Positions 1-64,000 of a stretch of DNA of 64,000 bases are shown piece after piece. Within the stretch, counting starts at the first letter, position 1. Every line of letters starts with the position of its first letter. The stretch is from the NCBI GenBank assembly GCA_947489085.1, contig CANLCJ010000004.1:62001-126000 (forward strand). The letters run 5' to 3'. The notes under the pieces were generated by a model. It ran no database searches, was not told the origin of the DNA, and worked only from the letters and a program-made list of their open reading frames with translations. This DNA comes from an uncultured Flavobacteriaceae bacterium. GTDB lineage: Bacteria > Bacteroidota > Bacteroidia > Flavobacteriales > Flavobacteriaceae. Made by a program: the position numbers and the translations under genes.

Positions 1-240
1 TACAATGTTAAAAAAGATATTCCAATTAACAGAAAAGAAATAGCTATGTTCGGAAATGGTTATGATAACACTGAATACTATGAAGGCTTTGCTATTTACA
101 AAGATTCCATAGTAGTAAAAGGTTACAATTATACCGAACCTGAAATGAATATTATAAACAAACGTTTTTATATTTCAGACAAAGGTAAGATTAAGTCATT
201 ATATGATATAGAGTTAGTTAGTTTTGAAGAAGAACCATAA
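1..240 (+). CDS. C-terminal part of a probable immunity protein, 5' end outside the window
   Basis: Frame is open from base 1 (YNVKKDIPINRKEIAMFGNGYDN...FEEEP*). Its 3' end overlaps the next effector module, as elsewhere in the array. Confidence 0.5.
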   Translation, partial: YNVKKDIPINRKEIAMFGNGYDNTEYYEGFAIYKDSIVVKGYNYTEPEMNIINKRFYISDKGKIKSLYDIELVSFEEEP

Positions 241-1009
241 AACGGCTTTTCATGATAACGACAATAAAACAGCACAATTATATATTAAAGTAAGGGCAAT
301 AGAAAATGTGTTTACCATTGTAGATAATAAAAGAACATTTTTAAAAAGTAGCCCTTTTAAAATGATAGGTAATAATTGGCATGAGCCAGTAGATGATCCT
401 CAGATAGCTATATATACCCAATATGGTGCAAAAAATACTCACAAAAACACTTACGGGACAGCTAGAGGATATACTCATGCAGGATTGGATATTTTTGCCT
501 TAGAAGGTTCAAATGTTTACGCTTGTTTAGATAGTGAAGTATATGAAATACAGAAATGGACAAGAAAAACAGGAAAGAGCGGATATGGGCACAATATCAC
601 ACTTAAAGTAAAAATCCCTCAAGAGATAAGAAATAGACGAAGAGAATATACATTAGCTTATACAACAGATAAAAAACAGGGGAATAGTTTTAACCCAAAT
701 TCAAATGTTTTTTATTTAAGATATGCTCATTTAGGAGATATATTGGTAAAAAAAGGAGATAAGGTAAAGACAGGAGATGTTATTGCTAAATCAGGTATAT
801 CAGGGGTAATAGATGGAACTAAAGACCCCCATTTACATTTTAACATTTATAGTGATGTTAAAAGTAATACATATTTAGTTAATCCAGCTTATTATGTATA
901 TTGGAAAGAAATAGGAGATTTAACAAAGGCTGATAAAAAAACACAAAAAGATAGAATGGATGAAGGGCTTAAAGTAGATCCCGCTCCAAAACTTTCTAAA
1001 ATAAAATAA
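224..1009 (+). CDS. M23-family peptidoglycan endopeptidase effector C-terminal module with a short linker-domain remnant
   Basis: LytM/M23 signatures HAGLDIFA and DPHLHFNIY. The N-terminal TAQLYIKVRAIENVFTIVDNKRTFLKSSPFK matches the linker TAELYLKVEATENVFKILNNGEFLKEIPFK of the 1580 ORF. TTG start, so it may be an orphan module. Confidence 0.8.
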   Translation: MKKNHKTAFHDNDNKTAQLYIKVRAIENVFTIVDNKRTFLKSSPFKMIGNNWHEPVDDPQIAIYTQYGAKNTHKNTYGTARGYTHAGLDIFALEGSNVYACLDSEVYEIQKWTRKTGKSGYGHNITLKVKIPQEIRNRRREYTLAYTTDKKQGNSFNPNSNVFYLRYAHLGDILVKKGDKVKTGDVIAKSGISGVIDGTKDPHLHFNIYSDVKSNTYLVNPAYYVYWKEIGDLTKADKKTQKDRMDEGLKVDPAPKLSKIK

Positions 1010-1010
1010 T

Positions 1011-1595
1011 ATGAAATTAATTATTTATTTAATTATTTATTTATTTATTGGATGTAAAAATCCAAATTATAAGTTTAATAATAGTACTGATGAGGGCATA
1101 TATAAAATTGATACAATAACTAAAAATAGTGAAAAAGTCCAACTATTTGATACTCTATTAATTAAAAAAGTAAGATTTAATAAAAAACCTTTTAAATTAA
1201 AACATTTGTATTTACAGGAAAAAAAAATTGATTCTGTTGTAGAAACTTTGTGGGAATGCGGTAATCCCTTTCAATGGAAGGGTGAAGTATTTGACTATAA
1301 TTATGTAAAAGGCGCTAGGTATGTAACTAATCAAAATGACGCTTTTCTAGATCACGCAAAATTTATAGGTGATAATAACCTGACTTTTATTGATTCTCAG
1401 ATTATTATAAACAAGGAAACGACTCTTAAAGATTTTAGAGTTATTTTTAAGAATCTAAAAATTCTAGAAATAGAAGAGGGATTTGCTGTATACAACATTA
1501 CATTTAATCCATCACAGCCTGAAGATAATTGGCACTTTTATTTTAATAAGGAGGGTTACATAATTTCATTTTATCTGGATTGGTGGTTGTGCTAG
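1011..1595 (+). CDS. Lipoprotein, putative immunity protein
   Basis: Signal/lipobox MKLIIYLIIYLFIGCKN. C-terminal ECGNPFQW...WHFYFNKEGYIISFYLDWWLC resembles the C-terminus of the 5618-7201 ORF. Lies directly after the M23 module. Confidence 0.6.
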   Translation: MKLIIYLIIYLFIGCKNPNYKFNNSTDEGIYKIDTITKNSEKVQLFDTLLIKKVRFNKKPFKLKHLYLQEKKIDSVVETLWECGNPFQWKGEVFDYNYVKGARYVTNQNDAFLDHAKFIGDNNLTFIDSQIIINKETTLKDFRVIFKNLKILEIEEGFAVYNITFNPSQPEDNWHFYFNKEGYIISFYLDWWLC

Positions 1596-1928
1596 TCGCC
1601 GAGTGCCCAAATCTAGAAGGGAAAACCGTAGCCTTTAAAGTTTTTGAAAAAGTACCTTTGCTAGAAGACCAAGACAAAGCACTCACACTAATCCATGAAA
1701 ACCAAGAAAAAACACGTATTGAAGCCAAAGTAGAAAATGGCTATGCCGTTGCCGAAGTAAAATTACAGCACTGTAAAGAGGATGCAGACAACACTGATTG
1801 GGAAACCACATTAGACCCCGATCAAGGCGAACTAAAAACTGCAGAACTCTACTTAAAAGTAGAAGCAACTGAAAATGTGTTTAAAATACTTAATAATGGT
1901 GAGTTTTTAAAGGAAATACCATTTAAGT
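1579..1928 (+). repeat. Linker-domain repeat copy A
   Basis: Pairs with 7185-7534. I counted 16 mismatches over 327 bp from gagtgccc to the attaag/attcaag end. Confidence 0.9.
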
Positions 1929-2623
1929 TTGAGGCTGCTGTAGACTTATATGAAATATACCATAATCATAAAATTTATAAAACTATTTTTGAGAATGCTA
2001 AAAAGGCTAGTTACTATTACATCGATTCTTCAAGTAAGAAAGAACTCATATTTACAACAAAGTATAATAAAATAAAAAGCAAGTATACAAGTTCATTTTA
2101 TGGAGGAAAGGAAGTTAACTTGATCGATCTGAGAAATTATAAAAGCTGTAATAAAAATGGACTTAAGTTCAAATTTGACATGAAGGTCGATGATAATAGA
2201 CCTTGGGTTTATCAAGATACTTTTGCTAGTTTATTGGGTGCAATGCTTGAAGTTGGATACGAAGATTTATTTTGTACAGGTTTTAGTAAAGAAGATGGCT
2301 CTCCAGGTGTAAGCTCATCACACAAGAACGGTTTTAATGGTGATTTTAGATATCTAAGAAAAGATAAAACAGGAGGTAGATTAAGATTGGATTATGACAA
2401 ACAGAAAGGAGATATTCAAGGATATTCTGACTTAGATAAAGATAGGCAAGAAAAATTAATCGATGCATTTTATAATTATGGTTGGAAAAGTTTTTTATCG
2501 CAGAAATATGGAAAAAACAAAATGTTAAAATTAAAAAGAACAACTCCAGATAGTAAACATATGAAACATTATGACCATCTACATTTACAAGGATATGATA
2601 GAAAGTTTATTAAAAAGAAATAA
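1580..2623 (+). CDS. Linker domain plus LAS (M15/MepA-like) peptidoglycan peptidase effector
   Basis: SSSHKNGFNGD and HMKHYDHLHLQGYD fit an SxHxxxxxxD ... HxH zinc peptidase pattern. The N-terminal ECPNLEGKTVAFKVFEK linker is repeated at 7186. Confidence 0.7.
   Translation: MVVVLVAECPNLEGKTVAFKVFEKVPLLEDQDKALTLIHENQEKTRIEAKVENGYAVAEVKLQHCKEDADNTDWETTLDPDQGELKTAELYLKVEATENVFKILNNGEFLKEIPFKFEAAVDLYEIYHNHKIYKTIFENAKKASYYYIDSSSKKELIFTTKYNKIKSKYTSSFYGGKEVNLIDLRNYKSCNKNGLKFKFDMKVDDNRPWVYQDTFASLLGAMLEVGYEDLFCTGFSKEDGSPGVSSSHKNGFNGDFRYLRKDKTGGRLRLDYDKQKGDIQGYSDLDKDRQEKLIDAFYNYGWKSFLSQKYGKNKMLKLKRTTPDSKHMKHYDHLHLQGYDRKFIKKK
1926..1980 (+). repeat. 55-nt repeat, copy 1 (start of LAS effector segment)
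   Basis: agtttgaggctgctgtagacttatatgaaatataccataatcataaaatttataa; matches 8058-8112 with one mismatch. Confidence 0.9.
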
Positions 2624-3395
2624 GAAAACGATATTTATTGGATTTATTTTGTCAGTTCTATTATGTAGCTGTAGAAACAACCAAAATAGAACTAAAATAG
2701 CCAATAACTCTTCGGTAAATTTTAAACAAAAAGATGTTAACAGAGATACAATATTTTTTCTTAGAAAAAATGATAGTATTATCGACGTTGTAAATAAAAG
2801 CGAAGCTTACTTTTTTAGGGTTGTCAAAGATTCTTCTTCACTAGGATATGAGTTTATTGATTTTTCAATGTATGAATATAGTGCCGGAATTCATGAACCT
2901 AAAAGATCTGGATACATACAAAATCTGTATGAATTATTTCCAGAAAAATCGATAGCAAATGGAAAGTGGATTATTTTTGGTAATGATAGTGACTTATTAT
3001 ATAATCTGAAATATCACAAAATAGGATATTATAAACAAGGTATCAAAGATAGTATTTGGTATACAAGCTATGAAGATGGATGGGATGAATATTTTTATTA
3101 TGAGAATGGAACTTCGATAGATTATGTCAAAAATGTTAAGTTTTATGGTTACCAAGAATCTTTAGTTGTTGAAGGAACAGAATTTCGTAAAGATGGTTTA
3201 CCAACAGGTATATGGAAATATTATAGGGACAATGAAGTTTTAGAACATGAATATATCCATCAAAAAGATTCAATCGTGGTAAAATATACTAGAAAGAACA
3301 AAGAAACAACTAAAATTATTGATAAAGGGTTTTTTATTGCTGCTAAATACTCGGAGGAATTTGTTCCAATTGAAATCAATCATAGGAAATATTAA
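2595..3395 (+). CDS. Lipoprotein, putative immunity protein with MORN/YwqK-like segments
   Basis: In-frame ATG at 2595 (MIESLLKRNKKTIFIGFILSVLLCSCRNN, lipobox) overlaps the 3' end of the effector. Motifs such as FRKDGLPTGIWKYYRDNE are MORN/YwqK-like. Confidence 0.6.
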   Translation: MIESLLKRNKKTIFIGFILSVLLCSCRNNQNRTKIANNSSVNFKQKDVNRDTIFFLRKNDSIIDVVNKSEAYFFRVVKDSSSLGYEFIDFSMYEYSAGIHEPKRSGYIQNLYELFPEKSIANGKWIIFGNDSDLLYNLKYHKIGYYKQGIKDSIWYTSYEDGWDEYFYYENGTSIDYVKNVKFYGYQESLVVEGTEFRKDGLPTGIWKYYRDNEVLEHEYIHQKDSIVVKYTRKNKETTKIIDKGFFIAAKYSEEFVPIEINHRKY

Positions 3396-3396
3396 T

Positions 3397-3475
3397 ATTT
3401 AGAAAACGAGCTAAACCACTCCATAATAACAAAGAAACTAGAATGTTGTATGCTAACAAAGAAAAGATTTTAAGA
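3397..3475 (+). pseudogene. Decayed 3' end of a 4093-type immunity gene
   Basis: tttagaaaacgagctaaacc...ataacaaagaaactagaat...ctaacaaagaaaagattttaagaaaa aligns with about 4768-4855 (tttagaaaacgagttagaccc...ataacaagtaagttagaat...cttacaaagaaagggctttttgaaaa). Confidence 0.55.
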
Positions 3476-4096
3476 AAAATATTCTGTCGAAAAAGAATAG
3501 TGATGATATATTACTAGCCTATTCTAAGGAAATACAATCATATAGTTCAGGAAATGTTAAATTTAAGTTTTTAACATGGAATAGTTCTTCTGGCAGATGG
3601 TATATTAATTTAGATTGTTTGGCAGGTCTTTTAGGAGCTATGATTGAGGAAAGTATTGAAGATTTAGGATTTAATGGATTTAGTGTCAAAGATGGAAATA
3701 CTGCTGGTGGAAGTAGTTCACACATTAATGGAGAAAAAGGAGATTTGAGATATTTGAGTACAAATAAAAATGGTGAAGCAATCCATTTATTTACTAATCA
3801 TACTACAAAAATACAAAATCCTAACTTTGATTATGAAAGACAAAAACGTTTTAATGAAGCTATGTATAAATACGGTTGGGGAAGATTAGCAAAAATGTAT
3901 TCTGAAAATTTTTATATAGAACAAGAAGAGGAGGTTATAAATCCCAAAACAAAAAAGAAAGAAAAGAAAAAGATAAGGGTTCTGCATTTATTGAATCATT
4001 GTTTTACATAAAATGAAAATTGGTAAAGGAGGTTATAGACATTATCATCATATTCATTTAACAGGTTTTGATCATTCTAGAATTAAAGAAAAATGA
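3457..4096 (+). pseudogene. Second LAS peptidase effector module, 5'-truncated and frameshifted
   Basis: Frame 1 encodes ...LAGLLGAMIEESIEDLGFNGFSVKDGNTAGGSSSHINGEKGDLRYL, similar to the 1580 ORF. It stops at 4011. The catalytic-looking tail MKIGKGGYRHYHHIHLTGFDHSRIKEK* is in another frame at 4013-4096. Confidence 0.65.
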
Positions 4097-4869
4097 GGCT
4101 AATAATTATTCTATTTTTAGTGGTAATCACGGTTAGTTGTCAAACTAAAAAACATAACAAAGATGAGGTTGTTCAAGTAAATATAAATAATCATTCTGTA
4201 GGAAAAAAGATTGCGATTGATTCTATATTAGCAAAGCTTCCATCGATAGATTTACCTTATTCGAGTGAGGATATCATCCCAAAAGTAAAATATTATGACT
4301 CTATAGGAGGTTATTTTGTTGATACAATTAATTTTAAAATAAGCGCTCATAAATTATATTCTTATGCAGATATCAAAAAATCACCATTTTTCTTCGACAA
4401 AGATGCTTTAAAACGTTGTTTTTTAAATAATAAATCGAATATTGTTAGTAAAAATAACCTCATATTTGCGTACCAAAATGATAATGATTATAACTACAAC
4501 ATAGCCCCTAAAGTTTTATTTCCTGTATTTAAAAAAGAGTTGCAAGATGTGAATTTAATTGGAAGTTATTCTCAATATTTTGGTGAAAATGACATTCCTG
4601 GAGTGTTTTTTATTTTGTCAAGTTTTAATAAAAATGGAAAACAGATCGACTATTTAATTGTTTTTAATAGATTTATTTGGGAAAATGGATTAGAAATTGA
4701 TTTTCAAATAAAAGAGGGTGTTGGTATTCAGGTTTATAGAAAAGAAATAGAATATTATGATGGTGATTTAGAAAACGAGTTAGACCCTCCTCGGATAACA
4801 AGTAAGTTAGAATATTATTCACTTACAAAGAAAGGGCTTTTTGAAAAGAGAACTAATAATAATGAATAA
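4093..4869 (+). CDS. Lipoprotein, putative immunity protein
   Basis: MRLIIILFLVVITVSCQTKK lipobox. The start overlaps the effector stop (ATGA at 4093-4096). Confidence 0.6.
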   Translation: MRLIIILFLVVITVSCQTKKHNKDEVVQVNINNHSVGKKIAIDSILAKLPSIDLPYSSEDIIPKVKYYDSIGGYFVDTINFKISAHKLYSYADIKKSPFFFDKDALKRCFLNNKSNIVSKNNLIFAYQNDNDYNYNIAPKVLFPVFKKELQDVNLIGSYSQYFGENDIPGVFFILSSFNKNGKQIDYLIVFNRFIWENGLEIDFQIKEGVGIQVYRKEIEYYDGDLENELDPPRITSKLEYYSLTKKGLFEKRTNNNE

Positions 4870-4924
4870 CACTTTGTGAATTTTACTTTTTAGAGTTATC
4901 TGTCTAATTCATAAATAGCTGTAA

Positions 4925-5080
4925 ATTAAATTATTAAGTATCAATAAAGAATATTGGCTCGCACACATAGAAGCTGTAACAACTTATAACAATGTAGCAA
5001 GTATGGGAGGACAATCACGTAAAGACCCTGAGTTATTTATGAAAACAAAATTTGATAAAGATGGAAAGGTTATTAAATAA
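4925..5080 (+). pseudogene. Orphan C-terminal fragment of an effector (toxin family unknown)
   Basis: Short open frame IKLLSINKEYWLAHIEAVTTYNNVASMGGQSRKDPELFMKTKFDKDGKVIK* ends overlapping the start of the next lipoprotein, as in the other effector/immunity pairs. Confidence 0.45.
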
Positions 5081-5495
5081 TAGTTTTATTTGTTTATTTA
5101 TTTATTCTTGTCTAATAATTTCTTGTAAAGAAAATAAAACATTAGATGATTCATTAAGTACTAGAAATAAGTTGACCTCTAGTACAGCTAACCAGTCTAT
5201 TGGTGTCAAAAATATGAATAGAGAATCTCAATTTCAAAAAAAAGAAGTATTTTATATAGATAGCGTTCTTGTTAATGGAAGAGTGCCTTTATATACAACA
5301 TATGATTTTTTTACAAAAAATCTTGGAAAACAAGATAGCATACAACCTTTTACGGGAGAGATATATTCAGCGTTTGAAGACGCTACTGAAGTCGAAACAA
5401 AATCGCTTTATAAAAATAATTCAGAATATGAATTATACAAAGGACAACTGATATATTATAATATTGAATTGGACTACCTAGTAAATTTGGTATAA
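5061..5495 (+). CDS. Lipoprotein, putative immunity protein, probably 3'-truncated
   Basis: MERLLNNSFICLFIYSCLIISCKEN lipobox. FYIDSVLVNGRVPLYTTYDFFTKNLGKQDSIQPF resembles the LSINQVLFNGEKMNIKYSDLKKKFRDSI region of the 5618 ORF, but ends next to an IS remnant. Confidence 0.5.
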   Translation: MERLLNNSFICLFIYSCLIISCKENKTLDDSLSTRNKLTSSTANQSIGVKNMNRESQFQKKEVFYIDSVLVNGRVPLYTTYDFFTKNLGKQDSIQPFTGEIYSAFEDATEVETKSLYKNNSEYELYKGQLIYYNIELDYLVNLV

Positions 5496-5499
5496 ATAG

Positions 5500-5612
5500 T
5501 TAAGCGACTTTTCTATAGTTATTGATTTTAATTTCTAATTCTTTTTCAGCAGGAGTTTTGTAGTCAAGTGAGGAATGTAACCTTTGATAATTATACCAAT
5601 TTATATATTTAC
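5500..5612 (-). mobile_element. IS3-family transposase C-terminal remnant
   Basis: Minus-strand translation YINWYNYQRLHSSLDYKTPAEKELEIKINNYRKVA* is a typical IS3-family orfB C-terminus. The catalytic core is absent. Confidence 0.75.
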
Positions 5613-5617
5613 CAATT

Positions 5618-7201
5618 ATGAAGTACCTACTATATTTTTCATTAACGATTAGCTTTTGTTTTAACTGTGGTAAATATAATAAAGGTAAGAAAGAGAAGGA
5701 AGATATACAGCAAGATATCTTAGAAGATAGCATCTCTCAGCAAATACAAGAAAATAATCTCAAAAAAGATATAAGGTATGTTAATGCCGAAAATGGATTG
5801 AATTATAGAGATTCACCAAATGGGAATGTAATTGGTAAATTTACTAATGGCATGAGCCTCGATATTGTTGGTTATTCAGGAATCTATCAAGAGGTAGAAG
5901 ATGAGGACGAAATTTTGAAAGGAGAATGGTTATATGTATTAGCTCGAAAAGACACCGTATACGTGTTCAGTGCGTTTTTATCACAAGATAAAGATGTTAG
6001 CAAAATTCCAGAAGAGAATGAGTATTTTGTAGAAAATGTTGAAGATCTATTCAAAACCGATGAATTTGTAAAAGAGCATCTTAATGATTCAATTATTGTC
6101 AAGCAAATTCCTGTAAAAAACTTTATGAATATTCAGAAAATATCAAAGAAGGAATTTGAATCTATTTTCAAAGAAAATAATAATCTCAAGAAGGAAAAGC
6201 ATATCAAAAAAACAGATAGTATTATCAAAATAAGATGCCTTAATAATAGATCTATAACTTATAAGGACAATTATCCTGAATATGATGAGGAAATCGAAAC
6301 CTATGATTATTCAGGAACATATGAGGCAATTAATTCTTATCTAATAATCAAGAACGGTTATGAATGGAGTTCATATCTGATAATAAATAAAAATTCATGT
6401 GAATTTGTGGAATATAATGGCCTTCCTGTGTTTAATTCTAATTTCTCAAAAATGATCACTGTTAATACTGATAGTTACAAGTATACTGATTTCGAGGTTT
6501 ATAACTTAGTAAATAATAGATTCGAATTAGCCAACACTTTTACTTTAGATTTGACTGTTACCGACCTTGTTTTTGATAAGCAAAATAACTTTTATATATC
6601 ATATGCGGTAGAATGGAACGATGGAGAAATTCAGAAAAAGTCGTCTCAGTATTTTGCTATTAATAGAGTTTCTCTGGAAAACTCTGAAAAAAAGGTACTA
6701 GAAGAAAAAAAGAATACACATTTGGATACATTATCAATAAATCAAGTGTTATTTAATGGAGAAAAGATGAATATTAAATATTCTGATTTGAAAAAGAAAT
6801 TTAGAGATTCTATTACCTATTCTGAGTGGGCTTGTGGACACCCTTTTGAATGGGAGAATGATAGTGTGGATTTTTGGTCGTACCATACTAGAGGTTTAAC
6901 GTATGAGACAAATAAAGAAGAAGCATTATTGATTAGAGGAGAGGGTAAGAACTTGAATTTGATTATAAAAAATAGAAATGTTAAATTAAATAGAAATATA
7001 ACATTAAATGACTTCAAAAGTGTATTTCCTAATTCATACAAAGATTACAAATTTCGGAAAAATAAGTTTCCTAATGATTACGAATATTCTGATTACATAC
7101 ATGTTGCTTTTGAATTAGAATATCCTGAGCATCATTGGATTTTTTATTTTGACAAAAAAGGATTTTTGAAAAGTTTTGAATTGTATTGGTGGTTATGCTA
7201 A
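5618..7201 (+). CDS. Large lipoprotein: SH3b-like domain, middle domain and C-terminal immunity-like domain
   Basis: MKYLLYFSLTISFCFNCGK lipobox. NAENGLNYRDSPNGNVIGKFTNGMSLDIVGYSG is SH3b-like. C-terminus DTLSINQVLFNGEK...WACGHPFEWEN...YPEHHWIFYFDKKGFLKSFELYWWLC matches the 1011-1595 ORF. Confidence 0.6.
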   Translation: MKYLLYFSLTISFCFNCGKYNKGKKEKEDIQQDILEDSISQQIQENNLKKDIRYVNAENGLNYRDSPNGNVIGKFTNGMSLDIVGYSGIYQEVEDEDEILKGEWLYVLARKDTVYVFSAFLSQDKDVSKIPEENEYFVENVEDLFKTDEFVKEHLNDSIIVKQIPVKNFMNIQKISKKEFESIFKENNNLKKEKHIKKTDSIIKIRCLNNRSITYKDNYPEYDEEIETYDYSGTYEAINSYLIIKNGYEWSSYLIINKNSCEFVEYNGLPVFNSNFSKMITVNTDSYKYTDFEVYNLVNNRFELANTFTLDLTVTDLVFDKQNNFYISYAVEWNDGEIQKKSSQYFAINRVSLENSEKKVLEEKKNTHLDTLSINQVLFNGEKMNIKYSDLKKKFRDSITYSEWACGHPFEWENDSVDFWSYHTRGLTYETNKEEALLIRGEGKNLNLIIKNRNVKLNRNITLNDFKSVFPNSYKDYKFRKNKFPNDYEYSDYIHVAFELEYPEHHWIFYFDKKGFLKSFELYWWLC

Positions 7202-7534
7202 TCTCCGAGTGCCCAAATCTAGAAGGGAAAACCGTAGCCTTTAAAGTTTTTGAAAAAGTACCTTTGCTAGAAGACCAAGACAAAGCACTCACACTAATCC
7301 ATGAAAACCAAGAAAAAACACGTATTGAAGCCAAAGTAGAAAAAGGCTATGCTGTAGCCGAATTAAAATTACAGCACTGTAAAGAGGATGCAGACAATAC
7401 TGATTGGGAAACCACATTAGACCCCGATCAAGGCGAACTAAAAACAGTAGAACTCTACTTAAAAGTAGAAGCTACCGAAAATGTATTTAAAATTCTTAAT
7501 AATAGTAAATTTTTAAAGGAAGTACCATTCAAGA
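7185..7534 (+). repeat. Linker-domain repeat copy B
   Basis: Direct repeat of 1579-1928. The first about 135 bp after gagtgccc are identical. Confidence 0.9.
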
Positions 7535-7569
7535 TGAATGGTACTACTTGTAGTCCGTGCCGATTATGA
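7186..7569 (+). pseudogene. Second copy of the effector linker domain, lacking a C-terminal effector domain
   Basis: ECPNLEGKTVAFKVFEKVPLLEDQDKALTLIHENQEKTRIEAKVEKGYAVAELKLQHCKEDAD... nearly identical to the 1580 ORF, then ends FKMNGTTCSPCRL*. Confidence 0.6.
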
Positions 7570-7613
7570 GTAAGCAAAAGAGATAAAAAAAAAGTAACGT
7601 TAAAACTAAAGAT

Positions 7614-7835
7614 ATGCCAATTAAAGATAGAGATTACAACAAAGCCAAGGCGCTTTTAGAAGCCGCAGGGAGTAAAAGTGCGGAGAAATCGCATAAAAAA
7701 CACACGGGTAGTAAAGGTTCACCAGATGGTCACGGCAGGAGTTTATATAACGAGGCGCAACAAGATTTTGGAGGTCAACCCACCGTAGTACAATTAGAAG
7801 CTTTACGTAAAGCAAGCGATTTGCTAGGGGTGTAA
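7614..7835 (+). CDS. Small hypothetical protein at the distal end of the effector array
   Basis: 73-aa ATG ORF (MPIKDRDYNKAKALLEAAGSKSAEKS...) followed by a hairpin terminator. Confidence 0.5.
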   Translation: MPIKDRDYNKAKALLEAAGSKSAEKSHKKHTGSKGSPDGHGRSLYNEAQQDFGGQPTVVQLEALRKASDLLGV

Positions 7836-7862
7836 AGCAATCTAATCTAGATAGATATATAG

Positions 7863-7890
7863 CCACAACAAGAATGTTGTGGTGTTTTTA
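7863..7890 (+). terminator. Rho-independent terminator
   Basis: CCACAACA-AGAA-TGTTGTGG followed by TGTTTTTA. Confidence 0.75.
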
Positions 7891-8057
7891 TGCCACGCTA
7901 CTGCTAGTTCAATGTTATTAAGTTAAGATTTTAAATAGTTGATTATGAGTGTTTTATAGTCGTTGTTTCGATCAAAAATCCATATATTATATTCATAATC
8001 AAAGCATCAATACATTTGAAAAAAACTCCTATATCCATTTGGAGGTTGTAAAATCAG

Positions 8058-8112
8058 AGTTTGAGGCTGCTGTAGACTTATACGAAATATACCATAATCA
8101 TAAAATTTATAA
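8058..8112 (+). repeat. 55-nt repeat, copy 2 (isolated remnant)
   Basis: agtttgaggctgctgtagacttatacgaaatataccataatcataaaatttataa outside any convincing ORF. Confidence 0.9.
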
Positions 8113-8114
8113 CA

Positions 8115-8143
8115 TAAAAAGGCAGCATAAAGCTACCTTTTAA
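8115..8143 (-). terminator. Hairpin between the array and the REC-GT2 gene, possibly bidirectional terminator
   Basis: AAAAGGCAGC-ATAAA-GCTACCTTTT with one G-U pair. Confidence 0.5.
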
Positions 8144-8179
8144 TCACAAAAAAACAAACTCAGGTGTTCACTTACAAGC

Positions 8180-9367
8180 TTACGATAACTCCACCTGAGT
8201 CCCATTAACAAATTCTTTTTTTTTCTTGCTTCGGTATACCCAAGCTATTTGGCCTAACTGCATTATAATTTTTGCCGAGTCTTTCATAGAAAGCTTAGAA
8301 CCATCTGCATGTATCCAGCGCTTTAAAGGTTGCTCGCATATATAATCTATGGCTTGTTTTCTACCAAAATAGGCAGACATACGTTTAAAAATTTCAACAT
8401 CGAATATCCATTGCGTTACAAATTTTTTATCGAAAGCCAAATGAATAACATCTTTACTAAAGATTTTTGCACCACATTGTGTGTCTTTAAATTCCATGCC
8501 CAAAATTTTTCTTATAATGTAATTAATAGACATACTTATTAGTTTTCTGGCAGACTCTTTAGTAATGTCTGCTCCCATGCGGCTTATTCTGGAACCACTA
8601 ACAATTTTAAATTTTGAGTTTTCTATGGTAGTTACCAAATCATCAAAATCTTTAAGATCTGTAGACAAATCGGCATCTAAAAAACCAATGTAATCCAAGT
8701 CTGTTTTACTTGCCATGTGCAGCATTCCAAGTCTTACGGCTTCTGCCTTACCTCCATTTTGTTCGCAATCGTAAACCGTGATATAATCTTCACGCCCTTT
8801 TTGCAAATCATGCAGCACTTTAAGTGTATTGTCTTTACTACCATCGTTTACAAAACAAAGGTGGTACCCCGAGTTGGTATTTATAAAGGTTATAAATTCA
8901 TCACTCAATAAACGGTCTTCTTCATTATAACAAGGTATAACCACGCCCACACAACGCTGTTGTATAACGGTATTGCTTTTAAACGATGGCGTGTTAGATT
9001 GCACTTCTGGTAAACCAATAAGGCGTTTTACACGTGCAAAAATTTCGTTTAAACTCAACGGTTTTTTCATGTAATCGTTAATACCCAAATCGAAACCTTC
9101 TGTAATAGTTTCATCTGTAGTATTGCCAGATAGTACCATAATTGGCGTATCTTTAAATCTTGAATTTCTAATATATTTTACCACATCTAAACCCGATACA
9201 ATAGGCATATTAATATCTACTATTACTAAATCTGGACAAAAACTATCAAATTGCGATATGCCTTCTCTAGCATCGGTTTCTATTTTTACATCATATCCAA
9301 GGTCACTCAATCCTTTTTGCAATGGTAATAATACGAGTTGTTGATCATCAATGGCTAAAATCTTCAT
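8180..9367 (-). CDS. Response regulator receiver domain fused to a family 2 glycosyltransferase (DPM/Alg5-like)
   Basis: REC motifs: MKILAIDDQQ, LVIVDINMP, VLSGNT, MKKPL. GT2 motifs: VGVVIPCYNEE, FVNDGSKDNT, NGGKAEAVRLGM, FLDADLSTD. Confidence 0.9.
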   Translation of the reverse strand: MKILAIDDQQLVLLPLQKGLSDLGYDVKIETDAREGISQFDSFCPDLVIVDINMPIVSGLDVVKYIRNSRFKDTPIMVLSGNTTDETITEGFDLGINDYMKKPLSLNEIFARVKRLIGLPEVQSNTPSFKSNTVIQQRCVGVVIPCYNEEDRLLSDEFITFINTNSGYHLCFVNDGSKDNTLKVLHDLQKGREDYITVYDCEQNGGKAEAVRLGMLHMASKTDLDYIGFLDADLSTDLKDFDDLVTTIENSKFKIVSGSRISRMGADITKESARKLISMSINYIIRKILGMEFKDTQCGAKIFSKDVIHLAFDKKFVTQWIFDVEIFKRMSAYFGRKQAIDYICEQPLKRWIHADGSKLSMKDSAKIIMQLGQIAWVYRSKKKKEFVNGTQVELS

Positions 9368-9558
9368 AATGTAGGCGTTTTCAAATTTGGGTCAATCAAA
9401 TATATCATTATAATTGTAAGAAAAATAATATATTAGTTAAAAACCTGTTAAAGTGTCGACCAATGGTAAATTTAAGGGGTCAATCAACATTTTTTTAATG
9501 TGCTTGTTATAAGTATATTTACAGTAAAATCTTTAGTACCGTTGAAAAATTTTACAAT

Positions 9559-12500
9559 TTGATCCCCACCAAATCTAACAAACATCTCATTTTAGCTTTG
9601 CTAATGGGTATCGCTTTTCATGGCACCTCTATTTTTTTTACGTTAGAGACCACTTACGATGCTTTAATACATTTGTTTTTTGCAGAGCATTATGCTGGGA
9701 GTTGGTTTGAGCCTTGGAACTATAAATGGTATACAGGCTTTACCGTAATGAGCTATCCTCCGTTGGTACACCAATCTATAGCTGCTCTATCTTTAATTGG
9801 AGGGCTTAAATTCGGCATGTTTACCGTTGCGCTTATTGGTATTGTCTTATTTATTACTGGAGCCTACAGATTTTCGTTGCTCATAACAAGTAACAGAACC
9901 GTTGCTGGCTATGCAGCGGTGTTAGCCGTATTTTCATCCTCGTTTGTAGAAACGTTACATGTTTTTGGACAATTGCCAAGTATCTTGGGCATATCTATAC
10001 TAATGCATGCCTTACCAGAAATTTACCTTTGGTTAAAAACAGGAAAAATAAGATACTTATTTACCTGTTTATCGCTTATATCTGTTACAGTAACATCCCA
10101 CCATGTTACACCCATTTTTGGTATGGTATTTTTTATATTTCCCTTAATAGGCACTGTAATTATGGATGTTTCCAGAGCACAAGTGTCTTCGATGAAAGAG
10201 GTTACTTTTAAAGTGTTTTTAGCAAGCTTCTTTAAGCTTTTTAAACGCATAATTACCTTTGGCATGCTTTCTTTAGCCATAATAATTACTTGTATTTTAC
10301 CTTATTGGATAAACTCTAAGAAAAACCCTATTACACAAGTTCCTATACCGCATGGTTCCAGAGATAATTTTATGGAAATTACCTCCTCAGGTCTTGTATT
10401 TTTTTTAATTCCCTGGGGTGTATTGCTACTACTTCTCCCCTATATTTTTTATAGATATTACAGCAAACGGTATTTATTTTTTGGCTTTTCTATTACTATT
10501 CTAACGGTTTTAGGTACTGGAGGCACCACTCCTATACCTCGTTTATTTTTAGGAGAAACTGCTTTTAATATTTTAACTTTAGACAGGTTTACTCTATGGG
10601 CATCCATTATGTCCATTCCACTTTTTGGAGAATTTGTATACCGCCTATCCGAAGGCGATTTAAAACAACTTATACAAGAAAAATTGGGGGCTATTTACCA
10701 CCGTATCATAGGAGGCATTTTTGCTGGACTTTTTATATTTATGACGATTTTTACAATGAGCTTGGGATATTTTAGGCCCTCACAGCCCCAAAAAATCAAC
10801 ATGCTTCCCATTATTAATTTTCTAAATCAAGACCAACACGACCATTGGCGTTATATGACTTTGGGGTTTGGAGACCAAATGGCATGGTTATCTGCACAAA
10901 CCAAAGCATTGAGTGTAGATGGTAATTACCATTCTGCCAGACGCCTTCCAGAACTTACTACCAGACCTATAGAACGCTTAGAGAACTCTAAATTTAAAGG
11001 TGTAGAAGGTATTGGCTCTTTACAGCAATTTTTAACCACACCAGAAAAATATAATTTCAAGTATATTTTTTCTAACGATAAATTTTACGACCCTATTCTA
11101 TACTTCTGCGGTTGGCAACGCTTAAGGCAGCTAGAGAATGGCATACAAGTTTGGGAAAAGTTAAATGTACCTCCTCTATCTTCCATACTCCCAAAAGAAG
11201 ACGTAGGCAAATGGCAAAAAATACTATGGGGTATTATGCCTTTTTTAACGGTACTAATCGCTTTTATATTGAACATACAGCTCATGTGGGTTAGAGCTCT
11301 TAAAACCAAAATTAAACCTACGCCAGATTATCTCAAATTTAAAAATAACTACGTAAAATTTAATAGAAATCTTTTAAGACTAACACACATTTGGTCTATA
11401 GGAATCGCTGTTATAGTACTTTACGGCATCCACTTATTTTACATTAAAAATGACAGCCACCACTCGCCAGAAAATGCGCTTTTGGCTTATTACGATGCTA
11501 TCGATTTTAAAAGATTTGAAAAAGCGCACAGTTTGATTAATCCTAAAAGCAACCTCTCTATAGCGCAATACATGCTAGAAATATCTGTAACCGATGGGTT
11601 ATTGAGTTCTTATGCAAAACTAGATGCTATAGAAACAAAAATAACCACACAAAACGATACTTTAGCGGCCGCAATAGTCTCTACCAAATGGATTACACCA
11701 TTAGAAAAAATAAAACGAACAGATTACCGCACGTTGGCAAAAGTAAAAGGCAAATGGTATGTTAATCCTGAAGATATTGATTTAGATTTGCCTCCAGATC
11801 AATTTTACTCAAACAACGAAACCGATTATTTTAACCAAGGACGCCGGCGTATAACAACCGAACAAACGCATCATGAAGATGTGCTTAAACAACCTGTTTT
11901 AGAAATTATTAGTGCTAAATTGGTAAAACACAAAAAAAGCTATGCTTTAATAGGAGAAGTTCAAAATGTAGACAACGTCCCTGCCGATGTTGTTTTAAAA
12001 GCCACACTCTACAACGATGCTAATAAAACACTAGCAACATACAATGCCAAACACCAAATAAAGCATAAACTTATGCCCAAAGAAATAAGTGCTTTTAGAA
12101 TTAATTTTGAAGGTATCGCATGGTCTAAAACTAAAGACTCTATTCCTAAAACATTCAATCCAGACGAATTTACTCCCGTAGCGTTTGAAGAACAACCTAC
12201 AAAGTTTAACCTTCAAGCAGCAGGAAATGTATCTGGATCTGATTTGTATAAACAAACCGTGTTAAGCGATTTAGAAATCTCAGACAGTATAATTTCTGGA
12301 AAACTATTCAACTCTGGTTTAAAGGAAGTTACCATACCGCAAATTATTATTTCTTATTTTGATGCTGATAAAAATTTACTTTGGGTAGATCATGATTTTG
12401 TTATAGAAGGTATAAGGCAACAACGCCAGCAACATTTTGAATATGTTATAGAAACCGACAGTGTAAAAGTAATTAGTACAGATATGAAAAATTGTTTTGT

Positions 12501-12648
12501 AAATGGCTTACCGAATAAAGATATCGCAGATAAAGTAATCCCTAACAGAATTAAAAATCAAACTTATACAGAATTACAGGCCATAAACCATCCCATTTAC
12601 AACTTTGTTAAACTAGAAACCAATGCCTATTTGGGCAACCCCGATTAA
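9559..12648 (+). CDS. Large polytopic membrane protein, GT-C-like glycosyltransferase, with soluble C-terminal region
   Basis: 1029 aa; about the first half has many hydrophobic helices; early loop TTYDALIHLFFAEHYAGSWFEPWNYKWYTGF is GT-C/STT3-like. TTG or nearby start. Confidence 0.6.
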   Translation: MIPTKSNKHLILALLMGIAFHGTSIFFTLETTYDALIHLFFAEHYAGSWFEPWNYKWYTGFTVMSYPPLVHQSIAALSLIGGLKFGMFTVALIGIVLFITGAYRFSLLITSNRTVAGYAAVLAVFSSSFVETLHVFGQLPSILGISILMHALPEIYLWLKTGKIRYLFTCLSLISVTVTSHHVTPIFGMVFFIFPLIGTVIMDVSRAQVSSMKEVTFKVFLASFFKLFKRIITFGMLSLAIIITCILPYWINSKKNPITQVPIPHGSRDNFMEITSSGLVFFLIPWGVLLLLLPYIFYRYYSKRYLFFGFSITILTVLGTGGTTPIPRLFLGETAFNILTLDRFTLWASIMSIPLFGEFVYRLSEGDLKQLIQEKLGAIYHRIIGGIFAGLFIFMTIFTMSLGYFRPSQPQKINMLPIINFLNQDQHDHWRYMTLGFGDQMAWLSAQTKALSVDGNYHSARRLPELTTRPIERLENSKFKGVEGIGSLQQFLTTPEKYNFKYIFSNDKFYDPILYFCGWQRLRQLENGIQVWEKLNVPPLSSILPKEDVGKWQKILWGIMPFLTVLIAFILNIQLMWVRALKTKIKPTPDYLKFKNNYVKFNRNLLRLTHIWSIGIAVIVLYGIHLFYIKNDSHHSPENALLAYYDAIDFKRFEKAHSLINPKSNLSIAQYMLEISVTDGLLSSYAKLDAIETKITTQNDTLAAAIVSTKWITPLEKIKRTDYRTLAKVKGKWYVNPEDIDLDLPPDQFYSNNETDYFNQGRRRITTEQTHHEDVLKQPVLEIISAKLVKHKKSYALIGEVQNVDNVPADVVLKATLYNDANKTLATYNAKHQIKHKLMPKEISAFRINFEGIAWSKTKDSIPKTFNPDEFTPVAFEEQPTKFNLQAAGNVSGSDLYKQTVLSDLEISDSIISGKLFNSGLKEVTIPQIIISYFDADKNLLWVDHDFVIEGIRQQRQQHFEYVIETDSVKVISTDMKNCFVNGLPNKDIADKVIPNRIKNQTYTELQAINHPIYNFVKLETNAYLGNPD

Positions 12649-13859
12649 TGCATATTTGCTACAAACATATCATATCAATTGTAATGCTTTTGCAGTTAAC
12701 CCACATGACGTCTCAGGCTGGTAGTTTAGACGCCAACTTTAGTTTGGCTACTACACAAACAGAATTTACAGCAGGTAATCCCGTTATACTCCATTTTATT
12801 GCTGCAACCACCTCAACACCTAAACTTTACATAAGTAATAGTTTTGGTAGCACACTTATTACTCCAGTACGAAATGGCAATACTTTAAGTTATAACATAC
12901 CAAGACCTCTGGGAACCAAAGCAGGGGTTATCAATTGGAAATTATTAGCCAGTACATTACATGGCCAAATCAACATATTACCATCTCAAAATGTAGCTAT
13001 AATTCAAAGTTATCTAGGGCCTCCAAGTATAACGGCTGGGCGAAGAGATTATACCATGCTGGTAAACATACCTACAGACGCTTTCGATAATCCATTGGCA
13101 GACGGTACTAAAGTTGCAGTAAAACACCTGTTTTTAAACAAGCAAACTATAGACACTGTTAAAATTAAAAATAGCATCAACTACAAAAATATATTCTCTC
13201 CATTTAAAACAGGACGCGTAATAGTAAGCGCCTCTTGTTACGACTTCAATTCAAAGGAATACGATGTTAATATCATGCCTGCGCCACCTACTAACTTCAA
13301 CATAACTTATAATAGACACCATAATTATGCAGATGGCAACCAAATTACAACGTTTACAACATCTAAAATTAAAGACCCATACGGTAATATTGTAAGCGAT
13401 GGTACTTACGTGCAATTTTTTATTAAAAACGCTGAAAAAGCGGTGCTTAAAACATCTGGCACTACAATTAATGGTAGCGCTGTAGCCAGAATGATACACC
13501 CCAACCATGAAGACACTTGGAGCGCCAAAGCTTATGTGGTTGGCATGGCAGAAAGTAACACTGTTACATTACAATTTAAGCCCGTTATTACAGATTTTAA
13601 TATTGTACTTTCAAAATCGAACAGACACCTAAAGGTAGGGCCTTTGGTTAGTTTTATGCAACAAATGATACCAGATGGCTTGGAAGTAAAACTGGAAGTT
13701 TATAAAGAAAATAAGCACATAGAAACCCTAAGAAAAAGTAGCGCTAAGGGCTACGTAAATTTTAAATTAAACCCTAATCAGTTTCCTAATTCCACATACA
13801 CGTTTAAAGTGCATGCCGCACGAATTACCAAAACATTAAACGCTATAAAAATATGGTAA
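12648..13859 (+). CDS. Secreted Ig-like/beta-rich protein
   Basis: Signal peptide; segments such as TKIKDPYGNIVSDGTYVQFFIKNA resemble invasin/Ig-like repeats. Start overlaps previous stop (TAATG). Confidence 0.6.
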   Translation: MHICYKHIISIVMLLQLTHMTSQAGSLDANFSLATTQTEFTAGNPVILHFIAATTSTPKLYISNSFGSTLITPVRNGNTLSYNIPRPLGTKAGVINWKLLASTLHGQINILPSQNVAIIQSYLGPPSITAGRRDYTMLVNIPTDAFDNPLADGTKVAVKHLFLNKQTIDTVKIKNSINYKNIFSPFKTGRVIVSASCYDFNSKEYDVNIMPAPPTNFNITYNRHHNYADGNQITTFTTSKIKDPYGNIVSDGTYVQFFIKNAEKAVLKTSGTTINGSAVARMIHPNHEDTWSAKAYVVGMAESNTVTLQFKPVITDFNIVLSKSNRHLKVGPLVSFMQQMIPDGLEVKLEVYKENKHIETLRKSSAKGYVNFKLNPNQFPNSTYTFKVHAARITKTLNAIKIW

Positions 13860-15367
13860 CTATTAATAAAAACATATTACGAAGTATTTTGATTTTATCT
13901 TACATAAACGTTATCATTATTATAGTTGTTGGTATAAGCAAAGTATTTTGCTTTTTAAATACCGGAGCAGATCGCAGCAAAATGCTGCATACAGAACTTA
14001 AAAAAATAGAACAGTATATACCACAACTGGAATGGGCGCCTTTAGAAAATGAGGGACGCCCTATGGATATGCAAACTTTAAAGGCTATAGAAACCGATTA
14101 CCTAGATGCTTGGTACGTAAAACATATTGCCTACAAAACCAACACTACAAACGGCATAAAGGATTATTATACAAAAAACGCCAGAACAAGTATTGTAAAG
14201 CTTGTAGACAAAAATAAATTAGATAGCATACATATAGATGCTACTACGCTAAGCCACCATATTACTTTAGATTTTTTTAGTGAAGATGGACAACTGGCCG
14301 TAATAACAGATAAAGATGTTAGCGAATACAAACGCATCTATCATAAAAACAAGCTTGTTTTAGAATCTAAAGAACAAGCCACATACAAAGCCATTATTTT
14401 ACTAGAAGATGGCTTTTGGCGCATAAGGCACCTCAAAAAAACAGCTCATAAAATACTGGAAGACAGCACCAGTGCTGCTAAAATTAAAATTAATACTATA
14501 AAAGGCATTAATTATTACCCACAGGCTACGCCTTGGAACATGTATGGAGACGCATTCGATAGCTTACAAATTGCAAAAGATTTTAAAATTATTAGCAATG
14601 CTGGATTAAATACCATTAGAATTTTTGTGCCTTACGAAGATTTTGGCGCTGCCAATGTAAAGCCAAAAAAGTTAGAAAAAATAAAAACAGTTTTAAATAT
14701 TGCAGCGCACCACAATTTAAAAGTTATGGTAACCTTATTCGATTTTTTTGGCGATTACGAAGTTATCAATTGGACCTTAAACAGGCACCATGCAGCAACA
14801 CTTGTTACTGCATTAAAAGACCACAAAGCACTATTAGCTTGGGATGTAAAGAATGAACCTAATTTAGATTTCGAGTCTCGAGGCCAACCAAAAGTGTTGG
14901 CGTGGTTAGATAATATTATAGATCTTGTAAAATCTACAGATACCTTACACCCTGTAACTATTGGATGGTCCAATGCAAAAAGTGCTCACTTTTTAAAGCA
15001 TAAAATAGATTTTGTATCCTTTCACTATTATGAAGATTTAGAATATATGGAGACCACGTATACTGCGCTTAAAAAAGACATTGCGAAGCCCATTGTAATT
15101 ACGGAGTTTGGTTTGTCGTCTAATAAAGGGGTCTGGCACCCTTTAGGAAGTACCGAAAAAGACCAGGCCAATTATCACAAGTACTGCCAAAATGTGTTTG
15201 CAAAACACAACATACCGTTTATGTCTTGGACGCTTTACGACTTTTCTAAAGTGCCAAAAGAAGTCGTTGGACGACTTCCCTGGCGAAAACAAACTCAAGA
15301 GCATTTTGGCTTTATCAACCAAAAAGGAGAGACTAAGCCTGCTTTCAAATATATCTCTACAAAATAA
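13853..15367 (+). CDS. Membrane-anchored glycoside hydrolase, GH5-like
   Basis: TIM-barrel signatures: KGINYYPQATPWNMYGD, LLAWDVKNEPNLD (acid/base Glu), FVSFHYY, IVITEFGLSS (nucleophile Glu). N-terminal TM segment. Confidence 0.75.
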   Translation: MVTINKNILRSILILSYINVIIIIVVGISKVFCFLNTGADRSKMLHTELKKIEQYIPQLEWAPLENEGRPMDMQTLKAIETDYLDAWYVKHIAYKTNTTNGIKDYYTKNARTSIVKLVDKNKLDSIHIDATTLSHHITLDFFSEDGQLAVITDKDVSEYKRIYHKNKLVLESKEQATYKAIILLEDGFWRIRHLKKTAHKILEDSTSAAKIKINTIKGINYYPQATPWNMYGDAFDSLQIAKDFKIISNAGLNTIRIFVPYEDFGAANVKPKKLEKIKTVLNIAAHHNLKVMVTLFDFFGDYEVINWTLNRHHAATLVTALKDHKALLAWDVKNEPNLDFESRGQPKVLAWLDNIIDLVKSTDTLHPVTIGWSNAKSAHFLKHKIDFVSFHYYEDLEYMETTYTALKKDIAKPIVITEFGLSSNKGVWHPLGSTEKDQANYHKYCQNVFAKHNIPFMSWTLYDFSKVPKEVVGRLPWRKQTQEHFGFINQKGETKPAFKYISTK

Positions 15368-16574
15368 CTTCTTCTGTACGTGTTACTTTAGATTTTGTTT
15401 TCTTAGAAATTACAGCATCAAAAGCAATAAGATATAATTCGGCTATTTTAGACATAGGGTACGCTGTTGCAGCTTTATAATTTGCCTTTTCTAATTCAAT
15501 TCTATACTCCTTGTTCTCTAGAATTTTTTGAATAGCAGCTGCTAAACTGCTCGTACTTGTAGGGTCGAAAAACTCACCTTTGTACCCTTCGTCCTGCACC
15601 AATAGAGCAAGATCTCCAAGATCTGGCATAACTACTGCTTTGCCATAACTTCCCGCTTGGTGCAATACGCCAGAACTTCCTGTTGTAGATGTATATGGAA
15701 ACACAACTACTGTACTTTCCTTAAATAACCGTGGCACGTCCTCTTCAGCAACATACCCTGTAAACGTTACCCCTTTAACATGGCTGTATTCCTGTCTTAC
15801 AGCATCCAAATACCCCGGTGTGTTGGGGTTGTCTGTTCCAGCTATAACAATTTCCATATCCAAATTAGATGTTTTGCGTATGGTTTCTACAGCATCTATC
15901 ATTTTTTCCACTTTCTTATAAGTTCCAAATTTCCCAAAAGTCATGATCTTAAAAGGTTTTGCAGATGCACCGTACTCTGGTTCTTCCAAAACCTCAAAAG
16001 TACCATGAGGGATCAACTTTACATTGTTTACATTGTATTTTTTACTTAAAATATCAACATATTTCTGCATGGTTACCGCAACAACATCTGCTTGCAAAAT
16101 TAAGCGTGTTAATGTACTTCCAATAAAACCGTACAAGCGCTGCATTATCTTATTCTTTGTAAAACCGGCATTACCTAAATCTACCTCTTCCATAATATTG
16201 TGTAATAGTACAATATTTGGTATTTTCTTAAGTCTGCATACCAATGGTAACATTAAGCCCAAAGCAGCAGCTATTTTTTTATCTCCAAACTTCATAAATT
16301 GGAGGTTAAATAAAACAGCATCTGGACGCGCAGCACTTATAGCCTTTGTTACGTTTACAATGTTAAGATAGCTATTAAATTTCCAGCATTCATTAACCGT
16401 TATTTTACAACCATCGGTATTAAATGTCAGCTCCTTTTCGCCTTCAGTAATATCGGTTAATAATACCAATTCTGTCACCCGTTGTTTTTGTCTAAAATGC
16501 TTTACCAAATGGTAGGCATATTCATTTAACGTGACTTTACTTGGCGGATAGGCGGTTACAATGGCTAGTTTCAT
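15357..16574 (-). CDS. Family 4-type glycosyltransferase
   Basis: IVTAYPPSKVTLNEYAYHLVKHF; KLIPHGTFE; IMTFGKFGTYKKVEKMIDA; VVFPYTSTTGSSGVLHQAGSYGKAVV. Confidence 0.85.
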   Translation of the reverse strand: MKLAIVTAYPPSKVTLNEYAYHLVKHFRQKQRVTELVLLTDITEGEKELTFNTDGCKITVNECWKFNSYLNIVNVTKAISAARPDAVLFNLQFMKFGDKKIAAALGLMLPLVCRLKKIPNIVLLHNIMEEVDLGNAGFTKNKIMQRLYGFIGSTLTRLILQADVVAVTMQKYVDILSKKYNVNNVKLIPHGTFEVLEEPEYGASAKPFKIMTFGKFGTYKKVEKMIDAVETIRKTSNLDMEIVIAGTDNPNTPGYLDAVRQEYSHVKGVTFTGYVAEEDVPRLFKESTVVVFPYTSTTGSSGVLHQAGSYGKAVVMPDLGDLALLVQDEGYKGEFFDPTSTSSLAAAIQKILENKEYRIELEKANYKAATAYPMSKIAELYLIAFDAVISKKTKSKVTRTEEVIL

Positions 16575-16686
16575 ATTAAGACGTTTTAATGGTGGCTTTG
16601 TCTAAATATCTTCTTTTTAAAACAAAGCGCACTAGGTTTATAGATAGATTGCGTTTATGTATAGATGAACGTAAATAAGCTTAAGA

Positions 16687-17925
16687 CTAAACTTTTTTAT
16701 ACCGAACTTTAAAAAATATAATTTGAATAGCTAACAATAAAGCCATTGCTACAATTTGCATGAAAACAACTTGCGCCAAACTCTCGTGAAAAAAAACAAC
16801 CAGAGCAACTTGCAATAACCCAAAAATGCCAGATATTATAACGGGGACATAACGATCTAGAGATAAATAGTAGTATGCAAAAATATTAGATATGGCAAAC
16901 ATGGAGGTTGCCAGTGCATACTTCCATAATAAAGTAGACATTGCTACATAACTATTTCCAAAGAGAAGCGTTATAATAAGTTCGGGGAAACAAAAACACA
17001 CTATTACGATTGTAATAGATATTATAGCGATATAAGTTATATATTTAAATAAAATACCTGTTGTTGCTTTCCCTTCTTTTTTTAATTCTACAACTGTTGG
17101 TAGCAAAAGCATTACAAACATCCATGCGATAAAATAAACAATGCGACCTATAAGTGCTAAAGAAGCATACAAACCCGCATCATAAGACTCAAAATAATGT
17201 TTTACAAGGAGTATATCGCTGTTATTAATTACAATTTGTGTAAGCTCATAAAAAGCTGTTATTAAAAAGAAACGCTTTATACTTTTAGCATGATGTTCTG
17301 GAAGCTTTACTGTTTTAAAACTTATGTTTTTGTAGCGAAACGGCAGCATCCCAAAAATAAAAGATACAAATATACCTATGGCTATAATAATAGAAGATGG
17401 TATCTCTAACACATACAAAAGCATTAAAGTAACAATCAGCCTGCTTAGCATTTCTAATTGATAGGTAATTGATAAGTAATTGAACGCTTTTTTACCTTGG
17501 TATACACCACGATTAACACTCATTAAAAAATAAAGTGGCACACCACAACCAAATACAGCGAACATTTGTGCTGTAGAAGTATGAAAGACCTGTTGCAACT
17601 GTTTGGAAAATAAAACGATAAGAAACCCCATAATGAGGCCAACACCAAAAGCATTTTTATAAATCTTTGATATAAAGTTTTTAAACAGTGTATGCTCGAA
17701 TAATACTGAAAACTTAGCAGTTACCAATTGAAAGGTCATTGCTGCAAAAGACAGTACCAAAAGAAACGTTATTAGCACAGCAGCATCGGCAAAAGCTGCA
17801 GGGCCTAAAAAACGTCCTAAAATTAAATTGTAAATATAATTACCGCCATTTACAGCCAGTACGCTTAACATAAATACCTGTTCTGGTGTAATTTTCTTAG
17901 ATCTTAGCATTGCTATAAGTTGCAT
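16687..17925 (-). CDS. Oligosaccharide flippase/polysaccharide biosynthesis protein (MOP superfamily)
   Basis: 412-aa polytopic protein with Wzx-like layout (NGGNYIYNLILGRFLGPAAFADAAVL...). Confidence 0.8.
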   Translation of the reverse strand: MQLIAMLRSKKITPEQVFMLSVLAVNGGNYIYNLILGRFLGPAAFADAAVLITFLLVLSFAAMTFQLVTAKFSVLFEHTLFKNFISKIYKNAFGVGLIMGFLIVLFSKQLQQVFHTSTAQMFAVFGCGVPLYFLMSVNRGVYQGKKAFNYLSITYQLEMLSRLIVTLMLLYVLEIPSSIIIAIGIFVSFIFGMLPFRYKNISFKTVKLPEHHAKSIKRFFLITAFYELTQIVINNSDILLVKHYFESYDAGLYASLALIGRIVYFIAWMFVMLLLPTVVELKKEGKATTGILFKYITYIAIISITIVIVCFCFPELIITLLFGNSYVAMSTLLWKYALATSMFAISNIFAYYYLSLDRYVPVIISGIFGLLQVALVVFFHESLAQVVFMQIVAMALLLAIQIIFFKVRYKKV

Positions 17926-17943
17926 AATTAAAAATTATTGGAG

Positions 17944-18102
17944 GAACTCATCTTGACTTTTTCTATTTCCTAAAAAATGGCTGAAATCCCCCCTATTTCG
18001 TTACTTTTTTTGTCCGTAGCGCTGCTATGAGCTTCAAAAAGTGCCTCATCTGGTTAAATTTCAACTCATTTTCGGTTAACAACAAAAAGTTAAGATGAGT
18101 TC
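17944..18102. mobile_element. MITE-like element with 19-bp terminal inverted repeats and possible 3-bp target duplication
   Basis: GAACTCATCTTGACTTTTT (17944-17962) versus AAAAAGTTAAGATGAGTTC (18084-18102), 18/19 complementary. GAG flanks both outer ends (17941-17943, 18103-18105). Confidence 0.5.
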
Positions 18103-18126
18103 GAGTTAAAAAACTTGTATCAAGAC

Positions 18127-18396
18127 CTAGAGAGTCTCAAAATCTTCATGTAATGCTTTGCACCCATATCCAACAAAACATAAACTTTTTTTCTCCTGTA
18201 GCGCAAAGGCATAGAGTTCCCGAAGCACTTTCATACCGTTAGCATCTATTTGCGTAACAGCTCCTATATCTAGTGTAAGTTTTTTGGTATAGAGAATTAA
18301 AAATTCTAAATGGCGTCGTAGTTGTTTAGTGGTATTAGCATTAATGCAACCTCTAATAATAAAAGTGTCTTTGTATTGCTTAATTTTTAATGACAT
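18127..18396 (-). CDS. STAS-domain protein (anti-sigma-factor antagonist-like)
   Basis: LTLDIGAVTQIDANGMKVLRELYAFALQEKKSLCFVGYG fits STAS fold. Confidence 0.75.
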   Translation of the reverse strand: MSLKIKQYKDTFIIRGCINANTTKQLRRHLEFLILYTKKLTLDIGAVTQIDANGMKVLRELYAFALQEKKSLCFVGYGCKALHEDFETL

Positions 18397-27393: not shown

Positions 27394-28929
27394 CTACCCC
27401 AACCACCCTTCACGATCCAAGCTTCTATATTGAATAGCCTCGCTTATATGTTCCCCTTTAACAGTTTCAGCACCTTCCAAATCGGCTATAGTTCTCGATA
27501 CCTTTAAAATACGATCGTAGGCACGTGCAGACAAATTCAACCGTTCCATAGCGGTTTTTAGTAACGTTTTGGAAGCATCATCTAAAACGCAAAATTTACG
27601 AATCTGCTTAGTATTCATTTGGGCATTGTAATGTACCACATCAGAATCTGCAAAACGTTGGGTTTGCAACTCCCGTGCTTTAGTAACACGTTTTCTAATA
27701 GCTACCGAAGTTTCTCCTTTTCTATCGTCCGACAATTTATCGAAAGGCACAGGCGTCACTTCTATATGAATATCGATTCGATCCAATAAAGGGCCTGAAA
27801 TTTTACCTAAATAACGCTGCATTTCGGCTGGGCTGGACGTTACTGGCGCATTAGGATCGTTAAAATACCCCCCGGGACTAGGGTTCATACTGGCTACTAA
27901 CATAAATGACGATGGATAGGTTACGGTAAATTTTGCTCTCGAAATGGTTACTTCTCGATCTTCTAACGGTTGTCGCATCACTTCTAAAACTTCGCGCTTA
28001 AACTCGGGCAATTCATCTAAAAACAACACACCGTTATGTGATAAGGATATTTCACCAGGTTGGGGGTAGCTCCCTCCTCCTACTAGAGCGACGTTAGATA
28101 TGGTGTGGTGCGGACTCCGAAAAGGCCGTTGTGCCATAAGCCCTGTATCCTTTACACGACCTACAACAGAGTGTATTTTTGTAGTCTCCAAAGCTTCATG
28201 TAAGGTCATAGGCGGTAAAATGCTAGGTAAACGTTTGGCTAACATGGTTTTCCCTGCACCTGGTGGTCCAATAAGAATAATGTTGTGTCCACCTGCAGCA
28301 GCGATTTCCATACAGCGCTTTATGCCTTCCTGTCCTTTTACATCAGCAAAATCGAATTCAGGATAGTTTAAGTTTTTTTCAAACTCTTTTCGTGTATCTA
28401 TTATGGTTTGTTCTAAAGTTTCACCTTTGTCAAAATAATTGATAACCTGTTTTATATTATCAACACCATACACTTCTAAATCGTTTACTATGGCGGCTTC
28501 TTTTGCATTTTGAGATGGTAAAATAAAGCCTTTAAACCCCTCTGCTCTGGCTTTAACGGCTATAGGCAATGCGCCTTTTATGGGTTGTAGACTCCCATCT
28601 AAAGACAATTCGCCCATTATTAAATAGCGTTCTAAGTTTTCGGCTTGTATTTGTTTAGACGCTGCAAGAATACCAATGGCTAAACTCAAATCGTAAGCAC
28701 TGCCTTCCTTTCGCAAATCGGCTGGTGCCATATTTATAGTAATCTTCTTTCCTGGTATTTTGTAGCCATTATTTTGTAACGCAGCAGCAATACGGTAATT
28801 ACTTTCCTTTATAGCATTATCGGGTAAACCTACCAAATGGTAACCAATACCCTTATCGACATTAACCTCTACTGTTATTGTAGTGGCTTCCACACCAAAG
28901 ACGGCAGAACCGTAAATTTTTACAAGCAT
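27394..28929 (-). CDS. comM: YifB/ComM-type Mg-chelatase-like AAA ATPase
   Basis: VEVNVDKGIGYHLVGLPDNAIKES; GPPGAGKTMLAKRLPSILPPM; RPFRSPHHTISNVALVGGG. Confidence 0.92.
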   Translation of the reverse strand: MLVKIYGSAVFGVEATTITVEVNVDKGIGYHLVGLPDNAIKESNYRIAAALQNNGYKIPGKKITINMAPADLRKEGSAYDLSLAIGILAASKQIQAENLERYLIMGELSLDGSLQPIKGALPIAVKARAEGFKGFILPSQNAKEAAIVNDLEVYGVDNIKQVINYFDKGETLEQTIIDTRKEFEKNLNYPEFDFADVKGQEGIKRCMEIAAAGGHNIILIGPPGAGKTMLAKRLPSILPPMTLHEALETTKIHSVVGRVKDTGLMAQRPFRSPHHTISNVALVGGGSYPQPGEISLSHNGVLFLDELPEFKREVLEVMRQPLEDREVTISRAKFTVTYPSSFMLVASMNPSPGGYFNDPNAPVTSSPAEMQRYLGKISGPLLDRIDIHIEVTPVPFDKLSDDRKGETSVAIRKRVTKARELQTQRFADSDVVHYNAQMNTKQIRKFCVLDDASKTLLKTAMERLNLSARAYDRILKVSRTIADLEGAETVKGEHISEAIQYRSLDREGWLG

Positions 28930-29149
28930 TACGTTTAGTTTAGCGACTAAATGTAATAAAATGGTAAAACATAAAAAATTTCTTAATTAAATTTTATTTT
29001 AAAAACACATTTAGTTGCTTTTTACTACTTAAAAATAAATTTTCAAACAATTTCTTTACATCTTATTTTGACTTACTAATTATTTTCAGCCTCTTATTTG
29101 AACGATCTAATTTGGTAATTATCTGTGAAAATAATGTAAATTTCATCCT

Positions 29150-29213
29150 GAGAATGGTTTGGTTTTTGTGCAACTCAAATCTAACGATTTGAGAAAAACA
29201 CCATTCTCTTTTT
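29150..29213 (+). other. Nested intergenic hairpin followed by T-tract
   Basis: GAGAATGGT-ttg-GTTTTT-gtgcaa-CTCAAATC-taac-GATTTGAG-AAAAAC-ACCATTCTC then TTTTT. Confidence 0.75.
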
Positions 29214-29260
29214 AAAACGTTTAGGACGCTATTGATACAAAACAATTAATTTTTAATTCT

Positions 29261-29857
29261 ATGAAAAAGAATATGTATGTGTTTTTGCTATGTAGTATTA
29301 TCGTTTTTGTATTCATTTCTTGTTCAAGCAGTAATTTTCAATTTAAGACAGAGAGAAATATTTCTAGAGAAATTTACGATTATAATAAAGCATTTAATTT
29401 TATAAAACAGGATTCAGTCTTTATAAAAGATATAAAAAAATACTTTCCTGATTTGAATGATTGTAAAACGTTAGAGTTTTTTCAAAGCGAATTAATAGAA
29501 CCAATAACGCTAAGTTTTTTTGACAAAAAAATTTTAACAAAAACTAAATATTTTGAAAACTATAAAGATTTAGACATTTTGAGCTTTAAGAAAATTAAAG
29601 CAGAATACGATTTGAAATCTAAATTTACTCCATATCTGATAAATTTAAAAACTAGTAATATCAATCTAAAAGAAAGTTGTCTTATTAAACTTTCTTTTTC
29701 TAAAAGAAAAAACAATATACAGGTGATTAAATATTCAATACACGATGTAAATATTGACCCAAGGATAAACTATAAGCCTCGAGAAGGGTTTTATTTGTTT
29801 GAATATGATAGAAAAGGAAATATTCTGCAAAATTTTTACGTTTTAAAGAGTAGTTAA
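29261..29857 (+). CDS. Hypothetical lipoprotein
   Basis: MKKNMYVFLLCSIIVFVFISCSSSN lipobox. Confidence 0.7.
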   Translation: MKKNMYVFLLCSIIVFVFISCSSSNFQFKTERNISREIYDYNKAFNFIKQDSVFIKDIKKYFPDLNDCKTLEFFQSELIEPITLSFFDKKILTKTKYFENYKDLDILSFKKIKAEYDLKSKFTPYLINLKTSNINLKESCLIKLSFSKRKNNIQVIKYSIHDVNIDPRINYKPREGFYLFEYDRKGNILQNFYVLKSS

Positions 29858-29915
29858 ATCTGCACCAGAAAATAATTACGAATTGGCATGGTAAAATATT
29901 CGACATCTTAATCAT

Positions 29916-30737
29916 CTAAAAACGATATTTTAAAGACAGACCTTGATAGGATTCTCCAAAATAGTCGAACCCGTTTACTGGAGTTAGAGATAAAGATTTG
30001 TTCTTTTTTTTGTGCAATTCTGGTACAAAGTAACCTATACTAGCACCAATAGCATATCCTAACATAACATCTGTTAAAAAATGCTGCCCTGCCTCTATTC
30101 TTAATGCTCCCACTACAGCTGGTAGTGCAATTGCACCTGCCCAAATATAAGGTATACCTGGAGAGTTAGGATTAAAATCTTGGTACACCTTTGCCACAAA
30201 AAATGTAGCTGTGGCTGTAACCGAGGTATGTCCTGAAAAGAAAGAGCGTTGCCCGCTTGCATTAAGACGCCTTCTTAAACTTTCGTTTTCATCGTAAACG
30301 TAAGGCCTACTTTTATCTACCAAACCAGCTGTTAAAGTATAAAGCGCTCCTGTGGTAGCCATACTTTCTAAAAATAATCCAAATATTTGGCCGCCATTAT
30401 CGTTAACTTCATCTTCAAAAAATAAGGCTAACGGTGCTGCAAACGACAAATAAAAGGGAATGTCGCTAATATCGCTTGCTGTTTGAGAAGATTTCCCTGC
30501 TGCCCACCTGTCTATTGCATTTATGTTGTCTCTGCCTGCTACGACTGTTTGCAATTCGCTTTCTGTAAGTCCGTCTTTATTAACAATAAAATAAAACCCC
30601 AATGCATTTCCAGCTAGGGCTGTTGCGGTCCATATTCCATCTCGTTTCCACTTCCATTCGTATGGAGATGTTTCATTTTGAGCATTACTAATGTTTAAAG
30701 AAAATAGAAATAGTATCAAAAATTTAAAGGTCTTCAT
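29916..30737 (-). CDS. PAP2-superfamily phosphatase
   Basis: SFFSGHTSVTATATFF and RIEAGQHFLTDVMLGYAIG match PAP2 motifs. Confidence 0.88.
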   Translation of the reverse strand: MKTFKFLILFLFSLNISNAQNETSPYEWKWKRDGIWTATALAGNALGFYFIVNKDGLTESELQTVVAGRDNINAIDRWAAGKSSQTASDISDIPFYLSFAAPLALFFEDEVNDNGGQIFGLFLESMATTGALYTLTAGLVDKSRPYVYDENESLRRRLNASGQRSFFSGHTSVTATATFFVAKVYQDFNPNSPGIPYIWAGAIALPAVVGALRIEAGQHFLTDVMLGYAIGASIGYFVPELHKKKNKSLSLTPVNGFDYFGESYQGLSLKYRF

Positions 30738-31014
30738 GTATTTTTTGTTTTAAAATTAGAAATAGACCTGATTTTCATTTTGTGCATATCATTTGAATTT
30801 TAATTCGAATAATTTCACATTCTATTTTTATAATTTCTTTAAGAATTTTCGAGAATTTAGAGAATTAAAAACTCTATTTATGTAGTTAAATCTTTTGTAA
30901 TTAACCCTTTAATTGCAAATGGTATTAGAATAAACTTTACATTTATCTCTATTCAAGTTAAAAGATACATTCAAACGATATTATATCTATTTTTGCTGAA
31001 ATTTTCATCAAATA

Positions 31015-32184
31015 ATGAATCCATTGAAAACAAACAGAAAATCGTTACTAATAAGTGTGCTCCTCTTTAGTTTTTTGTATGCACCCGTTAACGCACAAAA
31101 TCTAGAACATCTTAAAGATTTTTTTACATTTTACCCTAATAAAAAAGCTGTTGAAAAAGATTCAACACGTTACTTGCAAAAATTTATAGCAGCACCTGTA
31201 GTTAGCTTTTCTCCTGAAACAAATTTTGCCTTTGGTACTGGTGCTAAATTCTTATTTAAATTTACAGGTAGTGGTGAAGAAACTCGTGTCTCTAACATGC
31301 CAATGACTATACAATATACTTTGAACAACCAATTTTTTGTGTTTTCTGGTTTCGAAATTTTCACCAATCAAGAAAAATGGGTTATAGAAGGTAATCTCTT
31401 ACTTCAAAATTACCCAAGATTATTTTATGGATTTGGAAGAAACACAGAAGAAGAGGCTGAAGAAGTTTATGAAAACAATCAATTTTTGTTTGAACCTATT
31501 TTCTTAAAGCAAACGCCTGTACGTTATTTATTTTTTGGTGCTGGGGTGCGTTATAACAGAATTTCTAAAACTGGTTTTGAAGAGGGCGGCTTAATCGACC
31601 AACTTAGACCAAATGGTTTTGATGGCTCAACATCTGTTGGTGCAGAAGTCGCCTTGCTTTACGACAGTAGAAACAACGTTTTAAATGCACAAAGGGGTTG
31701 GTACTTAGAATTTACTCATGGGAAATACGATAAGGTATTGGGAGGAACTAACATTTTTAACTTAACCCGTTTCGATTTAAGACATTTTAAAGAGCTTAAA
31801 AACAAATCCAAGGACATATTAGCATTTCAATTTGTTGGTAGAGCTACAAGAGGTAATATTCCTTTTTCTGAATTTGCTTTTTTTGGAAGCAGTGAAATTA
31901 TGAGAGGTTACAGAGAAGGACGTTTTGTAGATCGCGATTTGTTGGCTTCTCAAATAGAATACCGCAAACATTTTGGCGAATCCAAATTTGGAGCTGTTGC
32001 TTTTTTAGGTACTGGAAGTGTATACAATAACTTAGCCGATTTTCAATTTGGTTCCTTAAAGCCAAATTATGGTGCTGGATTACGTTTTAAATTGGATAAG
32101 GAAGAAAACCTTAACATTCGATTCGATTGGGGCGTAGGTAGAGGTACAAATGAGTTTTATTTGAGTATAGCTGAAGCCTTTTAA
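31015..32184 (+). CDS. BamA/Omp85-type surface antigen beta-barrel protein
   Basis: Signal peptide; GSSEIMRGYREGRFVDRDLLASQIEYR and C-terminal barrel strands. Confidence 0.8.
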   Translation: MNPLKTNRKSLLISVLLFSFLYAPVNAQNLEHLKDFFTFYPNKKAVEKDSTRYLQKFIAAPVVSFSPETNFAFGTGAKFLFKFTGSGEETRVSNMPMTIQYTLNNQFFVFSGFEIFTNQEKWVIEGNLLLQNYPRLFYGFGRNTEEEAEEVYENNQFLFEPIFLKQTPVRYLFFGAGVRYNRISKTGFEEGGLIDQLRPNGFDGSTSVGAEVALLYDSRNNVLNAQRGWYLEFTHGKYDKVLGGTNIFNLTRFDLRHFKELKNKSKDILAFQFVGRATRGNIPFSEFAFFGSSEIMRGYREGRFVDRDLLASQIEYRKHFGESKFGAVAFLGTGSVYNNLADFQFGSLKPNYGAGLRFKLDKEENLNIRFDWGVGRGTNEFYLSIAEAF

Positions 32185-32221
32185 CCCCCGAGTAACTAAC
32201 TTTATTGAACATAAATTACAC

Positions 32222-32250
32222 AAAAAGCCCTCTAATAGAGGGCTTTTTGT
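32222..32250 (+). terminator. Rho-independent terminator
   Basis: AAAAAGCCCTCT-AAT-AGAGGGCTTTTT between convergent genes. Confidence 0.9.
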
Positions 32251-32288
32251 ATTGTAAAAATATTTTAACTAAAAGATAAATAGGCTTA

Positions 32289-33242
32289 CTATTTTCTTGC
32301 GATGGCTTTCTTCGCTTTTTCTACTATGATAGCACTATTTAAACCATATTTTTCCATCAACTGTGCAGGCGTACCAGATTCTCCAAAAGTATCGTTGGTT
32401 CCTACAAATTCTTGTGGTGTTGGTAATTTTGTAGCTAGTACTCGCGCTACACTTTCTCCTAAGCCACCTAAGATGTTATGTTCTTCTGCAGTTACAATAC
32501 ATCCTGTTTTAGATACCGACGTTAATATAGCATCATCATCTAAAGGCTTAATTGTATGTATGTTTATTACTTCTGCAGATATACCTGCAGCATGTAACAC
32601 TTTAGATGCTTCTAAAGCTTCCCAAACCAAATGTCCCGTAGCAACTATAGTTACATCGTTACCCTCTGTTAATTGTATCGCTTTCCCTATTTCAAACTTT
32701 TGATTTTCTGGCGTAAAAATTGGCACAGATGGTCTACCAAAACGCAAATAAACAGGACCTTCGTACTCTGCTATAGCTATAGTAGCCGCTTTAGTTTGGT
32801 TGTAATCACATGGGTTAATTACTACCATGCCAGGTAGCATTTTCATTAAACCTATATCTTCTAATATTTGGTGTGTTGCACCATCTTCACCAAGGGTTAA
32901 GCCTGCGTGAGAAGCACATATTTTAACATTCTTATCAGAATAAGCAATAGATTGACGAATTTGATCGTAAACACGTCCTGTAGCAAAATTTGCAAAAGTA
33001 CCTGTAAATGGAATTTTTCCACCTATAGTTAATCCTGCTGCAATACCCATCATATTTGCTTCGGCAATACCTATTTGAAAAAAGCGTTCTGGGTTTTCTT
33101 TAATAAAATCGTTCATCTTTAACGAACCTATTAAATCTGCACAAAGAGCAACAACATTAGGGTTAGTTCTACCTAGTTCGGTTAAACCAGCTCCAAAACC
33201 ACTTCTTGTATCTTTCTTTTCTGTATATGTATAAGTTTTCAT
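32289..33242 (-). CDS. Transketolase C-terminal subunit
   Basis: [55 protein letters not shown]. Confidence 0.92.
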
Positions 33243-33266
33243 TTTTATTGTAATAAATGTAAGTGG

Positions 33267-34112
33267 TTAATAATCTCCTAAAGTTTCTGGATTCTGCGCT
33301 AAACCTGCTTCTAATTGCTCGTCGTTTGGTGCTTTACCATGCCATGCGTGTGTATGCATCATGAAATCTACACCGTTACCCATTATCGTTTTAAGTAACA
33401 CACATACTGGTTTCCCTTTTCCTGTTTCGGCTTTAGCTTTTGCCATACCGTCTAAAATAGCTTCCAAATCGTTTCCAGCCTCTATTTCTAAAACAGTCCA
33501 CCCAAATGCTTCAAATTTACCTTTTATGCTTCCCATTGGTAAAACATCATCGGTAGAACCATCTATTTGCTGTCCATTTAAATCTACAGTAGCAATTAAA
33601 TTATCCACTTTTTTAGCAGAAGCATACATTATAGCTTCCCAGTTTTGACCTTCCTGTAACTCTCCATCACCGTGTAATGTATATACCAACTTATTATCGC
33701 CATTTAGTTTCTTAGCTTGCGCTGCTCCTAAGGCTACAGACATACCTTGACCCAAAGATCCCGATGCAATTCTAATGCCTGGTAAGCCTTCGTGAGTTGT
33801 TGGATGCCCCTGTAAACGAGAATCTATCAATCTAAATGTATTAAGTTCCTCTACTGGAAAATAACCAGCTCTTGCCAAAACACTGTAAAATACAGGAGAG
33901 ATATGCCCATTCGACAAAAAGAACAAATCTTCATCTGCTCCATCCATATCAAATGTTTCTTTTCTATCCATAATTTCGTTGTATAATGCAACGAAAAATT
34001 CAGCACACCCTAAAGATCCACCTGGATGACCAGAATTTACCTTGTGTACTTGTCTTAAGATATCTCTTCGTACTTGTGTACAAATATCTTCTAAGTGTTT
34101 AATTTTTGACAT
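33267..34112 (-). CDS. Transketolase N-terminal subunit
   Basis: HKVNSGHPGGSLGCAEFFVALY; GSLGQGMSVALGAA; GDGELQEGQNWEA. Confidence 0.92.
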   Translation of the reverse strand: MSKIKHLEDICTQVRRDILRQVHKVNSGHPGGSLGCAEFFVALYNEIMDRKETFDMDGADEDLFFLSNGHISPVFYSVLARAGYFPVEELNTFRLIDSRLQGHPTTHEGLPGIRIASGSLGQGMSVALGAAQAKKLNGDNKLVYTLHGDGELQEGQNWEAIMYASAKKVDNLIATVDLNGQQIDGSTDDVLPMGSIKGKFEAFGWTVLEIEAGNDLEAILDGMAKAKAETGKGKPVCVLLKTIMGNGVDFMMHTHAWHGKAPNDEQLEAGLAQNPETLGDY

Positions 34113-34264
34113 GTTAAAATATATTTTTTGCGCGACAAAAATAGGCGATTAAGATAGTTTTACAAAAGATTACTAGAGTATTTTACGCAAACAACAAACT
34201 ACAGCGCTCTAAGGGTACTTTTTTTGATTTAAAATATGTAGGTTTGCTCATTGTTTACACAACT

Positions 34265-35395
34265 ATGATATTCGAATTACATAAAAAAGATAAAGAAAGT
34301 AAAGCTAGAGCAGGTACACTAACCACAGATCATGGGGTTATTGAAACACCTATATTTATGCCTGTAGGCACAGTAGCTACAGTTAAAGGTGTACACCAAC
34401 GTGAACTAAAAAATGATATTAACCCAGATATTATCTTGGGGAATACTTACCATTTGTACTTAAGGCCACAAACGCGCATTATAGAAAAAGCAGGAGGTTT
34501 ACATAAATTCATGAACTGGGATCGTAATATCTTAACAGATTCTGGAGGGTACCAAGTCTATTCTTTATCTGCAAACAGAAAGATTAAAGAAGAAGGGGTT
34601 AAATTTAAATCTCATATAGATGGCAGTTACCACACATTTACACCAGAAAATGTTATGGAAATACAGCGTACTATTGGTGCCGATATTATCATGGCATTCG
34701 ATGAATGCACCCCCTACCCTTGCGATTACAATTATGCTAAGCGGTCTATGCACATGACGCACCGTTGGTTAGACAGGTGTATTAATCACTTAGAAAAAAC
34801 ACCTCTAAAATACGATTACAATCAAGCCTTTTTTCCAATAGTACAAGGTAGTACTTATAAAGATTTAAGGCGGCAATCTGCTGAATACATAGCCAATTCT
34901 GGCGCTGTGGGTAATGCTATTGGAGGCCTATCTGTAGGAGAACCTGCTGAAGAAATGTATGCCATGACAGATGTGGTTTGCGAAATTCTACCAGAAGATA
35001 AGCCCCGATATTTAATGGGTGTGGGCACGCCTATAAATATTCTTGAAAATATTGCCTTAGGTGTTGATATGTTCGATTGTGTAATGCCCACACGTAACGC
35101 AAGAAATGGTATGCTGTTTACAGCTCATGGTAGTATAAACATAAAAAACAAAAAATGGGAAGATGATTTTTCTCCTATTGATGAAATGGGCATTACTTTT
35201 GTTGATACAGAATACAGTAAAGCCTATTTAAGACATTTATTTACTGTTAATGAACTATTAGGCAAGCAAATTGCCTCAATACATAATCTTGGCTTTTATT
35301 TATGGTTGGTAAGAGAAGCCAGAAAGCATATTTTAGCTGGAGATTTTACAAGTTGGAAAAATGTAATGGTAAAACAAATGGACAAACGGCTTTAA
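34265..35395 (+). CDS. tgt: tRNA-guanine transglycosylase
   Basis: TPIFMPVGTVATVKGV; ILTDSGGYQVYSL; GGLSVGEP; FDCVMPTRNARNG. Confidence 0.96.
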   Translation: MIFELHKKDKESKARAGTLTTDHGVIETPIFMPVGTVATVKGVHQRELKNDINPDIILGNTYHLYLRPQTRIIEKAGGLHKFMNWDRNILTDSGGYQVYSLSANRKIKEEGVKFKSHIDGSYHTFTPENVMEIQRTIGADIIMAFDECTPYPCDYNYAKRSMHMTHRWLDRCINHLEKTPLKYDYNQAFFPIVQGSTYKDLRRQSAEYIANSGAVGNAIGGLSVGEPAEEMYAMTDVVCEILPEDKPRYLMGVGTPINILENIALGVDMFDCVMPTRNARNGMLFTAHGSINIKNKKWEDDFSPIDEMGITFVDTEYSKAYLRHLFTVNELLGKQIASIHNLGFYLWLVREARKHILAGDFTSWKNVMVKQMDKRL

Positions 35396-35450
35396 TTAAG
35401 CTTAAAAGAACACATTAAATACTCGCACTTAAATCGTAAGTTTAGGGCAT

Positions 35451-36527
35451 ATGAAAATATTAGATTGGTACATATTAAAACGCTACATTTTTACATTTTT
35501 AATGATGCTGCTATTGTTTATACCCATTGGTATAACGGTTAATCTTGCTGAAAAAATTGGTAAAATATTAGATAACGATGTCCCTTTTAATGAAGTTGCT
35601 TTATTTTATTTAAATTTTACGGTTTATTTTGCAAATCTTTTATTTCCCTTATTTTTATTTCTTTCTGTTATTTGGTTTACCTCTAAACTTGCCAATAACA
35701 CTGAGATTGTTGCTTTTTTAAGCTCTGGGGTATCGTTTTCCAGATTTCTTAGACCATATATATACGGCGCAACACTAACTGCTTTATTTGCACTTGTTAT
35801 GGGAATGTATTTGGCGCCAAAAGCTAGTGAGGGCTATAACGAGTTTAATTACAAATATTTTAAAAGGGGTAAAAGTCCTGTTGATACAAAAAACTTATAC
35901 AGACAGATAAACGATAAAGATTTTATCTACGTAAGCAGTTACAATTCTGAAAAGAAAACAGGTTACGATTTTACTTTAGAACATTATGATGGGAATAAAA
36001 TTGTTACAAAAATTAATGCCTCTAGAATAGAATACATCCCTAAAGATACAATTTACAGGCTGTACAATTATGTAAAAAGACATGTTGGTGTATTAGAAGA
36101 TTCTTTAGAAATTAAAAAACGAAAAGACACGCTATTTAGCTTTAATACGGACGATTTAACGCCAGAAATTTATGCAGCCGAAGTAAAATCGTATCCTGAA
36201 TTGGTAGAATTTATTAGGAAAGAAGAAGCCAGAGGTTCATCTAACATAGGGCGTTACAAATTAGTGCTATATAGAAAATGGAGTTTGCCTGTATCTATCT
36301 TTATATTAACAATTATTGCTGTTGCTGTATCTTCAATTAAACGACGAGGCGGTATGGGGGTTAATCTAGCATTGGGCATAACAATAGCTATGGTTTTTGT
36401 GTTTTTCGATAAGATTTTTGGTGTAATGGCACAACAATCAGATTTCCCACCTATAATAGCCGTATGGTTCCCTAACTTTGTATTTAGCATTTTAGCGGTA
36501 TACTTATTACGCAAAGCCAAACGCTAA
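35451..36527 (+). CDS. LptF/LptG-type (YjgP/YjgQ) permease
   Basis: MKILDWYILKRYIFTFLMMLLLFIPIGITVNLAEK and typical six-TM layout. Confidence 0.88.
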   Translation: MKILDWYILKRYIFTFLMMLLLFIPIGITVNLAEKIGKILDNDVPFNEVALFYLNFTVYFANLLFPLFLFLSVIWFTSKLANNTEIVAFLSSGVSFSRFLRPYIYGATLTALFALVMGMYLAPKASEGYNEFNYKYFKRGKSPVDTKNLYRQINDKDFIYVSSYNSEKKTGYDFTLEHYDGNKIVTKINASRIEYIPKDTIYRLYNYVKRHVGVLEDSLEIKKRKDTLFSFNTDDLTPEIYAAEVKSYPELVEFIRKEEARGSSNIGRYKLVLYRKWSLPVSIFILTIIAVAVSSIKRRGGMGVNLALGITIAMVFVFFDKIFGVMAQQSDFPPIIAVWFPNFVFSILAVYLLRKAKR

Positions 36528-36608
36528 AAATAACGTCTAATTTTATGTAATAAGACGACGATATTAGTCTGTTTTAGCATAACCTTAAATACTGATACTG
36601 CGACTAAA

Positions 36609-36710
36609 ATGAAAAACAACGGTGTTTACATGTACCTAAAAGTGTTTTGCAAGCGGGCTTTACAACAAACATTTTATAGATTAGTTGGTAACAAAATGAA
36701 AGTATCTTAA
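36609..36710 (+). CDS. Possible small protein (33 aa)
   Basis: MKNNGVYMYLKVFCKRALQQTFYRLVGNKMKVS*; below the supplied ORF cutoff. Confidence 0.2.
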   Translation: MKNNGVYMYLKVFCKRALQQTFYRLVGNKMKVS

Positions 36711-36815
36711 CGACAATTTTAAAGGGCTTAATCTTTAGTTATCAAACAATATATGTGAAAATTAAGAACAGGTAGTTACAGATAAAAGCCTTTGCTAACT
36801 AACGTATATACACCT

Positions 36816-37925
36816 TTATTTTCGAATTTTATACATGGTATAAGCCCCTACCCGTTTATCTACTTTTATACCGTAGGTATCGTAAAACACAGAAGACATT
36901 AAGTCGAAATACTTGTAGTGTACTTCCCAGTCGTGCAAAGTATTGGCCAACTTAGCATCGCTAATAATTATTGGCAATTCCAGTAAGTTAGACAGCTGGT
37001 AATTAAGTTCTATTAAAGATACATTATTGGCTTTAATATCTGTATCTCCTATTAAAAAATTGGGAGTATCGTTCCCCCAATCTATTTGATTTGTATCCCA
37101 AAAATTAGAAGTCTCTAAATTAAAAAACAAGACATCGCCTTTTGTTTTATTTTCAGATTTCTTAAGCTTTAAATACTTTAAAACTGTTTTGGTTTTATTC
37201 TGAAACGATTTTGTATCGTATTTAAAACGCATGCGGTAAAACGTATTTAAACTAGGTGCAACTTCTATTTGCGCTTTAAAAACACCTTCTGTATATGCTA
37301 AGATTGACTGTAAATCTCCTGAAAGCTCTAAATATGTAGCTTTCTTTTGCACTAATAAGGTACTTTGGTAGTTTTCTAGTGCTTTAGCTTCAAAACCCTT
37401 GTAAAAATCATCATCTACAACTTCAATTGCATGTTTGTAGGCTTCCTGCGGAAACATACCGTCTACAGCTATTCTCGTATTTTGTTGTTTTAAAAAACGA
37501 TTTAAATGGTAAAATTTAAATTCCGCAGGATGCCCTTCCCAAAGTTTTTCACCTTCGGCATTAAAAAGTATACCGTGTGGTAAACTAGAAATGGCATATT
37601 TAGAAAAAGTTTCGCCATCGTAATCTATAGCCACGGCCAATTCTAATTGATGTTTTGTTATAAAACGCTTAACTATATCTGGATTTTCCTGAGTTAAAGA
37701 CATTATGTAAAAATCTTCTGGAAATTGCCTTTGCAAGCCCGTAAGGTATTTAGATACAGTTATGCAAGGGCCGCACCAAGTGGCCCAAAAATCCACAAAA
37801 TATAATTTATTATCGGTTTTTGTTGCAATACTAGACGCCTTTATATGCTCTGCAACTTTAATTTGCGCAGAAAAAAACAACGGCACCAATATGATTGCTA
37901 TTGTTAATAAAATTCTATTTCTCAT
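36816..37925 (-). CDS. Thioredoxin-fold protein with C-terminal extension
   Basis: Signal peptide; LYFVDFWATWCGPCITVSKYL. Confidence 0.85.
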   Translation of the reverse strand: MRNRILLTIAIILVPLFFSAQIKVAEHIKASSIATKTDNKLYFVDFWATWCGPCITVSKYLTGLQRQFPEDFYIMSLTQENPDIVKRFITKHQLELAVAIDYDGETFSKYAISSLPHGILFNAEGEKLWEGHPAEFKFYHLNRFLKQQNTRIAVDGMFPQEAYKHAIEVVDDDFYKGFEAKALENYQSTLLVQKKATYLELSGDLQSILAYTEGVFKAQIEVAPSLNTFYRMRFKYDTKSFQNKTKTVLKYLKLKKSENKTKGDVLFFNLETSNFWDTNQIDWGNDTPNFLIGDTDIKANNVSLIELNYQLSNLLELPIIISDAKLANTLHDWEVHYKYFDLMSSVFYDTYGIKVDKRVGAYTMYKIRK

Positions 37926-38103
37926 TTAATTCCTTTGTACGTTATCTACAATATACTTAAGCAAGTACCGTGCAAAAATAACATTTTAGTTAAACTTTTT
38001 TTATGCATTGCGTGTATTACTTGTGACTTTTCGAAAACTAGTGTGTCTTAAATGTGTATAGATAAAATAATCGAAATTAATTGAGGGATTAGTTATGATT
38101 TAT

Positions 38104-38137
38104 AAAAGGGGCATGTGTAATGCCTCTTTTGTTTTTT
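38104..38137 (+). terminator. Terminator-like hairpin with no obvious upstream + strand gene
   Basis: AAAAGGGGCAT-GTGTA-ATGCCTCTTTT then GTTTTTT; one G-U pair. Confidence 0.6.
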
Positions 38138-38152
38138 AAAAGAAAGATTAAA

Positions 38153-38181
38153 TTGTTACTAATTCTATATTAGTATATTTG
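38153..38181 (+). promoter_or_regulatory. Candidate Bacteroidetes-type promoter for the DUF4197 gene
   Basis: TTG - 18 nt - TATATTTG, close to the -33 TTTG / -7 TAnnTTTG consensus, just upstream of 38194. Confidence 0.5.
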
Positions 38182-38193
38182 AACAACTAAAAA

Positions 38194-38913
38194 TTGAATA
38201 TAAAAATGATACGTAAACTATTTTTTATCTTAATACTATTGAGTGTTTCTTCTTGTGCAGAATTGCAAGGTGTTTTAGAACAGTTACCACAAGGTGGTGG
38301 TGGAATTACAAATACCGAAATTGCTTCTGGCCTAAGACAAGCTCTTGATGTAGGTATAGACAAACAAGTTGCTAAGCTTACCCAAAAAGATGGTTTTTAT
38401 AGAAATGAGCTGGTTAAAATTGCTTTGCCTAGCGAATTACAAAAAGTGGATAAAACATTAAGAGGTATCGGCTTAGGCAAATTGGCAGACGAAGGTTTAA
38501 AAGTACTTAACCGTGCTGCTGAAGATGCTGTAAAAGAAGCAACTCCAATTTTTGTTTCTGCCGTAAAAGACATTACGTTTAACGATGCTAAAAATATTTT
38601 ATTAGGAAGCAACAACGCTGCTACCCAATATTTAACAACCAAGACAGAGAATGCATTGTACGCTAAATTTAATCCCGTAATTAAAAATTCCTTCTCTAAA
38701 GTTGGAGCAGATACCGTTTGGAGTAACTTAATTAACAAATACAATACAATTCCCTTTACCCAGAAAGTAAACCCAGATTTAACAGATTACGTGACAACAC
38801 AAGCTTTAAAAGGGGTGTATACTATGATTTCTGTAGAAGAAAAAGCCATTAGAACTAAAACAAGTTCTCGAACAACCGCTTTACTAAAGCGTGTGTTTGC
38901 TTTGCAAGATTAA
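38194..38913 (+). CDS. DUF4197 lipoprotein
   Basis: LLSVSSCAELQGVLEQLP; ALDVGIDKQVAKLTQKDGFYRNELVKIALPSELQKVDKTLRGIG. Confidence 0.85.
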   Translation: MNIKMIRKLFFILILLSVSSCAELQGVLEQLPQGGGGITNTEIASGLRQALDVGIDKQVAKLTQKDGFYRNELVKIALPSELQKVDKTLRGIGLGKLADEGLKVLNRAAEDAVKEATPIFVSAVKDITFNDAKNILLGSNNAATQYLTTKTENALYAKFNPVIKNSFSKVGADTVWSNLINKYNTIPFTQKVNPDLTDYVTTQALKGVYTMISVEEKAIRTKTSSRTTALLKRVFALQD

Positions 38914-39077
38914 ATGCACATTTCTAGTATAATACAGTTAAAAATTTCTTTTTTAGAGTTAATTACATAAAAAATTAAGTATTCAATACTTAGTTTAATC
39001 ATTCTTAATGTTTCTTTAACAAAATAAAAACGTCCAAAGTCGTCAAAAAGTCGTAAATTACATCAAAAGACGATATT

Positions 39078-39224
39078 ATGAATACACATTTTTGTAAAGT
39101 AGGTAAAATTAAGGCCAAAACAGACAGCCTTACAAGCATTAAAGAATTGGAAAAGCGCGTTGCTAAGTTTGTTGAAGACATGAGTAAAGTTGAGTTTGTT
39201 AGAGACATCAACCAAGTTGCTTAA
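39078..39224 (+). CDS. Small hypothetical protein (48 aa)
   Basis: MNTHFCKVGKIKAKTDSLTSIKELEKRVAKFVEDMSKVEFVRDINQVA*; helical, no competing ORF. Confidence 0.4.
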   Translation: MNTHFCKVGKIKAKTDSLTSIKELEKRVAKFVEDMSKVEFVRDINQVA

Positions 39225-39435
39225 ACCATTATTTTTAAGTTAACATATAGTTTCGTCGTTTTTTAATGACGTATTTCCTGTGGTGTCTTTAACTTACTAG
39301 ATTCTTATTGTCTTTTCTTTCCTAATAGTGTTTGCCCATGTTTAATATCATGGGGGTCTTATTATTTAATAAATAAAGTCCATATTTTTATTGGCGTAAG
39401 CTACAAACCCTTATATTGGTATCTAAATTTTTAGA

Positions 39436-40095
39436 ATGCTAAAGACTGTAATTTTCGATATGGATGGGGTAATTATTGATAGTGAGCCCCTACATTATAA
39501 AGCCTATTTCAAAATGTTTCATGAAATTGGTGTAGATGTTTCCCATGCTTTTTACGAATCCTTAACCGGGCAATCCACAATAAACGTTTGCAAAAAAGTC
39601 TGTACCCATTTTAATCTTAAACTTGCTCCCGAAACACTTGTAGCCTTAAAGCGTAAGCATTATAAGGCGCTATTTACATCTGGTACAGAATTAGAGTTGA
39701 TAGATGGAGTTTTTCAATTGATTAAAAACTATCACGAAAACGGACTTACTTTAATATTAGCCTCTTCTGCTTCCATGCCTAGCATTAATATGGTTTTTGA
39801 GCGTTTTAATTTAGACCCTTATTTTAAAGCAAAATTAAGTGGTGCAGATTTAAAACAATCGAAACCTCATCCTGAAATTTTCGAAAAAGCAGCAGAAGCT
39901 TCTGGACATTCAAAAAACGAATGCATTGTTATAGAAGATTCTACAAATGGGATAAAAGCAGCTAAGGCTGCTGGGATATATTGCATTGGTTATGATAGTT
40001 TTCATTCTAAAAACCAAGACTATTCCAATGCAAACATGAAAATATCAAACTTCGAGACTATAACTTACTCTAAAATATCAGGGATTTTATCCTAA
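39436..40095 (+). CDS. HAD-family hydrolase (beta-phosphoglucomutase-like)
   Basis: VIFDMDGVIIDSEPLHYKAYF; LASSASMPSINMV; KPHPEIFEKAAEA; VIEDSTNGIKAAKAAG. Confidence 0.92.
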   Translation: MLKTVIFDMDGVIIDSEPLHYKAYFKMFHEIGVDVSHAFYESLTGQSTINVCKKVCTHFNLKLAPETLVALKRKHYKALFTSGTELELIDGVFQLIKNYHENGLTLILASSASMPSINMVFERFNLDPYFKAKLSGADLKQSKPHPEIFEKAAEASGHSKNECIVIEDSTNGIKAAKAAGIYCIGYDSFHSKNQDYSNANMKISNFETITYSKISGILS

Positions 40096-40536
40096 TTTTT
40101 TCGATTTTAATATTTCATTTTGTTCTTCCATTAGCAACGTAAGTTTATCTAGTAATTCTATATTTTTGGGGGTAACTACTGTGGTGTCTTTTGTATCGTG
40201 AGATTTACGTTTAAGACCATTCATAAATTTAACTACGATAAATACTGTAAAACCTACTATTAAAAAATCTAACAATGCTTCTCCAAAAGCGCCGTAACCT
40301 ATAGAAACTTCTTCTGTTAGAGTTGTGCCATCTGGCTTTAATTCGGGAGCTTTTAAAATTATTTTTTTGTTTTGAAGATTTACGCCATTCGTTAATAGAG
40401 ATAGAGGTGGTAACATTACTTTTTTAACCAAAACGTCTATTACCTTATTAAACGCAGCTCCTATAATGATACCAATGGCCATATCCATCATATTTCCTTT
40501 TACTGCAAACTCTTTGAACTCTTTGTATAATTTCAT
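40087..40536 (-). CDS. mscL: Large-conductance mechanosensitive channel
   Basis: MKLYKEFKEFAVKGNMMDMAIGIIIGAAFNKVIDVLVKKVMLPP; YGAFGEALLDFLIV. Confidence 0.95.
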   Translation of the reverse strand: MKLYKEFKEFAVKGNMMDMAIGIIIGAAFNKVIDVLVKKVMLPPLSLLTNGVNLQNKKIILKAPELKPDGTTLTEEVSIGYGAFGEALLDFLIVGFTVFIVVKFMNGLKRKSHDTKDTTVVTPKNIELLDKLTLLMEEQNEILKSKKLG

Positions 40537-40680
40537 AGTATCTTATTTTTAGATTAAGCTTAATTAAAAATACAACTTAAGTGAAATTGAAACGTAAATT
40601 TGTTTTCTATTTTTATAGCGTATAACGTATTTTCAATTTTAATCAATTTCAGCATGTTTTTATTAAATAGTCTGTAAACA

Positions 40681-40708
40681 AAAAATCTCCCTAAGGAGAT
40701 TTTTTTAT
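40681..40708 (-). terminator. Rho-independent terminator (bidirectional shape)
   Basis: AAAAATCTCC-CTAA-GGAGATTTTTTT downstream of ccsBA. Confidence 0.8.
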
Positions 40709-40732
40709 TCAGTTAACTCTAGAAAATTAAGT

Positions 40733-43700
40733 TTATTTTTTATAAAATTTAGCGTAGCTTCTGTAAGCAAAAAATCCAAGTACAGCAATACAAAAACAGG
40801 CTATGGCTATAAATTTCAAACTTACTATTTGATCGCCACTTGCGTAAGAATGCAATCCTGCCAAGTAAAAGTTAACACCAAAATAGGTCATTAAAATACT
40901 AGCATAAGCAACTACCGACATTAGGTTATAAAACCAACGGCCGCGTAATCCAGGCACAAAACGCATATGTATAACAAAAGCATATATCATAATACTAATC
41001 AAGGCCCAAGTTTCCTTAGGGTCCCAACCCCAATAGCGTCCCCAACTTTCGTTGGCCCACATACCTCCTAGAAAGTTACCTATGGTTAACATAACAAGCC
41101 CTACTGTTAGTGTTAACTCGTTAATAATAGTAAGTTCTTGTATGTTTAAAGACATTACTTTTTTATTGTTTTTGGTTGTAAATGCCATTAGAAATAGAGC
41201 GACAGCACCTAAAATCATGCCTAGAGTAAATGGCCCATAACTTCCAACAATAACCGCTACATGTATCATAAGCCAATAACTGTTTAAAACAGGCTGCAAG
41301 TTTGCAATTGCTGGATCCATCCAATTCCAATGTGCAATCATTAATATCATAGCCGTTACAAAGGCTGTTGAGGCTATGGTTAAATCGCTTTTTCTACCAA
41401 ATGCCAAACCAAAAAACATGGTTGCCCAAGCCACATAAATCATAGATTCGTAAGCATCACTCCAAGGCGCATGTCCAGAAATATACCAACGTACAATCAG
41501 GCCTGCTGTATGTAAAACAAATAGACAAAGTATAATTACTTTAAAAACGGTTACTGCAGTATTTAAGGCCTTGCTTTTAGAGTTAAAAATTTGAATGATA
41601 AGAAGTACAAATAATATTGTACCTACATACATATACCAACTAAAGAGCTTTTTAAAAATATCGTACTTATTGTAAAGTATCTCAGTTTTTATTTTGTCGT
41701 CAGACAACATAACGTTTCCACCATATCGATGTTGCGTTTTTTTAATAGCTTCAAGCAATTTATTGGGCTCAGAATAATCTCCAGAAGTTTTAGCTTCATT
41801 TAAGGTATATAAATATGCTCTAAATCCATTAGTTATAAAATTACTATACAAGGAATCTTTTATTTTCGAAGAATCTAAGCGGTGTTCGTAACTAGAAATC
41901 CAAGTGTTATTTGGATTTTCTGGTATCGGGTAGATTTTTAGAGCACGGCCTTGTATTGTATTGAATAGTAAGTTGACACGCTGGTCTGTTTCCCGAAATT
42001 CTTTTTGGAAACCATTAGGCACTTGTGCCTTGTAGGCTTCCTCTAAATATGGTGCTAATTTGTAGCGTCCTTCTTGTGTAAAAAAATCTGCTAAAGTTAC
42101 ATATTTTTCACTTTTCGCTACACCTATCAATTTACGTATAGAATCTGCTTTTTTTCTTTTTAAATAAATTATAGGCACGTTATACCACAGTTGCGGACTT
42201 TCTTGTATGGAAAGAAATACTTGATTCGCATCGAAACCTTCGTAAGTATCACTTTTACTCAATTTTCGTAGCATTTCAGAAGCATAAGTATTTACAGGCA
42301 TCATTCGCCCACTTAGATCCTGTATTACTAAATGTCCAAAAGTATTAGCTTCTGCCTTCGGTGTAATATTGGCACTCAATATAGAATCGATTGCAGCTTT
42401 AGTTGGCGCTTCGAATTTATGAGTATCATGGTTGTGTCCGTCATTTTCAGAATGCTGTGTCTCTTGAGCAAAACCGCTTAAGGACATTAACATTAAAATT
42501 ACGGAAATTGCCTTGGCTTTTTTAGCCTTAACTTTTTCTAAACGTTCTTTTAAATCTGCAAATCGAGAACCCTTACTAAACAAAATAGCCATAAGTCCAA
42601 AATACAATAACATATACCCTATATAAGTAACTAGTGTCCCCCAATAATCATGGTTTACAGACAATACAGTCCCTTTTTCGTCTGGATCGAAATTGGCCTG
42701 AAAAAAACGATACCCACCGTGGTCTAGTATATTGTTCATAAAAATTTTGTAATCGTAACTGCCCGCTTCGTCATCTTTAACAGTAACATCACTCGAAAAT
42801 GCAGAAAAACTCCTTTCGGTACCGGGGTAACGTTCGGCTTCAAAATCGTTTAATTTTATAGAAAAGGGCAGTTCCAGAGTTTTAGAACCGTATCTAAGTG
42901 CAAAATCTAAGTTACCAACTTTTATCTCTTTATATTTATTATCTCTTCCCTCTCCTCCTATTAGTCCAACACGCTTTGTTTCTCCATTTGCTGTTATGTT
43001 TAAAACTACACCATCTTCATCATTCTTTAACAATTGCGATTTTTTTACCACGTCGAAAACGCCTTTTACCACAGGTTTGGGAAAAACCATTTGCATATTT
43101 CCTATAACATACCTGGAACGTAATAATAAAGGTTGTAAACTGTCTTTATACAGTTTGCCTTGTGCTCTGGTAGCCATCGTCATGTATTCGCCCTCAAATG
43201 GCGATTTTATGGTTAGAGAATCTCCAGCATAGGTAATATTAATTGCGCCCTCTGTAGGTTTGTTTAACGCTAATAACACATTGTGTACACTTGCCACTTG
43301 GCCTACTTTTAAAAAGTGATTATGCGGTCCGTTTGCACCTGCTTCTACCAATTTTAAATAGGAATCGCCGTTTTCATCTGGAACAATATCTTCTTCTGCA
43401 CCAGTTATAAATTTCTCAAGGCTTATTTTAATGGGTTGGTTGTTGTATTCTGTTTTAAACTCAAAATCGTTATCCAGTCTAGGAGAAAAATCGGCTTCTT
43501 TATGGAACACTCGCATTTGGTTTACACCATTTATTTTGTAGTCGCCAAACACACGGCCAGAAATGTATGTTTTTCGAGACAAATACGTGTTTTCGGTTGC
43601 GCCTTCTCTTATAGCCATCATACCTTCATACCCAACATAACGTGTAATAAAAGCACCTATCAATATAAAAATAAAAGATAAATGCAAAATAAGTGTAGCC

Positions 43701-43978
43701 CACTTTTCTTTTGTAAGCAAACGGTACCTAACAATGTTTCCTAAAAAATTAATAACAAAAAACACCATAATAGCCTCAAACCACCAAGTATTATAGATTA
43801 ATTGTCGCGTATAGGGTGTAGGAGATGTTTCTTGACCAACATCTAAAAAAGTACCAGTGGCCATAGCAGCGGCAAAAACAATAAATAAAGTGGCTGTAAG
43901 TCGAGTGGAAAATAGAATTTTAGAGAGTTTATCTAGCATAATAATTGCGCCTTTTTTTACAGTTGCAAAAATACGCAT
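40733..43978 (-). CDS. ccsBA: Fused cytochrome c biogenesis protein CcsBA
   Basis: N-terminal ResB-like region; C-terminal CcsA WANESWGRYWGWDPKETWALISIMIYAFVIHMR (WWD region). Confidence 0.92.
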   Translation of the reverse strand: MRIFATVKKGAIIMLDKLSKILFSTRLTATLFIVFAAAMATGTFLDVGQETSPTPYTRQLIYNTWWFEAIMVFFVINFLGNIVRYRLLTKEKWATLILHLSFIFILIGAFITRYVGYEGMMAIREGATENTYLSRKTYISGRVFGDYKINGVNQMRVFHKEADFSPRLDNDFEFKTEYNNQPIKISLEKFITGAEEDIVPDENGDSYLKLVEAGANGPHNHFLKVGQVASVHNVLLALNKPTEGAINITYAGDSLTIKSPFEGEYMTMATRAQGKLYKDSLQPLLLRSRYVIGNMQMVFPKPVVKGVFDVVKKSQLLKNDEDGVVLNITANGETKRVGLIGGEGRDNKYKEIKVGNLDFALRYGSKTLELPFSIKLNDFEAERYPGTERSFSAFSSDVTVKDDEAGSYDYKIFMNNILDHGGYRFFQANFDPDEKGTVLSVNHDYWGTLVTYIGYMLLYFGLMAILFSKGSRFADLKERLEKVKAKKAKAISVILMLMSLSGFAQETQHSENDGHNHDTHKFEAPTKAAIDSILSANITPKAEANTFGHLVIQDLSGRMMPVNTYASEMLRKLSKSDTYEGFDANQVFLSIQESPQLWYNVPIIYLKRKKADSIRKLIGVAKSEKYVTLADFFTQEGRYKLAPYLEEAYKAQVPNGFQKEFRETDQRVNLLFNTIQGRALKIYPIPENPNNTWISSYEHRLDSSKIKDSLYSNFITNGFRAYLYTLNEAKTSGDYSEPNKLLEAIKKTQHRYGGNVMLSDDKIKTEILYNKYDIFKKLFSWYMYVGTILFVLLIIQIFNSKSKALNTAVTVFKVIILCLFVLHTAGLIVRWYISGHAPWSDAYESMIYVAWATMFFGLAFGRKSDLTIASTAFVTAMILMIAHWNWMDPAIANLQPVLNSYWLMIHVAVIVGSYGPFTLGMILGAVALFLMAFTTKNNKKVMSLNIQELTIINELTLTVGLVMLTIGNFLGGMWANESWGRYWGWDPKETWALISIMIYAFVIHMRFVPGLRGRWFYNLMSVVAYASILMTYFGVNFYLAGLHSYASGDQIVSLKFIAIACFCIAVLGFFAYRSYAKFYKK

Positions 43979-44048
43979 AAATGTTAACTAAGCCTTGCTT
44001 TTCTACAAATATAAAAGCCTTAAAATAGCACCAAAAAGCATTATCATA

Positions 44049-44477
44049 CTAGCTTTCTATAACATCTTTATACGCCATGAAAAAAGCTTCAAAAGGCTGC
44101 ATGGTTTCATTAAAAAATACCATAACATCTTGCCAAGTATTTTTGTTGTGTATGGATACTTTTTGTTCTAAAGGCACATATATTCTCGAAATTTCTTTAG
44201 TATTTTCTAAAATATAAATCTCTTCGTAAATGGCATTAGGTAAATAGTCGTCTTTAAGAATTGTTTTTAAAGCTTCTAGCTTTTCCCAATATTTTATACG
44301 GTGCTCTAAATCGTCTTCAACATCTAGTGCTACAAGTGCTTTTTTGGTATCAAAATAAAACTTAAAGCTTACGCCCTTTAACTTTGTATTGTACAATAGC
44401 CATTTTCTAGGAAAAGACTTGCCGAAACTTGTCCAAAACGTTTCTCGTAAAAGTCGCGATTCTTCTTTACTAAACAT
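44049..44477 (-). CDS. DUF4268 protein
   Basis: FWTSFGKSFPRKWLLYNTKLKGVSFKFYFDTKKALVALDVE. Confidence 0.75.
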   Translation of the reverse strand: MFSKEESRLLRETFWTSFGKSFPRKWLLYNTKLKGVSFKFYFDTKKALVALDVEDDLEHRIKYWEKLEALKTILKDDYLPNAIYEEIYILENTKEISRIYVPLEQKVSIHNKNTWQDVMVFFNETMQPFEAFFMAYKDVIES

Positions 44478-44488
44478 TTGTAATTGTT

Positions 44489-45163
44489 TTAAATAAAATA
44501 AGCGATGCCTATACCTAATATAATGGCCACAAATTTACTTAAGTTAAATTTATGCCCTTCTCCACTCTCGAATAAAATGGTTGTAGAAATATGGAAAAAG
44601 ATACCTATTACAACAGCATTAACACAATGTGCCGTACTTGGGCTTAATGTTGTTGCGTTAGAGACTAAAGTACCCAAAGGCGTCATTACTGCAAAAATAA
44701 ATAGAAATAGCCCACTTTGAAACGTGCTGTAAGCACTTTGTATTAAATAAATACTAATAAGTGTAGCAATGGGAATTTTGTGTATTAAAACTCCATATAA
44801 CATATCGTTGTGGTCGTGTATGGGAAAACCTTCTAAAAAACTATGAAAACATAAACTTAAAAATAACAACCAAGGAAAAGCAGTGGCATCTTTGTGGATG
44901 TGTACGTGCCCATGTTCTGCTCCTTTAGAAAACAACTCTAATACAATTTGAAGCAGTATGCCTAACATTATAAATACGCCAGATCGTTTGGCATCTAAAT
45001 GCTCGTATACCTCTGGAAGCAGTTCGAAAAGCGTTAAAGCTAGTAAAAAAGCACCACTAAAAGACAGTAATAGTTTGTTAAACCAAGATCTTTTAGATTT
45101 AAAAAACGTGGCTAAAATTACACCTATAGCTACTGCCAAAAATGGAAATAAAAATTTATACAT
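44489..45163 (-). CDS. ZIP-family metal transporter
   Basis: LCFHSFLEGFPIHDHNDMLYGVLIHKIPIATLISIYL. Confidence 0.85.
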   Translation of the reverse strand: MYKFLFPFLAVAIGVILATFFKSKRSWFNKLLLSFSGAFLLALTLFELLPEVYEHLDAKRSGVFIMLGILLQIVLELFSKGAEHGHVHIHKDATAFPWLLFLSLCFHSFLEGFPIHDHNDMLYGVLIHKIPIATLISIYLIQSAYSTFQSGLFLFIFAVMTPLGTLVSNATTLSPSTAHCVNAVVIGIFFHISTTILFESGEGHKFNLSKFVAIILGIGIAYFI

Positions 45164-45237
45164 TTAAAAATTTACCATTAAATTTATCTTCGCAATCTAT
45201 ATATTTCTGTATGGTTTGCAGTTACGCCATACAAGCG

Positions 45238-45969
45238 CTATTTAAATAGCATTATTAAACGCTCGGAGGTGTCTTTGTTGTATTTGTTTAGCTTGTAGTC
45301 GCCAAAAACGTCTAGTAAATCTACCTCAGCCTGCTCGAATAACACTTTAAAATCTGCTAAAGTAAACGCTTTTACACGCTCCTCAAAATTATATGTTTCG
45401 CCTTCAGCCTCGAAAGTTATAGTTTTAGTAACAAAACCGTCTTTTAAAAAGCGCTTCATATAAAACGTAATGCCATCGATAGTCTTACTATCCTCTGGAA
45501 TTAAATTGGCTAGCACATAATCCGTATTCATAAAATCTATAACACCAAAACCAGAGGCATTTAAATTCGATTTTATAGCCTTAATAGTACTTAAATTATC
45601 TTCTGGATCATCAAAATACCCAAAGCTGGTAAATAAATTAAAAACAGCATCAAACTTTTCCTTGTAAGGTATACACATGTTGTGTACATCGAAATGCAAG
45701 CTATTGTTTTCGTACTGTTTTGCAAAAGCAATACTATTTTCACTCAAATCTACCCCAGTAACATGGTAACCAAGTGTATTTAAATATATAGAGTGCCTGC
45801 CTTTGCCGCATGCTAGATCTAAAATAGTTCCTTGTTCTGGTATATTTAAATATTGCGTTAAATTGTCCATAAACAACTGCGCTTCGGTGTCGTCTCTGTG
45901 TTTATATAAAATATGATAAAAAGGAGTATCGAACCAAGATGCGAACCATTTTGCTGTATTATTTGCCAT
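45238..45969 (-). CDS. SAM-dependent methyltransferase
   Basis: ILDLACGKGRHSIYLNTLGYHVTGVDLSENSI. Confidence 0.92.
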   Translation of the reverse strand: MANNTAKWFASWFDTPFYHILYKHRDDTEAQLFMDNLTQYLNIPEQGTILDLACGKGRHSIYLNTLGYHVTGVDLSENSIAFAKQYENNSLHFDVHNMCIPYKEKFDAVFNLFTSFGYFDDPEDNLSTIKAIKSNLNASGFGVIDFMNTDYVLANLIPEDSKTIDGITFYMKRFLKDGFVTKTITFEAEGETYNFEERVKAFTLADFKVLFEQAEVDLLDVFGDYKLNKYNKDTSERLIMLFK

Positions 45970-45985
45970 GAGTTTTTTTGAGAGG

Positions 45986-46103
45986 GGGTTACCTTGCAGG
46001 TCGGGCTTTTCGCTGTATCTTTTTTATGTGATTTTAAAATTTTGCAATTAAAAAAATCTAATAGCTATCACATAAAAAAGGATGCCGCTACAATCCCTAA
46101 CCC
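45986..46103. repeat. Structured intergenic element (candidate flavobacterial interspersed repeat)
   Basis: Perfect 14-nt inverted repeat CTTTTTTATGTGAT (46019-46032)/ATCACATAAAAAAG (46067-46080), with outer GGGTTA (45986-45991)/TAACCC (46098-46103). Confidence 0.6.
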
Positions 46104-46186
46104 ATTATTTGCTTACACTAGTTTATTGCCGCAAAATTACACTATTTTTGCAACTTATTACATTTAAATACATTTGGACGAAAAAG

Positions 46187-47344
46187 ATGGCAGAAAATTT
46201 CAACATGGTAGCAAAAACCTTATATGGTTTTGAAGATTTATTAGAAAAAGAACTTACGCAACTTGGTGCCATGCATGTTAAAAAAGGGGTACGTAGCGTA
46301 TCTTTTGTGGGAGATCAAGGTTTTATGTATAAAGCTAACCTTGCTTTGCGTACTGCTATTAAAATTTTAAAGCCTATACATACATTTAGAGTTAGTAATG
46401 AAGACGATTTGTACAAAAAGGTATTAAAAATGCCTTGGGAAAACTATTTAAAACCCACAGGATCTTTAGCTGTAGATGCTACAATTCACTCCGATTTATT
46501 TTCGCATTCTCTTTACATTGCTCAAAAAACAAAAGATGCTATTGTAGATCGTTTTCGCGAAAACACAGGACAGCGCCCAAATGTAGATTTAAAGTTCCCT
46601 GATTTAAAAATTAACGTTCGTGTAGATAGAAAAGAGTGTACCATCTCTTTAGATACTTCTGGCGAATCTTTACATAAACGTGGGTATAAATTAGCCACTA
46701 ATATTGCTCCTATTAATGAGGTTTTAGCTGCTGGTTTAATTATGTTATCTGGTTGGGACGGACAAAGCGATTTTATGGACCCTATGTGCGGTTCTGGAAC
46801 TATCCCAATAGAAGCTGCTATGATAGCTTGTAATATACCTCCTAACCTTATGCGTAAAGAATTTGCCTTCGAAAGATGGCAGGACTGGGATGTAGAGCTT
46901 TTTGAGAAAATAGAGGAATCGCTTTTAAAGAAAACTAGAGACTTTCACCATTCTATAATTGCTTACGACAAAGCGCCTAGTGCTGTACGCAAAGCACAGG
47001 ACAATATTAAAAATGCACAGTTAGAGGACTTTATTACGGTAAAACACGAAGATTTTTTTAAAACACAGAAACCAGGAGATAGTAAATTGCACATGGTATT
47101 TAATCCGCCTTACGGGGAGCGTTTAGATATAGACATGCAAGCGTTTTATAAAAATATAGGCGATAATTTAAAACAAAATTATCCAAATACAGATGCTTGG
47201 TTTATTACGTCTAACTTAGAAGCTTTAAAACACGTGGGCTTAAGGCCTTCCAGAAAAATTCAACTCTTTAATGCTAAATTAGAGTCTCGTTTGGTAAAAT
47301 ACGTAATGTATTCTGGAAGTAAAAAAGGCAAGTATATGAAATAA
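46187..47344 (+). CDS. THUMP-domain class I RNA methyltransferase (RlmL/YpsC-like)
   Basis: In-frame ATG 46187 MAENFNMVAKTLYGFEDLLEKELTQLGA; DPMCGSGTIPIEAAMIA; VFNPPYGERL. Confidence 0.92.
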   Translation: MAENFNMVAKTLYGFEDLLEKELTQLGAMHVKKGVRSVSFVGDQGFMYKANLALRTAIKILKPIHTFRVSNEDDLYKKVLKMPWENYLKPTGSLAVDATIHSDLFSHSLYIAQKTKDAIVDRFRENTGQRPNVDLKFPDLKINVRVDRKECTISLDTSGESLHKRGYKLATNIAPINEVLAAGLIMLSGWDGQSDFMDPMCGSGTIPIEAAMIACNIPPNLMRKEFAFERWQDWDVELFEKIEESLLKKTRDFHHSIIAYDKAPSAVRKAQDNIKNAQLEDFITVKHEDFFKTQKPGDSKLHMVFNPPYGERLDIDMQAFYKNIGDNLKQNYPNTDAWFITSNLEALKHVGLRPSRKIQLFNAKLESRLVKYVMYSGSKKGKYMK

Positions 47345-47355
47345 ATAATACGGCC

Positions 47356-49401
47356 TTAACTTTGCAATTCGGTTCTACCAATTAGTTTTTTAATCGTTTT
47401 CTTAAATAAATTAACCTCTACAGGTTTAGCTAAAACAGTTTCGCAACCAGCATTTAAAGCCTTCTCTATGTCTGTATCTGTGGAGTAAGCAGTATGAGCA
47501 ACAATAGTTAAGTTGGGGTGCTTATGCTTTATAATACGTGTCGCTTCATAACCATTCATTACAGGCATTCTAATGTCCATGAGTACCAAATCTATTTCGG
47601 GATGGTTATCGCACATTTCTACTCCTATTTTTCCATTCTCGGCATGTAAAATCGTAAAATCATATTCTTTCATTAAAAGTAGAATCGATTTTACCAAAAG
47701 AAAATTAATATCTGCATCTTCTACTACTAAAATAGTATAGCTATTGCTGCTAGGAACAAGTATTTGCGAAGCGCACTCTTCCTCTATAAGTTTACATGGC
47801 ACATGCACCACAAAAGTAGATCCGCTTCCTAATTTGGAGTTAAAGCTTATAGTGCCATTAAGGGCTTTAACATTCTCTTTAACTATTGTTAAACCAACCC
47901 CTAATCCTTCTATATAGTTGGTAACTTCTTCGTTTAATTTGGCAAACGATTCGAATATAATTTCTTTATGTTGATGGTCTATGCCTTTGCCATTGTCTTC
48001 TACCTTAAGTTCTAGATATTCAGAATCTAGTATATTGAAATCTACATTAACATTTCCACCATTGGATGTAAATTTAAGTGCATTATCTATAAGATTTGTA
48101 ATTATTTTTTTAATACGATTTCGATCGATAATAATTTTATCGTTTGTCGCAATTTCTGTATTAAAATTTAAATTTATATTCTTTTTCTTAGCTATAGTTT
48201 CAAAATACATTTCTATATTTTGCATTACAAATTTTAGATTTATTTCTTCGAGATTTATCTTCGCTTTATCTTCGCTAAAACTGGATATTTCTAATATGGA
48301 ATCTATTAAACCTACTAAGTACTTACCATTATTAATTATAGAATCTATATAAGTATTAGACTCTTCTTTAGTAATATCTTCCTTTTTTAAAATCTCTGAA
48401 AAGCCTAGAATACTGTTCATTGGTGTTCTAATTTCATGAGAAATGGTTCGTATAAACCGTGTTTTTACTTTATCTCCTTTTTCCACGTTTTTCATAGCTT
48501 GTTCTAGTGCCGTGGTTCTCTCCTTTATTCTTCGTTTTAACAACCTATTAAAGTAAGTGTTTCCTATAAGCGCTAAAATTAAAATTAAAATAGCGCCCAT
48601 CCAGAACCCTATTTTTTTGTAAAATGGTTTAACCTCGTCGTACAACCAATTGTTTAAAATAGTTTGTTTTTCTGCATCTGTAATACTGTTTATAGCTTTT
48701 TTCATTATTACAGACAGCTTCTTATTTTTCTTAGTTACAGAAATTACGGGACGGTAATAAAAAGGTGTTACATCTCCTATAGTTAAATTTGAAATATCTA
48801 ATTCGTGAATAAAGTTTTTAGCCACTAGTTTGGGGCCTATATAAGCATCGTAATTGCCTTTAGAAAGTTCTTGTAAACACTCTTTTTCATCTTCTAAAAC
48901 AACTATATTGGCGTTATGCAAGTTCTTGTTTAGCACCTCTAAAATGGCATAGCCTTCTGGAATTACAATATTACTTGTTGCTAAGTTCTTATTTGTTATA
49001 ACATTATGTTTTCTAGAAACAATAACATATTTAGAGCTGAAAAAGTTGCCATAAAAATCAAAAAACTTTTGCCGTTCTTCTGTTTTCGGAATATCTAAAA
49101 CAATTTCTATTTTACCACTTATGGCATCTTTATAAAGATCTGGCCATTTATCATAACTCTTTCTTTTAAATTTATAATCAATTTTTTTTTCTATAAGCTC
49201 TAAGTATTCTATAAAAACACCATCTGCCTTACCTTTTTGGTTATTAAACAAATAAGGCGGTACATAGCCATAGATAGATACGGTAAAATCGGGATTGGTT
49301 TTAAGCCATTCTTTTTCATTTTTAGTTAAAACTTGTTCCTTTTTACAAGACGTAAAGAGAACAATTAAAAGCAATAAAAACTTTAAATGGTTGGTTATCA
49401 T
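47356..49401 (-). CDS. Hybrid histidine kinase with periplasmic SBP_bac_3 sensor and C-terminal REC
   Basis: N-terminal solute-binding-like region; ISHEIRTPMNSILGFSEIL; EGLGVGLTIVKENV; LVLMDIRMPVMNGYEA. Confidence 0.92.
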   Translation of the reverse strand: MITNHLKFLLLLIVLFTSCKKEQVLTKNEKEWLKTNPDFTVSIYGYVPPYLFNNQKGKADGVFIEYLELIEKKIDYKFKRKSYDKWPDLYKDAISGKIEIVLDIPKTEERQKFFDFYGNFFSSKYVIVSRKHNVITNKNLATSNIVIPEGYAILEVLNKNLHNANIVVLEDEKECLQELSKGNYDAYIGPKLVAKNFIHELDISNLTIGDVTPFYYRPVISVTKKNKKLSVIMKKAINSITDAEKQTILNNWLYDEVKPFYKKIGFWMGAILILILALIGNTYFNRLLKRRIKERTTALEQAMKNVEKGDKVKTRFIRTISHEIRTPMNSILGFSEILKKEDITKEESNTYIDSIINNGKYLVGLIDSILEISSFSEDKAKINLEEINLKFVMQNIEMYFETIAKKKNINLNFNTEIATNDKIIIDRNRIKKIITNLIDNALKFTSNGGNVNVDFNILDSEYLELKVEDNGKGIDHQHKEIIFESFAKLNEEVTNYIEGLGVGLTIVKENVKALNGTISFNSKLGSGSTFVVHVPCKLIEEECASQILVPSSNSYTILVVEDADINFLLVKSILLLMKEYDFTILHAENGKIGVEMCDNHPEIDLVLMDIRMPVMNGYEATRIIKHKHPNLTIVAHTAYSTDTDIEKALNAGCETVLAKPVEVNLFKKTIKKLIGRTELQS

Positions 49402-49531
49402 AAGGGTTGGTATTGTTTCTAAATATACATTGTATTTTTTTTAAAACAAAAAAATCAGATTTTATATATACAGTAGTAACAATAAATTGTAATTTTATTT
49501 TGCAAATTGCGTCTTAAATTTAAAACAACTT

Positions 49532-49831
49532 ATGAAAAATAGTTTTAAGAGTTTAATCAACTCTCACCCTGTAATTTTAGTGGACTTTTTTGGAACTTGG
49601 TGTGGCCCATGCCAAGCGTTGATGCCTATTTTAAAAGATGTTAAGGCAGAATTAGGAGAACAACTTAAAATTATAAAGATAGATATCGATAAAAATCGTG
49701 AACTTGCTACGCAATACCAGGTAAGAAGTGTACCTACTATGATATTATTTAAGGATGGCACACCCAAGTGGAGGCAATCTGGAGTATTGCAAAAAAGTGC
49801 TATAATAGATGTGGTTAATACACATTCCTAA
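49532..49831 (+). CDS. Thioredoxin
   Basis: VILVDFFGTWCGPCQALMPILKDV; VRSVPTMILFKDG. Confidence 0.93.
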   Translation: MKNSFKSLINSHPVILVDFFGTWCGPCQALMPILKDVKAELGEQLKIIKIDIDKNRELATQYQVRSVPTMILFKDGTPKWRQSGVLQKSAIIDVVNTHS

Positions 49832-49885
49832 TCTTAAATAGTATCGCTTTTCTTTTAGTAAACTTTAAAAATTAATAGCTAGGTC

Positions 49886-50629
49886 TTATTTGGCTTTTGC
49901 TATTTTTCTTTTCTTGTTATATAGCGGTATTCTGTAAGACAGTGTGTAACCATAGCCTACACCAATACGCGTGCTATCGTAAGTTCTGTTAAAGCCAGGT
50001 ATATAAATATTTTCGAAATTCTCAGGCTCGGTGGATGAGACTTCTGCCTTTAACTGTACATTTAGCCCCAAGTATAGGTTTCTAAACAATTCTGCTTTTA
50101 TACCAAAGATAAGTTCCAGCCATATAGCCGTTAAATTGTCAAGTTCCAGAGATTCGTCTACAAAGTTTTGAGGTGCAAAAAATTGGTTAGTGGCAAAAAC
50201 TTGATATTCGTTTATGGTATGGGTAAATCTACTTACGCCTACTCTTGGTCCAAAGAATATAGAATTATCCATATCTAACCAGTTTTCGTATACATTATAA
50301 TCTATGCCTGCTTTAATATAGCTCCCTTCTGTTGTTGTGTTTAAAAATGAAGTTACAATGGTGCGCTCTTCCATTCCTCCTTCTAAAGCTATATATAATT
50401 TTTTTGTAAGTCGATAATCTGAAACAAACTCAATCCCTTCGTACTCATCGTCTAAAACGCTTCTCAAAATTCTTCCTGTATCGACGCCAAAACGCAGTCC
50501 ATACTTTGTTTTTAATACTATCGAGTCGTTTTCTACAGAAGTCTTTTCTTCATTTTGTGCTGTTCCTAAGCTTAGCACCATTAAAAAGCTTAGGTTAATG
50601 AAAAATTGAAAAATGCCTTTGATCTTCAT
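49886..50629 (-). CDS. DUF6048-like outer-membrane protein
   Basis: Signal peptide and barrel-like strands; partner of the DUF6452-like gene beside rlmD. Confidence 0.6.
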   Translation of the reverse strand: MKIKGIFQFFINLSFLMVLSLGTAQNEEKTSVENDSIVLKTKYGLRFGVDTGRILRSVLDDEYEGIEFVSDYRLTKKLYIALEGGMEERTIVTSFLNTTTEGSYIKAGIDYNVYENWLDMDNSIFFGPRVGVSRFTHTINEYQVFATNQFFAPQNFVDESLELDNLTAIWLELIFGIKAELFRNLYLGLNVQLKAEVSSTEPENFENIYIPGFNRTYDSTRIGVGYGYTLSYRIPLYNKKRKIAKAK

Positions 50630-51128
50630 CTTCTATAATTTGATTATCGTTTTCTGCTAATATGCTTCTAATCCACTGGTCGTCTCTAGGCTCATCTCCT
50701 AAGGTTATTGTAACGTCTGAAAATATGGTGCTAAAACCACAGGCTCTAGACACAAAACGATCTTCTCTACTATATCTCACTGTTATAGTGTCTGCATTTC
50801 CACCATTAACCACGCCATTTTCGTCTAGTGTTGTATCTATGCTTAGTATAAATTGTGTAGAGTCTACATCTGTTCTAAGCGGTAAAATAATATTGCTTGT
50901 TCTATTAGTAATCTCCATACCATCTACAAGCAATGGTCCTACATTACCAATACCTTCTATTCGTAAATTGGCAACATTTCTAATTTGAGTTCTATTGCTA
51001 ACATCGAAAGTTTCTATAACTAAACTCGCTGTGGTTTGAGTTGTATCTGCACAAATATCGTCTCGTTCGCAGTTATAAATACAAGTTAGGAATACTACAA
51101 TGCATAGTACACTTATTTTTTTCATCAT
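50595..51128 (-). CDS. DUF6452-like lipoprotein
   Basis: ISVLCIVVFLTCIYNCERDDICADTTQTTASLVIETFDV lipobox. Confidence 0.65.
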   Translation of the reverse strand: MMKKISVLCIVVFLTCIYNCERDDICADTTQTTASLVIETFDVSNRTQIRNVANLRIEGIGNVGPLLVDGMEITNRTSNIILPLRTDVDSTQFILSIDTTLDENGVVNGGNADTITVRYSREDRFVSRACGFSTIFSDVTITLGDEPRDDQWIRSILAENDNQIIEDEDQRHFSIFH

Positions 51129-51145
51129 TTTTATTTTAGATATTG

Positions 51146-52561
51146 CTATCTCTTTTCTAGTAATACTACGCTTTCTACGTGAAATGTTTGTGGAAACATA
51201 TCTACAGCTTGTACTTTGGTTACTTTATACATCTCGTCCATTAATGCCAGATCTCTGGCTTGGGTTGCACTGTTGCAACTTACGTAAACTATTTTAGAAG
51301 CTGCAATTTTTAACAATTGTGCTACCACGTCTTTATGCATACCATCTCTTGGTGGATCTGTAATAACAACATCTGGTTGTCCATGTTTTGCTATAAACGC
51401 ATCGTTAAAAACATGCTTCATATCACCCACATAAAAATCAACGTTATTTATAGCATTTAATTGTGCATTTTCTTTTGCGGCTAATATGGCATCTGGAACC
51501 GATTCTACACCTACTACTTTTTTTGCTTTCTTAGATACGAATTGTGCTATAGTACCTGTTCCTGTATATAAATCGTAAACCAACTCTGTTCCATTTAAAC
51601 CTGCAAAGTCTCTGGTAATTTTATAAAGTTCGTAGGCTTGCTTTGAATTTGTTTGGTAAAAGGATTTTGCATTAATTTTAAAGTGCAGGCCTTCCATTTC
51701 CTCGAAAATATGATCTTTACCGCTGTAGCAAATTACATCTTGATCGTATATAGTATCATTTCCTTTCCCGTTGATAACGTATTGTAATGAAGTTACTTCT
51801 GGAAATGTTTCTTTTATATAGTCTAAAAGTAATTGTCGTTTAGCTGCATCTTCTTTAAAAAATTGAACGACAACCATAACATCTCCTGTTGTAGCTGTAC
51901 GAATCATTAATGTTCTTAAAAAACCTGTTTGATTTCTGGTATTAAAAAACTCTAGATTATTAGTAACAGCAAACGATCTTACAGCATTTCTAATAGCGTT
52001 AGAAGGATCGCGTTGCAAGTGGCATTGGTCTATGTTTAATATTTTATCCCACATGCCTGGTATATGAAACCCTAAAGCATTTCTATCTCCTAATTCTTCA
52101 TCAGATTGAATTTCCTCTAGTGTTAGCCAACGGCTATCACTAAAAGAAAATTCCATTTTATTACGATAAAAGTATTGGGTTTTAGATCCGGATATTGGTG
52201 TAACTTCTGGCAATTCTATGTGCCCTATTCTAGTGAGGTTATTTACAACTTCTTTTTCTTTGTAATACAGTTGGTGCTCGTAGCCCATATTTTGCCATTT
52301 GCACCCGCCACAGGTTCCAAAATATGCACATTCTGGTTCTGTACGCTTATCAGATCGTTTATGAAAATTGATGGCTTTACCTTCGTAATACGCTTTTCTT
52401 TTTTTAAAAGTTTGTACGTCTACAACATCTCCCGGAACGGCATTAGATAAAAAAACGACTTTCCCTTCTGGTGTTTTTGCTATAGTTTTTCCTTTGGCGC
52501 CTGCATCGACAACCTCTAAACTTTCGAAAACTTTATTTCTTGATTTTTTCCTTCTAGACAT
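51146..52561 (-). CDS. rlmD: 23S rRNA (uracil-5-)-methyltransferase
   Basis: TRAM region; CAYFGTCGGCKWQNMGYEHQL; YDLYTGTGTIAQF; VITDPPRDGMHKDV; YVSCNSATQARDL. Confidence 0.95.
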   Translation of the reverse strand: MSRRKKSRNKVFESLEVVDAGAKGKTIAKTPEGKVVFLSNAVPGDVVDVQTFKKRKAYYEGKAINFHKRSDKRTEPECAYFGTCGGCKWQNMGYEHQLYYKEKEVVNNLTRIGHIELPEVTPISGSKTQYFYRNKMEFSFSDSRWLTLEEIQSDEELGDRNALGFHIPGMWDKILNIDQCHLQRDPSNAIRNAVRSFAVTNNLEFFNTRNQTGFLRTLMIRTATTGDVMVVVQFFKEDAAKRQLLLDYIKETFPEVTSLQYVINGKGNDTIYDQDVICYSGKDHIFEEMEGLHFKINAKSFYQTNSKQAYELYKITRDFAGLNGTELVYDLYTGTGTIAQFVSKKAKKVVGVESVPDAILAAKENAQLNAINNVDFYVGDMKHVFNDAFIAKHGQPDVVITDPPRDGMHKDVVAQLLKIAASKIVYVSCNSATQARDLALMDEMYKVTKVQAVDMFPQTFHVESVVLLEKR

Positions 52562-52621
52562 GTTGCAAAAATAACAATAGCTTTAGATATAAAAATTTTT
52601 ATTAATAAATTCTTTTAAAAC

Positions 52622-52652
52622 AAAAAAGCTGCCCAAAAGGACAGCTTTTTTG
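52622..52652 (-). terminator. Rho-independent terminator
   Basis: AAAAAAGCTGCCCAAAAGGACAGCTTTTTT hairpin downstream of the minus-strand channel gene. Confidence 0.8.
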
Positions 52653-52669
52653 GTGCTTTTTAGCTAAAG

Positions 52670-53839
52670 TTATTCTTTATTAAACTTTTCTAATATTTTT
52701 TCCATTTGCTTACCTGCTGCTGCTCTACCACCAAGGCCAAACGATAATATAATAGTTAAGGCTACCGTTCCTAAAGATATACCAAATGCTAAATTAATGA
52801 TGTTATCTGCTATACCCATTGCTCCTAAACCTATAGCTAAAAATATAGCAATAATTGCTATTCTAATAATTGAGGTTACAAAAGGATTCGATTTGCTTTT
52901 AGAAAAACCGTTGGCTGCTACGTTAGATAGCCAATTGCCTACCATTAATATGGCTAAACCAAATAAAATTTTACCAGAATAATTCGTTACTGTTTCTAAT
53001 ATTTCCGATAAATGTAAAAAATCAAGCTTTTCTACTGCTGTAGTTAATCCAAATAATACAATAAAATAGTAAACGATATTGCTAATTAATTTCACAATAT
53101 TAGTATTGCCCAAAATTGCGTTTAATCCCATTTTTTCTGCAATGTTATTTAATTGCATACTACTTAACAGGTCTTTGATAAGTTCGCTTAAAAAACGCCC
53201 TCCAACTACAAATACTACTAAAATTAAAGTAGCTAAAATTACTTTTGGTATCGCTGAGAAAAATTCGTTTAGCATATCTGTTGCTGGCCCAGAAATCGCT
53301 TCCATATTTAGGATATTAAAAGCTGCTATTAGTAAAGGTATAAATATGAATATAAATACAATTTTTTTTACTATTTTAATAAAATCTATGTGTTCGGGTA
53401 ATTTTAATTTAGGTATTATTTTTTGAATTGAGTCTCCAGACAGCTCGACAAATTCTGCCACTATAGTTGCTAACATATACCCTATGTAACATACCAACCC
53501 AGCACCAATTATATTTGGTATAAAACTAGTAAAGTCTCCCAACATGGCTTTTAAAGGATCTAAAACGTTACTCATACCTAATTTATCAAGAGCCAACATA
53601 AATACAAATATCATCACCAAAAAGTAAACGAGCTTGCTTATAAAGTTAGATAAACTTATATCTGAACTTTTTAGCCTGTCGTCTACGCCTGATTTTTTGA
53701 TTAATTTTACTGTTACTCGTTTTAAAAACCCTGCAATAAACCATCCAATTATAATAATTAGTAATGCTGCTAAGGCACTTGATAGTTTAGAACCTAGAGT
53801 TGTGCTTAGGTTTTCTAACATTTTAGATAGGTATTCCAT
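52670..53839 (-). CDS. Mechanosensitive channel-related membrane protein with repeated conserved TM helices
   Basis: IIIIGWFIAGFLKRVTVKLIKKSGVDDRL; repeats of NFISKLVYFLVMIF / KLISNIVYYFIVLF. Confidence 0.8.
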   Translation of the reverse strand: MEYLSKMLENLSTTLGSKLSSALAALLIIIIGWFIAGFLKRVTVKLIKKSGVDDRLKSSDISLSNFISKLVYFLVMIFVFMLALDKLGMSNVLDPLKAMLGDFTSFIPNIIGAGLVCYIGYMLATIVAEFVELSGDSIQKIIPKLKLPEHIDFIKIVKKIVFIFIFIPLLIAAFNILNMEAISGPATDMLNEFFSAIPKVILATLILVVFVVGGRFLSELIKDLLSSMQLNNIAEKMGLNAILGNTNIVKLISNIVYYFIVLFGLTTAVEKLDFLHLSEILETVTNYSGKILFGLAILMVGNWLSNVAANGFSKSKSNPFVTSIIRIAIIAIFLAIGLGAMGIADNIINLAFGISLGTVALTIILSFGLGGRAAAGKQMEKILEKFNKE

Positions 53840-54051
53840 TTTTATAAGATTTAATTAGTTATTCTATAATGTTAAGACACAGCATTAATTTAAAGGACAC
53901 ATTTATTTTATTGTTATTATAAATCTTATCTAAAAAAACATATTGTTCTGTTTACAATTACGGCAGGATTTTCTTTTTTTAAACGCAAAGATCAATAATA
54001 CCAAACCTTAAAATTAACCTAGTCCTTGGAAAGCCTAAATAGACGCATAAA

Positions 54052-54083
54052 AAAACCAGAGCTATTAAACTCTGGCTTTATCT
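54052..54083 (-). terminator. Rho-independent terminator
   Basis: AAACCAGAG-CTATTAAA-CTCTGGCTTT hairpin downstream of the TPR gene. Confidence 0.75.
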
Positions 54084-54108
54084 TATATTTATTTGAAGTT
54101 TTCTTTTT

Positions 54109-55356
54109 TTATTGAGCTGCTTTAATTGCTTCTACTTTAGCTTCCATTTCATTTTTCTTAGCTGTTTCATTCAATGCGCCATAAATATTCATAAGCGTGG
54201 TAGCTGCACTAAGGCTTTTAGGATTTACAGATAAAGCTTGTTCAAAGTAAGGAATTGCTTTACCATACAATCCTTTACGCTTAGCTAACAATTCGTCGTA
54301 ACGTTTGTTGTCTGCAGCACTATTACCCAAACTGTTTATTTCCTCTAAAATTGCTGGTTCAGCTTTTAAGATAACGATTCCTAAATTAATATAAGCTGCC
54401 TCATTTTTAGGATCTAACTCTATAGCTTTTTTGTAATAATTTTCAGCTTCGTCATACTCTTTTAAGTCTGTAGATGCTATTCCTAAATTGTAGAAAAGCT
54501 CTGAGTTGTTAGGATCTTGATCTATAGCTTCTTTTAAAACTTTCTTATAATTGTCTGTATCTCCTGTTTTTAAGTAAATATTAGCTTCTGCTAATATCAG
54601 ACTAAAATCTTCAGGACTTATTGCTCTCGCATCTCTAATGGCTTCTATCGCTTTTTCTGTATTGCCTTTGTTGGTGTAAATTAAGGCCACTTTCTTTACA
54701 ATATCTGCACGTACCGATTCTGATTTTTCTTGTGTAGGTTTTTTATGCGTATTCCTTGCAACAGCTCTGTTTCTAGATTTTTTATTAGCAAATAAAACTT
54801 TTAAACCTGTTGCTATATCCTCAGCATAATAAGATGTTTTGATACCCGTATACCCTAAATCTTTTAAATCGACATAAAGCTTTAAAGCGCGATCGTAATC
54901 TGGAACATTTATAGCTGAAGACGCAGCATAATATAAGTAAGATGTATCTTTTTTCTTTAAGTCGTAAGCTCTTTCAAACTGTAATGACGCTATAGCAAAC
55001 TCTTTATCTTCGAAAGACTTGTTGCCTTTAGCCAGTAAAGTACCCAACATTTCTGTTTTAAAAGCATCAACTTGTTCTTTATATACCTTTCGAGATCTAT
55101 TTAAAAGGTTTGCGCCTTTTTTTAATTCTTTATCATTACCTGCTCCGTTGGCATATAGCGCTAAACCTTTTATATAGTTGTATTTTGCTTTCAAATTATC
55201 ATCTAAATCTCCAAATTTAATTGGAGCCAAGATTTTTTTAGCATCAGCAAAGTTTGCACTTTTTACAGCCTTTTCTGCTGCTTTAAGCTCTTTCTTTTGG
55301 GCAAAAGAGAGCATACTTAGGGATATTGCAATAGCTGCTATTAACTGTTTTTTCAT
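54109..55356 (-). CDS. TPR-repeat protein
   Basis: NSELFYNLGIASTDLKEYDEAENYYKKAIELDPKNEAAYINLG. Confidence 0.9.
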   Translation of the reverse strand: MKKQLIAAIAISLSMLSFAQKKELKAAEKAVKSANFADAKKILAPIKFGDLDDNLKAKYNYIKGLALYANGAGNDKELKKGANLLNRSRKVYKEQVDAFKTEMLGTLLAKGNKSFEDKEFAIASLQFERAYDLKKKDTSYLYYAASSAINVPDYDRALKLYVDLKDLGYTGIKTSYYAEDIATGLKVLFANKKSRNRAVARNTHKKPTQEKSESVRADIVKKVALIYTNKGNTEKAIEAIRDARAISPEDFSLILAEANIYLKTGDTDNYKKVLKEAIDQDPNNSELFYNLGIASTDLKEYDEAENYYKKAIELDPKNEAAYINLGIVILKAEPAILEEINSLGNSAADNKRYDELLAKRKGLYGKAIPYFEQALSVNPKSLSAATTLMNIYGALNETAKKNEMEAKVEAIKAAQ

Positions 55357-55365
55357 TTTCTATTG

Positions 55366-57909
55366 TTATTCGTTATTGTTATCATTGGTTGTATTATCAA
55401 CACCTGTGCCATCTTCGGTTTTCGATTCATTTTCAATTATTTCTCCTTCTTCTATAACGTCTACATCATCCTCATCATGCATTACCTTAGCTACAGCAGC
55501 AATAGAATCGTTACCCTTTAAATTTATAAGTTTTACACCTTGTGTGGCCCTACCCATTACACGTAAATCCTCAACGGCCAATCGAATGGCCACACCAGAT
55601 TTATTAATAATCATTAAATCATCGTTATCGGTAACATTCTTTATAGATACTAAACCTCCTGTTTTGTCTGATATTGATATGGTTTTAACACCTTTACCTC
55701 CCCTATTTGTAATTCTGTAATCGTCTAAGCTAGAACGCTTACCATAACCATTTTCGGAAACCACAAGTATGTTACTTTCCATATCATCTACCGCTACCAT
55801 ACCAATAACCTCATCGCTATCATGTGCTAAAGTTATTCCTCTAACCCCAGATGCATTTCTTCCCATAGGGCGTGTTTTGGCTTCTTCAAATCGTATAGCT
55901 TTACCAGATTTAAGCGCTAACATTACTTGACTTTCTCCTGTAGTTAATTTAGCTTCTAGCAACTCATCATCCTCTTTAATTGTAATGGCATTAATACCAT
56001 TAGTTCTTGGTCTGGAATACTGCTCTAAAGCCGTTTTCTTTACTTGCCCTTTTTTAGTGGCCATAATTACATAATGTTTGTTTATGTAATCTTCATCTTT
56101 AAGATCCTGTGTACATATAAATGCCATAACCTTATCATCTTGCTCGATGTTTATAAGATTTTGTATCGCCCTTCCTTTAGATGTTTTAGCGCCTTCTGGA
56201 ATTTCGTATACACGCATCCAAAAACATTTTCCTTTTTGGGTAAAGAATAGCATGTATTGGTGATTGGTACCTACAAATAGATGTTCTAAGAAATCTTCGT
56301 TTCTGGTTTTAGATGCTTTTTGCCCTACACCTCCTCTATTTTGTGTTTTGTATTCTGTTAAGGATGTGCGCTTAATGTACCCTGCATGAGATATGGTAAT
56401 TACAACTTTCTCATTAGGTATCATGTCTTCAATACTTAAATCGCCTCCTGCATATTCTATAGTAGAACGTCTTTCATCTCCGTATTTATCTCGAATTACT
56501 ACCAATTCTTCTTTGATAATATTCATTCTACGGTCTTTATGCTCTAGGATGTCTTTTAGATCTGCTATTGTTTTAATAATCTCGTCGTATTCTGCACGTA
56601 ACTTGTCTTGTTCTAGACCTGTTAACTGGCGTAAACGCATTTCTACAATAGCTCTGGCTTGTATTTCAGACAATTCAAAGCGCTTTATCAAGCTTTCACG
56701 TGCCTGATCTGCATTAGATGATGCTCTAATAATTTTAATGACCTCATCAATATTATCTGATGCTATAATTAAACCTTCTAAAATATGAGCGCGTTCTTCT
56801 GCTTTTCTAAGCTCGTAAGTTGTTCTTCTAACTACAACTTCATGTCTATGCTCTACAAAATAATGTATTAAATCTTTTAAGTTTAATAATTGAGGCCTGC
56901 CATTAACAAGCGCTATATTATTTACACTAAATGAAGATTGTAAAGCAGTATACTTGTACAATTTGTTAAGTACGATATTAGGAATGGCATCTCGTTTTAA
57001 AACGTACACAATACGCATCCCTTTTCTATCAGATTCGTCACGAATTGTAGAAATACCTTCTAATTTCTTTTCATTGACTAAGTCGGCAGTTTTTTTAATC
57101 ATTTCTGCCTTATTGACCTGGTAAGGAATCTCATTTACAATAATGCATTCACGACCATTTACCTCTTCAATATTAGCCTTTCCACGAAGTACAATACGTC
57201 CTCTACCTGTTAAAAAAGCATCTTTAACGCCGTCGTAACCATATATGGTACCCCCAGTAGGGAAATCTGGTGCTTTAACGTGAGTCATCAACTCTTCTAC
57301 ATCAATATCTGTATTGTCTATATACGCTATAGTACCGTTAACCACTTCGGTTAAATTATGCGGGGGCATATTGGTAGCCATACCAACGGCAATACCAGAA
57401 GCACCATTAACTAAAAGGCCTGGTATACGCGTAGGTAAAACTGTGGGTTCCTGAAGTGTATCGTCAAAATTTAATTTATGGTCTACGGTTTCCTTATCTA
57501 TGTCGGCAAGCATTTCTTCAGAAATTTTTTGCATTCTAGCCTCTGTATAACGCATCGCTGCTGGGCTATCGCCATCTATAGAACCAAAATTCCCTTGACC
57601 ATCTACTAACATGTAACGCAAACTCCAATCTTGAGCCATACGCACCATTGCATCATAAACCGATGTATCGCCGTGTGGGTGATACTTTCCTAAAACCTCA
57701 CCTACTATCCTTGCAGATTTTTTGTGAGCCGAATTCGCTCTAACACCCAATTCATGCATACCATATAATACACGTCTGTGTACAGGTTTTAAACCATCTC
57801 TAACGTCTGGTAATGCACGAGAAACAATTACTGACATTGAATAATCAATGTAAGCAGATTTCATTTCATCTTCAATATTAATAGGTATCAGCTTTTCTCC
57901 TTCTGCCAT
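55366..57909 (-). CDS. gyrA: DNA gyrase subunit A
   Basis: [50 protein letters not shown]. Confidence 0.98.
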
Positions 57910-58176
57910 ATTTAAATATATATTTTAGTTAGTTTCTCTAAATTTCAAAACACGCTAATATACGACTTTCGATAGCTGTAATTGTGCGTGTTTTTCGTGT
58001 TTTTAGAACAATTTATTAACAATTTTTAGCCCTACTTTAGTTAATAAGTATACAATACCGCATTTTGATTTTCTATTTTTTTTTCCTCAATTAGCATAAC
58101 TATTACATTTTAGGGTATAGTTTTTGCTCTTCGTAAAATGTTTTAGTATTTTTAATGCAGAAAGGAAAAGAACAAT

Positions 58177-64000: not shown

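Follow-up and report, generated by a model that had tools for sequence, protein, structure and literature searches.

A receiver-glycosyltransferase fusion conserved in Flavobacteriaceae beside a putative polysaccharide cluster and an H-NOX/NosP-like relay operon

The fusion protein and its gene cluster

The window analysed here, a stretch of 64,000 nucleotides from an uncultured Flavobacteriaceae bacterium, carries on its minus strand, at 8180-9367, a gene for a receiver fused to a glycosyltransferase (REC-GT). The first-pass annotation had read this gene as one continuous 395-aa open reading frame (ORF) with an intact receiver and an intact family 2 glycosyltransferase (GT2) domain, and each part of that description holds. 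The minus strand is a single ORF of this length, the plus strand is full of stops, and the domain-architecture search that the annotation had proposed finds both Pfam models over their curated cut-offs. Response_reg (PF00072) covers residues 3-114 (E 1.6e-22) and Glycos_transf_2 (PF00535) residues 142-308 (E 1.4e-20, 74.3 bits), with a linker at 119-139 and conservation up to about residue 380. The receiver has the acidic pair D7/D8 (IDDQQ), the phosphoacceptor D51 (VDINMP) and K102-P103 (KKP), all as annotated, together with the further switch residues S80 and Y99, so that the Ser/Thr and aromatic positions of a response regulator are also filled; its fold matches are activated receiver structures. 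D7, D8, D51, S80, Y99 and K102 are identical in all 18 REC-fused rows of the alignment. The DxD motif of the GT domain is present as DADLSTD at 231-237. The polyprenyl-phosphate type of the GT, the polysaccharide cluster and the NO-sensing relay described below did not figure in the first-pass annotation.

When the GT domain is searched alone, its sequence matches ArnC (6e-8) and GtrB (3e-7), and a structure model search returns ArnC, GtrB and dolichyl-phosphate mannose synthase as fold matches. The GT-A fold, the DxD motif and this closest similarity place the domain with the polyprenyl-phosphate GT2 enzymes of the DPM1/ALG5/ArnC/GtrB type. No TM-like segment was found in REC-GT (maximum hydropathy 1.38) and, because it lacks C-terminal TM helices, it was not filed in the membrane-anchored GtrB/ArnC subgroup. 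Based on the similarity and on the GT-C-like neighbour, REC-GT is predicted to transfer a sugar to polyprenyl phosphate. The structure model shows a receiver and a GT-A domain with a pLDDT of 76 overall, falling below 50 at the linker (residues 123-137), so that the confidence of the inter-domain arrangement is too low to trace an allosteric path through the protein. Judged from its sequence, REC-GT is a well conserved, uncharacterised enzymatic response regulator with a GT as its putative output.

REC-GT is transcribed divergently from a gene for a 1029-aa GT-C-like membrane protein (9559-12648, plus strand), with 191 bp (9368-9558) between them, and in 46 of 55 loci a GT2 gene is divergent from the GT-C-like gene across 104-286 bp. 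The GT-C-like protein has at least 8 TM-like segments and homologues that are 58-83% identical in 38 of the 151 family genomes. Its class is inferred from topology only, since Pfam names no family for it (the weak PTPS_related match is sub-threshold) and a profile search gave no PDB match. The most likely task of the GT2 is to make the lipid-phosphate-sugar donor for this protein. Two genes follow on the plus strand, encoding a secreted or periplasmic protein with a weak Ig-like (Invasin_D3) signal (12648-13859) and a membrane-anchored TIM-barrel glycoside hydrolase that is weakly GH158/GH5 mannanase-like (13853-15367). The minus strand then carries a GT4 glycosyltransferase (15357-16574), a polysaccharide flippase (Polysacc_synt_3; 16687-17925) and a STAS-domain protein (18127-18396), which many relatives have in the same place and which may provide a further regulatory input inside the cluster. 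The last gene (18500-20617, plus strand) encodes a TPR protein with a likely C-terminal outer-membrane barrel and a weak partial match to PgaA/BcsC models, and this protein is likely an outer-membrane export porin. Neither the GT4 nor the flippase matches a PelF or PelG model, and the cluster was not filed as Pel. Of 59 loci, 12 have a phosphomannose isomerase gene next to the GT; coming from neighbours in a minority of loci, this is a weak hint that mannose is the sugar.

Two features of the surroundings may be mentioned separately. The window region at 224-7569 consists of repeated paralogous genes, in which 1580-2623 and 7186-7569 have a common N-terminal domain and 1011-1595 resembles the C-terminus of 5618-7201; possibly, this is a duplicated effector/immunity-like array. 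In relatives, the TPR gene and the REC-LytTR gene are separated by a gene for a surface protein of about 860 aa (L160:10159-12741, L166:7341-9953), which has a DUF6923 domain and a type IX secretion tail and is absent from the window.

Spread of the fusion and exchange with receiver-less glycosyltransferases

Full-length REC-GT proteins with 58-81% identity are present in about 34 of the 151 family genomes, which also hold two further, more distant homologues (41-44%). In public records identity reaches 92%, and named carriers include Algibacter luteus, Zunongwangia mangrovi, Kordia jejudonensis, Tenacibaculum finnmarkense, Zobellia amurskyensis, Flavobacterium hydatis and F. xinjiangense. Across a sample of the phylum, 12 of 396 genomes have a full-length REC-GT and 11 of these belong to the same family. 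A frame error joining two genes, which the first-pass annotation had raised against its own reading, or any other sequencing or assembly join, has practically no chance of being the explanation, since the same fusion recurs full-length and in the same frame in some 34 genomes from independent assemblies and forms a single clade on the GT tree. One full-length REC-GT (G303:C32:619670-620812, E 1e-222) belongs to a genome whose code places it in a different family of this class, possibly through transfer or because of a taxonomy boundary. Six genomes (G401, G362, G433, G456, G236 and G479) have two REC-GT genes each, mostly close together, and one of the two copies is often more divergent.

The cluster does not always contain the fused form. 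Among its 38 carriers, 31 have REC-GT and 7 have a receiver-less GT2 at the same position, and nearly all cluster loci examined contain one GT2 with DADLST[DN], of either type; a few genomes have a second cluster copy. The fused and receiver-less types separate on the GT tree (in which L082_1, a contig-end fragment, is wrongly labelled as receiver-less), and at least 3 and up to 5 switches between the two states fall on the cluster tree. This indicates that two different GTs replace each other, and there is no support for the idea that receiver-less GTs arose by simple loss of the receiver. The presence of a receiver-less enzyme in 7 of 38 carriers also means that the receiver is separable, and on this evidence it is most likely an added, regulatory module.

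Many fused loci have, downstream, a short ORF that resembles the N-terminal half of the unfused GT and has no DxD motif. These truncated GT2 ORFs are 136-175 aa long and conserved (L039:9047-9550, L042:8512-9021, L067:9387-9914 and others). A plain pseudogene is not supported, as the closest pair gives a dN/dS of about 0.15, which points to purifying selection on the truncated ORF.

The relay operon and a model for control by the receiver

A relay operon occupies 21048-27206 on the plus strand. It encodes a stand-alone receiver domain (21048-21458), an H-NOX (HNOB) gas sensor (21428-21994) whose closest match is the Kordia algicida H-NOX crystal structure 6BDD, a soluble PAS-HisKA-HATPase histidine kinase (21994-23970), a NosP-like FIST/FIST_C protein (23977-25110), a soluble HisKA-HATPase histidine kinase (25111-26169), a 105-aa HPt protein (26169-26486) and a REC-LytTR DNA-binding response regulator (26496-27206). 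No TM segments were found in either kinase, which fits soluble gas sensors. The HPt protein has no Pfam match; its model is a helical bundle (pLDDT 94), its best fold matches are HPt domains at modest E values (0.025 and up), and His55, in the motif VHKxxHK, is invariant in 18 sequences, so that both the bundle and the conserved histidine of an HPt domain are present.

The relay operon adjoins the TPR gene in most loci with conserved gene order. The window has it inverted relative to most relatives, where the REC-LytTR end faces the TPR gene. An HPt gene is present in 37 of the 38 cluster carriers compared with 23 of the 113 other genomes (Fisher p = 3e-18, a value that overstates independence because the genomes share ancestry), and it lies within 30 kb of the cluster in 30 genomes; in G101 it is 2.3 Mb away. 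No GGDEF or PilZ domain was found in the genome, which is 98.6% complete, and the locus was therefore not classed with the c-di-GMP-controlled polysaccharide synthases, which have PilZ or another c-di-GMP input and GGDEF enzymes in the genome.

Taken together, we propose that REC-GT is a response regulator whose output would be the enzyme itself, a polyprenyl-phosphate sugar transferase. It would load a lipid carrier, with mannose as one candidate sugar, for the divergent GT-C-like protein, which in turn would use the lipid-sugar in building or decorating a polysaccharide for export. When D51 is phosphorylated, GT activity or membrane docking would change, and in the presumed direction of gating the signal, presumably NO, would throttle the lipid-sugar supply at once. 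The likeliest phosphodonor would be the HPt protein of the adjacent H-NOX/NosP kinase operon, and the relay would phosphorylate both REC-GT and REC-LytTR, the latter adjusting transcription as a slow control of the same polysaccharide next to the fast one. The most economical prediction is that phosphorylation gates sugar transfer directly, and it is strengthened by the receiver-less GT2 at the same cluster position and by the linked HPt phosphorelay. Since genomes across the family retain the fusion next to an NO-sensing relay, a gas may act as a direct throttle on slime production. We put the probability of the joint model, in which a relay-driven REC-GT gates the lipid-sugar supply for an exported polysaccharide, at roughly 0.5.

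The part of this model that concerns the donor can be questioned. Clusters with a receiver-less GT have the relay to the same extent, which leaves REC-LytTR as its constant output, and REC-GT is not necessarily one of its targets. REC-GT may be phospho-gated by a kinase elsewhere or by acetyl phosphate, with the linked HPt relay serving only REC-LytTR and cluster transcription, and in most loci there is indeed no kinase adjacent to the GT gene. However, no other kinase is consistently linked to it, and in two of the three genomes that have lost the GT-C-like gene, REC-GT is still found at a distance of 6-8 kb from the HPt operon. We consider a separate donor unlikely, but well worth keeping in mind.

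It is also conceivable that phosphorylation matters little to catalysis and that the receiver serves for dimerisation or localisation, bringing the GT to a membrane export complex. ArnC and GtrB, the closest fold relatives, are membrane-anchored by TM helices, REC-GT has no TM segment, and receiver domains often dimerise. A mere scaffold, however, would not require all phosphorylation-switch residues, including S80 and Y99, to be invariant, and receiver-less GTs occupy the same place in other clusters; a purely structural role thus seems improbable.

Information could finally flow in reverse, with the GT sensing the lipid or nucleotide-sugar supply and the receiver feeding back on the relay, either as a sink for phosphate or as an adaptor. 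Three genomes without the GT-C-like gene and cluster (G078, G118 and G114) have REC-GT proteins in which the DxD motif is lost and the receiver residues are intact, and identity in G114 (L070) is 62% for the receiver and 38% for the GT. Stand-alone receivers that are 63-65% identical to the REC-GT receiver lie directly upstream of REC-GT in Algibacter-like genomes (L039:10779-11150; L082:10001), and such a copy is found beside it in G044 and Algibacter. These observations would suit a receiver with a role of its own, but the three genomes lack the cluster and their proteins may equally be decaying, and within the GT-C clusters examined only a few secondary or truncated REC-GT copies depart from DADLST[DN]. 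We regard reverse flow as a rather remote prospect. A more far-reaching version of the relay-driven model is that an NO/haem-sensor phosphorelay ends directly on a biosynthetic GT and also on a transcription factor, without c-di-GMP, so that a gas would control the supply of polysaccharide precursor post-translationally, and that after cluster loss the receiver with its dead GT persists as a signalling pseudo-enzyme; this combined proposal is tentative, with the odds somewhat against it.

Most characterised control of bacterial polysaccharides is by transcription or c-di-GMP. If the relay-driven model is correct, there would be a second-messenger-free route with the receiver sitting on the biosynthetic enzyme itself, in marine bacteria that are abundant and produce polysaccharides. 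Since receiver-less versions exist naturally in this cluster, deleting the domain is a direct way to see what the receiver adds to regulation, and for the linked H-NOX the crystal structure of a close relative (6BDD) is available.

Comparison with known systems

The first-pass annotation had presented a GT as the output of a response regulator. The architecture is right, but it has a precedent: according to PMC5847659, which cites Galperin 2006, response regulators with a receiver and a BcsA-like GT occur in Methanobacteriaceae (MTH_548). As described there, they resemble REC-GT in that a family-2-type GT carries one or two receivers, and in their narrow taxonomic spread. The archaeal GT is of the PF13641/BcsA-like kind, whereas the REC-GT of the window is bacterial, linked to an NO relay and of the PF00535, polyprenyl-phosphate type; PF13641 scores 23.1 bits on its GT domain, below the 27-bit Pfam cut-off, so REC-GT is not of the MTH_548 type. 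The literature searched gave no functional study of either protein and did not describe any polyprenyl-phosphate GT joined to a bacterial receiver, which is no proof of novelty. ArnC, GtrB and dolichyl-phosphate mannose synthase share the GT-A fold, the DxD motif and sequence and fold similarity with REC-GT, but have no receiver.

Enzymatic response regulators are also known in Bacteroidota. PorX, from Flavobacteriia, likewise joins a CheY-like N-terminal domain to an enzymatic C-terminal domain, with a PglZ-type phosphodiesterase as output (PMC10951265). That enzyme is alkaline-phosphatase-like and has a role in type IX secretion, in which it differs from REC-GT (PMC10951265). The closest parallel to the relay is in Vibrio fischeri, where HnoX-HahK-SypF/LuxU-SypG controls the syp polysaccharide, again with an NO sensor, a sensor-controlled kinase and a phosphorelay over a polysaccharide locus (PMC12369376). 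REC-GT fusions, enzymatic response regulators in Bacteroidota and an NO-HnoX relay over a polysaccharide locus are thus known already; within the literature searched, what appears to be new is a bacterial receiver fused to a predicted polyprenyl-phosphate-type GT. Whereas the outputs in V. fischeri are the regulators SypG and SypE (PMC12369376), the window has a receiver on a biosynthetic enzyme of the cluster.
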